From positions 1 through 64,000 of the forward strand of contig NZ_CAKMHQ010000048.1 of the NCBI RefSeq assembly GCF_927312905.1: a stretch of DNA of 64,000 nt, in the 5' to 3' direction. This document shows, piece by piece, positions 1 to 64,000 of the stretch (the stretch's first letter is position 1; each line of letters opens with the position of its first letter). The notes below the pieces were generated by a model that saw nothing but the letters and a program-made list of their open reading frames with translations, had not been told where the DNA came from and made no database searches. This DNA is from Candidatus Nitrotoga sp. 1052 (GTDB lineage: Bacteria; Pseudomonadota; Gammaproteobacteria; Burkholderiales; Gallionellaceae). A program made the position numbers and the translations under genes.

Positions 1-1251
1 CGGCAATACCAGGTGGCTGGCAGAATTAACGGGTAGCCCGACAGGCTGCTAGGCGTCGGCACCCGTCAGGTGCGGCGGTTGTCCAAGCGATATCGGGCGG
101 AAGGCCTGGGTGGATTGGTCAGCAAGAAGCGCGGTAGAGCCTCAAACCGGCGGTTGGATGAAGCCGCACGTACGACGGCCATTGAACTCATCGGCACACA
201 CTACCGGGACTTCGGGCCGACGCTGGCTAACGAGAAACTCGCCGAACTGCACGGCATTCAACTGTCCGTCGAGAGTACCCGCTAGTTGATGATTGGGGCG
301 GGCTACTGGCGCACCAGAAGAGGCGGTACGGTGTGCACGCATCCAATGCGTGAGCGCCGCGCCCGGTTTGGCGAACTGATCCAGATAGACGGCAGCCCCC
401 ACGACTGGTTTGAAGGGCGCGGGGAATATTGCACGCTGCTGGTGTTCATTGATGATGCCACCGGGCGGCTGACGCAACTGCGCTTCACCCCGACCGAGAC
501 CACGCTGGGCTACATGCGGGTATTGCACGATCACATATGGACACATGGCGCGCCAGCGGCACTCTACAGCGACAGGCACAGCGTCTTCCACATCAATGCC
601 AAAGATGCTGACCCGGAGGCTGAAACGCAGTTCGCCCGCGCCGCACGTGAACTGGGTATTGAATGTATCCCGGCCAACACCCCGCAGGCCAAGGGTCGCG
701 TGGAGCGCGCCAACCAGACCTTGCAGGATCGGTTGGTCAAGGAAATGCGGCTGGCTGGCATAAACGATATGGACAGCGCCAACGCATGGCTGCCGGGCTA
801 CATTGCGGACTACAACCGGCGCTTTGCGGTGGTGCCAAAAGACCCGTCTGATGCGCATCTGGCCTACCCGGGCACCTCGGCAGAACTGGTGCGCACCTTG
901 TCAGTTCAGATGACGAGAACGCTGTCGAAGAACCTCTCATGTCAGTATGAGAACCAGTTACTGCAAATAAAAACCACGGGCACAGGGCTGGGGCTGCGGG
1001 GAGCGAAGGTCACGGTGCACGAACACTTTGACGGGAGAAAAGAGTTGCTATGGAAAAAGCGTCAACTGGCCTATACCGTGATGGACAAACCACGGCGTCA
1101 GACGCCCGTAGCAGACAGCAAATCAGTTAATGCGCGGGTGGATAAAGCGATGGTACGGCGTGATACGGGGCACAAACCCGCTCCGAGTCATCCTTGGAGA
1201 AACATACCTATCGGTAAGCTTGCCAACGATGGGCGGTGCGCAACTTTGTAG
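1..1251 (+). pseudogene. ISNCY/IS481-like DDE transposase, interrupted by amber codons
   Basis: Reading frame 1 runs from the window start to the TAG before 1252 and encodes an HTH segment (RQVRRLSKRYR, about 66-98) followed by an integrase-type DDE core: IDGSPHDWF near 388, a second Asp in LYSDRHS near 562, and the Glu in QAKGRVERANQ near 688. The C-terminal tail is basic. Two in-frame TAG codons break it, at 34-36 and 283-285. The second sits where relatives carry Gln, so a CAG to TAG change is the simplest explanation. A distal part alone (286-1251) could still be translated from TTG/ATG but would lack the HTH. The last 78 codons recur in inverted orientation at 5800-6036. Family assignment is from remembered motif style, so ISNCY versus IS481 is not certain. 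Confidence 0.75.
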
Positions 1252-1322
1252 CAAAGGGAAAATAGGGTAAAGCGGACATTTCTACTTTGCAGAAAGGTGG
1301 ACATTTCTATTTGGCGTTGACA
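1..1322 (+). mobile_element. ISNCY/IS481-like insertion sequence, left part outside window
   Basis: The element is seen from its interior to its right end. The right terminus reads GGCGTTGACA at 1313-1322, the complement of the TGTCAACG that opens the inverted fragment at 5729, so the boundary comes from comparing the two copies. About 60 bp between the transposase stop and the end hold two short direct repeats of a GGACATTTCTA motif (about 1274 and 1299), probably transposase-binding sites. The left end lies outside the window. The transposase is broken (see its own entry), so the copy looks inactive. Confidence 0.75.
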
Positions 1323-1481
1323 GCTAAACAGAAATAAGAGATGGGCAAGCGAAAACCTAGATCGATTAATTCTAGAATTTTGAAATTGAAATTTCTAAAG
1401 TAGCCGCGTTGTGTTGCCAAGCATTTCTCAGCGCGCCTTACAATTCTGCAGTCATTTTACACAACCATCGGATTGATATTA

Positions 1482-1619
1482 ATGGTAGACGGTTTTCCCT
1501 ATCACGAAGCGTTCTCGCGCATGTCCAGCCTCGGAAAACCCAAAGCCGATATCATGGCGGCCTTGGCCAAAGACATCAATCCTGACCCTCGATATCAAAA
1601 TTTTCCCGCAAGGGATTAG
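1482..1619 (+). CDS. Short ORF, 45 aa, unknown
   Basis: ATG at 1482 opens a 45-residue frame ending in TAG at 1617-1619. The predicted peptide begins MVDGFPYHEAFSRMSSLGKP and is mildly amphipathic, without a signal peptide or membrane segment. No clear Shine-Dalgarno is visible and I do not recognise a family. It could be the 5' stub of a larger gene disrupted during the local IS activity, since coding-like composition stops abruptly at the first motif copy. Treat it as tentative. Confidence 0.25.
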   Translation: MVDGFPYHEAFSRMSSLGKPKADIMAALAKDINPDPRYQNFPARD

Positions 1620-1630
1620 CGAAAATAATT

Positions 1631-1647
1631 TGTCGGAATTTTTTACA
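1631..1647. promoter_or_regulatory. 17-bp TGTCGG-T-rich-ACA motif, copy 1
   Basis: TGTCGGAATTTTTTACA. It matches 2064-2080 in 15 of 17 positions and 4373-4389 in 14 of 17. The third copy lies about 65 bp upstream of a -24/-12 promoter for a PEP-CTERM gene, the distance expected for an enhancer. No good -24/-12 sequence follows this copy, so it may be an orphan left by a deleted target gene. Confidence 0.45.
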
Positions 1648-2063
1648 GACGTTGACATCTATGTGGATGGCTTGGATTTTTTCGTCTTTGCGATTCAACT
1701 ATAGGGCATTTCTATAAATCCGTCGTCAGAGTAACGGATTCGCTGTGATTCGGTCAGTTTTCTGTTTTTCTGAATTCGAACGCAATTTGCGATTTTTGAG
1801 TCGATTTTTGGGCTCAATTGATTTCTATAGTGGACCCCGTTTTCCGGACAGTGAATTAAGATGGCAGCCTGCGTTTGCTTAATGCCTGTGTGCAGCACGC
1901 ACCCATAAGGCATGCGGTGCTTTGTTAAGAAGCATAAAATCTATTGATTGAAAGCTTGGCAATAGTGCGCGTCCATGTATGACCCAAACGCGCATTTCTT
2001 ACAGCGCGAGGCCGTTACATGCAGCTGAGAACTATATCCGCACTGGCACACACGTCAAGTGGT

Positions 2064-2080
2064 TGTCGGAAAATTTTACA
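2064..2080. promoter_or_regulatory. 17-bp TGTCGG-T-rich-ACA motif, copy 2
   Basis: TGTCGGAAAATTTTACA lies about 140 bp before the glycosyltransferase start at 2220. It is the second member of the three-copy motif set (1631, 2064, 4373). Its position upstream of the surface-polysaccharide genes suggests it could serve as an activator site for them, but I could not find a convincing sigma-54 core between it and 2220. Confidence 0.45.
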
Positions 2081-2219
2081 CCGCTCCATGACAAGCGCGT
2101 ATGCGCCGGCTTTGTGCGGAACGCAAAGGGATGCACACTACACCCGGTCCAACTACCATTTCTCGAATGATACAAAATAGTTCTCGTGCTATGATTCCAA
2201 TTTTCTGTGAGCGAGCGTA

Positions 2220-3431
2220 ATGCAAGCCCGAGACAAGCCGGTCATTCTTTTTATTGCCGAAGCAGTCACACTGGCACATTTCGCGCGTATTGTAACGCTG
2301 GCGAAGGCGCTCGACCCGACTGCATATGAAGTCATTGTTGCCTCCGATCCTCGTTACACCGATCTGGACGCACCGCTTAGCTGTGCGTTCTATCCCCTGC
2401 GCTCTATCCCCTCCGCCGAATTCGCGCAAGCCCTCGCCCAAGGCAAGCCGCTTTACGATGTTGAAAAGCTCACCCGCTATGTCGAAGAAGATCTCGCGCT
2501 GATCAAGCACTTCAAGCCTGACCTCATTGTCGGCGACTTTCGCTTGTCGTTGGCGGTCAGCGCACCCCTAACGGGGGTTCCCTACGCTGCCGTAGTCAAT
2601 GCCTACTGGAGTCCCTATGCCGACATTGCCTATCCTATCCCAGATTTACCCATGACCCGGTTTTTGGGTGTGCGCTTCGCGCAAAGACTATTCGATGCGG
2701 CAAGACCCATCGCATTCGCCCTGCACGCACGCCCGCTTAATCAGGTGCGCCGTCGATACAACCTGCCCCCTCTGGGACATGATTTGAGAACCGCCTACAC
2801 CTGGGGCGATTACACCCTCTATGCCGATGTACCTGAATTAGTGCCAACACAGCCTGTGCCAGCCAATCACCGTTATCTTGGCCCGCCGCTCTGGTCTGCC
2901 CGCGCGCCCCTACCGAACTGGTGGGGACACCTTCCTGAAGACAAACCCGTGGCATTGTTGACTCTAGGTAGCTCGGGCACAGCTGACCTATTGCCGATGG
3001 CCGTATCCGCCCTGTCTGAACTGCCGATCACCGTGATAACCGCCACCGCTGGCAAAATTGACCTGCCAGACGTGCCCGCCAATGCCTTCGTGGCAGATTA
3101 TCTGCCGCTGGATGTCGCCACTCGGCGCGCAAGCTTGGTCATCTGCAATGGCGGCAGCCTGACCACCTATCAAGCACTTGCATCCGGAACGCCCATTCTA
3201 GGAATTTGCTCCAATATGGATCAACTGCTAAACATGAGCGCCATCGAACGTCTGGGTGCGGGCTTATCCATGCGGGCAGCGCGTGTCCGACCCGCCCAAC
3301 TGAAAGAGGCCGTCCGTACCCTGCTTGAAATCCCCACCTTCACCCATGCAGCCGAGCAGGCGGGTGAGCGTTTCAGACAATTTGACGCCGGGCAACGTTT
3401 TCGAGCATTCATTTCGGAAGTTTTGGGTTAG
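2220..3431 (+). CDS. GT1/MGT-family glycosyltransferase
   Basis: The 403-residue protein has the two-Rossmann layout of UDP-glucuronosyltransferase-like (GT1) enzymes. Its N-terminal acceptor half begins VILFIAEAVTLAHFARIV. The C-terminal donor half shows VALLTLGSSG (about residue 242), a VADYLPL segment near 288 and the nucleotide-sugar signature ICNGGSLTTYQALASGTPIL near residue 305. Such enzymes transfer sugar from a nucleotide donor to lipids or small acceptors in the cytoplasm. The gene lies 24 bp before a hexapeptide acyltransferase on the same strand and upstream of a PEP-CTERM protein, which suggests decoration of a glycolipid or exopolysaccharide. ATG at 2220 is used; the ribosome site is weak (GAGCG). 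Acceptor and donor cannot be read from sequence. Confidence 0.8.
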   Translation: MQARDKPVILFIAEAVTLAHFARIVTLAKALDPTAYEVIVASDPRYTDLDAPLSCAFYPLRSIPSAEFAQALAQGKPLYDVEKLTRYVEEDLALIKHFKPDLIVGDFRLSLAVSAPLTGVPYAAVVNAYWSPYADIAYPIPDLPMTRFLGVRFAQRLFDAARPIAFALHARPLNQVRRRYNLPPLGHDLRTAYTWGDYTLYADVPELVPTQPVPANHRYLGPPLWSARAPLPNWWGHLPEDKPVALLTLGSSGTADLLPMAVSALSELPITVITATAGKIDLPDVPANAFVADYLPLDVATRRASLVICNGGSLTTYQALASGTPILGICSNMDQLLNMSAIERLGAGLSMRAARVRPAQLKEAVRTLLEIPTFTHAAEQAGERFRQFDAGQRFRAFISEVLG

Positions 3432-3455
3432 TCAAGCCTGATTGGAAGGAAAGTT

Positions 3456-4127
3456 ATGCGCAAAATAGGCATCGCGGAAATACTGGTATTTTCGATACTG
3501 TTCGTGGCCGTGATCGGATTGGCGACAGCAAGTAGCTATCTTCTTTTTGGCCGGATGCCGCTAGGTGAATTTCGGGGCATAATACTTATCGCTGGGGTGA
3601 TTGTCCTGATATATGCTTATGCACTGATTGCGTACCGCCTGTTCATGTTCTTCATACCCCTGCGAGAGGGTGAAATCGCGGAAAAGTCGCGAGACGAATT
3701 TGGCTACCATATACACTTGCTGTTCAATCTAATTTTGTTCTATTCACTGATGCGCAGCGGTGCCATTCCCGTACCCCTTATGCGACTGATCTACTTGGCC
3801 TTGGGGGCTCGCCTCGGCGCAAACACTTACAGTTCGGGCATTATCTTTGATCCGCTCTTAGTAGATATTGGCGCCAATTCGATTGTCGGCCAATTCGCCT
3901 TACTCGTGCCACATGTCATCGAGGGCAAGCGCCTGGCACACTACAAAATAAGCATCGGGGATAACGTGACAATTGGGGCGCATGCAGTTGTGCTTGCTGA
4001 CGTTTCTATTAAGGATAATGCGATTATCGCAATAGGGGCGGTTGTGTGCAAAGGCACCAAGATTGGACCAAACGAAGTATGGGGAGGGATTCCTGCTCGA
4101 CTCCTCTATACCAAATCGTCCGATTAA
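3456..4127 (+). CDS. Membrane-anchored hexapeptide-repeat acyltransferase
   Basis: This protein has 223 residues. The first part carries hydrophobic helices (about residues 8-30, 40-62 and 85-105). The C-terminal 90 residues form a left-handed beta-helix of hexapeptide repeats (IGANSIVGQFALLVP, IGDNVTIGAHAVVLADVSI, IAIGAVVCKGTKIG) ending in the usual WGGIPAR cap. Such proteins acetylate or succinylate sugars, typically exopolysaccharide precursors at the cytoplasmic face of the membrane. AGGAA just upstream supports the ATG at 3456. It follows the glycosyltransferase by 24 bp and is very likely co-transcribed with it. The substrate is unknown. Confidence 0.75.
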   Translation: MRKIGIAEILVFSILFVAVIGLATASSYLLFGRMPLGEFRGIILIAGVIVLIYAYALIAYRLFMFFIPLREGEIAEKSRDEFGYHIHLLFNLILFYSLMRSGAIPVPLMRLIYLALGARLGANTYSSGIIFDPLLVDIGANSIVGQFALLVPHVIEGKRLAHYKISIGDNVTIGAHAVVLADVSIKDNAIIAIGAVVCKGTKIGPNEVWGGIPARLLYTKSSD

Positions 4128-4452
4128 GGTTTTTTTACAGGGATTCCTGGTCTGACCTTGTTACGCATAGTCGTGAGAAAAGTGCTGAGCAGACCATGGG
4201 CCATGTTCGTTTCTAGATCTAGGGCTGCAACGCCAGCATTACGGGTACGACAGATGGTGAGGTCGCGGCCCTTGGGCGCTTTCATTCCAATTGATAGGGT
4301 ATCCCCCAGTTCCTCTGCATCGTTGGATGACGAATAGGTTATGAATGCCTGGTATTTAAATCAGTTCCTAATTGTCGAGTTTTTTTACATTACCTTGCAG
4401 AAAACAAATACGAAAATCAGTAACATTATGTATAATAATACATTATATTTTA
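4128..4452. other. Intergenic region upstream of the PEP-CTERM gene
   Basis: No secure gene. On the minus strand a 53-codon frame (4124-4285, beginning MKAPKGRDLTICRTRN) reads through and overlaps the stop of the acyltransferase; I cannot place it in a family and regard it as a possible relic. The A+T-rich 4373-4450 part holds a 17-bp regulatory motif and a short palindrome TGTATAATAATACA at 4431-4444, just before the -24 element. Confidence 0.4.
4373..4389. promoter_or_regulatory. Putative enhancer site (17-bp motif, copy 3) of the PEP-CTERM gene
   Basis: TGTCGAGTTTTTTTACA lies 64 bp upstream of the -24 element at 4453. PEP-CTERM genes of floc-forming betaproteobacteria are known to depend on RpoN and the PrsK/PrsR two-component system. 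A repeated motif at enhancer distance fits a PrsR-type binding site. The link to PrsR is inference; no prsK or prsR gene is in the window. Confidence 0.5.
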
Positions 4453-4468
4453 TGGCACGAAATCTGCT
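4453..4468 (+). promoter_or_regulatory. Sigma-54 (-24/-12) promoter
   Basis: TGGCACG at 4453-4459, a four-base spacer, then CTGCT at 4464-4468. This fits TGGCACG-N4-TTGCW with a single mismatch and exact GG-to-GC spacing. The transcript would start about 12 bp downstream and give a leader of roughly 70 nt to the AAGGAG ribosome site of the gene at 4548. Confidence 0.75.
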
Positions 4469-4547
4469 TATGTATAGGTGAAACGAGGAATTATTTCTCG
4501 TTACTGCAACACCCTAAGATTCATCTTAAATATTAAGGAGAAAGAAA

Positions 4548-5555
4548 ATGAAGAGATTAATACTTGCCTCTGCCATCGCCATGTCGATAGGGGTTACTGC
4601 CGCTAATGCAACAAGCGTTGTTAATATCGATCCTGATGGTATAGTTGTCGGGGATCCATCTCTAGCCGTTGGTGCACTAGGATGGGGAAACGGAAATGCG
4701 ATATCTGTCCCGCGGACTAATACTTTAGACGACACCTTTCAAACCTACGCCCACGTTGGTTTGGACGCCTTCATTGATCCAAATGGCACCCCCATTGGGG
4801 GCTTGAACCTAAACAATGCGGGGGGGTATGAGTGGACCATGGTCACTGGTTTCCAAGAGGTGGTGTCATCTCATTCTGGTACAATACCAAACGATACCGC
4901 TACTTTTAAGGTGATACCGGGTGGAAACAACTTTTTCAAAATTTATTACGATGTATTAAGGAATGCGGATAATCTGACCGGTAAGGGCTTTAATAATGGG
5001 ACTCTGATCCTCTCCGGCACGGTTCTACCATTCGATATTACAACAGGCTATGGCGCCAGTTCTTTCAACACAACTGGTGGGTGCACAATAGATCCTATTA
5101 CTGGCGCGATCGTATCTTGCGGAAAACTGGATAGCTTCTTAACTAATAACTATCCGAATATTCAATCCGTGTCCGGTAATGGTTCTAGCCAATTACAGAT
5201 TGATGTTGGATTCGCCCACCCCGACTTTTTCAAGGCAGGATTAAGTTTACTCTCTGTAAATTTTGATACATTTCAGAATTTGCCTTATAGCCAGCAAAAC
5301 CCTTCTTCCAACTTCTTTGACGGTACCAGTTACTTTTGCGGTGCGGGCCCTATTACTTCAGGCACGGCTGCTCAAACTGCCGAACAGTGTGCCGCCAACA
5401 CATTGGGTTCCATCAACGGAATTAATGGTGAAAATATTGCGTTCCAAGTGCGCGGTACCAGTAGCTTCAATGTGCCTGAGCCGGCTTCCTTGGCTCTCTT
5501 GGGTATCGGTCTGAGCTGTCTTGGCTTTGCGCGTCGTCGCAAGTCACGCTCTTAA
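4548..5555 (+). CDS. PEP-CTERM sorting-domain protein (PepA-like, flocculation-associated type)
   Basis: This 335-residue secreted protein starts with a Sec signal peptide (MKRLILASAIAMSIGVTAAN, cleavage near ANA-TS). It ends with a classical exosortase signal: the motif VPEPASLALL, a hydrophobic helix, then the basic tail RRRKSRS. The mature part is Gly/Asn/Thr-rich and beta-prone with a few Cys, as in floc-associated PEP-CTERM proteins. Exosortase (EpsH) processes such proteins at the inner membrane before export with exopolysaccharide. AAGGAG lies 8 bp before the ATG. A sigma-54 promoter and a possible enhancer lie upstream, and a terminator follows. The PepA-like label rests on overall style and is less sure than the PEP-CTERM call. 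Confidence 0.85.
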   Translation: MKRLILASAIAMSIGVTAANATSVVNIDPDGIVVGDPSLAVGALGWGNGNAISVPRTNTLDDTFQTYAHVGLDAFIDPNGTPIGGLNLNNAGGYEWTMVTGFQEVVSSHSGTIPNDTATFKVIPGGNNFFKIYYDVLRNADNLTGKGFNNGTLILSGTVLPFDITTGYGASSFNTTGGCTIDPITGAIVSCGKLDSFLTNNYPNIQSVSGNGSSQLQIDVGFAHPDFFKAGLSLLSVNFDTFQNLPYSQQNPSSNFFDGTSYFCGAGPITSGTAAQTAEQCAANTLGSINGINGENIAFQVRGTSSFNVPEPASLALLGIGLSCLGFARRRKSRS

Positions 5556-5577
5556 TAAGAAAGCTTAACCCTTATCA

Positions 5578-5607
5578 GAGAAAGGGGGCTATCGCCCCCC
5601 TTTTTTT
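5578..5607 (+). terminator. Rho-independent terminator after the PEP-CTERM gene
   Basis: A G-rich arm AAAGGGGGC, the short loop TATC and the arm GCCCCCC are followed by seven T. It starts about 25 bp after the stop codon. The A-tract that follows could let it act in both directions. Confidence 0.85.
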
Positions 5608-5627
5608 AAAAAAAAGGGGACAAGTCT

Positions 5628-5719
5628 CAATACTGTTCGGTTAATAAAATTAAGTTAAATAAAATCAACGTACTGAACAGCAAAATCACTCCGTCAAGCG
5701 CGCTATCCGAACAGTATTG
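5628..5719. repeat. 92-bp terminal-inverted-repeat element (MITE-like)
   Basis: The ends are exact inverted repeats of 13 bp, CAATACTGTTCGG at 5628-5640 and CCGAACAGTATTG at 5707-5719. The A+T-rich inside has no ORF. CAAGTCT occurs directly on both sides (about 5621-5627 and 5723-5729), consistent with a target duplication or with a larger IS end (GGGACAAGTCTCAATACTG-style ends are common to some IS families). It sits between the terminator and the inverted ISNCY fragment. Confidence 0.55.
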
Positions 5720-5728
5720 GGTCAAGTC

Positions 5729-6055
5729 TGTCAACGCTAAATAGAAATGTCCACTTTTCTGCAAAGTAGAAATGTCCTCTTTACCCTATTTTCCCTTTGC
5801 TACAAAGTTGCGCACCGCCCATCGTTGGCAAGCTTACCGATAGGTATGTTTCTCCAAGGATGACTCGGAGCGGGTTTGTGCCCCGTATCACGCCGTACCA
5901 TCGCTTTATCCACCCGCGCATTAACTGATTTGCTGTCTGCTACGGGCGTCTGACGCCGTGGTTTGTCCATCACGGTATAGGCCAGTTGACGCTTTTTCCA
6001 TAGCAACTCTTTTCTCCCGTCAAAGTGTTCGTGCACCGTGACCTTCGCTCCCCGC
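5729..6055 (-). mobile_element. Inverted 3' fragment of the ISNCY/IS481-like element
   Basis: From TGTCAACG at 5729 the sequence is the reverse complement of 1322 back to about 1000, nearly identical, including the last 78 transposase codons (stop near 5800, ATG-like start at 6036). Homology stops after CGCTCCCCGC at about 6055, seven bases before the IS3 element begins, so the rest of the copy was lost, probably when the IS3 element inserted or through a later deletion. The two ISNCY right ends face each other across the PEP-CTERM locus. Confidence 0.8.
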
Positions 6056-6114
6056 CCCCTGTGTCAGGCTAGTTGTCGCCTCAAAAAATATAACTTTGAG
6101 GGAAGGAGACAACA

Positions 6115-6600
6115 ATGGGAAAACGTTATTCACAAGCATTTATCGAGCAGGCGTTAATCAAGGTATATTCGCGTGGAGAGCGGACGATACAGTCGGTCGC
6201 GGAAGAGCTGAATGTGAACTGTCATACGGTAAAAAATTGGATGAAAAGAAAAAAAGCGAGCACGGTCGGCTTGTTGGTGACCAAAGAGCGTCGCCCGCAG
6301 GATTGGACGACCGAACAGCAGTTGGTGGCGTTGCATGAAACGCATAGTCTGACGGGTGAAGCCTTGCAGACATGGTGTCGTGAAAACGGCTTATTTACCC
6401 ATCATTTATCCAGCTGGAAAACAGCTTTTTGCGAGGACACAAAGGTTGCATCGGGAACGCGTGAAATACGGATATTGAAAGATGAAAATGAGCAACTCAA
6501 GCGTGAATTAATCCGCAAAGAGCGTGCGTTGGCGGAGGCAGCTGCATTGCTGATCCTACAAAAAAAGTTCCGCGCGCTCTGGGAGGACGAGGTCAAATGA
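6115..6600 (+). CDS. IS3-family transposase OrfA
   Basis: This 161-residue protein has an N-terminal helix-turn-helix (KRYSQAFIEQALIKVYSRG, with AEELNVNCHTVKNWMKR as the recognition part). A long charged leucine-zipper-like helix (about residues 110-145, EIRILKDENEQLKRELIRKE) follows; in IS3 elements this mediates OrfA/OrfAB multimerisation. GGGAAGGAGA lies just before the ATG. Its stop overlaps the ATG of orfB (ATGA at 6597). In active elements OrfA regulates transposition and is fused to OrfB by frameshifting; here orfB is broken. Confidence 0.8.
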   Translation: MGKRYSQAFIEQALIKVYSRGERTIQSVAEELNVNCHTVKNWMKRKKASTVGLLVTKERRPQDWTTEQQLVALHETHSLTGEALQTWCRENGLFTHHLSSWKTAFCEDTKVASGTREIRILKDENEQLKRELIRKERALAEAAALLILQKKFRALWEDEVK

Positions 6601-7669
6601 CTTCTCTTGCAGAGCGCAGTCAGATCATCACCTTGGTGCAGGAAGCCATGAATTCCGGCGCACTCCAGGATCGTGCCTGTACGGTTATCAACTTTAACGC
6701 ACGCACGTTGCAGCGCTGGCAGGTTGATCAGTAGCTGGGCGATCAACGCCCCTGTCGGACACAAACACCAACAAACAAGCTCAGTGTGTGGGAGCGTAAA
6801 CACATATTGACGGTTGCCAATTCGGACGAATTCGGTAGCCTGCCACCCAGTCAGATCGTGCCGATATTGGCGGATCGAGGGGAGTACATCGATTCTGAAT
6901 CAACGTCTTATCGCATCCTGAGAGCCGAGAACTTTCTCCGGCATCGGGGTGCCGAACGACCCGCACAACGCCGTCACAAACCGCGTGCCTCGGCGGAACC
7001 GCGCCCAATCAGTTGTTCAGTTGGGACATCACTTACCTGCCGACGCCGGTGAAAGGCATCTATTTTTACCTGTATTTGTTCATGGATATTTTTAGCCGGA
7101 AAGTTGTCGGCTGGCAGATTTATGATGCTGAAAGCAGTGAGCTGGCGAGCGATGTTATGCGTGATATTTGCGCACGGGAAGCCATCAAACCGGATCAGGT
7201 GGTACTACATTCGGACAATGGCAATCCGATGAAAGGCGCCACGATGCTGGCTACCTTGCAAGCACTGGGCGTCGCGCCGTGGTTTAGTCGTCCGGCGGTT
7301 AGCAACGATAATCCCTATTCAGAATCGCTGTTCAAGACCTTAAAATACCGACCTGCTTATCCGCGCCGGGCGTTTGAAAGTATGCTCGCTGCAAGGCAAT
7401 GGGTTGGCTTATTTGTGCAATGGTACAACGAAGAACACCGACACAGCGCCATCAACTTTGTGACCCCGGCAGAGCGCCATGCTGGCCTCGACACGGCATT
7501 ATTGGAGAAGCGTGCCATCGTCTACGAGGCGGCAAAGAACAGATGCCCTGAACGTTGGAGCGGGGCCACACGAAATTGGCAGCCGATTCTCGTTGTGCAC
7601 CTGAATCCGGATCAACACATTAAAGACGAACATAAAAAAGGAGATTTAGCGCACAAAATTGCAGCATGA
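6597..7669 (+). pseudogene. IS3-family transposase OrfB, amber codon plus frameshift
   Basis: ATG at 6597 starts a frame that hits TAG at 6732-6734, in a place reading QVDQ-stop-LGDQRPCR, where Gln is expected. After it the same frame continues to about 7005 (ILTVANSDEFGSLPPSQIVPIL). A one-base shift near 7003-7012 then moves coding into the frame of 7013-7669. That part holds the DDE core: WDITYLPTP, LHSDNGNPMKGATM and SNDNPYSESLFKTLKY, with the D-35-E spacing typical of IS3. The product ends with HRHSAINFVTPAERH and a C-terminal RNW segment. Two independent lesions make it inactive. Confidence 0.8.
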
Positions 7670-7702
7670 ACAAAAGCATTCAGGCGACAACTAGCTTGAC
7701 AA

Positions 7703-8350
7703 TCACCGCTCAGAGGCGTGAATGTAATCCGCCCCAATCAGGTATGGAGTACGGATATCACGTACATCCGCCTGGCGCGCGGATTCGTGTACTTGGTGGC
7801 CGTGATTGACTGGTACTCGCGTAAAGTGCTGTCGTGGCGGTTATCGAATACACTGGATAGTGTGTTCTGTGTGGACTGTCTGGAGCAGGCATTACAGACA
7901 TATGGAACACCTGAGATATTCAACACCGATCAAGGCTGCCAGTTCACCAGCGAAGCGTTTACTGGCGTGCTCAAGGGTCACGGTATTGCCATCAGCATAG
8001 ATGGGCGTGGCAGGGCACTGGATAACATCTTTGTGGAACGGCTCTGGCGTAGCGTCAAACACGAAGACGTGTATTTGAAAGGCTATGCCACGATGTCTGA
8101 ATTGCTGATAGGTTTGGCAGAATACTTCGTGCATTACAACACAGAAAGACCGCACCAATCACTGGGCTACGAAACACCGGGTCATGTATACCGTACAGGA
8201 AGTGGTGGCGGCGCAAGGATTGTGGACAAATACTGTGAGAAAGAAAAAGCTCACCCAGAAATTGAAGCAAAAAAAACCAAAAACCGGGGCAGCGCCGTTC
8301 CGCTGCTTGAAGAAGGTTACCCTCTTAAACTCAGTGCATTATTGTCTTGA
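7703..8350 (+). pseudogene. 5'-truncated IS3-family OrfB (different subgroup)
   Basis: Coding begins abruptly at the right border of the neighbouring element with SPLRGVNVIRPNQVWSTDIT, which corresponds to the middle of an IS3 OrfB. It continues with the DDE core: DITYIRLARG, FNTDQGCQFTS and the Glu in RALDNIFVERLWRSVKHEDV, then ERPHQSLGYETP. It runs to a stop at 8350. The N-terminal half was removed by the insertion at 6062-7701. Weak starts (GTG 7718) exist but a functional transposase is unlikely. Its subgroup differs from that of the inserted element. Confidence 0.75.
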
Positions 8351-8354
8351 CGGA

Positions 8355-8650
8355 GGGGTCCACTGTACTACCGTTACCTCCCGCGGCAACGCGCGGAATT
8401 CGGTATTTCTCGATGATGAAGATCAAGAGTTGTTTTTTGTCTGCCTCGGCAAAGTGGTAGTGCGTTTTGGCTGGCTGTGTCACGCGTATTGCCTGATGGA
8501 CAATCACTATCATCTGCTTATCGAAACAACACCGGAGGGCAACCTGTCGCTGGGCATGCGGCAGTTGAACGGCTTCTATACCAGCGCTTCAACCGTCGTC
8601 ACGGTCGAGTACATGTGTATGTCACATGTCTTCACTCCGCTGTACAATGC
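8355..8650 (+). pseudogene. REP-associated tyrosine transposase (RAYT, Y1 family) remnant
   Basis: The frame reads VTSRGNARNSVFLDDEDQEL, then LGKVVVRFGWLCHAYCLMDNHYHLLIETTPEG. This contains the HUH-type NHYHLL signature of IS200-like/RAYT enzymes. After LGMRQLNGFYT a one-base loss near 8580 shifts the expected QRFNRRHGRV continuation to another frame. The N-terminal end and the catalytic-Tyr C-terminal helix are missing. RAYTs mobilise palindromic REP elements; this copy cannot, so any REP-like repeats nearby must depend on another enzyme. Confidence 0.65.
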
Positions 8651-8743
8651 TTCATACGTTGAAGCCTCAACCTGCATACGTGGCAATCCTGAGCACGAGT
8701 TGAACGCTGTGGAGAGTAGGATCGGGAATTAGGGTCACCTATA

Positions 8744-9851
8744 GACCCGGCACGATTTATAAATGAATTTATATTGGTTTTCGATGTCTCTGTGGTATGG
8801 AAAAAGAAGATGCCCGCAAGCAGTCGCGAGAAGTACTGCATGAACGACGCAAGCAAGTCATTCGTATGCACCCCAAAGGCGTGGCGGTGATGGAGATCGT
8901 GGCGCAAACCGGACTGAGCTGGACGGCAGTCAATACGGCGCTGCGGTTGTATAAGGCTGAAGGTTCGGGGGCACTCAAGCCCTGCGTTCGGGGCAAAAAA
9001 CCTGGCAGTGGACGTCGCTTGATGGTTAGCCAAGAGCTGACGATTCAGCAAACCATCTGCGACAAACGCCCGGAACAACTCAAGATGGATTTTGCGCTAT
9101 GGAGCAGGCCCACCGTGCGCCAGCACATTGAGCTGGCGCATGGTATCAAGCTGTCTATTCGGGCAGTAGGCAACTATTTGGCACGTTGGGGTTTACACCA
9201 CAAAAACCCATCAAAAAAGCATATGAGCAGCGCCCTGAAGCTGTCCAGGCTTGGCTTGATGAACAGTATCCGGCCATTGAAGCCAGAGCAAAAACCGAAG
9301 GTGCGGAAATTCACTGGGGCGACGAGACGGCGCTAGTCAACACGGATGTCAGAGGCAGGAGCTATGCGCCGGTGGGCAAGACACCTGTGACGTTCGCAGT
9401 AGGCGGCACGCGCCACAAGCTATCGATGATTGCGACGGTAACCAATCAGGGTAAAACGCGCTGGATGATTATTGATGAGGCCTTTAACTCTGACAAGCTC
9501 ATTGAATTCCTGGAGGCGCTCATCAAGGATACAGACCGCAAAGTGTTTCTCATACTGGACAACTTGAGAGTTCATCACAGCAAACCTGTAAAGGCTTGGG
9601 CTGCCGAGAACGCACAGAAAATCGAGTTGTTCTACTTGCCCAGCTACAGCCCTGAACTCAACCCCGAAGAAAGACTGAATGCGGATCTCAAGCACGTCAT
9701 CTCTTCAAAGGTGCCAGTACGCACCAAGGCAAAACTCAGAGCTGCCGCGACTGATCACATGACCATGCTTGAGCAAAACCCCGAACGCGTGCGCCGATTT
9801 CGGCGACCCAAAAGTCGCCTACGCGGCTTCATGAATAATTCGTGCCGGATC
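8744..9851 (+). mobile_element. IS630-family insertion sequence
   Basis: The terminal inverted repeats are imperfect: GACCCGGCACGATTTATAAA from 8744, and a right end whose complement starts GATCCGGCACGAATTATTCA at 9851. TA precedes the left end, as expected for the IS630/Tc1 target; the right flank reads AATA, so one border may be off by a base or two. The single transposase gene is split by a one-base frame change. Confidence 0.7.
8797..9850 (+). pseudogene. IS630-family transposase, split by a -1 frame change
   Basis: The first frame (from ATG 8797) encodes the paired HTH domain, including IRMHPKGVAVMEIVAQTGLS and RPTVRQHIELAHGIKLSIRA. Near 9187-9191 the frame changes at TTGGGGTTT: the first frame would run on to a short unrelated tail, while the correct continuation (GFTPQKPIKKAYEQ) is in the -1 frame. 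That frame carries IHWGDETALVNT, FLILDNLRVHHSK and YSPELNPEERLNADLKH, the DDE residues of IS630. A deletion in a G run or -1 slippage could both explain it. The second frame has no stop inside the element and reads out to 10061. Confidence 0.75.
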
Positions 9852-9914
9852 AATATTACATTGCCTACAAGGAGAGAGTTACTTTCAATCCAGAATGTAG
9901 ACCCTAAGTTGCTA

Positions 9915-10721
9915 CTATTTTCGTTTAAGAGCAGCTCTCTGCAAAGAGGGTGTATTGTCTGTCGGTTTCGCCATCTTCCGTTCCATTCGCTTACTGTGTT
10001 GTTGCAAATTATCACTCAACTGGCTAATAATTTCCGAAGCCGCACTAATAATTTGATTTGAGCCGAACCCTCCTCGGGCCATTTCTTTGTAGAAGGATTT
10101 TGCAAATATTTTCGCCACTTGATCAGGATTGTGGAAAACGCTTTCCAAAGATGCGCCCATATTATTTTGGGCTTCTTGGACCAGCGCCAGTTGGGCAAAG
10201 CGTGAATTCAGAATGCTCTGCAATTGGATTGTCTGGATCGATTTACCGATGAATAAGGCAACCACATTAAGGAGATTCAAGTCAACCAGATTGAATGCGC
10301 AACCGTGCATGTGATCACTTATGTTAACTACACCTACAATTTGCCCACTGATGGTAATAGGCGATGAAATCAGACTCTTACCTGGTTCACTTGCGCGTCG
10401 AGCCAATTTTGCAAACTCCGAGTAGTTAATATCTTCAATCAACAAAGATTGCCCAGTTGCAATTACATAGCCAGCAATACCCTCGCCCTTCCCTATCAAT
10501 TCTTTATAAGCTGCAGCTGGCATTGGACCGTAGCTAGCGCACACACTCATAAGCAAATTGTCGGATTTGCCATCATTCAGCAGCATGATCGAACAATTGA
10601 TGGCGCTCAATATTTTTGCCGTCATTTCCGCGAGTTGCGCGAGATTGTCATTAAGATTGCCCTTTTCTAAAAAACTGGACAAATCCTGAAGCTTGATCAA
10701 CGGAGTTTCTACATCACCCAT
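9915..10721 (-). CDS. GAF-domain protein at the end of the HPr-rel-A cassette
   Basis: This 268-residue cytosolic protein has no signal peptide. A GAF domain spans about residues 20-165 (MTAKILSAINCSIMLLNDGK, GKGEGIAGYVIATGQSLLI, LISSPITISGQIVGVVNISD), followed by a helical tail of 100 residues with a basic end (KRMERKMAKP, ALKRK). There is no output domain, so it may act as a small-ligand or redox sensor that binds a partner. AAGGATA lies shortly before the ATG at 10721. It is the last gene of a five-gene minus-strand series and lies 121 bp after the nucleotidyltransferase. It is just upstream of the IS630 border, so gene order beyond it may have been altered. Confidence 0.7.
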   Translation of the reverse strand: MGDVETPLIKLQDLSSFLEKGNLNDNLAQLAEMTAKILSAINCSIMLLNDGKSDNLLMSVCASYGPMPAAAYKELIGKGEGIAGYVIATGQSLLIEDINYSEFAKLARRASEPGKSLISSPITISGQIVGVVNISDHMHGCAFNLVDLNLLNVVALFIGKSIQTIQLQSILNSRFAQLALVQEAQNNMGASLESVFHNPDQVAKIFAKSFYKEMARGGFGSNQIISAASEIISQLSDNLQQHSKRMERKMAKPTDNTPSLQRAALKRK

Positions 10722-10842
10722 TGTAAGATTATCCTTATCTTTACTATATTAAGCAGTCAAGTAGCCAAGTTTATTACTGATCAAAGCACAGAAACAACTA
10801 ACAATTTAATACCGCAAAATGATCAGCCATGTCCGGGAACAA

Positions 10843-11964
10843 TCATTCAGGCTTAGGTGAAATGAAAGCCTTATGGAAAAGATGACGCACAAGAAGCAAG
10901 GGTGGCATACGTAACCAGGTTGCGCGTACATAAAGTAACTGCCGCGCTGCACCGGTCAACCAATCAGAGCAACTCTTGTGGACTGGCATGAGCGCGCGTT
11001 CAAAAAGTTGATCTGTAAATATCAAGGTTAACGGGTTGGGGCGACCACTTTTGGCTGCTTCCATCATGCCTGAGGGAATGGGCGTATTCAATAGATGTAC
11101 CGCATATCGCAAGGCGTAAAAAAGCGGTCGCGTCAACTCAAGCTCCTGTGCTCGCACAGCTAGATTAGGCCAGAACGCTGGCAACTTACTGAAATGACGT
11201 AACAAACTATCAATGTCAACCAAATCCCGCAGACCCTGATCCAGTTGATCATTATGGAAAAGGTGGACAGCACTGTGGAGCACCATATCGGCTGGGGCGA
11301 ATACCTTTAAATCGTCGTAACCATCAAGTGGCTGTGCCGCTGCCAGGAGCTTTGCCGAATCAGGGTGAAGAGCTGCCGTTTCCGGCAAAATCGCATGATG
11401 CACGTCAATGACAGTCATCCGTTTAATATGCTGCATAGGCGGCAATTCGTGCATCCATGTGCGATAGTAGCGCTGGTCATAGGCATCGTGATGCGTCGCT
11501 GCCCAACCATGAAGCATCAAGGCGGCTTCTACAGCATTGAGACTATCTTTAGGTACAATGATGTCAATATCGGAGAATAGTCGCCCTTTGGCGGGCGGCA
11601 ATTTTGCCATGACATAGGCAGCGCCCTTGAGGAGAATGACTGGCACCCCTACTTTCGCCAATGCCTTTCGAATTAGGGTTATTTCCCAATGAACAGCTTG
11701 AACATGTCTTTCAGAGATTACGCGTGACCATTCCAGATGTTCGCGGGGTTTTGGCGGCACCTGTTCGAGTAAGCCGCGTTCGTCCAGTAAAATGCAAATG
11801 CGTGCCAATAGATTGGCGCGTCGTGCTTGGCGTATGAGTAAATCCCAGTCTGGCAGACTTAGGGAAATCAATGCTTCGGGCTCTCGGAGCGCTTGTAATA
11901 TTAAGTAATTGGGGATCACATTTGGTATGTCTGTCAAATATAATGTGATGAATCGTTTTACCAC
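10843..11964 (-). CDS. Nucleotidyltransferase family protein (NTP_transf_5 type)
   Basis: This protein of up to 373 residues has a minimal nucleotidyltransferase core: VILLKGAAYVMAKLP, then GRLFSDIDIIVPKDSL (about residues 118-150), where SDIDI gives the two metal-binding Asp. A His-rich segment (THHDAYDQRYYRTW, VIDVHHAILPETA) and a helical C-terminal half follow. Related proteins occur in lasso-peptide clusters beside HprK-like kinases and in HPr-rel-A cassettes; they are thought to transfer nucleotides to peptides or proteins. The GTG at 11964 is the longest start, but conserved sequence begins near LREPEAL, so the true start may be 20-30 codons later. It follows the kinase by 112 bp. Confidence 0.8.
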   Translation of the reverse strand: MVKRFITLYLTDIPNVIPNYLILQALREPEALISLSLPDWDLLIRQARRANLLARICILLDERGLLEQVPPKPREHLEWSRVISERHVQAVHWEITLIRKALAKVGVPVILLKGAAYVMAKLPPAKGRLFSDIDIIVPKDSLNAVEAALMLHGWAATHHDAYDQRYYRTWMHELPPMQHIKRMTVIDVHHAILPETAALHPDSAKLLAAAQPLDGYDDLKVFAPADMVLHSAVHLFHNDQLDQGLRDLVDIDSLLRHFSKLPAFWPNLAVRAQELELTRPLFYALRYAVHLLNTPIPSGMMEAAKSGRPNPLTLIFTDQLFERALMPVHKSCSDWLTGAARQLLYVRATWLRMPPLLLVRHLFHKAFISPKPE

Positions 11965-12076
11965 CGCCTAATCCAATCTTCGCCAGAGAGGGCGAGGAAC
12001 TCGAATCACTTCCTTTAGAGGGAAGGCTGGGGCAGCGTGATTGCAAATAGCCTATAATTCATTAGCATTCATACGA

Positions 12077-12997
12077 CTACTTACTGGAGGGTTGCGGCTT
12101 TAACGCGCCAAATATTTCAATGGCATCATCCAGTTTGCTGTACGTAAAATCATAGCACAGAGACGCATCAATTAAACTCGCCATGGTCTTAAAGCCATTG
12201 AGTCCAAGAAGACTATAATTAAAAGAGTTATCCGCAACCCGCATGAAAGCGCGGGATTGAGGCAATGTCTCCAAACAAGTCGTAGCACCAGCCTGATATT
12301 TTGGAAAAATAACCCATGCAACCTGTGCGACCTCTGTCGCTCGAGCTATGCTATCAGCTGGTGCTTTCATATGGGCAACCGTGCCCTTTATCGTATCTGC
12401 CACCTTGCGGCTGAAAATCGCATTTTGTTCATAACGTCTGATGATTTCGATAGATTCGTTTTTTAAGCTGACGGGGCGCGGAAGCGGGATGAGTTTCCCA
12501 TCAACAACACGAACCAAAGCAAGCTCATCAGACAGCAATCTCCACCCGCGGTTTACCAAGGCTGCGCACAGGGTACTTTTACCCGAGCCAGGAGGCGCGG
12601 GCATAATTGCGGCATAACCACCTTTTTCAACTACTGCCGCATGAATCATCAAACAGTGGTTCACGTGATTTGATACGCACCAATTAAGCCCCCACTCCAA
12701 CATGGGAAATGCCTGGTCTAACGGCAGAGGTTTAAATATGGTGTTTCCATCAAATAAAAACAACACCTGTGGCTTGAACCATCGCCGCAGGTTACGTGGG
12801 TGAACAAGACTAATGTGAAAGTCCGCAAAGCCATCTTGTTCAACTAAGGGATAATCGGCATAAAGCAAACCGATACCTTTAGCCACACTTGGAATCGTAG
12901 TTTTGAGGTGCGTAATAAAAGAGCCGGTTTGCAGATATATCCCCGTTTTTTTAAGACGGAGTTTAAGTTCTGATGGAGTTAATGCAGAAACATTCAA
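12077..12997 (-). CDS. HprK-related kinase A
   Basis: This 306-residue protein has a P-loop kinase core resembling the C-terminal domain of HPr kinase. H119 lies in MIHAAVVEKGG before the Walker A motif APPGSGKST (134-142), and SDELALV and PRPVSLKN segments follow, as in HprK-like kinases. The N-terminal 110 residues are unlike the HprK N-domain. Related enzymes in lasso-peptide clusters phosphorylate a serine at the peptide C-terminus. No HPr or PTS gene is nearby. It starts 2 bp after the PqqD-like gene and belongs to the HPr-rel-A gene set, whose role is not established. The neighbouring Tat protein is the obvious candidate substrate (inference). Confidence 0.85.
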   Translation of the reverse strand: MNVSALTPSELKLRLKKTGIYLQTGSFITHLKTTIPSVAKGIGLLYADYPLVEQDGFADFHISLVHPRNLRRWFKPQVLFLFDGNTIFKPLPLDQAFPMLEWGLNWCVSNHVNHCLMIHAAVVEKGGYAAIMPAPPGSGKSTLCAALVNRGWRLLSDELALVRVVDGKLIPLPRPVSLKNESIEIIRRYEQNAIFSRKVADTIKGTVAHMKAPADSIARATEVAQVAWVIFPKYQAGATTCLETLPQSRAFMRVADNSFNYSLLGLNGFKTMASLIDASLCYDFTYSKLDDAIEIFGALKPQPSSK

Positions 12998-12999
12998 AA

Positions 13000-13278
13000 T
13001 CAGCTAAATTCTATCAGTCCAAGCGTATTAAGCTCATTGAGAAGATGTTCAATTTGAAATGAAAATTCCTCATGCATTATATTGTCGGCTTGTAGCCGTG
13101 GGGCAAGCGCTTCAGTCAATAGTAACGCGTTTAATGGCGATTGCCGTAATTCCAACAGCACCTGAGCAGCGGCTGAACCAAGCAGGTGTGTATCTCCCGA
13201 AAGTTTATTATAAAACACCAATTCATCATCCCATGAGCAGCAGTTAACTGCTTGATCGGAAATTACTTGCCATTTCAT
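13000..13278 (-). CDS. PqqD-related peptide-binding protein of the HPr-rel-A system
   Basis: A 92-residue protein with the winged-helix RRE/PqqD fold pattern: strands in KWQVISDQAV and DELVFYNKLSGDTHLLGSAA, then helices around AAQVLLELRQSP and EFSFQIEHLLNELNTLGLIEF. PqqD-like domains bind leader or target peptides and present them to modifying enzymes. Here the gene directly precedes the HprK-related kinase (2 bp gap), so it probably recruits the kinase target. It follows the Tat-signal protein by about 56 bp. The ATG at 13278 has a weak ribosome site. The family match is by pattern and context. Confidence 0.8.
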   Translation of the reverse strand: MKWQVISDQAVNCCSWDDELVFYNKLSGDTHLLGSAAAQVLLELRQSPLNALLLTEALAPRLQADNIMHEEFSFQIEHLLNELNTLGLIEFS

Positions 13279-13334
13279 ATTTTATCAGTATTTTTGAGGG
13301 GAGAATAAGGCCGGAATCTGGTTATGACGATAAT

Positions 13335-14075
13335 TCAACTCTGAGTTAGACTCAAATATTCAATAATTTGTGAAGCATTCCAAGTTACACCTGCAGTTGG
13401 AGAAAAAGTACCACTTGCTTGCCATTCATAGAACATCGATTGAATAGTTGATACAGTCAAAAAAGGAGTAGCGCCACTTCTCGCACGAAGTAATGCTATT
13501 ACAAGATGTTTTAATAGTTCTTGTGTTTGGAAAGGGGGGTTCGGAGGTGCACTTACAGAAGCAGACGTTGGCGGCGTTATATTGTTTGTGCCCTTGCCCT
13601 TTTGTGCCTGAGAATTGGAACCAGATGAAGCGCGAAACGCCAACATGTAGCTCGCAGCCCCCAATTTACCCTTCTGCACCTGCACTGGAACGTTTACACT
13701 TGCAAGTCGAGGCTCCGGCCAAGGAGTTGTCAGCATAGCCGACAAAAGTCGGCTGTTATATGAAGCATTCGGTAGACTTAACGGGAATGCGCCTATCAAT
13801 GTTTCGTCTGGATCTGCGGGAAGTGTAGCGGTTCGCATGGCAGGGGGACAGTCACCATGCTGGCTGGTATTGCCAGATACGAATCCAGATGGTGACAAGC
13901 AAAACGTTTGACCCAATACGGGCCTACTAGCAAGAGTTAGAATTATCCCTGATGCAGCCAAACCAGACGTAGCAAACCGTCTGCGAGATTCGCCTGAAAA
14001 CTTTATTTGATCAGCTGCATCCTGGGATAATTGTTGTTTTGTCGGCTCATCATTTTGATCCACATTGATAGTCAT
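13335..14075 (-). CDS. Tat-signal protein, putative HPr-rel-A partner or substrate
   Basis: A 246-residue protein when started at the ATG at 14075, which has AAGGAT 8 bp upstream; the frame is open to 14237 but the extra N-terminus looks non-coding. Residues 30-55 hold a twin-arginine signal (SRRRFATSGLAASGIILTLA) preceded by a long polar n-region. The mature part has two Cys near its start (FCLSPSGFVSGNTSQHGDC), a Ser/Asn/Gln-rich low-complexity linker and a helical C-terminal domain ending EYLSLTQS. I do not recognise a catalytic fold. It is the first gene of the kinase/nucleotidyltransferase operon. Its C-terminal Ser recalls the phosphorylation site used by lasso-peptide kinases; substrate status is a hypothesis. 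Confidence 0.7.
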   Translation of the reverse strand: MTINVDQNDEPTKQQLSQDAADQIKFSGESRRRFATSGLAASGIILTLASRPVLGQTFCLSPSGFVSGNTSQHGDCPPAMRTATLPADPDETLIGAFPLSLPNASYNSRLLSAMLTTPWPEPRLASVNVPVQVQKGKLGAASYMLAFRASSGSNSQAQKGKGTNNITPPTSASVSAPPNPPFQTQELLKHLVIALLRARSGATPFLTVSTIQSMFYEWQASGTFSPTAGVTWNASQIIEYLSLTQS

Positions 14076-15089
14076 CAAATCATCCTTATAACGTTGCATC
14101 CCGCATTCTATGCACTGCCACAACTCAATTATTAAGTGACAGGTAAAAATGAGGAAGCTGGTAGAACACACTGAATAATACAAGCAAGATACGTGCCAAA
14201 TATTACGTACATGGCATATTATATTAATAACTAGCATGTTACATTATTAATACTTCAACGATTCCTTGTTCTGCTTAATATATTATTCAAAGGTGTAAGA
14301 ATTTTCGACATTCGAACCAAATATTAATTATCAAATAAATTTCGATTGGTTAACATTTCCCTACGTAACGGAATGAAATAATAACTTCATTTTTCAATAA
14401 AACTGGTGTATTGATGTTTCCTAGAATACAAAGCCAAGTTCAAAAACTTACCTCATTTTTATTGAAGTGTGCCTGCATCATATTGACTTCAGGAGCAAGC
14501 TCAATCAGATTTAAGCGACCTAATCGAATATACATGCAGTTGCGATATATAAAAAATGTCAATTATATTCAATGGCATCTCATACCTAAATTCATAAGAC
14601 CAGTTACGGATGCTCGGTAAAAATGCGAAGATAATTTAATAATCTCCAAAATGAAGTATGCCATAAAGTACTTCAATTTAATTGTGATTGATTTGCCGTA
14701 TATCTATCTAATAGCAGTTTCAAGTTCCAAGTGAAAAAAGCACGGCATGATGCTGCTTGAAGCCAAAAGTATCTGGCATGAACACTATGCGACTCACTTG
14801 AAAACCTGGGTAATTGTCATGGGAGCGCTTAGTTTCTACGCAGTCAAATCCAGCTCTTGTTAGAAGCCGCTCAAATCGCAGCCCTCGTGCCCTTGATGAG
14901 ACCGTCTTCTCAATGCCTGGGATCAGCCGTTCTTCAATCTCCAGCGTTCGGCATGTCCAGACCGCAACCAGCCAATCTCCCAAGTGCGCACTCTCCACGT
15001 GGCATCACGTGGCCAGTGTGCCAGCAACCTTCTCAGATGCGGCACCCGTAACAAATATAATTATAAATTGGAAATTTTTCACTTACGGC
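14076..15089. other. A+T-rich intergenic region between HPr-rel-A cassette and fnr
   Basis: About 1 kb with no secure gene. The part next to 14075 should carry the operon promoter but I cannot pick a clear one. On the minus strand 14720-14998 (GTG start) gives 92 codons of coding-like sequence, including LLTRAGFDCVETKRSHDNYP. The same frame continues upstream past a TGA at 15005-15007 (SEKVAGTLAT), so it looks like the decayed end of a larger gene, possibly a methyltransferase-like C-terminus. 14100-14700 is very A+T-rich and shows only short random ORFs. Confidence 0.4.
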
Positions 15090-15137
15090 TTGATATATGT
15101 CAAAATTAACATATAATTTTTGCCTATATTAATTTTT
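15090..15137 (+). promoter_or_regulatory. FNR box and class-II promoter of fnr
   Basis: TTGATATATGTCAA at 15090-15103 matches the FNR consensus TTGAT-N4-ATCAA at 9 of 10 positions. A -10-like TATATT lies at 15125-15130. If transcription starts near 15137, the box centres at about -41, the classic activating position. The gene behind it encodes an FNR-type protein, so autoregulation is likely. Confidence 0.65.
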
Positions 15138-15193
15138 TGCCCGTATCACAAACCAAATGCTGCATACCAAAATACCTTATAAAAATCCATACC

Positions 15194-15922
15194 ATGCACA
15201 AACCTGCTCCCAACAATTCACTGAAAACTGCATGTTCGACTTGTAATCTGCGCAAATTATGCCTGCCCGTTAATCTGAGTAATATCGAAATGGCACGTCT
15301 GGATGATTTAATTACCCGCAAGGGTGTTTACCGTCATGGCAGCATCCTATACCGGAGCGGAGACAAATTCCAGGCGCTATATGCGATCCGTACTGGTTTT
15401 TTCAAAACCCAGATCCTTAATGAAGACGGGCGCGAACAAGCAACCGGCTTTCAGATGGCTGGGGAGATCATCGGCATGGATGGCATTAGTAGCGATGCAC
15501 ACACTTGCGATGCCGTAGCACTTGAAGACAGTGAGGTATGTGAAATCCCATTTAATCGTCTGGAGGATCTCAGCCGAGAACTTCCTCCTCTGCAGAGGCA
15601 CCTGCACCGCATCCTTAGCCGAGAGATCGTGCGCGATCAAAACATTATGCTGCTGCTCGGATCAATGCGTGCGGAGGAACGCTTGGCTGCTTTCCTGCTC
15701 AATCTATCGCAGCGTTTTGCGGTGCGAGGTTATTCGCCCACATCGTTCCAATTGCGCATGACGCGTCAAGAAATCGGCAGCTATCTCGGATTAAAACTGG
15801 AAACCGTCAGCCGCGCACTGTCGCAGCTACAGGAAAGCAAACTGATTAATGTGCGTAATAGGTCATTGGAAATACTTTGCCTGCCCGGGCTACAAGCCTG
15901 CATGGGAAAGCGCGCGCGCTAA
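15194..15922 (+). CDS. fnr: FNR-type oxygen-responsive transcriptional regulator
   Basis: A 242-residue CRP/FNR-family protein when started at ATG 15194; an upstream ATG at 15137 would overlap the probable transcription start. It has the FNR cluster cysteines C14, C17 and C23 (CSTCNLRKLC) plus a distal Cys in SEVCEIPF, enough for a [4Fe-4S] oxygen-sensing cluster. The cyclic-nucleotide-like beta barrel spans about residues 35-150. The HTH near the C-terminus reads MTRQEIGSYLGLKLETVSRAL, with E-x-x-S-R contacts for TTGAT half sites. It should activate anaerobic or microaerobic genes when reduced. A matching FNR box lies in its own promoter. The Sco-family gene downstream is on the same strand 298 bp away. 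Confidence 0.9.
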   Translation: MHKPAPNNSLKTACSTCNLRKLCLPVNLSNIEMARLDDLITRKGVYRHGSILYRSGDKFQALYAIRTGFFKTQILNEDGREQATGFQMAGEIIGMDGISSDAHTCDAVALEDSEVCEIPFNRLEDLSRELPPLQRHLHRILSREIVRDQNIMLLLGSMRAEERLAAFLLNLSQRFAVRGYSPTSFQLRMTRQEIGSYLGLKLETVSRALSQLQESKLINVRNRSLEILCLPGLQACMGKRAR

Positions 15923-16220
15923 CATATCAGACAACTATTTGATGACGCACCCTATATTGTTGTTCAATCTGAACATAAACCATATGACTTTGTAACACTA
16001 GCGTCACTGCAATGAAAACCTGTCACAACTGATCGTTGTGCACCCATCATCTCTTCCATCTGCTTAGGCTGATATCATTTTCGCAACAAAGCTTACGACG
16101 CAGCCGACGGAACTTCATGGCTCGTCAAATTCAAATAGCTGTTCGCGCATGCATATGCGCATTTCCGTAATTTTACAATTATTCATCGCCCCAATTGCTG
16201 ATTGTTGTAAGGAGAAATAA

Positions 16221-16808
16221 ATGCGTAACCTGCTTTTACTGTTATTTATGACGCTGCTAGTCAGTTGCGAGAAATCCAAGCCGCCTACTCCATTCCAAGC
16301 CATTGATGTCAGTTGGCGGTATGCAGAAGAACCTGTGGATTTCCATCTCACCGACCCCAACGGCAAAATGCGCAGGCTATCGGATTTTAAAGGCAAGGTG
16401 GTGGTGCTGTTTTTTGGTTATACCCACTGTCCCGAAATTTGTCCGACTACACTGGCTGACCTAGCGCAGGTGATGCGCTTGCTAGATAAGGATGCAGAAA
16501 AGGTACAGGTGCTATTCGTCACACTGGATCCTGAACGCGACACGCCAAAACTATTGGCTGAATATGTCCCCTCTTTCCACTCGTCTTTCCTGGGCTTGTA
16601 CGGCGATGCCCAAACTACTGCACAGGTAGCCAAGACATTTGGAGTCAATTATGAAAAACGGGGCGAAAAAGGCAGCTATACACTGGATCATTCCGATGGT
16701 ACCTACCTAATTGGCACACGCGGGAAGCCCGTATTGCTTTCCCCCTATAACCAGCGCACCGCATTGTTAGTGCAGGATATAAAGTTGCTACTACAGATGG
16801 CGCATTAA
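16221..16808 (+). CDS. SCO1/SenC family copper-dependent thioredoxin-fold lipoprotein
   Basis: This 195-residue protein has a lipoprotein signal ending LLVSC, so it is anchored outside the cytoplasmic membrane. The SCO core shows the CPEIC metal/thiol motif (C-x3-C) in FFGYTHCPEICPTTLADLAQ, and the third copper ligand His in LDHSDGTYLIG. SCO proteins deliver copper to the CuA site of cytochrome c oxidase or act as periplasmic thiol reductases. AAGGAG lies 8 bp before the ATG. It follows an oxygen-responsive regulator, consistent with respiratory control, though I see no FNR box directly upstream. Confidence 0.9.
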   Translation: MRNLLLLLFMTLLVSCEKSKPPTPFQAIDVSWRYAEEPVDFHLTDPNGKMRRLSDFKGKVVVLFFGYTHCPEICPTTLADLAQVMRLLDKDAEKVQVLFVTLDPERDTPKLLAEYVPSFHSSFLGLYGDAQTTAQVAKTFGVNYEKRGEKGSYTLDHSDGTYLIGTRGKPVLLSPYNQRTALLVQDIKLLLQMAH

Positions 16809-16919
16809 ACCGGGTTCTGGAAGTCCCCTGATCAAGCAATCATAAAAGCAATTCACACACCGAAAAATTCCCTACTCTACCCATCTATTTCTACTGTGTC
16901 TGACTGGTACGCAAGCAAC

Positions 16920-17393
16920 CTACCCACTATCGTCTGTACCCCGTAATACCTTAAAAATCACATCCGGCATAAAGCCGCGCGATTGCATAAAGCGTACTTG
17001 CTTGGCTTTATCCTTAGTATCCTCCGGGGCAATACCGAACTTTCTTTGCCAGATGCTGCGAGCCGCTTCCAATTCTGTATCTCTCATTTGCGGTAATGCA
17101 TCGTTAATCAGATCTTCGCCTATACCTTTCTGGCGAAGCTCATATGCAATGCGCTGCATGCCGAAACGATTGCGGCGTAGGCGCACCACCTGCTCGACTG
17201 CACGGGAATCGGATAGCCAACCGCGCGCCACCAATTCATCCAAAACCCTCTCCACATTGTCGTCTGGTGTGGCCTGGAGCAGAAGCTTAGCGTGAAGTTC
17301 GGCACGGCTGTGTTCACGCCGCACCAGATATTTCATGGCGCGGGTGCGCAGACTTAACTCAGGCTTCTTTGACACCGCTTTCCGTTCCATCAC
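16920..17393 (-). CDS. recX: RecX, RecA regulator
   Basis: This 157-residue helical protein has three-helix RecX repeats: [40 protein letters not shown], then [16 protein letters not shown]. RecX binds inside the RecA filament groove and limits strand exchange. The gene lies directly after recA and overlaps its 3' end by 35 bp if the first ATG is used; the second Met is equally possible. This recA-recX order is standard in proteobacteria and implies translational coupling. Confidence 0.9.
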
Positions 17394-18390
17394 TGAGCGC
17401 AGCTACACCAGCTGCAGCGCGGATTTTGTTCTCAATTTCAATTGCCATTTCAGGATGCTCTTTCAGATATTCGCGCGCATTATCTTTTCCCTGACCAATT
17501 TTCTCGCCTTTGTAGCTGTACCAAGCGCCAGCTTTCTCGACCAGCTTGTGCAGTACACCCAGCTCGACGACTTCGCCTTCACGTGAAATACCTTCACCAT
17601 ACAAAATATCGAATTCCGCCTGTTTGAACGGCGGCGCCACCTTGTTCTTGACCACTTTCACGCGGGTTTCTGAACCGATCACCTCGTCGCCCTTCTTGAT
17701 CGCACCGATACGACGAATGTCCAGCCGAACTGAAGCATAGAATTTTAGAGCATTGCCGCCGGTCGTGGTTTCCGGGCTACCAAACATCACACCGATTTTC
17801 ATACGTATCTGATTAATAAAAATCACCGTTGTATTGGAACGCTTGATGTTAGCGGTCAGTTTACGCAATGCCTGCGACATCAAGCGTGCCTGCAAGCCCA
17901 TTTGCGGCTCGCCCATCTCTCCTTCAATTTCTGCCTTGGGAGTCAGTGCTGCCACAGAATCAACCACCACCACATCCACAGCAGCCGAACGCACCAACAT
18001 ATCAGCAATCTCCAACGCTTGCTCACCGTTATCGGGTTGCGAAATAAGCAACTCACTGACATTTACGCCCAGCTTTTGCGCGTATTGCGGATCGAGCGCA
18101 TGTTCTGCATCAATAAATGCAGCTGTGCCGCCTAATTTTTGCATTTCAGCGATCACTTGCAGCGTGAGCGTGGTTTTGCCGGACGATTCCGGTCCGTAGA
18201 TTTCGATTACACGACCACGCGGCAGGCCACCCACACCCAGCGCGATATCCAACCCTAATGATCCAGTAGAAACTACTTGAATATCGCGCGCAATATCATG
18301 CTCGCCCAAACGCATAATGGAGCCCTTGCCAAACTGCTTTTCAATCTGACTCAGTGCCGCCGCGAGCGCCTTATTTTTATTATCATCCAT
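17359..18390 (-). CDS. recA: RecA recombinase
   Basis: A 343-residue protein with all RecA hallmarks: [20 protein letters not shown] at the N-terminus, Walker [11 protein letters not shown], the Walker B region [20 protein letters not shown], loop L1 [15 protein letters not shown] and L2 [17 protein letters not shown]. It polymerises on single-stranded DNA for recombination and SOS induction. The frame is open to 18408, but the ATG at 18390 (MDDNKNKAL) is preferred because AAGGGG lies just upstream. I see no LexA box within 150 bp. recX follows with overlap and pncC lies upstream on the same strand. Confidence 0.97.
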
Positions 18391-18579
18391 GCAATTTTTC
18401 CCCTTCAAAAATGATACATGATTATGGCATAAGCCATCCGAGTCTGAACCAGAAAGACTCCGGTTGGACTAGTTGCGAATGAGCAATGGATTTTTGCGAT
18501 GTTATGAAAATTGTCGCAAATTTCCTGATTTTAAAAACATTCTCAGGATTTTATTATGTCAACCATAACCGACACGATC

Positions 18580-19089
18580 TTAAGCTACCTCCGTTACCCG
18601 ATTCAGCAGATCCAACACTCCTTGAAAAGCTATGCATACGGACTGCATGCGAATTTCTGCACGGTTACCCGAAAGATGATGCAGGCGCGCAACACACTGC
18701 CCCCCCTTGATCCCCCAAGCGAACCACACTGTGCCAACAGGCTTGCCCGGCATGCCGCCCGCTGGCCCGGCAATACCGCTGACCGCCAATGCTACCTGCG
18801 CATGGCTATGGCACAACGCGCCCGCTACCATTTCGCGCACTACGGCCTCGCTTACCGCGCCGTAACGCGTCAGAGTGTCTTGGGCCACGCCCAGCATCTC
18901 GCGTTTGGCCTCATTTGAATAAGTGATAAAACCGCGCTCAAACCATTCGGAACTGCCCGCAATATCAGTAATAGCACTGGCCACCGCACCGCCCGTGCAT
19001 GACTCGGCTGTGGCCAACATGAGGCCATGCAACTTTAGCGCACTGCCAATTTGGATTGCCATATTTTCAATATCACGGCTCACAAGCAT
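18580..19089 (-). CDS. pncC: Nicotinamide-nucleotide amidase (CinA C-terminal domain)
   Basis: This 169-residue protein is a stand-alone CinA C-terminal/PncC domain. It carries the active-site Ser motif LATAESCTGGAVASAI, FERGFITYSNEAKREML, and the ALAVSGIAGPAGGMPGKPVG loop. The enzyme deamidates nicotinamide mononucleotide to nicotinate mononucleotide in pyridine-nucleotide recycling. It lies 190 bp upstream of recA on the same strand, an arrangement frequent in beta- and gammaproteobacteria. Full length for the short form; no N-terminal MoaB-like domain is present. Confidence 0.9.
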   Translation of the reverse strand: MLVSRDIENMAIQIGSALKLHGLMLATAESCTGGAVASAITDIAGSSEWFERGFITYSNEAKREMLGVAQDTLTRYGAVSEAVVREMVAGALCHSHAQVALAVSGIAGPAGGMPGKPVGTVWFAWGIKGGQCVARLHHLSGNRAEIRMQSVCIAFQGVLDLLNRVTEVA

Positions 19090-19179
19090 AATTTCATTGG
19101 CTCGTCATTTCCACACATAGACTAATCGCACGACAAATTGACCATCGGTCAGATGGAGAAACCCAGAGATGGCAGCTTT

Positions 19180-20373
19180 TTATTTGTACAACCCGCGTGC
19201 CAGATCGGTCTGAATATCGCCCACAGCTTCCAAACCGACCGCAATGCGCAACAAACCCTCGGTAATACCAGCTGCATCTCTAGCCTCCTGCGTTATACGG
19301 GCATGCGTGGTGGTGGCTGGATGAGTTAACGTGGTCTTGGTATCGCCCAAGTTAGCGGTGATCGAAATAATGCGCGTGCTGTCGATAAGACGCCACGCCT
19401 CCTCTCTGCCACCCTTCACTTCGAACGATACGATACCGCCACCCGTTTTCTGCTGCTTCATCGCCAGTTGATGTTGTGGATGCGATGGCAAACCTGGGTA
19501 ATACACGCGCGCCACATTCGCCTGCGCCTCCAGCCATTGCGCCACGGACAGCGCATTAGCGCTGTGCGCGTCCATACGAATTTTCAACGTCTCCATTCCT
19601 TTCAGGAATACCCATGCGTTGAATGCGCTCATGGTCGGTCCCGCCGTACGCAGAAACTGATATACGGGCTCCATCACTTTCTTGCTGCCCAGCACCGCAC
19701 CGCCCAGCACACGCCCTTGCCCATCAAGATATTTGGTGGCGGAATGGATCACAATGTCCGCGCCCAATTCCAGCGGACGTTGCAGCACGGGGGTGCAAAA
19801 ACAATTATCTACCGCCAGCAACACACCATGCTGCTTCGCCACTGCCGCAATGCCTGCAATGTCGGATATTTCGGTAAGCGGATTGGACGGCGTCTCCAGG
19901 AAGAATAGCCGTGTGTTGGGTCGTACCGCAACTTCCCACTCGTTCACATCGGTGGCAGAAACAAAGGTAGTGTCCACACCAAAACGTTTGAAGATGGTAC
20001 CGAACAAATTTACCGTCGAACCGAATATACTGCGGGAAGCGACAATGTGATCCCCGCTTTTCAGCAAACCCATGCAGCACGCCAAAATCGCCGACATACC
20101 TGATGCCGTCGCCACACACTGCTCTGCGCCTTCTAGCGCGGCCAAACGTTCCTCGAACATGGTAACTGTAGGGTTGGTGAAGCGCGAATAAATGTTGCCC
20201 GGCTCTGCGCCAATAAAGCGTGCAGCGGCTTGGGCCGCGCTATCGAACACGAAACTGGAAGTGAGAAACATAGCTTCGCTATGTTCATTAAATTGGCTGC
20301 GCTTTGTACCAGCGTGTACTGCGAGTGTTTCAAGCTGATAAGAATGTTCTGCTTGATTGGGTTGTTCTGGCAT
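19180..20373 (-). CDS. metZ: O-succinylhomoserine sulfhydrylase
   Basis: A 397-residue PLP enzyme of the Cys/Met metabolism family. The PLP lysine lies in VIHSATKYLDGQGRVLGGAV; substrate/PLP contacts are in NIYSRFTNPTV and FLETPSNPLTEISDI. It converts O-succinylhomoserine plus sulfide to homocysteine in methionine synthesis. MetZ is favoured over cystathionine gamma-synthase by the overall style and by the leader, a SAM-II riboswitch, the usual control of metZ in alphaproteobacteria. GAGGGAG precedes the ATG at 20373. Transcription runs from a TTGACA promoter through aptamer and terminator. Confidence 0.9.
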   Translation of the reverse strand: MPEQPNQAEHSYQLETLAVHAGTKRSQFNEHSEAMFLTSSFVFDSAAQAAARFIGAEPGNIYSRFTNPTVTMFEERLAALEGAEQCVATASGMSAILACCMGLLKSGDHIVASRSIFGSTVNLFGTIFKRFGVDTTFVSATDVNEWEVAVRPNTRLFFLETPSNPLTEISDIAGIAAVAKQHGVLLAVDNCFCTPVLQRPLELGADIVIHSATKYLDGQGRVLGGAVLGSKKVMEPVYQFLRTAGPTMSAFNAWVFLKGMETLKIRMDAHSANALSVAQWLEAQANVARVYYPGLPSHPQHQLAMKQQKTGGGIVSFEVKGGREEAWRLIDSTRIISITANLGDTKTTLTHPATTTHARITQEARDAAGITEGLLRIAVGLEAVGDIQTDLARGLYK

Positions 20374-20396
20374 AACGTACTCCCTCGTGCAAAAGT

Positions 20397-20427
20397 AAAA
20401 AACCCGGATAGCTTGAGCTAAACCGGG
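20397..20427 (-). terminator. metZ: Riboswitch-controlled terminator in the metZ leader
   Basis: Read on the minus strand: CCCGG, an inner TAGCT-CA-AGCTA hairpin, CCGGG, then TTTTTT. The 5' arm (CCCGG plus TTTAGC) is also complementary to the 3' part of the aptamer (GCTAAA and CGGG), giving a mutually exclusive antiterminator. When SAM holds the GCTAAA segment in the aptamer, the terminator is free to form. Confidence 0.8.
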
Positions 20428-20432
20428 CTTTT

Positions 20433-20487
20433 CCCGCTTTAGCTGTATTTATAAAGCGCCCGCAAGCTGTTCCTCAAATCGGCGCTT
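20433..20487 (-). promoter_or_regulatory. SAM-II riboswitch aptamer upstream of metZ
   Basis: On the minus strand the RNA reads AAGCGCC-GATTTG-...-AGCTTGC-GGGCGCTT-TATAAATA-CAGCTAAA-GCGGG. This has the SAM-II pattern: P1 hairpin (AAGCGCC/GGCGCTT), the GATTT strand, the A/T-rich connector and the invariant 3' GCTAAA that enters the pseudoknot. SAM-II senses S-adenosylmethionine and turns off methionine genes. It is known mainly from Alphaproteobacteria, so its presence here is of note. The expression platform is the terminator at 20397-20427. Confidence 0.88.
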
Positions 20488-20493
20488 GAACAA

Positions 20494-20522
20494 AATTAAC
20501 ACCTGTTACACATCATTGTCAA
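20494..20522 (-). promoter_or_regulatory. Sigma-70 promoter of the metZ leader
   Basis: TTGACA (minus strand, 20517-20522), a 17-bp spacer, then TTAATT (20494-20499). This places transcription start a few bases before the SAM-II aptamer, the expected arrangement. Confidence 0.65.
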
Positions 20523-20733
20523 CATCCAGCCTTTTCCAATATGAAAGGAGTCTGAAGGGTTAAAGTATTTCCACCGATGAATCAGCAGAAAGTTGCATTT
20601 CTGAATCGGTCATTACGCCGCGAAACATGGTGATTAATATGGAAGAAGCAAAGTTACAGACCTTGGAGCAGATATAGACTTTATCGGACGGATCAACCGG
20701 GGTTGCATTCCGAATTTCCAAAGGAGAGCGCAA

Positions 20734-20880
20734 TCAGTACAGCAGGTGACACGATTGGTGCGGCAATATCGTAAGGTCTCTAAATTCCTTGCTGTATTTT
20801 GCTTTCGGTATTCTTTGCTTCATTTGACACCTCCGCCTGAAGTTTAAAAAACGTTGGTGTCCCTTTTTTAGCTTATCTTA
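20734..20880 (-). repeat. IS3-type 5'-end relic, copy A
   Basis: On the minus strand an element end (AAAGGGACACCAACGTTTT) with a GGAGGTG ribosome site leads into ATG at 20823. A 29-codon OrfA-like start follows (MKQRIPKAKYSKEFRDL), then coding breaks down. The 77 bp at 20804-20880 match 29443-29519 closely. It is the left end of an IS3-like element whose body has been lost. Confidence 0.6.
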
Positions 20881-20919
20881 AGATGTTGGCGTTAAAAATG
20901 TCGGACGCACTGAGCATAA

Positions 20920-23900
20920 TTATTCGAGCTGCATTATTTGCACTGACTGGCTCTTTTTTTCTGCAAACACCAGTGCTTCGTCCAATATATTCAGGAACTC
21001 ATTGACCTTAATCGGTTTAGTGAGATATTGGAAGAATCCCGCCGCCAGGCCGTTCTCGATGTCGCGTGGCATTGCATTGGCGCTCAGGGCAACGACCGGA
21101 ATGTGAGCCGTGGCCGAGTCGGCGCGCAGGATTTTCAGGGCTTCGAAGCCGCTGATGCCGGGCAGATTGATGTCCATCAGGATTACATCCGGGTGGGATG
21201 CGCGCGCAATCTCGATGCCGCTATTCCCGCTCACCGCCGTCAGCAGCCGAATATCGGGATAGCGCGCGATGATTTTTTCGACTAATTTCATGTTCGCCGG
21301 ATTATCCTCTACATAGAGCAGGGTGTGCAGCTTCGCTCCGCGACGCACAAGCGGTTGGGCCAATACCGATGCTTCGCACCCTTCCATGGAAAGGTGTGGC
21401 TCAGCGACCGAGATGAGTTCGAACCAGAACACGCTTCCCACACCGACGGTGCTTTCCACGCCGATTGCGCCCCCCATCAGTTCGACCAGTCGCTTAGCCA
21501 CCACGAGGCCGATGCCTGTGCCCTCCTCGCTGCCAGCCTCCTGTCCGAGACGGTTGAACGGCTGAAAGAGCTGCTCCATCTGTTCCGGAGGCAATCCCGC
21601 ACCGCTATCTTTGATGCTGATGCGAATGCGTCCGGGCGTGCTCTCGGTGCATTTCACCTCAACCGTTCCCTGCTTGATGTTGTATTTGATCGAGTTGGAA
21701 AGCAGGTTGATAAAAATCTGCTTCAACCGGGTTCGATCGGCACGGACATAGAGAGGGATGTCGAACTGGGGAAAGGTCAGTTTGATGCCACGCTGTTGCG
21801 CCTGTGGTTCGATCATGCCCTGGCATTCGAGCATGATTTCGGCCAGCGCCACCGGTTCCTGCGATATCGGTACCTGCCCGGACTCGATCACCGCGAGATC
21901 AAGGATCTCATTGATCAACTTCAGCAGATGCCATCCCGCCTGAAGAATATGGACTATGCTTTTCAGTTGTGAGGGCGTTGCCGGCGGGGAGTCGGACTCC
22001 ATCAGCTGGGCGAACCCGAGAATGGCATTGAGCGGGCTGCGCAGCTCATGGCTCATGCTGGAGAGGAAATCTGATTTGGCGAGGTTCGCCTTGTCCGCCA
22101 CAGCTCTGGCGCTCTCCAGCTCAATATTCTTTTCTCGCAGCGCCTGATCCAGGCGATTACGTTCTGTGACGTCGCGCGCCGCGGCGAACACGCCCTGTAG
22201 CCTCCTGTCCCGATCATAGAGAGTGGTTGCATTGAAGGACACCACGGTTTCCTTACCGTCCCTGGCACGCGCGGTGAGCTCGTAGTTGGTGACCTTCTTT
22301 TCGTTCAGCACCAGCTTAATGCCCGCCTCGGCCAGCTCCGGATCGGTGAAGTAATTCTTGAACGGCGCACCGATCAGCTCGTCTCGCGTGCAACCGGTGA
22401 GCGCCTCCATCTGCTTGTTGACGTCTGTAATGATGCCGGATGGATCGGTAGTCATCAGCGCGTCGATGTTGGATTCGATGAGAGAGCGCGTGTAAAACTG
22501 CTGGTCGCGCAGCCGCTGGTCGAGCTTCTTCTGCTCTTCCTCGATCTGCTTGCGCGCGGAATTGTCGGTACCGATCAGCAGGTAGCCGATGATGGCGTCT
22601 TGATCGTCGCGCAGCGCCGTAACTGAGACGACCGCCGGGAAGCGGCTGCCATCCTTGCGGATGTAGGTCAGTTCGTAGATGTCCTCGATGCCGCGCGAGG
22701 CCTTGAACACCAATGCTTCGAAGCCCGGCGTAATCGGGGTGCCGAGCTCGGCGCTCAATGCCTTGGCACGCGCGATCACTTCCTTCGGATCGGAAATATC
22801 GGCCGGGGTGATCTTGTTCATCACGTCGGCGGCCGCGTAGCCCAGCATGCGTTCCGCACCGACGTTGAAGATCTGAATGACGCCCTTGGCATCAGTGGCA
22901 ATACTCGAGAAATTGGCGCTGTTGAAAATCGCGCTCTGCAGGGCTCCCGCTTTGAGCAGCGCCTCTTCCGCCTGCTTGCGCGCGGTGTTGTCCGTGCCGA
23001 TCAGCAGGTAGCCGATGATGGCGTCTTGATCGTCGCGTAGCGCGGTGACTGACACGACCGCCGGGAAGCGGCTGCCATCCTTGCGGATGTAGGTCAGTTC
23101 GTAGATGTCCTCGATGCCGCGCGAGGCCTTGAACACCAATGCTTCGAAGCCCGGCGTAATCGGGGTGCCGAGCTCGGCGCTCAATGCCTTGGCACGCGCG
23201 ATCACTTCCTTCGGATCGGAAATATCGGCCGGGGTGATCTTGTTCATCACGTCGGCGGCCGCGTAGCCCAGCATGCGTTCCGCACCGACGTTGAAGATCT
23301 GAATGACGCCCTTGGCATCAGTGGCAATACTCGAGAAATTGGCGCTGTTGAAAATCGCGCTCTGCAGGGCTCCCGCTTTGAGCAGCGCCTCTTCCGCCTG
23401 CTTGCGCGCGGTGTTGTCCGTGCCGATCAGCAGGTAGCCGATGATGGCGTCTTGATCGTCGCGCAGCGCCGTAACTGAGACGACCGCCGGGAAGCGGCTG
23501 CCATCCTTGCGGATGTAGGTCAGTTCGTAGATGTCCTCGATGCCGCGCGAGGCCTTGAACACCAATGCTTCGAAGCCCGGCGTAATCGGGGTGCCGAGCT
23601 CGGCGCTCAATGCCTTGGCACGCGCGATCACTTCCTTCGGATCGGAAATATCGGCCGGGGTGATCTTGTTCATCACGTCGGCGGCCGCGTAGCCCAGCAT
23701 GCGTTCCGCACCGACGTTGAAGATCTGAATGACGCCCTTGGCATCAGTGGCAATACTCGAGAAATTGGCGCTGTTGAAAATCGCGCTCTGCAGGGCTCCC
23801 GCTTTGAGCAGCGACTCTTCCGCCTGCTTGCGCGCGGTGTTATCACGTAAAATGCCGGTGAAGTAACGCTGGCCACCCAGCCACATCTCGCTTACCGCTA

Positions 23901-25173
23901 TCTCCATCGGGAAAATGCTGCCATCTTTGCGCCGGCCCACAACCTCGCGTCCGAGACCGATGGCACGCGCCTCATCGCTCGCACTGTAATACTCGAGAGA
24001 CCCATTACCATTGTGCTGGTCTCGATCAAGCTCTGGTATCAGCATGCTGAATTTTTGTCCGCTGAGTTCTGCGGCGGTATAGCCAAACATTCGCTCAGCG
24101 GCCGGGTTAACTGTCTCGACGGTGCCGTCGATGGCATGCAGGGTGATTATGCCGTCCACCACGGTATTGAGTATCGTCTGGATCTGCGCAGCACTGTCGC
24201 GCAAGGCCTGCTGCACTGCATATTCGCCGGTGACATCGCGGAATACCAGAACGGCACCGATTACCTGAGCATCGCGGTCGCGAATTGGTGCGCAACTGTC
24301 GGCGATATCGCACTCGCTACCACCGCGTGCTATCAGTACGGTGTGGTTGGCCAAGCCTTGTACCGTGCCATGCGCCAATGTTTCCATCACCGGGATAACG
24401 GCGGGTTGACGGGTTTCTTTGTTGATGATGTTAAAAATCTCGTCCACCGGACGACCGGTGGCTTCCGCCTGCGTCCAACCGGTGAGCTGTACGGCAAGAG
24501 GATTCAGGAGCGTCACACGCGCTTCGGCATCGGTGGCTATCACTGCATCACCGATGGAGTTGAGCGTAACTGCGAGCTTTTCCTCGCTGACCTGCAAGGT
24601 GACGTTGGTCCGTTGCAGTTGTTTATTTGTCTCCTCCTGAATATCAAGCAAACGCTGTCGCTCTGCTTCGATCTGCTTGCGCGCGGTGTTGTCGGTGCCG
24701 ATCAGCAGGTAGCCGATGATGGTGTTTTGAGCATCACGTAGTGCGGTGACTGACACGACCGCCGGGAAGCGGCTGCCATCCTTGCGGATGTAGGTCAGTT
24801 CGTAGATGTCCTCGATGCCGCGCGAGGCCTTGAACACCAATGCTTCGAAGCCCGGCGTAATCGGGGTGCCGAGCTCGGCGCTCAATGCCTTGGCACGCGC
24901 GATCACTTCCTTCGGATCGGAAATATCGGCCGGGGTGATCTTGTTCATCACGTCGGCGGCCGCGTAGCCCAGCATGCGTTCCGCACCGACGTTGAAGATC
25001 TGAATGACGCCCTTGGCGTCGGTGGCGATACTCGAGAAGTTAGCGCTATTGAAAATCGCGCTTTGTAAAGCTCCCGCCTTGAGCAGCGCCTCTTGACGTC
25101 GGTCTTCGGTGATAACCTCAGCCGTGCCAGCGGCGGGGTTGAGAATGGCGGGATCGCGGATTTTTTTGGACAT
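20920..25173 (-). CDS. Multi-PAS hybrid sensor histidine kinase with receiver
   Basis: A 1417-residue cytoplasmic sensor without membrane helices. There are at least seven PAS domains: one of a repeated type (about 30-165), two different ones (about 195-320 and 325-450), three near-identical tandem copies of the repeated type (about 453-880), and one more (about 895-1020). Then come HisKA (FLSSMSHELRSPLNAILGFA), HATPase (ESTVGVGSVFWFEL end) and a receiver (LYVEDNPANMKLVEKI, VILMDINLPGISGFEALKIL, LTKPI). It should autophosphorylate on the H-box His and pass phosphate to its own Asp. No partner regulator lies nearby. The ATG at 25173 has an AGAGG site. The tandem repeats point to recent expansion or gene conversion. 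Confidence 0.9.
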   Translation of the reverse strand: MSKKIRDPAILNPAAGTAEVITEDRRQEALLKAGALQSAIFNSANFSSIATDAKGVIQIFNVGAERMLGYAAADVMNKITPADISDPKEVIARAKALSAELGTPITPGFEALVFKASRGIEDIYELTYIRKDGSRFPAVVSVTALRDAQNTIIGYLLIGTDNTARKQIEAERQRLLDIQEETNKQLQRTNVTLQVSEEKLAVTLNSIGDAVIATDAEARVTLLNPLAVQLTGWTQAEATGRPVDEIFNIINKETRQPAVIPVMETLAHGTVQGLANHTVLIARGGSECDIADSCAPIRDRDAQVIGAVLVFRDVTGEYAVQQALRDSAAQIQTILNTVVDGIITLHAIDGTVETVNPAAERMFGYTAAELSGQKFSMLIPELDRDQHNGNGSLEYYSASDEARAIGLGREVVGRRKDGSIFPMEIAVSEMWLGGQRYFTGILRDNTARKQAEESLLKAGALQSAIFNSANFSSIATDAKGVIQIFNVGAERMLGYAAADVMNKITPADISDPKEVIARAKALSAELGTPITPGFEALVFKASRGIEDIYELTYIRKDGSRFPAVVSVTALRDDQDAIIGYLLIGTDNTARKQAEEALLKAGALQSAIFNSANFSSIATDAKGVIQIFNVGAERMLGYAAADVMNKITPADISDPKEVIARAKALSAELGTPITPGFEALVFKASRGIEDIYELTYIRKDGSRFPAVVSVTALRDDQDAIIGYLLIGTDNTARKQAEEALLKAGALQSAIFNSANFSSIATDAKGVIQIFNVGAERMLGYAAADVMNKITPADISDPKEVIARAKALSAELGTPITPGFEALVFKASRGIEDIYELTYIRKDGSRFPAVVSVTALRDDQDAIIGYLLIGTDNSARKQIEEEQKKLDQRLRDQQFYTRSLIESNIDALMTTDPSGIITDVNKQMEALTGCTRDELIGAPFKNYFTDPELAEAGIKLVLNEKKVTNYELTARARDGKETVVSFNATTLYDRDRRLQGVFAAARDVTERNRLDQALREKNIELESARAVADKANLAKSDFLSSMSHELRSPLNAILGFAQLMESDSPPATPSQLKSIVHILQAGWHLLKLINEILDLAVIESGQVPISQEPVALAEIMLECQGMIEPQAQQRGIKLTFPQFDIPLYVRADRTRLKQIFINLLSNSIKYNIKQGTVEVKCTESTPGRIRISIKDSGAGLPPEQMEQLFQPFNRLGQEAGSEEGTGIGLVVAKRLVELMGGAIGVESTVGVGSVFWFELISVAEPHLSMEGCEASVLAQPLVRRGAKLHTLLYVEDNPANMKLVEKIIARYPDIRLLTAVSGNSGIEIARASHPDVILMDINLPGISGFEALKILRADSATAHIPVVALSANAMPRDIENGLAAGFFQYLTKPIKVNEFLNILDEALVFAEKKSQSVQIMQLE
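22546..23823 (-). repeat. Three tandem 426-bp repeats inside the PAS kinase gene
   Basis: Units 22546-22971, 22972-23397 and 23398-23823 each encode the same 142-residue PAS/PAC block (from LLKAGALQSAIFNSANFSS to GYLLIGTDNTARKQ). They differ by only a few bases, for example TGAGACGAC against TGACACGAC. A fourth, slightly more diverged unit lies at 24673-25098. The exact 426-bp period keeps the reading frame, so copy number could change by recombination without breaking the protein. Confidence 0.95.
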
Positions 25174-25491
25174 AGCTTACCTCTGTTAAAGTGCGAATTA
25201 GTCTGGCGGATCGCGAGGCCGAAGATGTAAATTGCACTAGTTTTCAGTATACTCTTAATCCTGCACAAATAAATTCATGCTGATGCTGGTTCTATCGCAC
25301 TAACCGAGTAGGGCCGGATTTGGGTGGGTTTATCAAGCGCGCAGTGGGTTAGGATGCAATTAGCCCGCCATCCTGCAGCCCTTTCTATCCCTGATGACCC
25401 CTGTTGCTACCATCATGACGAGTTGCGAGCCCTAACTGCGAGAGAGATGGCGATTTATCCAGTCCTGGCCTTGTTGGTGTATCTCAATAAA
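25174..25491. other. Intergenic region upstream of the PAS kinase
   Basis: This region of 318 bp should hold the promoter of the minus-strand kinase. I see no convincing ORF, promoter core or repeat here, apart from A+T-rich sequence at 25240-25290. Confidence 0.3.
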
Positions 25492-25632
25492 GGGCGCCTC
25501 TAAAAATTCAAGTTTCTAGGCAAGACAAGGCACGAGTAAAAAATTTGAGCGTGGCATATAGTTGATATGTAAGCGATAATTTTTTTCGAGTAACGCCGTA
25601 TTGTGACGAAAATTGGATTTTTAGAGGTGCCC
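25492..25632. repeat. 141-bp MITE-like element with GGGCRCCTCTAAAAA ends
   Basis: The left end GGGCGCCTCTAAAAATTCAA and the right end (complement GGGCACCTCTAAAAATCCAA) are inverted repeats with 18 of 20 matching. The inside has no ORF. A shorter relative with similar ends lies at 63108-63187, next to the valS start. Such non-autonomous elements are moved by a transposase encoded elsewhere; none with these ends is in the window. Confidence 0.65.
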
Positions 25633-26183
25633 TAAAGGTTTGCACGGCATTAAACGTATGCCGCACGCTACGAATGAGTTTGCCGTAGTGAGCGCGCGCC
25701 GCTGATCTTCTCACTTGCAATTGCAAATCGCCATGATCTGTTTCTTCACTGGCCGCCGATGACTGGTGCGCAGCAGCTGCGAGTTGTGTTTGCAGGCTTC
25801 AATCATCAATCGTTCCGTGCTTATCCGGTTAGCACCCACAACGTCCTGAGCTGGATTGATGCCAATACTTTTGAAGTGCCGATCTAATTACTTGTAAACC
25901 GTCTTAAGTTCCTGTCTGATTTCGTGTTCTGCAAATGTCTCGTATATACTTATCTGGTGTGTGTTTTTCACATGCATTTTGGATTCCCAAATAGCTGGTT
26001 GTTTTGTTTGTAATCAATCTATTGAGTTTAAGAATACACATTTCAGTTGGGATTTTATATTAAAATATCAACGATTATTAAAATTAAATCAATATGTTAT
26101 GTTTCTGAATGAGAGCTAATTAGTTAATATTGTGTCTGTAGCGCATCACCTAATTGCGCACGAAATAGGGTACTGAATCAACC
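25633..26183. other. Intergenic region upstream of sucC with a coding relic
   Basis: On the minus strand about 25725-25860 is coding-like (STERLMIEACKHNSQLLR, then RPVKKQIMAICN) but has no start and runs into a stop after some 45 codons. It is probably a fragment of a lost gene or transposase, unidentified. 25920-26180 is A+T-rich and must hold the sucCD promoter; no clear -35/-10 pair stood out. Confidence 0.35.
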
Positions 26184-27350
26184 ATGAAAATTCACGAATA
26201 TCAGGCCAAGGAAATCCTCCGCCAATATGGCGTGCCGACCCCACGCGGATCGGTATGCTTCAGTGTGGATGAGGCCATTGCTGTCGCGCAGCAGTTGGGT
26301 GGATCGGTGTGGGTGGTGAAGGCGCAGATTCATGCCGGTGGGCGTGGCCAGGGTGGCGGGGTTAAGGTGGCGAATTCGGTGCAGGATGTTGGCATGCATG
26401 CTGGAAAGATTCTTGGCATGCAGTTGGTTACGCACCAGACTAATGCTGACGGGCAATTGGTCAGACGCTTGCTAATTGAGGAGGGCGTGCAGATTGCAAA
26501 AGAGTATTACGTAGGGATGGTAATCGACCGTAGCAAGCAGCGTGTCGTGCTTATGGCCAGTAGCGAGGGAGGAATGGAAATCGAGGCAGTCGCTGCGCAT
26601 TCGCCTGATAAAATTCACAAGATATGGATAAACCCTTCGTCAGGGTTGATAGATGCTGAGGCAGACACTGTGGCACGGCAGATTGGCATTCCAAATGCAG
26701 CACTTGCTCAGGCGCGCGCCTGTTTGCAAGGCTTGTACAGAGCCTTCGTGGAAAAGGATGCGATGCTGGCGGAGATCAATCCGCTGGTGCTAACTGCGGA
26801 TCAGAATTTACTGGCGCTGGATGCGAAATTTAATTTCGATAGTAATGCGCTATTTCGTCATCCAGAGATTGTGGCGCTACGCGATCTGGATGAAGAAGAC
26901 CCAGCCGAAGTTGAAGCTTCAAAATTCGACCTTAGCTATATCTCACTGGATGGCAATATCGGCTGCTTGGTGAATGGTGCTGGGCTAGCCATGGCGACCA
27001 TGGATATCATCAAGCTGTATGGCGGCATGCCTGCGAATTTTCTGGATGTAGGTGGTGGCGCCAGCAAGGAAAAAGTAACTGAAGCATTCAAATTGATGTT
27101 AAGAAATCCGAATTTGCGCGCAATTTTGGTAAATATCTTCGGCGGAATCATGAAGTGTGATGTGATTGCCGAAGGAGTGGTTGCAGCGGCGCGCGAAGTG
27201 CATTTGAAAGTACCATTAGTGGTGCGTCTGGAAGGCACTAACGTTGATCTTGGGAAAAAAATTCTCGCTGAATCTGGCTTGCCTATTATTTCTGCCGGCG
27301 ATATGGCAGATGCGGCAGCGAAGGTTGTTACTGCGGCAAAGGGGGCATAA
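26184..27350 (+). CDS. sucC: Succinate-CoA ligase, ADP-forming, beta subunit
   Basis: A 388-residue protein of standard length. The ATP-grasp N-terminus is [20 protein letters not shown], with [20 protein letters not shown] for nucleotide binding and EINPLVL for metal. The C-terminal CoA-ligase domain has [20 protein letters not shown] and [16 protein letters not shown]. With SucD it makes succinate from succinyl-CoA while forming ATP in the TCA cycle. Its stop overlaps the sucD start (TAATG), so the two are translationally coupled. Malate-CoA ligase (MtkA) is a related alternative but no other serine-cycle genes are present. Confidence 0.92.
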
Positions 27351-28231
27351 TGTCCATTCTTATCAACAAAAATACTAAAGTAATGACGCAAGGCATGACT
27401 GGTAAAGTCGGTCAGTTTCATACTTTACATTGCAAGAATTATGCAAATGGAGCGAATTGTTTTGTTGCTGGAGTGACTCCCGGCAAGGCCGGACAAAGCT
27501 ATGAAAGTATTCCAATATTCAACAGTGTAATGGAAGCTCGTGTGCAAACCGGGGCAACGGTCTCAGTAATTTACGTGCCACCTCCCTATGCTGCTGCGGC
27601 GATTGACGAGGCGGTGGAAGCAGGGCTGGAGTTGGTGATTTGCATCACCGAAGGCATACCCGTACATGACATGCTACGCACTCGTTACAAAATGCAGGGC
27701 AAGAAGACGCTGCTGATTGGCCCGAATTGTCCAGGACTGATTACACCGGACGAAATTAAAATTGGCATCATGCCCGGGCACATCCACCGTAAGGGACGTA
27801 TAGGCGTGGTGTCGCGTTCGGGAACGTTGACATATGAGGCGGTTTGGCAGCTGTCAGAGCTGGGCTTCGGGCAATCTTCCTGCGTCGGAATAGGCGGCGA
27901 TCCGATCAATGGCATGAAGCATTTGTCTGTAATGAAATTATTCAACGATGACCCGGAGACCGATGCTGTGGTGATGGTGGGCGAAATTGGTGGCAGTGAT
28001 GAAGAAGAATGCGCGCACTGGATCAAGAGCAATATGCAAAAACCCGTGGTCGGCTTCATTGCCGGGATTACCGCGCCGCTTGGTAAGCGTATGGGGCATG
28101 CTGGTGCAATTATTTCCGGGGGTCAGGGCGGTGCCGAGGACAAACTGGCAGTGATGGAAGAATGTGGCATACACATCACGCGCAACCCGGCTGAAATGGG
28201 CAAAATGATGAAACATGTTTTAAAAGTATAA
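27350..28231 (+). CDS. sucD: Succinate-CoA ligase, ADP-forming, alpha subunit
   Basis: This 293-residue protein has a CoA-binding Rossmann domain (NTKVMTQGMTGKVGQFHTLH, GVTPGKAGQSYESIPIFNSV), the GPNCPGLITPDEIKIGIMPG loop and the phosphohistidine motif GKRMGHAGAIISGGQGGAED. The His is phosphorylated during catalysis. It starts within the sucC stop. Both subunits are full length. The pair is followed by a 187-bp gap before galE with no clear terminator. Confidence 0.93.
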   Translation: MSILINKNTKVMTQGMTGKVGQFHTLHCKNYANGANCFVAGVTPGKAGQSYESIPIFNSVMEARVQTGATVSVIYVPPPYAAAAIDEAVEAGLELVICITEGIPVHDMLRTRYKMQGKKTLLIGPNCPGLITPDEIKIGIMPGHIHRKGRIGVVSRSGTLTYEAVWQLSELGFGQSSCVGIGGDPINGMKHLSVMKLFNDDPETDAVVMVGEIGGSDEEECAHWIKSNMQKPVVGFIAGITAPLGKRMGHAGAIISGGQGGAEDKLAVMEECGIHITRNPAEMGKMMKHVLKV

Positions 28232-28418
28232 GTCTCTGATTGGAAGTGTTACCCATCTCGTAATTTTTGGTGTCAAGATGAAAATCATCGTTCCTGATTT
28301 GTTATTCTTTTACTTGGTGGTTTAAGAGGCTACGATACTCATGTAGCTCTCCTCACAAACAAACTTACAAAATTTTCTCTTCAAGCTGGAATCTGATACT
28401 GACAAAAAAGGAAGAAGA

Positions 28419-29426
28419 ATGATTTTAGTAACAGGTGGAACCGGTTACATCGGCTCGCATACGGTTGTTGAGTTGATGCTGGCTGGGTTCGAGATTTTGA
28501 TTGTTGACAATTTTTGTAACAGCAAGGCAACGGTTCTTGATCGTATTGAGCGTATTGTCAGACGTCGACCGGGATTTGTTGAGGCTGATATTCGTGATCG
28601 GCACGCGATGCAGGCACTTTTTGCACGGCATCATTTTGATGCGGTAATCCATTTTGCTGGTTTGAAAGCGGTAGGCGAATCCGTGGCACAACCGTTACGC
28701 TACTACGACAATAACGTCTATGGCAGTTTGGTGTTATTTGAGATGATGGCCGAGGCGCGGGTAAAAACGCTCGTTTTTTCTTCTTCTGCTACAGTTTACG
28801 GTGACCCTGCTTCAGTTCCAATTTTGGAGAATTTTCCGCTTGGTGCGACCAATCCATATGGTAGAAGCAAGCTGATGGTCGAGGAGGTGCTCCGTGATCT
28901 TGCGATAGCTGATCCTTCATGGCGAATTGCGTTGCTTCGTTATTTTAATCCTGTAGGCGCGCATGAAAGCGGTTTGATTGGCGAGGATCCCACTGATATT
29001 CCGAATAACCTGCTTCCTTACATTGCTCAAGTGGCACAAGGTCGGCGTGAGGTGCTGTCGATTTATGGTGATGACTATCCAACCATTGATGGCACTGGCA
29101 TGAGAGATTATATTCATGTTGTTGATCTTGCTATTGGTCATGTCAAGACTCTTGAAAAGCTAGCTGATCAGACTGGAGTGGCCACCTATAATTTAGGCAC
29201 GGGGCGGAGTAATAGCGTCTTGGAGATGGTGCGCGCCTTCGAGCAAGCCAGTGGGCGGAACATACCCTATAAAATAGTGGGACGCCGCCCAGGGGATATC
29301 GCGACATGTTACGCAGACACTACGCTGGCAGAACGCGATCTGGGTTGGAAAGCTGAGCGAAGTATAGCGCAGATGTGTGCTGACTCTTGGAGATGGCAGT
29401 CTTTAGGGAACCTCGATAAAATTTAA
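28419..29426 (+). CDS. galE: UDP-glucose 4-epimerase
   Basis: This 335-residue extended SDR enzyme starts ILVTGGTGYIGSHTVVELML (NAD binding, G-x-x-G-x-x-G). The catalytic Ser region is VFSSSATVYGDPASVPI, and the Tyr-x3-Lys pair is in NPYGRSKLMVEEVL. GalE interconverts UDP-glucose and UDP-galactose for exopolysaccharide or LPS precursors. AGGAAGA precedes the ATG. It is on the same strand as sucCD but is probably a separate unit. Confidence 0.92.
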   Translation: MILVTGGTGYIGSHTVVELMLAGFEILIVDNFCNSKATVLDRIERIVRRRPGFVEADIRDRHAMQALFARHHFDAVIHFAGLKAVGESVAQPLRYYDNNVYGSLVLFEMMAEARVKTLVFSSSATVYGDPASVPILENFPLGATNPYGRSKLMVEEVLRDLAIADPSWRIALLRYFNPVGAHESGLIGEDPTDIPNNLLPYIAQVAQGRREVLSIYGDDYPTIDGTGMRDYIHVVDLAIGHVKTLEKLADQTGVATYNLGTGRSNSVLEMVRAFEQASGRNIPYKIVGRRPGDIATCYADTTLAERDLGWKAERSIAQMCADSWRWQSLGNLDKI

Positions 29427-29440
29427 ATTTACCATATCGT

Positions 29441-29524
29441 TTTCGGTATTCTTTGCTGCATTGGACACCTCCGTTTCAAGTTTAACAAAACGTTGGTGTC
29501 CATTTTTTCAGCTTACATCAGTAT
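29441..29524 (-). repeat. IS3-type 5'-end relic, copy B
   Basis: It matches 20804-20880 with a few changes. On the minus strand it reads an element end (TGATGTAAGCTGAAAAAATG), GGACACCAACGTTTT, GGAGGTG, then ATG at 29461 with nine codons (MQQRIPKTI) before a stop. It lies directly behind galE and would lie in the 3' region of its mRNA. Confidence 0.6.
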
Positions 29525-29548
29525 CGCGGGTTGTTTAGGTAACAGAGA

Positions 29549-29971
29549 TTACTTGGCGACTTGTTTTTCGCGGATCTCATCCAGCGTTTTGCAGTCTATG
29601 CACAACGTAGCAGTCGGTCGCGCTTCCAAACGGTTCAGTCCAATTTCTATGCCACAATTTTCACAATATCCATAATCACCGCTATTTATTTTGGCCAACA
29701 TTTCGTTGATCTTCTTGATCAGCTTGCTCTCGCGATCACGATTACGCAGTTCTAAAGTCATGTCTGATTCTTGACTTGCGCGATCATTCGGATCGGCAAA
29801 CACAGTGGCATCATCCTGCATGGAGTGCACCGTACGATCAATGTCTTCACCCAGTCCAAGCTTGATGCTGTTCAGAATACTGCGGAAATGATCCAGTTGC
29901 TTAGGGTTCATATAAGCTTCCCCCTTCTTGGTTTTGTAAGGGGTAACGGGTTTTGTGGGTTGTACCGACAT
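29549..29971 (-). CDS. dksA: DksA, RNA polymerase-binding regulator
   Basis: A 140-residue protein. After a basic N-terminal tail it has the coiled coil with the tip Asp residues ([20 protein letters not shown]), then the zinc finger CENCG...CIDC ([37 protein letters not shown]). DksA enters the RNA polymerase secondary channel and works with ppGpp on rRNA, tRNA and amino-acid promoters. The frame is open to 29998, but the ATG at 29971 has GGAGAT nearby and gives the usual length. Confidence 0.95.
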
Positions 29972-30168
29972 CAAATATCTCCAGAAACATACAAACAAAA
30001 TTTAAAAACCGCGCTTTAATACCAGAAATGCAGCGCCACCGCAACTAAATTCGCCACTCTTCCTGCATGAAAAAGCGCCTGGAAGCCAAGTTAAATAGTC
30101 AATAACAGCTTGTAAAGTAAGTCAGGTTTTGCGAGTTACTGCTAAGCATACCCCTACTAAAACTACTT

Positions 30169-30750
30169 CTACAAGATAAAAACCCCCTGCCTCTTAAGCA
30201 TGGACACCAATAGAATAAGAGGCAGTCCGACTAGAGCGGTAGGGTCGTCACCCTCCATCCGACTAATAAGTGCGATGCCCAAACCTTCTGATTTCGCGCT
30301 ACCTGCACAGTGATAAGGCTGCTCCTTTAGTAAATAGGATTCGATTTCGTCGTCGCTGAAATTGCGAAAACTGACGCAATTTTTCGCCATTTCAGTTTCA
30401 ATTTCGTCATTGCGCGCATTCAACAAAGTCAGTGCAGTATAAAAATTCACGCTGTGTCCACGCATAGTACGCAATTGGCGTACAGCATTTTCATGAGTGA
30501 GAGGTTTGCCTAGCTGTTGCTCACCTAATAATGCGACCTGATCTGAGCCTATAATCAGAGCATCTGGATAATGGATCGCCACTGCGCGCGCTTTTTCACG
30601 GGAAAGCCGCCATGCGACTTGTTTAGCGCTTTCACCAGGTAGAGAAGCTTCGTCTACGTCAGGAGCAGCAATTTCAAATGGGATTTTCAGGCGTCCCAAA
30701 AGCTCACTGCGGTAAATCGAAGTAGAAGCGAGAATAAGCGGCTGATTCAA
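30169..30750 (-). CDS. Maf/YceF-family nucleotide pyrophosphatase
   Basis: This protein has about 193 residues and the Maf core: [20 protein letters not shown] at the N-terminus, [20 protein letters not shown], the catalytic-Asp motif [13 protein letters not shown], and [11 protein letters not shown] at the end. Maf enzymes hydrolyse non-canonical or methylated nucleoside triphosphates; the YceF type prefers m7GTP. The TTG at 30750 is chosen because AAGGGA lies just upstream and LNQPLILAS is where family members begin; the open frame to 30801 adds an unrelated peptide. Exact substrate not determinable. Confidence 0.85.
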
Positions 30751-30961
30751 AAAATTTCCCTTGGTAGACGCCTCTGAAAATTGGGAAAAGCGCCTGCACA
30801 AATTTCACTATAACCCGCGCAGCATGTTATCACTATCTGGTAGAGCGTTGCACGGTGTATCTAACTAACGATGAATGCAGCCCGGTCTTCGCATCTTAAC
30901 CGCATTTCCTGATTTACAGCTGTAGCCACCTGTTGCAGCTCAAACGCAAACCAAGCAAAGT

Positions 30962-32224
30962 TCAACAATATTGCCCGGCAGCATAACCAGATGACCATGC
31001 CCACTGAAAGTTGTAGCCGCCCAGCTGACCTGTAACATCAACCACTTCACCGATAAAATACAGACCCTTCACCTCATTGGCTTCCATGGTTTTAGACGAT
31101 AAGGCATGGGTGTCAACACCACCGCAGGTAACTTCTGCCTTGGCATAGCCCAATGTGCCGCTAGGCGTAATTTGCCAATTATGCAGTTTGGCGGCAAGCG
31201 CAGCGATCTCCTTATCCGAATATTGGTTAATTGGCTTATTACCGGAAAGATTATTTCCGGCCAACTGGGCGCACCATGTTTCAATAAATCGCTTGGGCAA
31301 ATATTGCGCAAAAAAGTTGCTTAGCAACATGCGGCTGTCTCGCTGCTGCGCGAACAATTTCAGTGTGTCATGATCCGGCAGCAAATTAATGTGCAGCGGC
31401 TGGCCCGGCTCCCAATAAGAGGAGATTTGCAAGATGGCAGGGCCACTGAGGCCGCGATGGGTAAAAAGGAGATTTTCGCGAAAAACCTGTTCACCATAAC
31501 TTACCTCCGCATCAACGGAAATTCCGGCGAGATCAACATAAGGTGCCCAATCATCCGGATGAAAACTCAATGGCACCAACCCCGGCTTGAGTTTGGTCAC
31601 GGGAATGTCGAATTGCTGCGCGACTTGGTAACCAAACGGTGTTGCGCCAATCTTGGGAATAGACAGGCCACCGCTGGCAATCACCAAGGACTGCGCGCGA
31701 AATATGCCATGATTGGTATTGCAGCTAAATCGTGCGGCAGACGGATGCGTATTGCCTCTTACTTCGGACTCATCTCCTGCTTGCGGAAAAGGGGGATTGA
31801 GGCGCTCAACCTTATGCACTTCGCAAGACATAAGCCAACGTACTCCCGCTGCATCGCATTCGTTTTTTAGCATCGCAATAATGGCTGCCGATCCTTCGTC
31901 ACAAAATAGTTGCCCGAGTTTTTTTTCGTGATAACCGATGCCTTGCTGGTTAAGCCAAGCGATGAAATGCTGGGGGGTGTAGCGCGCCAATGCGGAGCGG
32001 CAAAAATGCGGATTGCCAGATAGGTAATTTTCCGGCTTGGCGTACAAATTGGTGAAGTTGCAGCGGCCTCCACCGGAGATGCGGATTTTCTCCGCCAATT
32101 TTTTAGAATGATCAAGCAGCTGTACAGAGCGCCCTCGACGTGCAGCCTCGATGGCGCACATCATGCCAGCCGCGCCGGCACCGATGATCAACACATCCAC
32201 ATTGACACTCATCACAACAGACAA
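30962..32224 (-). CDS. HI0933/YhiN-family FAD-dependent oxidoreductase
   Basis: A 420-residue flavoprotein. The dinucleotide-binding motif VLIIGAGAAGMMCAIEAARR is near the N-terminus, followed by the family signature KIRISGGGRCNFTN. Further motifs are VIASGGLSIPKIGATPFGYQ and GLYFIGEVVDVTGQLGGYNF near the end, which binds FAD. The family is widespread but its substrate is not settled. An alternative start four codons later is possible. No clear operon partners; dnaQ lies 51 bp upstream on the same strand. Confidence 0.85.
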   Translation of the reverse strand: MSVVMSVNVDVLIIGAGAAGMMCAIEAARRGRSVQLLDHSKKLAEKIRISGGGRCNFTNLYAKPENYLSGNPHFCRSALARYTPQHFIAWLNQQGIGYHEKKLGQLFCDEGSAAIIAMLKNECDAAGVRWLMSCEVHKVERLNPPFPQAGDESEVRGNTHPSAARFSCNTNHGIFRAQSLVIASGGLSIPKIGATPFGYQVAQQFDIPVTKLKPGLVPLSFHPDDWAPYVDLAGISVDAEVSYGEQVFRENLLFTHRGLSGPAILQISSYWEPGQPLHINLLPDHDTLKLFAQQRDSRMLLSNFFAQYLPKRFIETWCAQLAGNNLSGNKPINQYSDKEIAALAAKLHNWQITPSGTLGYAKAEVTCGGVDTHALSSKTMEANEVKGLYFIGEVVDVTGQLGGYNFQWAWSSGYAAGQYC

Positions 32225-32275
32225 CTAGCCGCTTTCAACAGCCTGTCAGCTTAGCCATGCTTCTAATATTATGCA

Positions 32276-32995
32276 TCACGGCTGCACCTCCAAAAGCTCT
32301 AATTGTTTCCACATACATGCGCCCTTACTGGCTTTATCTATATCGGCCAACTGCTGCGCGTGTTGCGCCAACTCGTCAACGTTAGCAGGCAGCACACGCA
32401 GTTTCAAACGCGACAAATCTGCAAAAACAATGATCGGCTCTTCGTCCTGTTCATTGCTCCCATCATCAAGCAAACTTTTCTGTCCGCGCGTCATGGACAG
32501 ATAAACCTCCGCCAACAGCTCAGTATCCAATAGCGCGCCATGCAAGGTGCGGTGAGAATTGTCGATCTGATAACGGTCACACAAGGCGTTCAGATTGTTT
32601 TTCTTGCCGGGATGCAACTCCTTGGCCAACTTCAGTGTGTCAATGACGCTCGCACAATAGTTATTTAACCCAGGCAATCCAGTTAGTTCCAGCTCCTTAT
32701 TGAGGAACCCGACATCGAACGGCGCATTGTGAATGATGAGTTCCGCACCGCGGATAAACTCAAGTAGCGCTGGTGCAATCTCAGCAAATTTCGGTTCGTC
32801 CTGCAGACGCTCCAGTGTCAGACCATGTACCTCGGCCGCTCCCGCATCAATCTCGCGTTCCGGGTTGAGGTAGCGGTGAAAACGTCGATCGGAAACTTTG
32901 CGGTTGCATAATTCGATAGCCGCCAGTTCAATGATGCGGTGCCCTTTCCCTGGATCCAAGCCGGTGGTTTCGGTATCCAACACGATTTGTCTCAT
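32276..32995 (-). CDS. dnaQ: DNA polymerase III epsilon subunit (proofreading exonuclease)
   Basis: A 239-residue DEDDh exonuclease: Exo I motif [11 protein letters not shown], Exo [19 protein letters not shown], Exo [22 protein letters not shown] with the catalytic His. The C-terminal segment would bind the alpha subunit. It removes mispaired nucleotides during replication. Its ATG overlaps the rnhA stop (ATGA), giving the classic rnhA-dnaQ unit, here in the order methyltransferase, rnhA, dnaQ. Confidence 0.93.
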
Positions 32996-33465
32996 TTCAT
33001 GCTTTCATTCAACAGTTGCTCAATACCGCGATTGGCCAATTCATCGGCACGCTCGTTCCCATCATGCCCGGCATGTCCTTTAATCCACACCCACTGAACA
33101 TGATGCTTGCCCGCTAGCTCATCCAGCTTGCGCCACAAATCCTCATTTTTGACCGGCTTCTTGTCGGCAGTCTTCCAGCCACGCTGCTTCCAGTTATGCA
33201 CCCAGATACTAATGCCTTGCTGCACATACTTTGAGTCGGTATGCAGGATCACCCGGCACGGCCGCTTCAATGCCTCCAACGCGCGGATCGCGGCCAGCAG
33301 TTCCATGCGATTGTTGGTTGTATGCGCCTCGCCACCGCATAGCTCGCGCTCCTTGCCCATAATTTGTAACAGCGCGCCCCAGCCGCCCACGCCGGGATTC
33401 CCCTTGCAAGCCCCATCAGTATAAATTTCTACTATATCTTCACTTACTGTCACAAGTTCGCTCAT
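32992..33465 (-). CDS. rnhA: Ribonuclease HI
   Basis: This protein of 157 residues, when started at the ATG that overlaps the methyltransferase stop (ATGA at 33462-33465), has the RNase H core with acidic residues in [48 protein letters not shown] and [16 protein letters not shown]. It cuts RNA in RNA-DNA hybrids, removing primers and R-loops. A GTG start seven codons earlier is open but less likely. It forms an overlapping three-gene unit with its neighbours. Confidence 0.94.
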
Positions 33466-34202
33466 TCGGGTTCCGTTTTTGTGCATTGTGATATTTCCCT
33501 ATTCAGCTTAGGCGTTGCCGGTAGCAGCTTACCAACTAGTCCCTCGCTCCATTTTGGCTTGATCAGGTTCATTCCGGGCACATGCTTGATCGCCTGCAAA
33601 AAATATACCCCGCCCCACACTGCCCACCAGCGATCGCCCGCTGGCTCCATAAAATTAAAACGGTTAAGCCAATTTGGATTCGTGAGCGGAGGTGCGTAAC
33701 AGGCAAAACGCCCCGTTACCACCTCAAATCCCAGCAATGCCAGCCAATCCTTCAATCGCGACAAAGCAATAAAATCTCCACGCCAGGGGAAATTCGTCTG
33801 CGAACCCAAAACGCGTCGAGCCCCCCACAGACTACGTGGATTGAAGCCGCTGATGATGACATTTCCTTCCGGCCTTAACACACGCTCAACCTCACGTAAA
33901 ATTTGATGAGGATGGGCATTGAATTCCAGTACATGCGGCAGAAGCACCAAATCCAAGCTACTGCATTCGAATGGCAATTCATCCATATCCAGCCGTACTT
34001 GCACCCCAGCCTCGTTCCCCACAATGGCGCGCAGCGGCATACGGCTGGCACGCAAAAAATCATGCTCGGCCAGCCCGAGTTGCAGGGCATTGAAACCAAA
34101 AATATCAGTCACACTGTGATCAAACAATGTTTGTTCGCACTCCAGCAAATATTTTCCTGGCGGCGTGGCAAACCAATCATTCAGCGTATTTGTGGTTGAC
34201 AT
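33462..34202 (-). CDS. Class I SAM-dependent methyltransferase (rnhA-linked)
   Basis: A 246-residue protein with a degenerate Rossmann methyltransferase fold: [19 protein letters not shown] for motif [21 protein letters not shown] for motif IV and [20 protein letters not shown] behind it. Proteins of this type sit between gloB and rnhA in many proteobacteria. The substrate is not known. The ATG at 34202 (MSTTNTLND) is preferred over GTG 34217. It is divergent from gloB, whose start lies 48 bp away, so both promoters share that short gap. Confidence 0.8.
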
Positions 34203-34250
34203 GCAATACTCTTTCACTCGAGTATAGCCAAATAAAAAACGGACATTTCC

Positions 34251-35015
34251 ATGTTAAATATTATTCCCATCCCTGCATTCAAGGACAACTACATCTGGAT
34301 GCTGCACGACCACCAACATGTGGTAGTGGTCGATCCGGGTGACGCCGCGCCGGTGCTAGCTTATCTCAATTTACATAAGCTCAAACTCGCCGCCATTCTA
34401 TGTACTCACCATCACAACGATCACGTCGGTGGCGTCTGCAAACTTGTTGAATTATACAACGTGCCAGTGTATGGCCCACAGCTTGAGAATATTCCCTGCG
34501 TCAGTCATATGCTCAGCGAAGGAGACGTAATTGAAATCCCGGAATTAAAAATAAAACTGAGTGTTATTGATATCCCTGGTCATACCCACGGACATATCGC
34601 TTATCTGGGCGCCGGCGGCGTATTTTGCGGCGACACCCTGTTCGGCTGTGGCTGTGGCAGATTGTTTGAAGGAACGGCCGCGCAATTGTTCCATTCCCTG
34701 CAACGGCTGGCAAATTTGCCCGATGAAACAAAAGTGTATTGCGGACATGAATATACCGAGGCCAACATCCGCTTCGCACTAGTCTGCGAACCCGACAATG
34801 CTCGGCTCAAACAACGTCAAGCAGATGTGCAGGCGTTACGCGCTGCCGGGTTTCCAACGTTACCCTCGACTATTGCCTTGGAAAAAGCCACCAACCCTTT
34901 TTTACGCTGCGCTGAGCAAGGCGTAATCGCTACTACATTGCGCATGACACAAATAAAAGAGACCGACGAAACCAGCGTCTTTACTGCTCTGCGCACCTGG
35001 AAAAATAATTTCTGA
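34251..35015 (+). CDS. gloB: Hydroxyacylglutathione hydrolase (glyoxalase II)
   Basis: A 254-residue metallo-beta-lactamase-fold enzyme with the binuclear metal motif ILCTHHHNDHVGGV, further ligands in HTHGHIAYL, VFCGDTLFGCGCGRLFEGT and YCGHEYTEANIRFA, and the C-terminal FLRC helix used for glutathione binding. It hydrolyses S-lactoylglutathione to lactate and glutathione in methylglyoxal detoxification. The ATG at 34251 fits family starts (MLNIIPIPAFKDNYIWML). The tRNA-Ser gene follows 52 bp after the stop. Confidence 0.94.
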   Translation: MLNIIPIPAFKDNYIWMLHDHQHVVVVDPGDAAPVLAYLNLHKLKLAAILCTHHHNDHVGGVCKLVELYNVPVYGPQLENIPCVSHMLSEGDVIEIPELKIKLSVIDIPGHTHGHIAYLGAGGVFCGDTLFGCGCGRLFEGTAAQLFHSLQRLANLPDETKVYCGHEYTEANIRFALVCEPDNARLKQRQADVQALRAAGFPTLPSTIALEKATNPFLRCAEQGVIATTLRMTQIKETDETSVFTALRTWKNNF

Positions 35016-35067
35016 AACTATTTTAGATTGCGATAAAGCCCTTTCTGGTTTATCCTGCGCGACCTTC

Positions 35068-35160
<93 letters not shown>

Positions 35161-35299
35161 AAAATGATTTAAGCCTGTGAATATACAGGCTTTTATGTAT
35201 TGTCGCCGTAGAAGTTCTTACCACAGTTCTTACCGGCCTGCATTTTAATTTGTTCCGATCACACCTTTAGTATTTCTAACCTTTTGAGTTAATTCCATC

Positions 35300-35600
35300 A
35301 TGCAAACTATTCTGGATGCGATCGGCTCAACACCACTAATTCAGATTGTCTTAACCCGTCTGGGTCCATCAAAGCGCGCATTGCAAAATAGCGCTGCTGG
35401 ATGAAGTAATCACCGTCGAGTCCACAGAGGCTGTGCAGGAGATGCGCCGTCTAGCGCGTGAACACGGTATCTTCGTCGGGCCATCATCCGGCGCGCACCT
35501 GATCGCTGCGCGGGAATTACGCGAGCGGCACAAGGTCGAAAATGTCGTCACATTCTTCTGCGACAAAGGCGAGAAGTACATCAATGACTATTGGCTATGA
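35300..35600 (+). pseudogene. Cysteine synthase (CysK/CysM) with internal deletions
   Basis: ATG 35300 opens with MQTILDAIGSTPLIQI, the usual cysteine synthase start. The sequence then jumps, in a shifted frame, to SGSIKARIAK, which normally contains the PLP lysine region, and jumps again to ALLDEVITVESTEAVQEMRR. It then reads normally to the C-terminus (FVGPSSGAHLIAAREL, FFCDKGEKYINDYW, stop 35598-35600). About two thirds of the enzyme, including the SGNTG loop, is missing. It is clearly non-functional. Confidence 0.85.
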
Positions 35601-35809
35601 CAATGCCTGGAATGGAATCCGCATTTTCAAAAGCTTCCATAACATGACTGGCCAGCACAATTTCGCCCCTCACATCCGCGCCAATATTACCGCAGGACTG
35701 TACGCTGCCTATTCCTGAGAAATACAACTTCAACAACCGGGTTTTGCAATTGCAGGATGAAACCAAACTGCGCTGCTCTGCGATGTAGCTGCTTGATTAC
35801 CCGATCTCG
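35601..35809. other. Short gap with coding-like scraps
   Basis: On the minus strand 35590-35720 reads GNIGADVRGEIVLASHVMEA without a usable frame at either end. On the plus strand FNNRVLQLQDETKLRCSAM ends in a stop near 35788. Neither is recognised; both look like gene fragments in keeping with the deleted cysteine synthase next to them. Confidence 0.3.
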
Positions 35810-36004
35810 CTATTGTTGTTTAACAATTTCCTTATCCCGCTTTAGTTCATCTATGTCAATCTTCTTCATTTTTCGCATAGCCCCCATAGCTCTTTGTGAT
35901 TTCTCAGAATTGGGGTCATTGATCATCTCGATAAAAACGATAGCACGTCCCATTAAGTGATAGGTTAGTCCGGCATTTACGAACGCACTCAAGGCGCCAC
36001 TCAT
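35810..36004 (-). CDS. Small protein resembling the tail of PhnB/3-dmu-9-type VOC proteins
   Basis: A 64-residue frame whose ATG overlaps the stop of the upstream VOC gene (ATGA at 36001-36004). Its C-terminal half (NDPNSEKSQRAMGAMRKMKK, IDIDELKR) strongly recalls the tail that ends many PhnB-like VOC proteins (PF06983 type). The first 20 residues do not match that family. It may be a genuine coupled small protein or the salvaged 3' end of a second VOC gene joined by deletion. Full-length VOC domains need about 120 residues, so it is not an enzyme alone. Confidence 0.5.
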   Translation of the reverse strand: MSGALSAFVNAGLTYHLMGRAIVFIEMINDPNSEKSQRAMGAMRKMKKIDIDELKRDKEIVKQQ

Positions 36005-36372
36005 TGCATTGAATGCAAACCAAATATATTTCCCTCGGTATCCACAACCAAAGCAATAAAGCCGTATTCACCTATAGACATCTTTTCACGCTGCACATGC
36101 CCGCCATATTTAGTAACAAAAGCAGCCTCGACAGCACAGTCAGCGCAACTGAAATAGACGATCGTGCTATTTCCACCTGAAGCCATTCCTTCCATCTTAA
36201 CTAAAGCTCCACCGGCACCTGTTCGATCCATCGCCATTGGGAAACCCAACATCTCAATATCTGGATTGTTCAGTCGTTCAAGCTTGATCTGAAACACAGA
36301 TTCGTAAAAAGCTTTTGCACGAGAAATGTCCTGCACATAAATTTCAAACCAAATCACCGGATTATTAACCAT
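36001..36372 (-). CDS. VOC (glyoxalase/bleomycin resistance) family protein
   Basis: A 123-residue single VOC-fold protein: VIWFEIYVQDISRAKAFYES at the start (first beta-alpha-beta metal strand), VYFSCADCAVEAAFVTKYGG in the middle and GFIALVVDTEGNIFGLHSMQ at the end. The family includes metal-dependent lyases, dioxygenases and drug-binding proteins; this type (IWFEIYVxD...FY) is common and of unknown substrate. AAAGGTG lies before the ATG. It overlaps the next small gene by 4 bp. Confidence 0.8.
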   Translation of the reverse strand: MVNNPVIWFEIYVQDISRAKAFYESVFQIKLERLNNPDIEMLGFPMAMDRTGAGGALVKMEGMASGGNSTIVYFSCADCAVEAAFVTKYGGHVQREKMSIGEYGFIALVVDTEGNIFGLHSMQ

Positions 36373-36578
36373 TTTTTTTCACCTTTAAATGTCTGTCGGA
36401 AGTAATGTTGACCTAGCATTCAAGCTCAGCCGCGGGCTTTCAGACTTGCGTAGTTTTACCGCGACAGAAGCCTTAAAAGCTCGTCCGTATAATAGAGCCA
36501 CGCCAAAGAAAGAAAATAAGCAAAGTGCTTATTTTGACTGACATGATGGGCTTGTTAGCCTGGTTGTCGGTCAACCCC

Positions 36579-36665
36579 CTATGCGAGGACATTGCCGCAC
36601 TCATCTACACTATGAATCTGCAAAACTTTTTTTGCCAAATCAATGGCAATTGTCGTAATCTTCAT
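36579..36665 (-). pseudogene. IS110-family transposase N-terminal relic
   Basis: The minus-strand frame begins MKITTIAIDLAKKVLQIHSV and stops after 28 codons. This is the start of an IS110-type DEDD transposase, with the first catalytic Asp in IAIDLAK. The rest of the gene is missing. A GGACATCC stretch before it may be part of the old leader. Confidence 0.7.
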
Positions 36666-36785
36666 TTCGGATGTCCCTTTATTGTCTAGTGGTAGTAAAG
36701 CCACCACTACTCCGAGATACCGTTTTAGTAAGCGGGCTTCCATACCATTATGTTGGGCCTCTAAGATCTTAAAGGAGATAACTTC

Positions 36786-37040
36786 ATGAAGCTTTCCCTT
36801 TTCTTCGTCTTCATTATTGCTTCTGCAAATGCAATCGCACAGCAAGCACCGCGCGCAATAGAAATCCCGCGTCCGGCGCCACCAGCTGCTCCGCCCAAGG
36901 CGCCTCCCCGAGCGCAGCAACTTAGCAACGCGGAGCTAACAGAGTTGCTTCGAGCGCAGACCACTGCAATAAAGTCTCTGTCAAGCAAGCTTGATTCGCT
37001 TGAAGGACGCATTGGCAAGATAGAGAGGGGGCAGCGCTAA
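36786..37040 (+). CDS. Small secreted Pro-rich coiled-coil protein
   Basis: An 84-residue protein. A Sec signal peptide (MKLSLFFVFIIASANAIA, cut near AIA-QQ) precedes a Pro/Ala-rich stretch (PRPAPPAAPPKAPPRAQQ) and then an amphipathic helix (LSNAELTELLRAQTTAIKSL, SSKLDSLEGRIGKIERG) likely to form a coiled coil. AAAGGAGATAACTTC gives a strong ribosome site. The stop overlaps the ATG of the next gene (TAATG). No family recognised. The pair looks like an envelope module: a periplasmic coiled coil and a membrane partner. Confidence 0.7.
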   Translation: MKLSLFFVFIIASANAIAQQAPRAIEIPRPAPPAAPPKAPPRAQQLSNAELTELLRAQTTAIKSLSSKLDSLEGRIGKIERGQR

Positions 37041-37405
37041 TGGCAACAGATACCGAAGCGGCGATGTCCGCGCTCGATATGGCGCAAAAAGCCTTAGATA
37101 AAACCGAAGCTTCACCCTCCACGTGGGTTCAACCATGGTCGCCGGAACTTGTGCAGTTTCTGGCCATTGGTGTCTTGGGATTTTCTTGTGTCGCATTGAT
37201 CATGGCTACAGCGCTGCTTTGGCGTTCTGGCGCGCCATCACATCAGGTACTCAGAGTATTTGGCGTAATTACCATTCTCTGCTTCTCGGCATTATTGCTT
37301 GTCGTTGGCTACAACAATGAACAGCTAACCCCGATCGTGGGTCTGTTCGGTGCGATCGCCGGATACCTACTCGGAAAGGACTCAAAAACGAACAAAGATG
37401 AATAG
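37040..37405 (+). CDS. Small inner-membrane protein, two helices
   Basis: A 121-residue protein with an N-terminal soluble helix (ATDTEAAMSALDMAQKALDK) and hydrophobic spans at about 43-62 (FLAIGVLGFSCVALIMATAL) and 75-92 (FGVITILCFSALLLVVGY). A third, weaker span (LTPIVGLFGAIAGYLLG) near the C-terminus precedes the charged tail KDSKTNKDE. It is translationally coupled to the secreted coiled-coil protein. I do not recognise the family; a holin-like or scaffold role is possible but unsupported. Confidence 0.7.
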   Translation: MATDTEAAMSALDMAQKALDKTEASPSTWVQPWSPELVQFLAIGVLGFSCVALIMATALLWRSGAPSHQVLRVFGVITILCFSALLLVVGYNNEQLTPIVGLFGAIAGYLLGKDSKTNKDE

Positions 37406-37504
37406 ACAGGCCCAACCCAATATTCCAGCGGGCTCCGCTGCTGATTGGGACGTCCAGGTATAGAAAAGCATTGCATGTTGGCATGGTTCCAGATGCAATA
37501 GTTA

Positions 37505-37542
37505 GGCCGTCGAGCAGCACGCGCACTGGCTGCTCGACGGCC
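37505..37542. repeat. Perfect 13-bp stem hairpin
   Basis: GGCCGTCGAGCAG, a 12-base spacer, then CTGCTCGACGGCC. No T run follows on either strand, so a simple terminator is doubtful. It lies between the small membrane protein and the TIR gene and could be a recombination or mRNA-processing site. Confidence 0.6.
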
Positions 37543-37671
37543 TTGATATTGGCTGTTACTTTTTGTTCTGGTAGTAGGGATATTTTGCTGTTAGATTGAA
37601 GGTTGATGTATTTATAGCCTCCCATGTTACTTTGACGAGGATGTTGATTATTTAAAGAAAATAATAACCGT

Positions 37672-38547
37672 ATGACTGAACTGCGCAAAAATGCCATAGC
37701 ATTTCTTCAAAAAAGATTTCCTGCAGCCTTAGTATTAGACAGGGAACACACAATGCTTAGTTTGGCGGGTGAAATAACTAAAGAAATAAAGAAGTTTTTC
37801 CCTATGATTGCCCATGACATGCAATCAGGAGTCAAACAAAGAACTATAGCTATAGAAAATCTTGGTAATGCGAATGAAATTCCATACCTAATGAAAGATT
37901 TGGAAAAAATTTTCCTAGAGATGGACAATTCGATTTACATGAAAATGGGAAATTCAATAAATCAACGAGGACACGACATAGATACAACACAAATGACATT
38001 CGCTCCTCGAGTTATTTTATATACAAATAAATTGCATATTCCAATCGAACAACTCCTTCAAGAATTTAGCAGCATTGATACATTGATCGACGTTGTTAAT
38101 GAGAGTGAAATGCACAAAACGTTATTCATATCCTATGGCGGACCAGATGAATTGGCGGTTAAGGAAATAAATAAACAACTTAAATCCAAGGGAATAAAAA
38201 CTTGGTTTTTCCCAGAGGATGCACCTCCTGGAGGAAAATTACATCGAGTAATGCATGAGGGTGTAAATGAATATGAACGAGTTCTGTTAATTTGTTCCGA
38301 GAAATCACTTATACGCTCTGGAGTATTAAATGAAATCGAGCGTGTCTTAGAAAGAGAAGCTAAGGAAGGTGGGAGCGATATTCTTATACCTATAACCTTA
38401 GATGATTTTGTTTATGGTGATTGGGCACCTACAAGAGCAGATGTTGCAGCGCAGGTAAGAGCACGAGTTATTACTAAAATTGACACTGGAAATGAAGTCG
38501 ACCTTGAAACTCAGCTTGGCAAGTTAATTAATGTTCTTCATAAGTAA
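37672..38547 (+). CDS. TIR-domain protein with uncharacterised N-terminal domain
   Basis: A 291-residue protein. Residues 148-285 form a prokaryotic TIR domain: HKTLFISYGGPDELAVKEIN, KGIKTWFFPEDAPPGG, then LLICSEKSLIRSGVLNEIER with E221 in the place of the NADase catalytic Glu, and GGSDILIPITLDD. The N-terminal 145 residues are mostly helical and unlike known sensor domains. TIR proteins of bacteria act as NAD-cleaving effectors or signal-nucleotide makers in anti-phage systems. Codon use and A+T content differ from the neighbours, suggesting transfer. No partner (SIR2-like sensor, STING, Argonaute) is adjacent. The function is inferred only from the domain. Confidence 0.85.
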   Translation: MTELRKNAIAFLQKRFPAALVLDREHTMLSLAGEITKEIKKFFPMIAHDMQSGVKQRTIAIENLGNANEIPYLMKDLEKIFLEMDNSIYMKMGNSINQRGHDIDTTQMTFAPRVILYTNKLHIPIEQLLQEFSSIDTLIDVVNESEMHKTLFISYGGPDELAVKEINKQLKSKGIKTWFFPEDAPPGGKLHRVMHEGVNEYERVLLICSEKSLIRSGVLNEIERVLEREAKEGGSDILIPITLDDFVYGDWAPTRADVAAQVRARVITKIDTGNEVDLETQLGKLINVLHK

Positions 38548-38831
38548 TTAATTGCTGAAATAGTCTAAGTGTTTCCTGAAAATTTACAAAAAATTTATTG
38601 GGGACGGTCATTACCTCCGCCCGAGGATGGTAGCGCGTCCGTCGTTGCTGCTCCTGATCTGCCAGGGGTGCGTGATGGCATCCTGAATCTGAAAACAAGA
38701 CAGTTGCAACATATAACGCCTGAAGTGATGGTGTCAAAACGAATTAGCGTTTCATTCGATCTGACTGCGCAGCACCGGATGTGGATGTGTTTTTTTCCAA
38801 TATCCAGCCAGACAATGCACAATCTGAAAAC
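38548..38831. other. Gap after the TIR gene, no gene seen
   Basis: The sequence returns to higher G+C near 38600. Short frames exist on both strands but none has a start site, family signature or good composition. It is possibly relic sequence from the right part of the accessory patch. Confidence 0.3.
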
Positions 38832-38862
38832 GATAAGGCAGGGCGAAAAGCCCTGCCTTATC
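38832..38862. terminator. Bidirectional hairpin terminator
   Basis: GATAAGGCAGGGC, loop GAAAA (part shared), GCCCTGCCTTATC: a 13-bp stem. On the minus strand it follows the stop of the Lys/Ala-rich protein by 20 bp and is followed by GTTTTC. The T-run is short, so strength is uncertain. Confidence 0.65.
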
Positions 38863-38882
38863 AGACGCAGACCTGCAAAATG

Positions 38883-39368
38883 TTACTTGGCGGCCTTTTC
38901 TTCAATCTTGGCTTTTTCTTTCGTGGTCGTGGCTTCGGCGCCAGCCTTCGCTTTGGTAGCTTTGGCTTCGACCCCAGCCGCTTTCTTCGCTGCCTTGGCC
39001 TCGGCTACAGCCTTTTCCATTGTCGCTTTAGCCTCAGCGATTGCGGTATCTCTGGCGGCCTTCGCATCCTTCAAGCAGGTCTCCTGTTCGGCAGATGGCT
39101 TCTTCTTGCAATCTGCGCTTGCTGCTTTGTAGGTTGCCTTGGCATTCTTTTTGGCGTGCTTGTAGTCTGCCTTGGCGTCCGTCTTCTTCTCGGTTGCGTC
39201 AGCCGTCTTCTTGGTTTCCTTGGATTCGGCCTTGGCGTCCTTCTTCATTTCTGTCGCTTCGGCTTTCTCAGCTTTGACTTCAGCCTTGCTGATGTCTGTT
39301 GCGGTTGCGTTGAAGCTCATTGAGGCTGCAAAAAATGAAGCGATTAGTACTGATAACAATTTGCTCAT
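38883..39368 (-). CDS. Secreted Lys/Ala/Glu-rich helical protein
   Basis: This protein has 161 residues from the ATG at 39368 (the frame is open to 39419). A signal peptide (MSKLLSVLIASFFAASMSFN, cut near ATA-TD) precedes a mature part almost wholly built of Ala, Lys, Glu, Asp and Thr. It has repeating KAEA, KKDAKAES and AEAKAAKKAA patterns and one Cys pair (ADCKKKPSAEQETC). This predicts a long charged helix or coiled coil in the periplasm. Comparable to histone-H1-like low-complexity proteins by composition only. AGGGAT lies before the ATG and a hairpin terminator follows. Confidence 0.7.
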   Translation of the reverse strand: MSKLLSVLIASFFAASMSFNATATDISKAEVKAEKAEATEMKKDAKAESKETKKTADATEKKTDAKADYKHAKKNAKATYKAASADCKKKPSAEQETCLKDAKAARDTAIAEAKATMEKAVAEAKAAKKAAGVEAKATKAKAGAEATTTKEKAKIEEKAAK

Positions 39369-39478
39369 GATAGATATCCCTGAAAACGATGCGTGAAAAA
39401 TATGACCTAGTCTTACCATAAGTATTAACGCACGCTAATCAATCTGGTTGACATAATTCCCATCTCTTACTGGTCGGC

Positions 39479-39544
39479 AGCTTGCTTGGGCATTCGGATG
39501 TCAGTACGAAGATGATTTATATGAGTAACAAAAAAGTTGCTTAA
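39479..39544 (+). pseudogene. Tyrosine recombinase C-terminal relic
   Basis: The frame AGC TTG CTT GGG reads SLLGHSDVSTKMIYMSNKKV-A-stop. This is the last helix region of XerC/IntI-type recombinases (LLGHSDVSTTMIYTHV), where the position of the catalytic Tyr is kept (MIYM). Only about 21 codons remain; the body of the integrase is gone. It ends against the stop codon of the CheW gene on the other strand. Confidence 0.65.
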
Positions 39545-39996
39545 GAGATCAACTCCAAGCGCTGCTCAAACAAGGCATCCAGATTCAGAATGGGAACGTT
39601 CTCGTCTACCAGCTGGAAACAGGAGTGGGCTATAGATGCCCATGCGGACGAATCTTGGGGTAACAGACACGCTGCATCGTCCCCGACGCTCACCATGCGA
39701 AAATAGGTAGATAGCCCCAAGGCGCCCCATCGTTGCTCGCCGTTCGATCGGGCAAAGTACGTGACGACCAGCGCAAGACGAGTTTTCTCCAGAGAGCGTT
39801 GGCCGATGAGCGGTGCCAGCTCAACAAATGGAATGGCGCGATCCTGCCAAATACAAAGCGAATGGCAGTAATCTGGAGCCAGCGGTACAGGTACAAGCCT
39901 TGGCGACATGACGAGTTCAGCGACTTCGTGCAGACCGATTGCTGCGTGGCGGCCACTCGTAAACTCGAACAAAACGGCGTTATGCCTCGCATTCAT
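39541..39996 (-). CDS. CheW-like coupling protein, end of chp operon
   Basis: This protein of about 151 residues, when started at ATG 39996 (GGAGAGCAGGC upstream), is a CheW-type SH3-like domain: AVLFEFTSGRHAAIGLHEVA, LVMSPRLVPVPLAPDYCHSL, then IPFVELAPLIGQ. CheW domains link MCPs to the CheA-type kinase. It is divergent enough that a ChpE/ChpC-like auxiliary role is also possible. It overlaps the preceding CheW-like gene by 17 bp, so the operon is tightly packed. It is the last gene before the integrase relic. Confidence 0.7.
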   Translation of the reverse strand: MNARHNAVLFEFTSGRHAAIGLHEVAELVMSPRLVPVPLAPDYCHSLCIWQDRAIPFVELAPLIGQRSLEKTRLALVVTYFARSNGEQRWGALGLSTYFRMVSVGDDAACLLPQDSSAWASIAHSCFQLVDENVPILNLDALFEQRLELIS

Positions 39997-40429
39997 GCCT
40001 GCTCTCCGAAGAGTTGATGTGACGCCACAATGTACCGACATCGCAACAGAATGCGACGCGCTCCTCGACCTGTACGTAAGCTTTTACCGGTGATTCGGAA
40101 AAGCTCATGCATGCGGGTAAAAGATGCAGTATTGGGTCTTGAATGGGGAGCGACTGTACCGAGTCCACAGTAATGCCGAATCGGTGCTCATCTGCCTGTA
40201 GTACGACAATGTAGCGACACCGTGCATCGATCTTGTTCGCCACGACCAGATGTGCGGTAAGCGAATGTACTTCGCATGCATTCCCTTCAATGACCTCACT
40301 CGCCTTCACTTCATCATCTCCGCCTTTTAACATAATCATATTCTCGAGGGAGACGATCGCGTGTTGGTCGATGAGCAGATTCAGGCCGTCAAAACAGATC
40401 AACGCGTACCCGGCTGCGGCGGTGTTCAT
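39980..40429 (-). CDS. Second CheW-like protein of the chp operon
   Basis: This 149-residue protein is weakly CheW-like: ALICFDGLNLLIDQHAIVSL at the start, YIVVLQADEHRFGITVDSVQ in the middle. Its ATG overlaps the chpA stop (ATGA, 40426-40429). It resembles the adaptor modules found after chpA in some Pil-Chp clusters. Whether it binds kinase or a receptor cannot be told. Four Cys, two adjacent (AFCCDVG), are unusual for CheW. Confidence 0.65.
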   Translation of the reverse strand: MNTAAAGYALICFDGLNLLIDQHAIVSLENMIMLKGGDDEVKASEVIEGNACEVHSLTAHLVVANKIDARCRYIVVLQADEHRFGITVDSVQSLPIQDPILHLLPACMSFSESPVKAYVQVEERVAFCCDVGTLWRHINSSESRHECEA

Positions 40430-43400
40430 TGCACCCCGCCGATCGCGCTGTGGATGTGCCCGAGAAGGTCGGTGTCGGTATAGGGTTTGGTCATGTATAC
40501 GCTAACCCCTGCGAGCTCGGCCTGTTTACGATGTTTGTCCATGGAGCGAGAGGTGATCATGATCACCGGCAGTTCTCGGGTGTCGGCGCGCGCGCGCAGG
40601 TGCGAGGTGAATTCGAGCCCGTTCATGTTCGGCATTTCAAGATCAGTGAGTATCACTACGGGTATGAAATCCTTTAGAATCGCGATCGCTTCTAAACCAT
40701 CTTTTGCTGCTTTTACGTTGTATCCTGCATCGCTTACGAGTTGCACTAGCGATTTGCGCACGCTAAGGGAATCGTCCACAACGAGAATGTCGCGTCGAGT
40801 CGTCGCTACCGGGTCACCTGAGGTAATGGAGGCTGCGGCCTCGATCAATTGCGGCATGGGAAGACGCAGCAATTCGGCTAAATCGAGCAGCGGCGCGACA
40901 GTGCCATCACCCAGAATCGCGATGCCGCCAACGCCATTAATCTTCTTAACATACCGGCCCGGATCCTTGAGGATCAGATCACGACCGTCAACGATGCGGT
41001 CGACCAGCACCGCATGAATATCAAGGTCGACGTGAACAAGCAATACGGACTTCGAATTCATGATTTCTGACGTCATCCCGCCGCTGTCATAGCCGATCAG
41101 CGCACTCAAGGCCTTTACCGGATAGGTGCGTTTTTGATAGCGCAGGTTTATTTCGCTGCCGATTGATACGAACTCTCCTGCGGCGGGTGGTAACGCTTGG
41201 TCCAGCGCGTAGCTTGGTACTGCAAAAATCTGGGTGGAGGATTCTATAAGTAACGCATGCTGGGCGACGAGCGACGCCTGGAAGCGAAGCAGGAACTCGC
41301 AACCTTTGCCGAACTCAGATCGTACTTCGACCATTCCCTTCATAACAAGAAGCCGGTCGCGCACTACATCGAGCCCGACGCCACGCCCCGATATTTCATT
41401 TGTGCGTTCTCGTGTTGAAAAGCCAGGAAGTAGAATCAAGCGTGACAGTTCTTCCTCGGAGATATCCTGACCGGCCTGCATCAGGCCGCGCTCTATCGCC
41501 TTATTTCGGATCGCACTGTAGTCGAGTCCGTGCCCGTCGTCCCGGCAACGCACAGTGACCGTCTGGCCGCGCCGCGAGAACACAAGATGGATGGTGGACA
41601 TCTCCGGTTTTCCGGCGCGCGTACGTTCATCGGGTGTCTCAATACCGTGATCGATGGCGTTTCGCAGTATATGCAGCAGCGGGTCGACGAGGTTGTTCAA
41701 CATGTCTCCGTCGATCAGGATATCCTCCCCTTCGATTATCAGCTTTGCTTTCTTCCCAGTTTGCTGCGAGGTCTGGCGGATGTTGCGGTGCAGGCGAGGG
41801 GCTAGGCTCCCCACTGGACTCATGCGAGTAGTCATGGCCATGTACTGAAGTTCGCGCTGTACTCGCTGCGTTTGCTGAAGTACGGCGCCCATCTGTGCCA
41901 CGTCTTCCTCAATCCGCCGACTGAACTCCCTTGTGTCGGCGGCTTCTTCCGTCAGCGCGCGGGTGTTGCTTTGAAGCTCGGTGTACTGTTCCATTTCCAA
42001 TGCATCAAATATCTGGTCACTGTGAGAGATATGCGTGTCGCGCAGACTCGCGAGGCCGCGGATATCAACCAGGTTCTCCAGATCAAAAATGCGCTGCTGT
42101 ACCTTGAGATTCTGACGTAATAAGCCGTTAGTGCGTTGCTGAGTCTGCTTCACTTGCTCGGTAAGTTGCCCAATCTTTACAGATAGCTCGCCCGTGAGAC
42201 GGAAGAGTTCGTCCATGGTTGCTACCGGGACGCGTATTATTGGAGCGACAGGAATCTGGCCGGTCACATTATTGGGCAGAGAAGCTTCGGGCACAGAAAC
42301 TTCTTCTTCCCTGAAGGTTTCAGTCAGTACCCGGGGCTTTGTGCTGAGATGGGTAGCTTCAATCAAAACCGGATGCGTCGTATCAAGATCTGCATTTTCA
42401 GCCTGGATCGGAGAGGGCGTGTCGAGATCGGTGGTTTCTGGTTGAATCGCAAACGTTGCTTCGAGATCAGTGATTTCAGTTGGCTTTGGGAGCGACGCAT
42501 CGAGATCTGCATTTTCAGCCTGGATCGGAGAGGGCGTGTTGAGATCGGTGGATTCTGTTTGAATCGCAAACGTTGCATCGAGATTAGTAATTTCAGTTGG
42601 TGCTGGGAGCGACGTCTCTACATCGGCAAGCGCAGCGGCATCGATTTCGTCCTCAACACTTCCTGAGCGAATCCGGTTCGCCCAATCGAGAACAGATTGC
42701 AGTATTTCCTTCGCCTGAGTCTGTGTGGGGGCATCCTCGATGCCGAGCAGGAAGCCTATCATTTGTTCCAGGCAAGCTGATGCATCGAGCAATGCATTGG
42801 TAAGCGCCAACGGGGGGTGTGTCTGGTTCTGCTCGAACCATTCGAGGATGTCCTCTGTGTGGTGTCCGAGCGTCGCTATGCCCCGGATGCCGACGATGTT
42901 CGCCGAACCTTTTAATGAGTGCGCAATGCGCTTCGCTGCGGCCATATCCTCATCCGTGGCTTCGCCGTCCACAATGTTACGAATGTAGTTGGAAAGCTCG
43001 GCGGCCTGCGTTGGCGCTTCTTGCAGCAGCGCCTCGTACACGCCCCGATCCACATCCGCTGGTAGGGCAAGGGAGACGTCTTCATCAGTCGCCACGCGAG
43101 GACGTTCCAGCTCCTCGGTCTCTGCTTCTGCGCGCAAATACTCCGCTAGCACCGGCTCGGCGGTGAGCTCGATAATGAGTTCGAGGTTACGCTCGGCATC
43201 CACGTGTGCCGGACAGGAGGGCTGGGAAAAGTGTTCTGCCAAGTGCTCTGCGGACTCGAAGCTCGTGATGTCAGCGAGATATGCGAGCACAAGATCGGGC
43301 CAGAGATCGAAGAAGGCTTGCGCCGCGCCTCGCTCTTCCGCGTTAAGCCCAACAATGACCACCAGGCATTCCTGTACCTGAGCGCAACAAGACTCCAAGC

Positions 43401-43587
43401 CGCGCAGTCCAAGCATTCCACAGGTTGATGCCGTGCGTTCAACCTGGCCGACATATTGATCGAGTGCGTCGCCAAATGCGGGATCCTCGGGGGCAACCGA
43501 ACAGATCGTTGCGATCCAAACGGCAAGATCGGTGCGCACCTCTTCGATTTCGGTTCGTAGCGCTTCGATGAAATCGCTCATTTGCAT
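40426..43587 (-). CDS. chpA: ChpA/PilL-type CheA hybrid kinase
   Basis: This protein has 1053 residues. An N-terminal helical region is followed by a canonical Hpt (AKRIAHSLKGSANIVGIRGI, phospho-His about residue 225), then a repetitive Asp/Thr/Glu-rich linker (about 315-425). A CheA dimerisation region and HATPase (LLHILRNAIDHGIETPDERT, CRDDGHGLDYSAI, NEISGRGVGLDVVRD) come next, then a CheW-like domain and a C-terminal receiver (ILVVDDSLSVRKSLVQLVSD, ILTDLEMPNMNGLEFTSHLR, YMTKPYTDTD). It is shorter than Pseudomonas ChpA, which has several Hpt domains. It receives signals via PilJ/PilI and phosphorylates PilG/PilH to control type IV pili. Confidence 0.9.
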   Translation of the reverse strand: MQMSDFIEALRTEIEEVRTDLAVWIATICSVAPEDPAFGDALDQYVGQVERTASTCGMLGLRGLESCCAQVQECLVVIVGLNAEERGAAQAFFDLWPDLVLAYLADITSFESAEHLAEHFSQPSCPAHVDAERNLELIIELTAEPVLAEYLRAEAETEELERPRVATDEDVSLALPADVDRGVYEALLQEAPTQAAELSNYIRNIVDGEATDEDMAAAKRIAHSLKGSANIVGIRGIATLGHHTEDILEWFEQNQTHPPLALTNALLDASACLEQMIGFLLGIEDAPTQTQAKEILQSVLDWANRIRSGSVEDEIDAAALADVETSLPAPTEITNLDATFAIQTESTDLNTPSPIQAENADLDASLPKPTEITDLEATFAIQPETTDLDTPSPIQAENADLDTTHPVLIEATHLSTKPRVLTETFREEEVSVPEASLPNNVTGQIPVAPIIRVPVATMDELFRLTGELSVKIGQLTEQVKQTQQRTNGLLRQNLKVQQRIFDLENLVDIRGLASLRDTHISHSDQIFDALEMEQYTELQSNTRALTEEAADTREFSRRIEEDVAQMGAVLQQTQRVQRELQYMAMTTRMSPVGSLAPRLHRNIRQTSQQTGKKAKLIIEGEDILIDGDMLNNLVDPLLHILRNAIDHGIETPDERTRAGKPEMSTIHLVFSRRGQTVTVRCRDDGHGLDYSAIRNKAIERGLMQAGQDISEEELSRLILLPGFSTRERTNEISGRGVGLDVVRDRLLVMKGMVEVRSEFGKGCEFLLRFQASLVAQHALLIESSTQIFAVPSYALDQALPPAAGEFVSIGSEINLRYQKRTYPVKALSALIGYDSGGMTSEIMNSKSVLLVHVDLDIHAVLVDRIVDGRDLILKDPGRYVKKINGVGGIAILGDGTVAPLLDLAELLRLPMPQLIEAAASITSGDPVATTRRDILVVDDSLSVRKSLVQLVSDAGYNVKAAKDGLEAIAILKDFIPVVILTDLEMPNMNGLEFTSHLRARADTRELPVIMITSRSMDKHRKQAELAGVSVYMTKPYTDTDLLGHIHSAIGGVQ
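42387..42620 (-). repeat. Two 117-bp direct repeats in the chpA linker
   Basis: GATCTGCATTTTCAGCC starts at 42387 and again at 42504, giving two in-frame 39-codon units (SPIQAENADLDASLPKPTEI, TDLEATFAIQPETTDLDTP). A third degenerate unit may follow. They lie in the flexible linker between Hpt and kinase core, so length change would not harm folding. Confidence 0.85.
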
Positions 43588-43645
43588 TATCTATCGTCCT
43601 CAGGTCGGAGCACGACGGCACAAGCGTGCCGCCGTCATTGCAGGC

Positions 43646-45964
43646 TTAAGCAACCGCTTGGAGTTTGGGCATGGCGCTCGTACGCTCTGGCATGATCGAC
43701 AATCCAAGAGCATGTGCGCTAGGCAGCTTGAATACGCCCACCGCTTTCACCAATTGCTCGGCGGATCTGGAGAGCAGGTTAGTTTCGGCCGTCTGGGTCG
43801 TAATCTGTTCTCCGGTCTTCTCAGCACTACGGCCAATATCTTCGACTCTGTTTTGCAGAATTTCTGCGCTCTTTATCTGTACTTCCAGGCTGGCGGCGAT
43901 CTGCAGCACTAATTCCACCAGATTGTCGGTTGCCTTCTGTGTTTCTGCCATTTGAACACCGGCTTTTTCAGCGAACTCGGTTCCTTGCACAACTTGAGAA
44001 ATAGTTTTGTTCACCGTATTGATCGTGTCGTTCGTCTCGATTTGAATGTTATTCACCAATGTACCAATTTGCGCGGTAGCATTGCGTGAGGATTCGGCAA
44101 GGCGTTGCACTTCCTCAGCCACCACCGCGAAACCGCGGCCCGCATCACCTGCAACTGCGGCCTGTACGCTCGCGTTCAACGCAAGTACGTGTGTGCGTTC
44201 CGCGATTGTATTGATCAAATTCACGATGCCGCTGATTTCCTGGGAACGCTCGCCAAGGCGCTTAATTCGCTTCTCGGTCTCGGCAATCATTTCACGGATG
44301 GAGTTCATGCCCTTCATTGTTCCGGTCACGGCATTGAGCGCAGAGAGGGTTGAACGGGTAGCATCGCCGGACGCAATGTGGGATTTCGCGGTGAGCTGCG
44401 CCACATTGTTCATGGCTTCGGTTGAAGTGGCAAGCTCGCGGATCATTTCCTCGACGCCTTTACGTTCCACTGCAGCTGTCGCTTGCACTTGATCGGCCTG
44501 CCCTTTCAATTTGACTGAGGAATTTTCCACCTGGCCGGCGATTTGCATTACCCGATAAAGCACTTTGCTCGTTTCTTCAGTATGCTGATTTACTGCATCA
44601 GACACTGTACCCACGATGTCTTGCGTGACAGGCGCCTTGGCCGTGAGGTTTTTCTCCGAGAGCTTTTGCATTGTTTGCAGGAGCGAGATCACCGAGTCGT
44701 TAAGCGCCTCAGTTTCCGCCTCAGCTTTGCGTTGCGCAGCCATGCGTTCTTCTAGCAGTTGATTGACCGTCCGTCCCAAATCGCCGACCTCGTCCTTCGC
44801 CTCGATCGAGCCTAGAGCTGTGTTATCTCCGCCACGCACCTTTTCGACTGATAGCTGCAATAAACGCACTGTGTCGGTGACATTTCGTGTGATCAGCAAG
44901 GCAAGAAGTGCTGCAAATATGATGAAGGCGAGTACCACGCCCGACAGCGTTAATGAACGTTTGAGCAGGTTTGCAACCTTGAGCTGCAACTCGTCGTTCA
45001 GCGCCACCATCGCGATATCAATTAACTTGAACTGATCGTTGATGCTGGCAGTGAACTGCTTGATATATTCCGCGGAGCTGAACTGAAGCCGCTGCGCATT
45101 GCTGATTTCTGCGGCGGCAAGATCGGCAAGGTGCTTGATCTGTTCTTCAGCGACTCGATCTCTGCCTGCAATCTTGTCCTTAATTCGTGCCTCTTCGGTC
45201 TGTGCTTTACCTAACTGATTAGTCGCTTGATTGGTTTTGGCGGTCAATGCCGAAATTAGAGTTGCCATCGTCGCGCGGTCGGTCAAGGTGAGCGCTTCTT
45301 TGTCTAGTTCGGTACCGGATCTCTGAGCGATGGCTAAGCGTTCGCCTTCCGCGAGCCGGGCGGCCCCAAAAGCCCTCACCTGCCCCAGTGTCTCAGCTAC
45401 TTGAGGTAGATCTGCTAGTGTGGCCTGGATCAGGAAGTGCGTCGCAGCATCTGATTCAAACGAGAGCTTGTAATGATCCATAAGAAGATCAAGCAGGGTC
45501 AGTTCGGTAGCGACCAGTGCAGAGTGGTCAGCAAATGATTTGCGCGCGTCTGCGCGCTGGCTCGCGGTCTCGGCCGCGATTCGTGTCCAATCGGCCTTTA
45601 CCTTGTCCCATGTCTCGGCCTGTTTGGCATTGTTGCTATCTTTCATATATGGGTCAAAGGTGCTTATCGCCCGGGCAACCTCCGTTTCCTTAGCGGCGCG
45701 ATCGGCAGCTACGGAGGCATTTCCGCCGATGAAGGCGGCGGCCAAGCCGCGATGCTGTTGGGTATTCTGGATCACCTTAAGCAGCTTTGCTGCGGGATCA
45801 ATACCGCTAGCCTCGAGCTTGGCGGTCTGAATGGCGGCGGTGGTCTGCGTCAGAAACAGATAGGCAGGCACTCCGGCAGCGGGTAGCGCGACGGCACCCA
45901 GGAGCAGGAACTTCTGCCACAGCTTCATCCGGGTAAGGAAGGTAATTTTCAGCCTGTTTTTCAT
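43646..45964 (-). CDS. pilJ: PilJ-type methyl-accepting chemotaxis protein
   Basis: A 772-residue receptor. A short cytoplasmic start and one membrane helix (KFLLLGAVALPAAGVPAYLF) precede a long periplasmic region, and a second helix (SGVVLAFIIFAALLALLI) near residue 355 is followed by HAMP. The signalling hairpin tip reads LINTIAERTHVLALNASVQA, AVAGDAGRGFAVVAEEVQRL, the variant typical of PilJ. Its periplasmic region has the PilJ/nitrate-sensor type helices. It lies between pilI and chpA as in Pseudomonas. It probably senses surface contact or pilin. Confidence 0.88.
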   Translation of the reverse strand: MKNRLKITFLTRMKLWQKFLLLGAVALPAAGVPAYLFLTQTTAAIQTAKLEASGIDPAAKLLKVIQNTQQHRGLAAAFIGGNASVAADRAAKETEVARAISTFDPYMKDSNNAKQAETWDKVKADWTRIAAETASQRADARKSFADHSALVATELTLLDLLMDHYKLSFESDAATHFLIQATLADLPQVAETLGQVRAFGAARLAEGERLAIAQRSGTELDKEALTLTDRATMATLISALTAKTNQATNQLGKAQTEEARIKDKIAGRDRVAEEQIKHLADLAAAEISNAQRLQFSSAEYIKQFTASINDQFKLIDIAMVALNDELQLKVANLLKRSLTLSGVVLAFIIFAALLALLITRNVTDTVRLLQLSVEKVRGGDNTALGSIEAKDEVGDLGRTVNQLLEERMAAQRKAEAETEALNDSVISLLQTMQKLSEKNLTAKAPVTQDIVGTVSDAVNQHTEETSKVLYRVMQIAGQVENSSVKLKGQADQVQATAAVERKGVEEMIRELATSTEAMNNVAQLTAKSHIASGDATRSTLSALNAVTGTMKGMNSIREMIAETEKRIKRLGERSQEISGIVNLINTIAERTHVLALNASVQAAVAGDAGRGFAVVAEEVQRLAESSRNATAQIGTLVNNIQIETNDTINTVNKTISQVVQGTEFAEKAGVQMAETQKATDNLVELVLQIAASLEVQIKSAEILQNRVEDIGRSAEKTGEQITTQTAETNLLSRSAEQLVKAVGVFKLPSAHALGLSIMPERTSAMPKLQAVA

Positions 45965-46004
45965 TTTGTTTCTCCAGTCGGGTCGTAAGTTGGGGGCGGG
46001 TATG

Positions 46005-46562
46005 TCAGCCTGAGATTCTGCGCGCCATCATTTCGAAGAAGCGGACATGGTCGAGCTCCAGCCACACCTGGTCTTCTTCTGCATAAGCGTTCGATATGTA
46101 ATCGCGGATTGCATCTGGGAACGCTGGAAGCGGGGTTCGATTCGAGGCACCAAAACGCTTGCGGTTCGGAATACCGTTAACCACGATGGCTGCGATCGCA
46201 TCACCGCGACCAAGCACGAGGAGCATTGTTTTCGATTTCGTGTCGCATGTGCCACCGACGAGCGACGCCAGGTCAAACACCGGCACAAGATTGCCGTGAA
46301 GATTCACCAGACCGAGCAACCAGCGGCCAGTGTTCGGAAGGCGAAAAACAGGCGGCATTTCCGAAATTTCGCTTACTTGCGCGTGTGGGACCAGAAACTT
46401 AATGTTGGCGACTTCAAAGCCTATCCATTCCTGAGCTGCGGCGAGGGGCGCTCCGTACCGTCGATTGAGTCCGATGGTCATGAGTGCCCCTGCCGAGCGT
46501 GCCGGGTGCAGTGCCACGCTCGGCGCTAGCAGCGAATCAGCAGAGTTGATTTCGTTTTGCAT
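46005..46562 (-). CDS. pilI: PilI, CheW-type adaptor
   Basis: A 185-residue CheW-domain protein: EWIGFEVANIKFLVPHAQVS, LPNTGRWLLGLVNLHGNLVP, DLASLVGG and MLLVLGRGDAIAAIVVNGIP. It couples PilJ to ChpA. The N-terminal 30 residues are an unconserved extension. It lies 58 bp after pilH and 40 bp before pilJ, the standard pilG-H-I-J order. Confidence 0.85.
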   Translation of the reverse strand: MQNEINSADSLLAPSVALHPARSAGALMTIGLNRRYGAPLAAAQEWIGFEVANIKFLVPHAQVSEISEMPPVFRLPNTGRWLLGLVNLHGNLVPVFDLASLVGGTCDTKSKTMLLVLGRGDAIAAIVVNGIPNRKRFGASNRTPLPAFPDAIRDYISNAYAEEDQVWLELDHVRFFEMMARRISG

Positions 46563-46619
46563 GGCTGTCTCGTACAGAATGGATCAGCAAGAGGGCATTC
46601 AAACGTAGGAACGGGATCG

Positions 46620-46982
46620 TCATAACGTGTTGACGAGCCTGACGATATCATCGGATGTATAGGGTTTAACGACATATCCGCTACCCCCCTGCATTTGCCC
46701 CCACATCTTGTCTGCTTTCTGGTCCTTGCTGGTCACGAACACGACTGGGATGTCCTTGGTCGCGGGATCTTTTTTCAAAGCGCGGGTCGCGGCAAAGCCA
46801 TCCATGTCCGGCATGTTTACGTCCATGAAGATCAGATCCGGTTTCTCGGATTTGGTCATCTCGATCGCTTCCTTGCCGTTGGCGGCGGTGACGACAAAGC
46901 GGCCTGTGCCGATTACGATTTTCTGAATATTGACAAGATCAGTATACGAATCGTCGACGCAAAGAACTTTCTTGATTGTCAT
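46620..46982 (-). CDS. pilH: PilH, single-domain response regulator
   Basis: A 120-residue receiver: KKVLCVDDSYTDLVNIQKIV with the acidic pair, LIFMDVNMPDMDGFAATRAL with the phospho-Asp, VVFVTSKDQKADKMWGQMQG and YVVKPYTSDDIVRLV with the Lys. The ATG at 46982 has AAAGGAG upstream; the longer frame to 47048 crosses into the gap and overlaps pilG. PilH acts in twitching as phosphate sink or retraction regulator. Confidence 0.88.
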   Translation of the reverse strand: MTIKKVLCVDDSYTDLVNIQKIVIGTGRFVVTAANGKEAIEMTKSEKPDLIFMDVNMPDMDGFAATRALKKDPATKDIPVVFVTSKDQKADKMWGQMQGGSGYVVKPYTSDDIVRLVNTL

Positions 46983-47040
46983 GGTTGCTTCTCCTTTAAT
47001 TGAATTGAATTGAATTGAGTAAAATATAATGCGGTCGGGG

Positions 47041-47976
47041 TCAGGCATTCGTTGGCAGGTATTTACTGATTACTTCGAAGAGGCGGTTTTCGTTGACCGG
47101 TTTTGTGAGATAAGTATCACAGCCAGACATGGTGCCCCGGATCTTGTCGAAAGTTGAATCTTTGCTCGAGAGCATCACGACCGCAGTTTTTGCGCCACCT
47201 TTCTTGGACTTGATGAGCTTGCAGACCTGATAGCCATTGATTCCTGGCATCACGACATCGAGAAAAACGCAGGTGTAGTGTTTGGTGCCGGTGAGTCCAA
47301 CCGCCTGTTCCCCTGTCTCGGCGAAATCGACATTGAAACCAAATGGCGCGAGCTTTACGCGCATGAATTCACGCACAGTCATATTGTCGTCACAGACTAG
47401 AACCCAGTTAAATGGACGATCAGACGGGCACACGGGCGCCAGGTTACCTGTCAGGCTGTGATTTACTGAGACTGCCTTCGGAACTGCTGTATTTGATATT
47501 ATTGGTGGGGCTATCGAGGGTACCGATGATCGCAGGGCTGACATTGCGATCATCGGTTGGGTTTTCTCGTAAGGAGCTGCTATTCGAACTGCAGGCTCTG
47601 GCCTGGGCGTCTGGATTGGTGCGTTAATTCCCACTGCGAGATCGAATGCTTTGAACAGCTTTGTCCATTGCAATGGTCGTGACAGAGTTGTGCACGAGAT
47701 ACCGTGATTGGTGTCGCCGATCAGAATCGCAGGCCGGGTGTTCGTGGCATTTTTTTGACGAAAATCCGCTATCGCACTCGCGTCTTCAGCATCAACGAGA
47801 AAAACGTCCGGCGCCGAATCCATTGTCGGCATAAACTCGACAAATTTAGGCGCGCGGCGCGCGGACAGACTGAAAATGCTTTTCAAGATAATCCGTTCGG
47901 TCTGGCTGAAGCCGTGGACATCGACGGTGTATTGAGGTTTCGCCGGTGACATGGTTGTGGATGCTTCCATCATCAT
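47041..47976 (-). CDS. PilG-like response regulator with N-terminal pseudo-receiver
   Basis: This protein has 311 residues. Residues 15-120 look like a degenerate receiver or related flavodoxin-like domain (RIILKSIFSLSARRAPKFVE, DVFLVDAEDASAIADFRQ) without the usual acidic pair. A Pro/Ser-rich linker follows. Residues 190-311 are a true receiver (WVLVCDDNMTVREFMRVKLA, CVFLDVVMPGINGYQVCKLI, MLSSKDSTFDKI, YLTKPVNENRLFEVI). PilG proteins are usually about 135 residues, so the front domain is an addition. It overlaps the cyclase-kinase stop (ATGA), so translation is coupled. Confidence 0.82.
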   Translation of the reverse strand: MMMEASTTMSPAKPQYTVDVHGFSQTERIILKSIFSLSARRAPKFVEFMPTMDSAPDVFLVDAEDASAIADFRQKNATNTRPAILIGDTNHGISCTTLSRPLQWTKLFKAFDLAVGINAPIQTPRPEPAVRIAAPYEKTQPMIAMSALRSSVPSIAPPIISNTAVPKAVSVNHSLTGNLAPVCPSDRPFNWVLVCDDNMTVREFMRVKLAPFGFNVDFAETGEQAVGLTGTKHYTCVFLDVVMPGINGYQVCKLIKSKKGGAKTAVVMLSSKDSTFDKIRGTMSGCDTYLTKPVNENRLFEVISKYLPTNA

Positions 47977-49745
47977 AGATTTCCGATCAAGCCTGAGGAA
48001 ATTACGTACTCGATGACCGCGTCGGCGCTCTCAAAGCGTGCTGCGGCCGATTTAGCCATCATGCGATTCAGGATGGGCTGAAAGCGCTCGAGACCCACGG
48101 GCAATATGGGTACCGGAAGATTTACGTGTTGGTAAAGAATCGCCTGCACGGAACTTCCCTTGTATGGCGGCTGTCCCGTCAACATTTCGTAAAACATGGC
48201 CCCCGTGCTATACAGGTCCGTCCGCTCGTCGACGGGTAGGTCCAACGCCTGCTCAGGCGCGAGATACGACGGTGAACCCATGATTTCACCGGGGCGGGTA
48301 GGTAACCGGACTGCATCGGAATGCTCGGCAATTCCGAAATCGGCGAGTGCGAGTGAGCCGTCCCTGCGAATCATCACATTGTCTGGTTTCATGTCGCAAT
48401 GAATGATACCCAGTGCGTGAATCGCGGAGAGTCCGCCCAGAATCTGCAGCAACGAGGCGATTGCGACTTGAGGTGTGGGATATTCTGAGATAAGACACCG
48501 TAAATCCCCGCCGGGAAAAAACTCCATTGAAATATAAGCGTGGGTTGAAGTGAAACCCTGATGATAGATGCGTGCGACGTTGGGATGATCAATCTGCGAG
48601 ATTAGTGCGAACTCATGCAAAAAACGCTGCAATATATCGTCGTTGTCAATGTCGATTTCTATTGTCGGAACAAGTTTTAGCACTTGCTGGGTATGAGTGA
48701 CGAGATTCTCTGCGAGAAAAACTTCAGACATTCCACCCTGTCCCAGCTTGCGCAGTAAGCGATAGCCTTCCACTTCGATCGGTTGATTTTGAGGAACCGT
48801 CTCGAGCGCGTTTTTAACACTCGAATAATGGTTTTGCATCGAGTCTGCCTGCTCTCGTGCCAATTCGAATATTGCTGTATTTACAGCTACAGATTGACCC
48901 AGCTTCTCATAGAAAGCGCTATCCGTGTGAGGGCTAGCGGTGCGCGGGTTGAGTCCTATGACCTCTATGGCCTGAATCTGAAGCGTTTTTCTCTTCATGG
49001 TCACCATGCCGCCACGGCCGAGTTGAAAACGGTCTCCGGCTATATTTGCACAGGTGTGGCTCGTCGCGATGCTCCAGCCGAGCACTTTGGTCATTGTTTG
49101 CAGGCGTTCAGCGATATTTACCGTATCGCCGATTACGGTGGTTTCGATTGCGGTGCCACTGCCCATATTGCAGATCATCACTTCGCCCGAATGTATGCCG
49201 ACACCGACTGCGAACTGAGGAAATTTACGTCCCTGGAAGCGCTGCGCGATCCAATCACGAAAGGAGTCGGCGGCGAGCACTATCAGGAGTGCCACTTTAA
49301 GTGCACGCTCGGCGTGATCATCCGGTTGTTCCACTCTCGGCTCAAACATTGCTACCATTCCATCGCCGAGGAATCTCACCACCCATCCACACTGCTGACG
49401 GACTGGCTCATACGCTCGGTCAAAGAATGCATTCAAAAATTCAACAACTTCCTCGCCGTGAAGTTGGTCGGCGAACATAGTAAAGTTACGAATATCGACG
49501 AAGAGCACTGAACCATGGACTGTGATCTGGGCCGCAGGAATGACAACGCCGCCGCTTGATAGCTCACCGCGGCGCAATCTGGTATTGGTGCACTCATTAG
49601 TTTGATATAGCAAGGAATTATCGCGGGTCGGAGCATATTCAGTGATATCTCCAGCTATTACCTTGCGCATGATTTCAGCCTGCTTCAGATGCCCGGAAAC
49701 AGCATCAGGCAATACGGCATGGCTTATTTCTGATGACGCAATCAT
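47973..49745 (-). CDS. Class III nucleotide cyclase fused to Ser/Thr protein kinase
   Basis: This protein has 590 residues. Residues 78-265 form a class III cyclase: metal Asp D84 (FVDIRNFTMFAD) and D128 (FLGDGMVAMF), transition-state pair N210/R214 (VIGDTVNIAERL). Residues 325-585 are a Hanks-type kinase: glycine loop LGQGGMSEVF (334-343), Lys357, HCDMKPDNV (449-457; Cys replaces the usual Arg before catalytic D451), DFG 469-471, SPSYLAPEQ. No membrane helix is predicted. It heads the chp operon and overlaps the PilG-like gene. Divergent genes encode a PP2C phosphatase and an FHA protein. In Pseudomonas the Chp array controls a separate cyclase (CyaB); here cyclase and kinase share one chain. 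ATP or GTP preference is undetermined. Confidence 0.9.
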   Translation of the reverse strand: MIASSEISHAVLPDAVSGHLKQAEIMRKVIAGDITEYAPTRDNSLLYQTNECTNTRLRRGELSSGGVVIPAAQITVHGSVLFVDIRNFTMFADQLHGEEVVEFLNAFFDRAYEPVRQQCGWVVRFLGDGMVAMFEPRVEQPDDHAERALKVALLIVLAADSFRDWIAQRFQGRKFPQFAVGVGIHSGEVMICNMGSGTAIETTVIGDTVNIAERLQTMTKVLGWSIATSHTCANIAGDRFQLGRGGMVTMKRKTLQIQAIEVIGLNPRTASPHTDSAFYEKLGQSVAVNTAIFELAREQADSMQNHYSSVKNALETVPQNQPIEVEGYRLLRKLGQGGMSEVFLAENLVTHTQQVLKLVPTIEIDIDNDDILQRFLHEFALISQIDHPNVARIYHQGFTSTHAYISMEFFPGGDLRCLISEYPTPQVAIASLLQILGGLSAIHALGIIHCDMKPDNVMIRRDGSLALADFGIAEHSDAVRLPTRPGEIMGSPSYLAPEQALDLPVDERTDLYSTGAMFYEMLTGQPPYKGSSVQAILYQHVNLPVPILPVGLERFQPILNRMMAKSAAARFESADAVIEYVISSGLIGNL

Positions 49746-50552
49746 TTGACCACACCGAAATATAAGCTCTTGTGGGTAGATGAGAAAAGCTCAAAATTTT
49801 CGATAACTGGATTCATGGCCTGCATTCTTAAGCTTGGATGATCATGACAATGCCGCTTCGATTTGCCTTATGCTGCAAGGCACAATTAACCGCTGCTATT
49901 TAAAATAGCGGATGGATTTTGGAAAACTTTAGCTCGACTTTGTGTTTTTTAGGCTTTCTGTGACTTGTAGTGGAATACCCTTCGATAAGTGCAAGATGAA
50001 CAAGAAGAAATAGTCAGCTAAAAATCCGTCCATCCTAAGCTTGTCGAAGGATATACGGATTTGTTTCTGCTGCAGGAGGTTGAAAGTCAATGACCCACTC
50101 TATTTCACATAGAGCCGTTTTTTTTGTTTGGTGTGCAGTAATATGGTGCCACTTTTACTCTACGCAGATGTGTTCGTCCATATTCCAATTCACCGTTGGT
50201 ACGCGTGGAGAGCTATAAAAAATATTACGCTAAAAAAGTGGTAATCTAAAAAATTAAGATGTATGTCGTTGGCCTCGCTTGCTGACTAAGAAATTTTTGC
50301 ATCGGTACTCATCGATAAGTCATTGGCTAAGCAAGTGGGAGAGCGTTATCATGCTGGCGCTAGAATGACTGGGATAATCGCCTGTATGCGGCAAGTTTGC
50401 ATGGATAAAACGTGTTGCCCCTATAAACCAGACCTCGTTGCAATACTATTTTACGGGTATCCATATAGCAATATCAGCTTACCCGCTTAAATCGACTCAA
50501 GTATTGACATACTGTCACGCTTAGAATTTTTAATGTATAGAGATGCCCTAAT
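49746..50552. other. Divergent promoter region between the kinase and phosphatase genes
   Basis: No gene is seen. The middle holds a 165-bp dispersed repeat (49952-50116). 50220-50550 is A+T-rich, with a TTGACA at 50504-50509 whose best -10 partner (TTTAAT, 50529) is at a long 19-bp spacing, so the PP2C promoter is only tentative. The minus-strand promoter of the chp operon must lie in 49750-49950; nothing convincing was found. Confidence 0.35.
49952..50116 (+). repeat. GGCTCTATGTG dispersed repeat, copy 1
   Basis: 165 bp. The left end is degenerate (GGCTTTCTGTGACTTG), the right end intact (complement GGCTCTATGTGAAATA). Inside is GATAAGTGCAAGATGAACAA, AGTCAGCTAAAAATCCGTCC and a CTTGTCGAAGG motif in a local palindrome (AAATCCGT...ACGGATTT). 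It matches copies at 55101-55222 (inverted, partial) and 59313-59476. Confidence 0.75.
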
Positions 50553-51377
50553 ATGGATATTGAACAGGCGCTAGAAATCGTTAGTCAGACTCACCCGGGT
50601 GTTGTGCGATCGCATAACGAAGATAGCGTGGCTTATGACGCGTCGTGTGGGTTAGTGGTGCTGGCTGATGGTATGGGTGGGCACAATGCGGGTGAAATTG
50701 CTAGCGGCATTACAGTTTCACTGATAACGACCGAAATAAAGCATAGCTTGGAAAGCATGCGCCCCGAAGATCGAAGTGAAAGCGGTGAAGATGTTGGAGT
50801 GATACTGTTACGCGAAAAAGTGCAAAAAGCGAATGCCTCTATCTACCATGCGTCGCAGAGCCAGCCGCAATATGCTGGAATGGGTACCACGGTGGTGGCC
50901 GGGCTGTTTTACGATAACCGTTTAGCAGTCGCCCACGTCGGCGATTCACGTATGTACCGACTGCGCGGTGAAATATTTGAGCCAATCACTCGTGATCATT
51001 CGCTGTTGCAGGAGCAAATCGACAGAGGCATGCTAAGTCAAAAAGATGCGCGACTATCCAAGAACAAGAATCTGATTACGCGCGCGGTCGGAGTTGATCC
51101 AGCGGTCGAGGCGGAGATTCAAGTTCATGCGGTGCAAGTGGGCGATATTTATCTACTATGCTCGGACGGTTTGAACGATATGGTCGAAGACGATGAGATC
51201 GCTACCACGATGCAAATGCTGCGTGCCAATCTACAGCTGGTGGCGAGACGGTTGATTGAAATGGCAAACGATAATGGCGGGCGTGATAATGTATCCGTGA
51301 TACTTATTAAAATTAACGGTGAGTTTGCCGTAACGCGGGGCTGGCTCGCAAAAATGCTGTCCTGGTTCAAGAATTAA
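50553..51377 (+). CDS. PP2C-family Ser/Thr protein phosphatase
   Basis: This 274-residue protein has the PPM/PP2C motifs: VRSHNEDSVAYD (metal), LVVLADGMGGHNAGEIASGI, GMGTTVVAG, VAHVGDSRMYRLR, LLCSDGLNDMVEDDEI and GGRDNVSVILI. The C-terminal 25 residues (WLAKMLSWF) are amphipathic and may touch the membrane. It should reverse phosphorylation by the divergent Hanks-type kinase. It is followed by an FHA protein after 17 bp, forming a kinase-phosphatase-reader set. Confidence 0.92.
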   Translation: MDIEQALEIVSQTHPGVVRSHNEDSVAYDASCGLVVLADGMGGHNAGEIASGITVSLITTEIKHSLESMRPEDRSESGEDVGVILLREKVQKANASIYHASQSQPQYAGMGTTVVAGLFYDNRLAVAHVGDSRMYRLRGEIFEPITRDHSLLQEQIDRGMLSQKDARLSKNKNLITRAVGVDPAVEAEIQVHAVQVGDIYLLCSDGLNDMVEDDEIATTMQMLRANLQLVARRLIEMANDNGGRDNVSVILIKINGEFAVTRGWLAKMLSWFKN

Positions 51378-51394
51378 ATACGGGGATTGATGAT

Positions 51395-52192
51395 ATGGCG
51401 GCGAAACTGATACTAAGCATGGATGGTGTGGTGTTGCAGGAATATGTTCTGGACAAGGAACATATGACGATAGGACGCAAGCCGCACAATGAGATTGTTA
51501 TTGATAATCTTGCTGTTAGCGGTGAGCACGCTGCGGTAGTGACCATACTTAACGATTCCTTTCTGGAAGATTTGGATAGCACCAATGGAACCATGGTAAA
51601 TGGCGCGACAATTAAGAAGCATTTCTTGCAAAATAATGACGTAATTGAAATCGGCAAATATAAACTCAAGTATCTGAACGATCAGAAAAATCAATCTACT
51701 GCGGCAGATTTTGAGAAAACAATGGTATTTCGTGCGTCTGCCCGTATCGCATCCGCCGCCCCTGTGAAAGCTGATCCGTATGAAATGACAGGGAAGTTAA
51801 AACCTACGGAGCAGCCACAATTATTAGCACCCGCCGAGAAAGTACCTGAGTTGCGACAGATTGAGGCTGTCACACCATCACAGCCTGCTCCTGTAACCTC
51901 CGCTGAGAAAGCGCCTGACTCGCAGCAAGCAATGGGTGTAATACAGATACTTAACGGACCTAATGCCGGTAAAGAGCTTGAACTCGTGAAGAATCTGACT
52001 ACCGTAGGAAAAGCTGGCTTGCAAGTCGTAGTATTTACACGTCGTCCGCGTGGTTATTTCATCACCTATGTGGAAGGAGCAAGCTACCCCAATCTTAATG
52101 GCAAGCCGCTGGACGATCAACCGTGCCAGCTTAATGAGCACGACATTATTGAGTTGGCGGGGATCAAAATGGAGTTCTATCTCAAAAGCTGA
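51395..52192 (+). CDS. FHA-domain protein
   Basis: A 265-residue cytoplasmic protein. An N-terminal FHA domain (about 5-90) carries the phospho-Thr binding residues in IGRKPHNEIVIDNLAVSGEH and LDSTNGTMVNG. A Pro/Ala/Gln-rich linker (about 105-185) contains Thr-rich segments that could be kinase targets. A second, degenerate FHA-like domain ends the protein (IQILNGPNAGKELELVKNLT, NGKPLDDQPCQLNEHDIIEL). It probably reads phosphothreonine made by the neighbouring kinase and recruits partners such as the ATPase downstream. Same operon as the PP2C gene. Confidence 0.9.
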   Translation: MAAKLILSMDGVVLQEYVLDKEHMTIGRKPHNEIVIDNLAVSGEHAAVVTILNDSFLEDLDSTNGTMVNGATIKKHFLQNNDVIEIGKYKLKYLNDQKNQSTAADFEKTMVFRASARIASAAPVKADPYEMTGKLKPTEQPQLLAPAEKVPELRQIEAVTPSQPAPVTSAEKAPDSQQAMGVIQILNGPNAGKELELVKNLTTVGKAGLQVVVFTRRPRGYFITYVEGASYPNLNGKPLDDQPCQLNEHDIIELAGIKMEFYLKS

Positions 52193-52196
52193 GGGC

Positions 52197-52499
52197 ATGT
52201 TTCAGTGTGGGCTTTATGCGGCGCAAGCCGCTAACCTGCGCTATCACATCATCGAAACCGCCTTCTCTAATTCAGAAAAAAGAATTGGCACTACTGGCCA
52301 AGCATTTGTATTACAGACTGCTGGCGGGAGAATTGCTCAAATTCAAGTGAGATATGGGCCAGAATTCTACATCACCCATCAATCGGGAGAGGTAAACATG
52401 ACCACGCAGGAAATCAGCGAATGCCTGCATGGATTCAAACCGGTGATGTTGCACAACGGTCTAGTGTTCAAGTTTTATCTCTGCAGAAATAATAAATAA
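52197..52499 (+). CDS. Hypothetical protein, about 100 aa
   Basis: ATG 52197 lies 5 bp after the FHA stop with GAGGG just in front, and the frame runs to TAA at 52497-52499. The peptide begins MFQCGLYAAQAANLRYHIIE and contains HQSGEVNMTTQEISECLHGF. No signal peptide, helix or family signature. Position and ribosome site favour a real small gene in the operon, but coding character is modest. Confidence 0.4.
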   Translation: MFQCGLYAAQAANLRYHIIETAFSNSEKRIGTTGQAFVLQTAGGRIAQIQVRYGPEFYITHQSGEVNMTTQEISECLHGFKPVMLHNGLVFKFYLCRNNK

Positions 52500-52659
52500 A
52501 GTTGCACAGTTTTCCATCCGGAATATCGCATTTGTCCTGTCTTTGTTTCAAAATCGCATGGAGAATTTTCGCTAAATGCCGCTATCTTGATAGCAAGCAA
52601 CAATGTTCCGTAATCTCACCATGCGGCAAGCCACATTTGGAGTTATCAGGGAGAAGTAG

Positions 52660-55089
52660 ATGGATAATGCACCAACAATACGGCTTGAACGACGGGCCAA
52701 TGTTAGCCAGATTGAGGCGCAGCTGGTATTCACGAAGAATCTTAATCATGTCATAAGCAATATTCATGATCACGTCATAAGCAAGATTAATACTGCATAC
52801 AATTTCGACGAAATTATGCTGGAAGTTAGCAAGGATATCTGCACGATATTCAATGCTGATCGCCTCACTATTTATTCACTGGATAAAGACAAGGTTACGC
52901 TGATTTCAAAAATAAAGACCGGGGCAAACTCATTCAAGGATCTCAAACTACGCATTACTGAGCAGAGTCTCGCCGGGTATGTGGCGCTAAATAAAAAAAT
53001 ACTTAACATCACGGATGTATACGACGCGAACGAGCTAGCTTCGCATAGTATCAATCTACGCTTCCTGCAAGACGTGGATCAACGCACTGGCTATCGTACC
53101 AAGCAAGCCCTTGTGGTGCCCATACTCGATTCAGATAGCAAGGATTTGGCAGGTGTCATCCAGGTTCTCAATAATAAGTCCGACCAACCTTTTTCGGCGA
53201 TGATAGTAGATGGGATATTGGAGCTAGCGCAGAACTTGGCCGTGGCGCTGCGCCAGAGTCAGCAGCAGCCTGCTGCTAAAACCAAGTACGATCATTTGGT
53301 TTATGACGCGGTATTATCTGCCGACGAATTGGATCTGGCCGTGTCCACAGCGCGGCGCAAAAATGCTGACATTGAGGATGTATTGCTCGACGAATTTCAG
53401 GTTAAACCGGCCGCGCTTGGTAAAGCGCTTGCGCTCTTCTTCGGTGTCCCCTATGAACCGTTCAAGCCTGATCGCACCAAACCGTCCGATTTACTCAAAA
53501 ATCTAAAACGGGAATATGTGGAAAGCAGCCAATGGGTGCCGATAGATGAGATTAAGGAAGGCTTGGTAATACTTACCACTGATCCAGAGTGGATACAAAC
53601 CTCACGCGTGGTGAACAACGTTTTTTCGAAGAACCGACTGGTTTACAGAGTGTGTTCGCAACGCGAATTCAATGCAACCCTCAACTTGTTCTTTGGCGGA
53701 GGTGGAGCCAGTGGCATGTCCGGTGGTTCGGAAATGGACGGCACCTCAATGGATGAGATGCTTACCGCCATGGGAGGGGATGAAGAAGAGTTCGATGAAA
53801 TTAACCAGGAGGAAGCAAGTGCGGCGGCAGACAATGAACTAGTCAAGCTGGTTAACAAGATCATCATGGATGCCCACAAAATGGGCGCCTCCGACATTCA
53901 TGTCGAACCCGCACCGGGCAAGGGCAAGACCGTGATTCGTTTGCGCAAGGATGGTTCGCTGCTACCTTACATCGAAGTGCCATCATCATTCCGCAACTCT
54001 CTGGTTACGCGTATCAAAATTATGTGCGATCTTGATATTTCGGAGAAGCGCAAACCGCAGGACGGCAAAATCAAGTTCAATAAATATGGCCCTCTGGATA
54101 TTGAACTGCGTGTTGCCACCATTCCCTCTCAGGGCGGCATGGAAGACATCGTGATGCGTATTTTGGCCACCGGCGAGCCGATAAAGCTCAATGAGTTGGG
54201 CCTGTCGGCGCGTAATCTTGAAACCCTGAAAACGGTAATCAGCAAACCTTATGGTCTGTTTTTTGTATGCGGTCCTACTGGGTCTGGTAAAACCACTACT
54301 TTACATTCCGTGCTTGGCTACATCAACAAGCCTGAAACAAAAATCTGGACGGCAGAAGACCCGGTAGAAATTACACAGAAGGGTTTGCGCCAGGTACAGA
54401 TCAACAAGAAGGCAGGCATGGATTTCGCCACCATCATGAGAGCCTTTTTGCGCGCCGACCCGGACGTGATCATGGTGGGTGAAATGCGCGACAAAGAGAC
54501 AGTTTCCATCGGCATAGAAGCCTCGCTTACCGGCCATTTGGTGTTCGCCACCCTGCATACCAACAGTGCGCCTGAATCCGTTGTACGATTATTGGATATG
54601 GGTATGGATCCGTTTAATTTTTCCGATGCCTTGTTAGGTGTTCTAGCGCAACGTTTAGCCAAGCGTTTGTGCAAGAAATGTAAGAAACCACATACCGCCA
54701 CTCAAGATGAACTCAAATCATTGCTTGCCGAATACTCGACAGAGCTTATGAACTGCGCGCTCTGGAAGCAGGATGCCAACGCTGCTTACAAAGCTCTGTA
54801 CGCCGAATGGGTCAAGCTGTTCGCCGATGAAATGGGGAGATTCACGTTATATGAACCGGTTGGCTGTGAAGATTGCTCCGGCACAGGCTATCGCGGACGG
54901 GTGGGTTTGCACGAATTGATGGTGGGCACCGACCTGATAAAAAAGAATATTCAAGAGCACGCCCGTGTCGCGGAAATGTTTGCCAACGCACTCAACGAAG
55001 GCATGCGCACCCTGAAGCAAGATGGCATTGAAAAGGTTTTATCCGGCATCACCGACATGCATCAGGTGCGTATCGTTTGCATGAAGTAA
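52660..55089 (+). CDS. PilB/GspE-type assembly ATPase with N-terminal GAF domain
   Basis: This protein has 809 residues. A GAF domain (about 45-200: EVSKDICTIFNADRLTIYSL, ITEQSLAGYVALNKK, ALVVPILDSD) precedes the GspE/PilB N-domain (about 215-350: LDLAVSTARRKNADIEDVLL), a Gly/Asp-rich linker (about 345-385), and the hexameric ATPase: Walker A GPTGSGKTT (about 538-546), Walker B DPDVIMVGEMRD (about 598-609), His box GHLVFATLHTNSAPESVVRL. A zinc motif of two Cys pairs (CKKC near 671, CEDC near 736) follows. It powers type IV pilus or type II secretion assembly. PilB is usually about 570 residues without GAF, so ligand control is likely. It follows PP2C/FHA. Confidence 0.9.
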   Translation: MDNAPTIRLERRANVSQIEAQLVFTKNLNHVISNIHDHVISKINTAYNFDEIMLEVSKDICTIFNADRLTIYSLDKDKVTLISKIKTGANSFKDLKLRITEQSLAGYVALNKKILNITDVYDANELASHSINLRFLQDVDQRTGYRTKQALVVPILDSDSKDLAGVIQVLNNKSDQPFSAMIVDGILELAQNLAVALRQSQQQPAAKTKYDHLVYDAVLSADELDLAVSTARRKNADIEDVLLDEFQVKPAALGKALALFFGVPYEPFKPDRTKPSDLLKNLKREYVESSQWVPIDEIKEGLVILTTDPEWIQTSRVVNNVFSKNRLVYRVCSQREFNATLNLFFGGGGASGMSGGSEMDGTSMDEMLTAMGGDEEEFDEINQEEASAAADNELVKLVNKIIMDAHKMGASDIHVEPAPGKGKTVIRLRKDGSLLPYIEVPSSFRNSLVTRIKIMCDLDISEKRKPQDGKIKFNKYGPLDIELRVATIPSQGGMEDIVMRILATGEPIKLNELGLSARNLETLKTVISKPYGLFFVCGPTGSGKTTTLHSVLGYINKPETKIWTAEDPVEITQKGLRQVQINKKAGMDFATIMRAFLRADPDVIMVGEMRDKETVSIGIEASLTGHLVFATLHTNSAPESVVRLLDMGMDPFNFSDALLGVLAQRLAKRLCKKCKKPHTATQDELKSLLAEYSTELMNCALWKQDANAAYKALYAEWVKLFADEMGRFTLYEPVGCEDCSGTGYRGRVGLHELMVGTDLIKKNIQEHARVAEMFANALNEGMRTLKQDGIEKVLSGITDMHQVRIVCMK

Positions 55090-55100
55090 CTGCGGCACAA

Positions 55101-55222
55101 GCAGAAAAAATAAATCCGTACGTCCTGAGCCTGCCGAAGGATGAGCGGATTTTTAGCTGATTATTTCTTGTTGTTCATCGTGCACTTAACGAAGGTTTAC
55201 CCACTACGAATCACATAGAGCC
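55101..55222 (-). repeat. GGCTCTATGTG dispersed repeat, copy 2 (inverted, truncated)
   Basis: Read on the minus strand it begins GGCTCTATGTGATTCG at 55222, then GTTAAGTGCACGATGAACAA, AATCAGCTAAAAATCC and TCCTTCGGCAGGCTCAGGA, and ends near 55101. The right-hand terminal repeat is absent. It lies directly after the ATPase stop and may supply 3' mRNA structure. Confidence 0.7.
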
Positions 55223-55465
55223 GATTGGCATTATTTTTCTTGCATTGTGTCCTTATGCGGAAATCAAAGTGACGAAAATTGTCACTTACCTGACATAAAT
55301 CGGCTTCCCGTTTAATGCAAAGTATCAAAGTTACTCCTGAGACTACTCCGTAAACCCAATCCAGACGCGGATAGTTGTAAGTGAGGATGAGTTGGCATGA
55401 ATCATGCTTATAATAAAGCGCACACCTCGTGTACAGAATTTTTAACTCTTAAAGGAGTCTCAATC
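55223..55465. promoter_or_regulatory. Leader region of the pilin gene
   Basis: About 240 bp without a gene. Highly expressed pilin should have its own promoter here, but I found only a TGGCAT...TTGC pair at 55229-55246 with spacing too wide for sigma-54 and no confident sigma-70 core. AAAGGAG at 55451 is the ribosome site. Confidence 0.3.
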
Positions 55466-55915
55466 ATGAAACAAATGCAAAAAGGTTTTACCCTGATCGA
55501 ATTAATGATCGTGGTCGCAATTATCGGTATTCTGGCTGCGGTAGCGATTCCGGCTTATCAAGACTATGTAGTTAAAGCCAAGCTTTCAAAAGTCGCGACC
55601 GCTGTGGATCCAATTAAGATGGCGGTTGCTATGTTTATTCAGGAAAATGGTACTGCCACGGCTCTTACTCTTGATAACTGGACTTCTTTGGGACTTAGCG
55701 CCGCTCCAACACCAACCACAGAGGTTGCAAGTTATAGCGTGGCGGCTACAAATGGCGCTATCACAGCCACTCTCTGCACTGCTTGTATGAAGAGTGGAAT
55801 CGATGGCAAAACTATCACGTGGACTCCAACACCGGGAGCCACGGCTATCACTTGGGGAGTCACTTCAAATAGTTCAGACACAGTTCTGACAAACGCCATT
55901 TCCAAGTGGATATAG
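55466..55915 (+). CDS. pilA: Type IV major pilin (prepilin)
   Basis: This protein has 149 residues from ATG 55466 (AAAGGAG upstream). The prepilin leader MKQMQKG is cut before [20 protein letters not shown], with Glu5 present, giving the alpha-1 N-helix ([20 protein letters not shown]). The globular part is Ala/Thr-rich with a closely spaced Cys pair (LCTACMKSG) rather than a long C-terminal disulfide loop, and ends SKWI. It is processed and N-methylated by PilD and assembled by the PilB-type ATPase encoded upstream. It is followed by a terminator and a membrane/TPR protein likely to modify it. Confidence 0.92.
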
Positions 55916-55979
55916 TGTGAAATAAAAGCCTTTACTCGAACCAATATTTTTAAATTGTAGAATTGATGATTTTCTGAGG

Positions 55980-56012
55980 ACCCGCGTTCTGTAATGGATC
56001 GCGGGTTTTTTC
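55980..56012 (+). terminator. Rho-independent terminator after the pilin gene
   Basis: ACCCGCG, loop of about 13 bases, CGCGGGT, then TTTTTT. The stem of seven pairs plus T-run lies about 65 bp after the pilin stop, and partial read-through would feed the next gene. Confidence 0.85.
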
Positions 56013-56043
56013 GTATGTGACTGATATTACATTGGTGTGCTCG

Positions 56044-57702
56044 ATGAATTTCTTTTCTAAATTTGTTTACCCGATTGATCGAATCAAAGCGCTGATTTTG
56101 GTGCTGCTGGTTATTGTGGTGTATGCCCCTTTTTTGAATAATCCCCTGATATTTGATGATGTTCCATTTTTTGGTGCAGCGATAGATCATTACGCAAATA
56201 CACTGTTTCGTTTTGATTTACGCTGGTTTCCCTATACGACGTTTGGCGTTACCTGGGTATTTTTTGGAGAGGACCCGCCTGTTTTCCGCATACAGAATTT
56301 ATTGTTGCATGGTGTGAATGTGCTGTTGCTGTTGCTGGTCTTACGGGTCTGGATCGAGCTATTCATCACTGATTTGAGCAAAGAAAAGATCGCGAACTGG
56401 GGGGCGTGGTTGGGAGCGCTGGTATTCGCATGCCACCCTCTCGCGGTTTATGGCGTAGGCTATTTGATACAACGCAGCATTCTGATGGCGACAATGTTCA
56501 CATTAGTAATGCAATTGGCCTATTTGCGTGGCCTGCTGGAGGGCGACAAACGCTATATGGCGCTAGCCGTCATGGCGTATTTTCTGGCACTTTTTAGCAA
56601 GGAACATAGCTTGATGGCTCCCGTCATATTGTTACCTTTGACTTGGGCGATTCGTGGCCAGAATAAACTTTCGTCCCGTGCTTTGCTTGCGACTTGGCTA
56701 GGGTTTGCATTGGTTGGGCTGTTGGTGGTGCTTCGCATAAAAGGTATATTTGGTGTGCCTTATGAGAAGGATGCGGCGGCATTGTTTGGGGAACAAGCGC
56801 TGCTCCTGGGAACTTCATCGCTGCACTTGCTGAGCGTGTTGACGCAGGCGGGTCTTTTTTTCAAGTACTGCTTGTTAATGCTTGTGCCCAACCCCGCGTG
56901 GATGTCGCTGGATATGCGCGAGCCCTTTATCCTTACTTGGAAAGAGTGGACAAGTTGGATCGGCTTGGCTGCTTTTGTTGCTTATGGCGCATTTGCGTTG
57001 GTTTTTTTGCTGCGCGGTGGTCGCGTCGCTTTGTTGGGGTTGGCAATGCTGTATCCGTGGTGTTACTTCATGGCAGAATTTTCAAGCATACGCGTTCAGG
57101 AAATTTTTGTGCTGTATCGCAGTTATTTATGGTTGCCCGGCTATATGTTGTTATTGCCTTTACTGCTTAGTTCACTTCCCAGTCGAAAAATCATGTTGGT
57201 TGGTGCATTAGCGGTTTTGCTATTAGTGCCGCTGGCATGGAATCGATTATGGGTGTTTGCGGATAAGTACCGTCTATGGGATGACGCGGTGCGCTTGCTA
57301 CATGGCGAAGATCGCCTCGGTGCCCATCGTACCTATTTCAATCGCGCACAAGCTTCGGCTGCGGTTAAAAATTGGGATGCGGCCATTGCGGATTATCAAA
57401 AATCACTGGCAATTAACTCAACCTATCCTGAGGTGAATGTTGCGTTGGCCTCTGCATATTCAAACTCAGGACGGTATCCGGAAGCGCTTGCAGAATTTGA
57501 TAAAGTGATTGCTGGCAACCCGAAAAATGCCAGTGCCTATTATGGTAAAAGCGTCGTGTTAAAAAATTTACATGACATGGCAGGGTCGATACAGCAAATG
57601 GAAAAAAGCTGTCAGTTGGGACTGAAACAAGCTTGTATCATCGTGGCTTTTAATCAGCAGAATAAGTTGAGTCAGCAGCAACAAAAGAATGCTTCACCAT
57701 AA
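56044..57702 (+). CDS. Polytopic membrane protein with TPR tail, TfpW-like pilin glycosyltransferase candidate
   Basis: This protein has about 552 residues from ATG 56044 (GTG 56017 is also open). It has roughly ten to twelve hydrophobic helices up to residue 405 (IKALILVLLVIVVYAPFLNN and onwards), and a GT-C-like Asp pair early (LIFDDVPFF) with a periplasmic-loop signature. Three TPR units (about 435-540: NWDAAIADYQKSLAINSTYP, GRYPEALAEFDKVIAGNPKN) follow. Proteins of this layout directly behind pilA (TfpW, TfpO-like) transfer sugars to pilin in the periplasm. No motif proves the substrate. The location immediately after the pilin terminator supports the call. Confidence 0.65.
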   Translation: MNFFSKFVYPIDRIKALILVLLVIVVYAPFLNNPLIFDDVPFFGAAIDHYANTLFRFDLRWFPYTTFGVTWVFFGEDPPVFRIQNLLLHGVNVLLLLLVLRVWIELFITDLSKEKIANWGAWLGALVFACHPLAVYGVGYLIQRSILMATMFTLVMQLAYLRGLLEGDKRYMALAVMAYFLALFSKEHSLMAPVILLPLTWAIRGQNKLSSRALLATWLGFALVGLLVVLRIKGIFGVPYEKDAAALFGEQALLLGTSSLHLLSVLTQAGLFFKYCLLMLVPNPAWMSLDMREPFILTWKEWTSWIGLAAFVAYGAFALVFLLRGGRVALLGLAMLYPWCYFMAEFSSIRVQEIFVLYRSYLWLPGYMLLLPLLLSSLPSRKIMLVGALAVLLLVPLAWNRLWVFADKYRLWDDAVRLLHGEDRLGAHRTYFNRAQASAAVKNWDAAIADYQKSLAINSTYPEVNVALASAYSNSGRYPEALAEFDKVIAGNPKNASAYYGKSVVLKNLHDMAGSIQQMEKSCQLGLKQACIIVAFNQQNKLSQQQQKNASP

Positions 57703-57772
57703 GCAATGGCATTTCAGGCCGAATAATCTGAACTTTATTTTTATGGCCGAATGAATGTTGGATAGAAAAATA

Positions 57773-59194
57773 TCAATTCCTTTTCGCCTGTGCCGCCGCA
57801 ATTTCCTTGAACTGTTTCAGCTCACTTTCAATGATCGACAACTCGTGAAAATCAGTGCCCGCTCCCTTGGCCAATTCCAGTTGTTCAATCGCATTGAGCA
57901 AGTTGCCGCGCAGAATGTAAGTGTAGGCCAGCGCGTGGTGCTCTTCTTGTCGTTTGCCCAATGCCGCGTAATTGCGTGCCATTAGCTCATGCAAACGCAG
58001 GTCATTGGGATGAGTGATAATTTGTTCGTTTAGCAGCTTGAGCGCGTCTTCAAATCGATTGGCATCCAGCAGCAGCTCGATGTAGTCATAGGCTAGCGCC
58101 CGGTGCTGTGGAAAGTTCTGTGTGGCGCTGCGGTAGAATGCAGTCATACTTGTGTTGTTCTTGTCTGTACGCTTGATTTGTCCGGCCAGCGTCGCGATCA
58201 TCGGGTTTTGTGATACCAGTGTTTGCAACGGGGCGAATTCCTGAGTGGCGCGTGCGATTTGTCCGGCGCGCAGCAGTGCCAGTACCAAGCCGTAACGCTG
58301 GGCTGTCTGATTGCCATGCTTTTGCTCTCCAATTGCACTTTTGAAGAAGTTAGCCGCTTCCTGTGGGTTCTTTTGCATGGCCCGCAGTTTGGCGCGCACC
58401 AGTTGAAAGTTGAGGCTGTCGGCAACCAGGCGATAGGGGGTCTGCTGCACGCGGTTAGCGACATCGGCGATGCGTTCGCTGGTGATCGGATGGGTGCGCA
58501 GGTAAGACGGCATGTTGTTGTCTAGCAGGCGTGTGGACTTTTGCAAGCGTTCGAAGAAGATGGGCATGGCATGCGGATCGAAGCCTGCTTTTTGCAGAGT
58601 AGTGAGGCCGATGCGGTCCGCTTCCTGTTCATGAATGCGGGTAAAGTTCAATTGCCGTTGGATAGAGCCGGCCTGCATCCCGACCATGGCCGCCTGAGAG
58701 GCTTGCGGGTTACTGCGTGCAGCCAGGATAGCCACTGCAAGGCCAGCTATGGCGGCCATTGAGTCGATTTTCTGACCCGCTACCATACGTGCCAAGTGAT
58801 GCTGGGTGACGTGAGCGATTTCGTGGCCAAGTACTGAGGCGAGTTCGGACTCGCTTTGTGCCATGAGCATCAACCCGGTGTTTACCCCAATGAAGCCGCC
58901 GGGCAGCGCGAAAGCGTTGATGGTATTGTCGTTGAGGGCAAAGAATTCAAACTCCTGTCCTGGTTCGTTGCTGTTGGAAACTAGCTGATACCCAAGCTGA
59001 TTAAGATAATCATTGACTTCAGCATCATCAAGGTAGTCTTTATCGGAGCGGATTTCAAACATGCTCTGTTCGCCGACTTTTCGCTCCTGCTGCGGTGACA
59101 TAGCCTCCTGCGATGTGTCGCCCAAGTCGGGCAGGCCGTCAGCGCGGCACAACAGCGACCATGTATAGAGCACTATGTACAACAAATTTTTCAT
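57773..59194 (-). CDS. M48-family metalloprotease with TPR-like C-terminus (BepA-like)
   Basis: This protein has 473 residues from the ATG at 59194 (the frame is open to 59230). It has a signal peptide (MKNLLYIVLYTWSLLCRADG), the zinc motif LGHEIAHVTQHH with the third ligand Glu downstream (HEQEADRIGL), and a C-terminal helical repeat region (ALAYDYIELLLDANRFEDAL, RLHELMARNYAALGKR). BepA/YfgC acts in the periplasm on outer-membrane protein and LptD folding. The gene is convergent with the pilin-modifying protein; the stop-to-stop gap is 70 bp. Confidence 0.88.
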   Translation of the reverse strand: MKNLLYIVLYTWSLLCRADGLPDLGDTSQEAMSPQQERKVGEQSMFEIRSDKDYLDDAEVNDYLNQLGYQLVSNSNEPGQEFEFFALNDNTINAFALPGGFIGVNTGLMLMAQSESELASVLGHEIAHVTQHHLARMVAGQKIDSMAAIAGLAVAILAARSNPQASQAAMVGMQAGSIQRQLNFTRIHEQEADRIGLTTLQKAGFDPHAMPIFFERLQKSTRLLDNNMPSYLRTHPITSERIADVANRVQQTPYRLVADSLNFQLVRAKLRAMQKNPQEAANFFKSAIGEQKHGNQTAQRYGLVLALLRAGQIARATQEFAPLQTLVSQNPMIATLAGQIKRTDKNNTSMTAFYRSATQNFPQHRALAYDYIELLLDANRFEDALKLLNEQIITHPNDLRLHELMARNYAALGKRQEEHHALAYTYILRGNLLNAIEQLELAKGAGTDFHELSIIESELKQFKEIAAAQAKRN

Positions 59195-59554
59195 GACAAT
59201 ATGATACCTGTTTCGCCTGGTGGTTCCCAAGTATGGAGCGCAGGGTTTCAGAACGGAATTCGGGTGGGATACCCGTGTTTACTTGTTAGCAAGGTATAAT
59301 GAAAATTGCATTGGCTCTATGTGATTCGTTGTGAGTAACCCTTTGATAAGTGCAAGATGACAACAAAAAATAGTCAGCTAAAAATTAATTCATCCTTCGA
59401 CAAGCTCAGGAAGAAAGGATTGACTTCTTCTGCAAGAAGTTGAAAGTTGATTACCCACTGTATTTCACATAGAGCCCTTTTATTACACATTTGCTGCATA
59501 ATTATTTTGAGAGCCCGCTTAAACACTGGAAAACAGTAATTAACTGTAAAGATT
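59195..59554. other. Gap with dispersed repeat between protease and TusA-like gene
   Basis: Apart from the repeat at 59313-59476 it holds only the upstream region of the M48 gene and an A+T-rich leader at 59480-59550. No further ORF is convincing. Confidence 0.35.
59313..59476 (+). repeat. GGCTCTATGTG dispersed repeat, copy 3 (complete)
   Basis: 164 bp with both terminal inverted repeats: GGCTCTATGTGATTCG at 59313 and TTTCACATAGAGCC ending 59476. The inside shares GATAAGTGCAAGATGACAAC, AGTCAGCTAAAAATTAATTC, TCCTTCGACAAGCTCAGG and a TTCTTCTGCAAGAAGTTGAA palindrome with copy 1. This is the best preserved copy, suitable as the reference for the family. Confidence 0.8.
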
Positions 59555-59707
59555 ATGAATATTAACAAGACAGAATCACAGGTTCAAATGGACGAAAGCT
59601 CCGCGCTTGCTGTGGATTTCGCCGCAGCTCTGGGTTTTTCTGAGACGTTCAAGCTGCAGAGTGGCGTTACGGATTGGGCGCAAGCAAGTTCGTCACCTGC
59701 GATATGA
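59555..59707 (+). CDS. 50-aa ORF resembling a rhodanese C-terminus, coupled to the TusA-like gene
   Basis: ATG 59555 to TGA 59705-59707. The peptide begins MNINKTESQVQMDESSALAV and has DFAAALGFSETFKLQSGVTD-W, which resembles the last strand-helix of rhodanese domains (GF-x-x-V-x-x-L-x-G-G-x-x-x-W). Its stop overlaps the next ATG (ATGA), so translation is coupled. It lacks the rhodanese active-site Cys loop. It may be a truncated rhodanese trimmed when the neighbouring repeat inserted, or a genuine small protein. Codon use looks real. Confidence 0.5.
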   Translation: MNINKTESQVQMDESSALAVDFAAALGFSETFKLQSGVTDWAQASSSPAI

Positions 59708-59946
59708 GTACAATGAAATTCGATGTCGAATTGGATGCTCGTAAGTTGAGTTGCCCCTTGCCCATTCTGCGTACCAAAAAAATGCTGTCGCAGATGCAAG
59801 GCGGGCAGGTGCTGAAAGTGGTTGCTACAGACAAAAAGTCACCGGATGACTTCACCGATTTTTGCAAGCAAACCGGGAATGATTTGTTGTCTGCTACACA
59901 GCAGGATGACGAGTTCGTATTTTACCTGCGTCGCCGGCAGATTTAA
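59704..59946 (+). CDS. TusA-family sulfur carrier protein
   Basis: This protein has 80 residues from ATG 59704. It has the TusA/SirA fold with the cysteine motif in [20 protein letters not shown] (C-P-x-P), followed by [20 protein letters not shown] and [20 protein letters not shown]. Such proteins carry persulfide sulfur for tRNA thiolation, molybdenum cofactor synthesis or sulfur oxidation (with Rhd and DsrE). The rhodanese-like ORF in front fits a rhd-tusA pair. It is convergent with valS; the stop codons overlap. Confidence 0.88.
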
Positions 59947-62900
59947 CCAAGCTTGTCGAGTTGCGCCTGCAACTGGATCAGCGTCATCGAGAAATCGTCC
60001 ATACGCCTGCGTTCTTGATCCACCACTTGCGGCGGGGCGCGCAAGACGAAACTGGCATTGCCCAGCTTGCTTTGTGCTTTGGTGATTTCGCCTGCAAGGC
60101 GGGCTATCTCCTTGTCCAAGCGCTCACACTCTGCTTCCACGTCAATTTCTATTTCCAGCATCAACTTGAAATTGCCGACGATTGCGACTGGCGCGTCGGT
60201 GTTAGGCAGTTCATCCAGCAGGCTAACCCCGCTTAACTTGCCCAGCGCTTGCAGGTAAGGCGCGAAGCCTTGCAGGATAGCTGCATCGCCACTCGCAATC
60301 AGTGGCACTCTCTGTGCTGGCGACAAGTTCATCTCGCTGCGCAGCTTGCGGCAGGCAGTGACCATTTCCTGCAGCAGGCTGATTTGTTGCAAGGAAATTG
60401 GGTCAATCAGCTTGGAGTTGGCTTGCGGATAGGGCTGCAGCATGATGCTGTCGCCCTGCTTTCCGGCCAGTGGCGCAACTTTCTGCCACAGCTCTTCGGT
60501 GATGAAAGGGATGATAGGGTGCGCCAGGCGCAGTATGGTTTCCAGCACACGCACCAGGGTACGCCGCGTGGCGCGTTGCCGTGCGGCATTTAAAGCCCCT
60601 TCTTCCGCTGGAAGTGGGTTGCCGGAGTGAGGGCTGAGTTGCACCTTGGCCAATTCCAAATACCAATCACAGTAGGTGTCCCACACTAACTCATACAGCG
60701 TCCGCGCCGCCATGTCGAAACGATAGTGGTCGAAGTGGTCCGCCATTTCAGTTTCCGCCTGTTGCAAACGACTAATCAACCATTTGTCCGCCGCACTGTA
60801 TTTAACCGGCAATGATTCGTCCAGCCCGATATCCTGACCTTCGCAATTCATTAGTACAAAGCGCGTGGCATTCCATAGCTTGTTACAGAAATTGCGGTAA
60901 CCTTCACAGCGTTGCAGATCGAATTTGATGTCGCGCCCATGCGAGGCAAGGCTGGCGAAGGTGAAGCGCATTGCATCAGTACCGAAGGCTGGGATGCCGT
61001 CCGGGAAATGTTTGCGTGTCTGTTTTTCGATACTTTCTGCCTGCCTGGGATTCATCAGATTCTGCGTGCGCTTGGAGACCAAATCTTCCAGCGAGATACC
61101 GTCAATTAGATCCAGCGGGTCTAGCACATTCCCCTTGGACTTGCTCATCTTGTGTCCCTCCGCGTCGCGGATCAGGCCATGTACATACACTTCGCGGAAT
61201 GGCACCTTGCCGGTGAAGTGCAGCGACATCATCACCATGCGCGCCACCCAGAAAAAGATGATGTCGAAGCCGGTAACCAGTACCGAGGTCGGCAGGAAAG
61301 TTTTGAGTTCTTTGGTGTCGTGTGGCCAGCCCAGTGTTGAAAACGGCCACAATGCGGAGGAGAACCAAGTATCGAGTACGTCTTCGTCCTGGCGCAGTTT
61401 TGTGGTGCCTGCCTGCTTGCGGGCGTCTTCTTCGTTGCGAGCGACAAATATATTACCCTGTTCGTCATGCCACGCCGGGATGCGATGTCCCCACCACAGT
61501 TGGCGCGAGATGCACCAGTCCTGAATGTTGCTTAACCACTGGTTGTACGTGTTGGCCCAGTTTTCCGGTACGAATTTAATTTCACCATCCGCCACCGCTT
61601 GCAGCCCGCGTTGCGCCAATCCCTCCATTTTCACGAACCACTGGTCGGTGAGCATCGGTTCAATTACCGCATGGCTGCGGTCTCCGCGCGGCACCATCAG
61701 CTTGTGCGGCTTGGTGTCCACAAGCAGGTTTTGTGCGGACAGGTCGAAAAGGATTTGCTTGCGCGCATCGAAACGATCCAGCCCCTGATAGACGTCAGGT
61801 GCATGTTCGTTGATTTTTGCATCCAGCGTAAATATGTTGATCGGTGTAAGGCTGTGACGCTGTCCCACTATGTAGTCGTTGAAATCGTGCGCGGGCGTGA
61901 TTTTTACGCAACCAGTGCCGAAAGCTGGATCGACATATTCATCGGCGATGATGGGAATAGTGCGATTGCACAGTGGCAGTTGCAAACGCTTGCCGATCAG
62001 GTGCTGGTAGCGTGTATCTTCAGGATGCACCGCGACAGCAATGTCGCCGAGCAGCGTTTCAGGGCGTGTGGTGGCGACGATTAAAGCGCCGACACCGGCT
62101 TCCAGCGGATAAGCGATATGCCACATGAAGCCGTCTTCTTCCTGCGCTACTACTTCCAGATCGGATACTGCGGTGCCCAGCACCGGATCCCAGTTCACCA
62201 ATCGCTTACCGCGATAGATTAAACCTTGCTCGTAGAGTTTGACGAATACTTCGGTAACGGCCTCGGACAGACCTTCGTCCATGGTGAAGCGCTCCCGCGA
62301 CCAATCGCACGAGGCGCCGAGACGACGCATCTGGTGTGTGATGGTAGAACCGGACTCCTCCTTCCATTCCCACACGCGCTCAATGAATCTTTCGCGGCCA
62401 AGGTCGTGGCGTTTAATTTTTTGCGCGTCCAGCTGCCGCTCTACCACGATTTGCGTGGCAATCCCGGCGTGGTCAGTACCAGGCTGCCATAGGGTATTGT
62501 CTCCGCGCATGCGGTGATAACGGGTGAGCGCGTCCATAAGCGTATCCTGGAAGGCGTGTCCCATGTGCAGCGTGCCGGTCACATTGGGTGGCGGCAGCAT
62601 GATGGCGTAAGCGGGCTTATCGCTCTCTAATTTAGCCTGGAAATAACCAGCGCTTTCCCATATTGGATACCAGCGCGCTTCGATTGCTTGCGGTTCAAAG
62701 CTTTTTGTGAGTTCCATGTTGATAGTGTTTGGTTTAATTCTGTCGGGTGCAGTGAGAAAAGGCGTGATTATAGCGGATGGAGATGGGACGGGCGGTATGG
62801 AAATGTGTGCTTGAATTAATTCGGGCAGATTTAATTTGGCCTGGCTCCACGCCTCCTGCCATAGCGCATCGAACTGTGGTGCAAGTTTCGCGCGTAGCAG

Positions 62901-63107
62901 CGTTTCCAGTTGTGGCGCGATCTGTGCCGCGAGTTGCTGGCACTGTGCATCGGATAAGGTAGCGAATTCTTTGTTTTCCGCTATGAGCGCCGAAGGATCT
63001 TCGGCCACGACTTCTGTCAGGGTGGGAATTTCCAAGGAGTCATCGACTACATCTGTAAGTACAGGAAGGTTGCTTAATTTATTTGACTGTTCGGACGGAT
63101 AGCTCAT
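59943..63107 (-). CDS. valS: Valyl-tRNA synthetase with in-frame DUF2486-like N-terminal extension
   Basis: The frame has 1054 codons. Residues 131-1054 are a complete class Ia Val[20 protein letters not shown] (HIGH), the editing domain ([19 protein letters not shown]), [18 protein letters not shown] (KMSKS) and a C-terminal coiled coil ([20 protein letters not shown]). The first 100 residues ([20 protein letters not shown] and on) resemble the small DUF2486 protein often encoded just before valS in betaproteobacteria. No stop separates the two. The internal ATG at 62717 ([10 protein letters not shown]) would give a normal 924-residue enzyme but lacks a clear ribosome site. Either a fused protein or in-frame adjacency is possible. 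Confidence 0.92.
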
Positions 63108-63187
63108 GGGTGTCTATAAAAATTCACAATAAATTTCTTGAGGGCTGCTGTGTGGCAGATGCTCAAGTCTGGATTTTTAGAGATGCC
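63108..63187. repeat. 80-bp GGGTGTCTATAAAAA element at the valS start
   Basis: The left end GGGTGTCTATAAAAATTCA and the right end (complement GGCATCTCTAAAAATCCA) resemble the terminal repeats of the 141-bp element at 25492. It is a shortened relative. It begins exactly next to the ATG of the DUF2486-like extension, so the leader of that mRNA is made of repeat sequence and has no Shine-Dalgarno. Confidence 0.5.
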
Positions 63188-63194
63188 ATCATGT

Positions 63195-63626
63195 TCAATA
63201 TTCGGGTTGTTTACTCAGGTCGAAATGGCGCATTTCATAGCCGCGGTCTCGATAAAAGCTGAAGCGTTCACGGCCCAAGCGTGCATCTTCTGCATCTTGG
63301 CTGACGATTTCAAGTACGCGTTCGAAACGACTAAAGAATGGCAAACACACGGTGTGCAGGTTGATCAACACTTCATTGTGTGGAAAACTTTCGCCTCGAT
63401 GATCGACCACAACCGGCATCTCAGCGGCGATTGCTTCATCGTTGCGGCAGTGCGGCATAAAGGCAGTAACGGGATACTGCCACAACAGCCTGTCCAATAC
63501 CTCAGTTGTGGCTTCGTCCGAGGTGTGCAGCAGCACACGCAGTCCGCTTTGCATAGCCTTGTGGCTAAGGTGGCAAGCAGTGCGCAGTTTGTCCTCCACA
63601 CCGGTGTAAAAATCTACCTTGGTCAT
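63195..63626 (-). CDS. holC: DNA polymerase III chi subunit
   Basis: A 143-residue HolC: TKVDFYTGVEDKLRTACHLS at the start, GLRVLLHTSDEATTEVLDRL, LWQYPVTAFMPHCRNDEA, then FSRFERVLEIVSQDAEDARL and YRDRGYEMRHFDLSKQ. It joins the clamp loader via psi and binds SSB. The gene order pepA-holC-valS is conserved in proteobacteria and seen here in full. The start ATG at 63626 fits. Confidence 0.92.
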   Translation of the reverse strand: MTKVDFYTGVEDKLRTACHLSHKAMQSGLRVLLHTSDEATTEVLDRLLWQYPVTAFMPHCRNDEAIAAEMPVVVDHRGESFPHNEVLINLHTVCLPFFSRFERVLEIVSQDAEDARLGRERFSFYRDRGYEMRHFDLSKQPEY

Positions 63627-63685
63627 TTAATAAATTTACGAGTTATGGTGACGATTTAGAGCAACTATTTATGGCTGCTGGGTGT

Positions 63686-63730
63686 GCGTACTGTACTCCG
63701 TGTCCTTCAAGAGCAAGGAGTGCAGTACGC
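63686..63730. repeat. Intergenic hairpin between pepA and holC
   Basis: GCGTACTGTACTCC, a 17-base loop, GGAGTGCAGTACGC: a 14-pair stem with one G-T pair. No T run follows on either strand. It may act as an mRNA stabiliser or processing site in the pepA-holC-valS transcript, or be an imprecise REP-like repeat. Confidence 0.55.
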
Positions 63731-63775
63731 AGTTACCTGAATTTCTCATTTTGATCTTAACAATTATGAATCCAC

Positions 63776-64000
<225 letters not shown>

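Follow-up and report, generated by a model that had tools for sequence, protein, structure and literature searches.

A Tat-signal protein is a core component of the HPr-rel-A cassette and a candidate substrate for serine modification next to its signal peptide

A gene for a protein with a twin-arginine (Tat) signal is a core component of the HPr-rel-A cassette. From the sequences and by analogy with known systems we infer, with slightly better than even confidence, that the cassette forms a system for the RRE-guided modification of serines, with the co-encoded Tat protein as its substrate. This reading is supported by the linkage and co-occurrence of the genes, the apparent integrity of the enzymes, the conservation of the leader and of a serine motif behind it, a group of related short peptides, and precedents for the chemistry.

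In the window (the whole stretch of 64,000 nucleotides of Candidatus Nitrotoga DNA analyzed here), four minus-strand genes encode, in this order, the Tat-signal protein, a PqqD-like protein, HprK-related kinase A and an NTP_transf_5 protein, all at the coordinates given in a sequence-only reading of the same DNA. The Tat-signal protein (13335..14075, minus strand), which is the proposed substrate, has 246 residues and is a divergent Nitrotoga member of an unnamed family. It carries SRRRF (RR = residues 31-32), a hydrophobic stretch and SRPVLG and ends in ...SLTQS, so that the twin-arginine signal and the ending described earlier are both borne out. These features, a predicted cleavage site and the TatC encoded in the same genome make it a predicted Tat substrate. 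The predicted signal peptide comprises residues 1-55 (13911..14075, minus strand) and is proposed to serve as an RRE leader as well; just past its predicted cleavage site lies the conserved motif C59-LSPS63-GFVS67-GNTS71 (13863..13901, minus strand), the proposed modification site. The second gene (13000..13278, minus strand) encodes an RRE-like, PqqD-like peptide chaperone of 92 residues (TIGR04353, PqqD_rel_X; 53.2 bits against a cut-off of 35) and lies 2 nt upstream of the gene for the 306-residue kinase (12077..12997, minus strand; TIGR04352, HprK_rel_A; 401 bits against a cut-off of 200). With both proteins above the cut-offs of their models, the cassette is a member of the HPr-rel-A system. 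The fourth gene (10843..11964, minus strand) encodes a nucleotidyltransferase of 373 residues (PF14907, NTP_transf_5; 194 bits against a cut-off of 31). Neither a cyclase (macrolactam synthetase) nor a lasso B2 protease is encoded among the neighboring genes, as the sequence-only reading had also stated.

That reading had further placed a GAF-domain protein behind the cassette. Such a gene is indeed present in the window (9915..10721, minus strand), but it adjoins the cassette only in Nitrotoga/Gallionellaceae loci; because this adjacency is local to one lineage, we dropped it as a cassette member and treat it as a neighbor only. Its 3' end is overlapped on the opposite strand by an ORF (9186-10061, plus strand) of a region with several transposase-like ORFs (6115-10061, plus strand), which separates the GAF gene from a gene for a PEP-CTERM protein (4548-5555, plus strand) that barely exceeds the cut-off for flocculation-associated PepA (NF033554). 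Elsewhere in the window, a 1417-residue sensor kinase (20920-25173, minus strand) contains near-identical repeated PAS-type units, encoded by a 426-nt tandem repeat in three copies (98% match) and a 300-nt copy at 24660-24959 (95%), which looks like a recent internal amplification.

The Tat-signal gene accompanies the kinase almost universally. We searched 274 genomes of the window's class for HprK-related kinase A and found it above the cut-off in 27, about a tenth; a Tat-signal gene lay 5' of pqqD in all 26 of these loci for which upstream DNA was available, the most divergent ones (L090, L092, L097 and L099) being recognized by their leader and some of them by eye. A second, independent collection of 80 named loci, for which the kinase alone served as bait, included 78 that could be tested; in 76 of these the Tat gene is the immediate 5' neighbor of pqqD. 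In the two exceptions (L166 and L177), Tat homologues lie at another place in the locus, and L182, in which the upstream DNA is cut off, has two downstream. Across 61 related genomes the two sets are identical: 19 have both the kinase and the Tat family and 42 have neither (Fisher p about 3e-16, kinship ignored), and presence and absence vary even within the genus. The cassette also occurs outside the Gammaproteobacteria, in Malonomonas (L125), a Planctomycetaceae MAG (L156) and Rhodospirillales (L160).

The cassette enzymes look catalytically intact, as judged from their sequences. In the kinase, H119, the P-loop GxGKS/T (K140), D157 and E158 are invariant, and the kinase profile aligns with the HPr kinase 1jb1 over the His, the P-loop and the acidic pair. 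This likeness to HPr kinase/phosphorylase (1jb1, 2qmh, 1ko7) is distant (about 20 bits), and the cassette kinase differs in being linked to a Tat-signal gene rather than to a phosphotransferase system and in having Glu where those enzymes have their second catalytic Asp; the latter substitution weakens the serine-modification reading. In the nucleotidyltransferase, KG..Y and GR...DxD are kept in essentially all of 120 sequences. In the PDB, the PqqD profile best matches TbiB1 and TfuB1, which bind the leaders of lasso peptides, and by analogy this fits the earlier suggestion that the PqqD-like protein recruits the Tat protein.

Conservation within the partner family is concentrated at its N-terminal end. 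Among 102 non-redundant Tat partners, RR is present in 98-100% (a figure partly selected by the search pattern), and the leader has the form RRx(F/L)...TLxSRPVL(G/A). A basic residue (R or K) stands just before the cleavage site in 68%; a basic residue in this vicinity keeps a Tat signal off the Sec route. A leader pattern derived from the family fits 75 of the 102 partners but none of 24 generic Tat signals, and on this basis the leader appears more conserved than export alone should need. The predicted cleavage site is followed by CxxSGxxSGNxS, in which the Cys is kept in 99%, the first Ser in 96% and the second in 94%; the third Ser, at 71%, weakens the serine-modification reading. The first conserved Ser mostly lies 6-9 residues past the predicted cleavage site, and in alignment A3 S67 is invariant and C59 and S63 nearly so. 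The proline typical of RRE-bound leaders, too, speaks against the reading, because it is kept in only 44% of these leaders and is absent from the window protein.

Searches with the Tat family also returned proteins of 54-131 residues encoded beside weaker HprK-like kinases (L222, L223 and L262-L278; kinases below threshold; up to three tandem copies, in L264), often together with PqqD-like and NTP_transf_5 genes. The PqqD-like protein of L223 resembles the NCBIfam lasso chaperones but stays below their cut-offs. Within the hydrophobic stretch of the Tat signal, all 24 tabulated short peptides carry [YF]xxPx[VIL], usually at RR+9 and in one case with F for Y, and behind the signal all have Gly-Ser, mostly at RR+27; this uniformity is partly built in, because the leader profile used to collect them had a seed that already held the Y and the P. 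In a control of 25 generic Tat signals (PF10518 hits), a motif of this type occurs in one and a GS close by in four, but never the two together. Lasso RREs bind the motif [Y/W]xxPx[LVIFA] (PMC13381572). The short Tat-leader peptides are possibly an undescribed RiPP-like class.

The cassette is close in design to the linear polyphosphorylated peptides (LPP) described in 2026, in which an RRE, an HprK-like kinase and an NTP transferase act on a precursor whose Ser3 after the leader is phosphorylated (PMC13381572). The window cassette likewise has a discrete RRE-like protein, an HprK-like kinase and an NTP transferase, and in both systems the N-terminus of the precursor is conserved and its C-terminus variable. 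In LPP the modified Ser lies just past a signal-peptidase-type cleavage site, and by analogy we propose the same here. LPP systems differ in belonging to Bacillota and in having their own SipW-like peptidase, an MsbA-like exporter, precursors of 35-200 residues and a YxxPxVLxHQ leader (PMC13381572), whereas we find a Tat signal on a usually folded protein of about 200 residues. The window cassette contains no SipW-like peptidase or MsbA-like transporter, the Tat signal standing in their place, and the leader of the window protein (GLAASGIILTL) lacks [Y/W]xxPx[LVIFA]. Phosphorylated lasso peptides (PadeK, ThcoK, SyanK, PsmK/PsmN; PMC9266682) share homologues of the HprK-like kinase, the nucleotidyltransferase and the RRE with the cassette but differ from it, because the cassette has no cyclase, B2 protease, short core peptide or conserved C-terminal Ser. 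The phosphate of pseudomycoidin is put on by PsmK, and PsmN attaches a hexose to it (PMC9266682).

A fifth component of the system is probably an exported, PDZ-less HtrA/trypsin-like protease, whose gene lies close to the cassette, variously arranged, in 40 of 125 loci. It is present in 22 of the 27 kinase genomes of the class scan versus 13 of the other 247, and among the relatives in 17 of 19 versus 3 of 42. In the window's genome it lies on a separate contig (G000:C29:44831-45574; L313) amid housekeeping genes.

Building on the gene set, the linkage and the motifs, we propose that the precursor would be bound at its Tat signal region by the PqqD-like chaperone, which would also hold the HprK-related kinase while this phosphorylates a Ser in CxxSGxxSGNxS just past the cleavage site. 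The nucleotidyltransferase would put a second group (a sugar or a nucleotide) on that phosphate, the folded and modified protein would be exported by Tat with removal of the signal, and the exported trypsin-like protease, encoded elsewhere, may process the product further. By analogy, the Tat signal would correspond to the leader, the serines behind the cleavage site to the acceptors and Tat to the exporter. A fuller version holds that the Tat signal itself is the leader read by the RRE, that kinase and nucleotidyltransferase decorate serines of the future N-terminus before folded export, that the protease is dedicated to the system, and that the system is widespread with payloads from tails of ~20 residues to domains of ~190; to this we give somewhat less than even credence.

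An alternative that we regard as unlikely gives the Tat protein the role of a partner, receptor or regulator instead of that of the substrate and has the enzymes modify another protein, a peptide or a metabolite, possibly in connection with exopolysaccharide export. XrtA/PEP-CTERM exopolysaccharide genes border about one in four of the named loci, mainly those of Oxalobacteraceae, and the partner fold is conserved and confidently predicted, both of which would suit such a role; LPP clusters, too, lie in capsule loci (PMC13381572). Against it, the leader and the Ser motif are the most conserved part of the family and survive nearly alone in the L156 partner, which has just 85 residues and consists of the leader and a tail with ...GGTSGNMSGG.... 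Moreover, the Tat gene duplicates, with tandem copies at L154, L177 and L182, and also occurs away from the enzymes: the window's genome encodes a second partner of canonical form (G000:C37:12326-12973; L057:9327-9977, plus strand) apart from any kinase gene, PqqD gene or cassette. This orphan is 45-61% identical to the cassette partners of other species and 34% identical to the linked partner of the window, and it fits a substrate modified in trans. Based on the tandem copies and the orphan copy, the Tat protein behaves like a substrate.

Less probable still, and in our view quite improbable, is that the conserved Ser and Cys are structural and that the kinase and the nucleotidyltransferase modify another position of the Tat protein. 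The family has a second conserved Cys (89%) besides that of the motif (99%) as well as conserved W/F/N positions, suggesting a structured, perhaps disulfide-bonded domain. The model of the window protein is poor (pLDDT 59, good in the C-terminal part only), and statements about the fold therefore rest on that of a Thiobacillus homologue (L143; pLDDT 83, the mature part mostly above 90), which gave no PDB match at E <= 0.001 in a fold search. In this model the Ser/Cys region belongs to the predicted fold, so that its conservation could be structural, which weakens the serine-modification reading. However, the L156 partner indicates that the motif can exist without a folded domain, and every tabulated short peptide has Gly-Ser at the corresponding position. 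Finally, the sequence-only reading had proposed that the kinase and the nucleotidyltransferase modify the Tat protein at its C-terminal Ser, in the manner of PadeK in paeninodin. In favor of this are the terminal Ser of the window protein and the action of known lasso kinases on a Ser in that position (PMC9266682). We consider the proposal very improbable and reject a conserved C-terminal Ser/Thr acceptor, because the C-termini vary in sequence and length, an outcome that the sequence-only reading had itself named as refuting; they end in Ser in only 15 of 102 partners (background 8.5%) and in Ser or Thr in 18 of 102 (background about 16%), close to composition, and are N, K or S in the sister Nitrotoga proteins, with N or K in the close relatives. 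Thus, the parts of that reading that concern co-occurrence with a Tat protein and recruitment by the PqqD-like protein agree with the data, while its modification site does not; the sequences point to the conserved serines just past the signal peptide, and not the C-terminus, as the candidate sites.

The enzymes of the cassette are already named and their chemistry has precedents. The Tat partner family, by contrast, is matched by no Pfam or NCBIfam model, either in this cassette or as a family, and by no PDB entry by sequence or by fold search, and we found no description of the HPr-rel-A system or of Tat-linked RRE systems in the open-access literature. In the libraries and literature searched, the family, its motif, the short-peptide branch and the association with the protease therefore appear undescribed. 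A named enzyme set without a substrate, present in about a tenth of the sampled genomes of its class and scattered through other phyla, gains a candidate substrate, a motif and candidate residues. If the serine-modification reading is true, the signal peptide would be read twice, first by the modification enzymes and then by the Tat translocon, and RiPP-type enzymology would be linked to the export of whole proteins.
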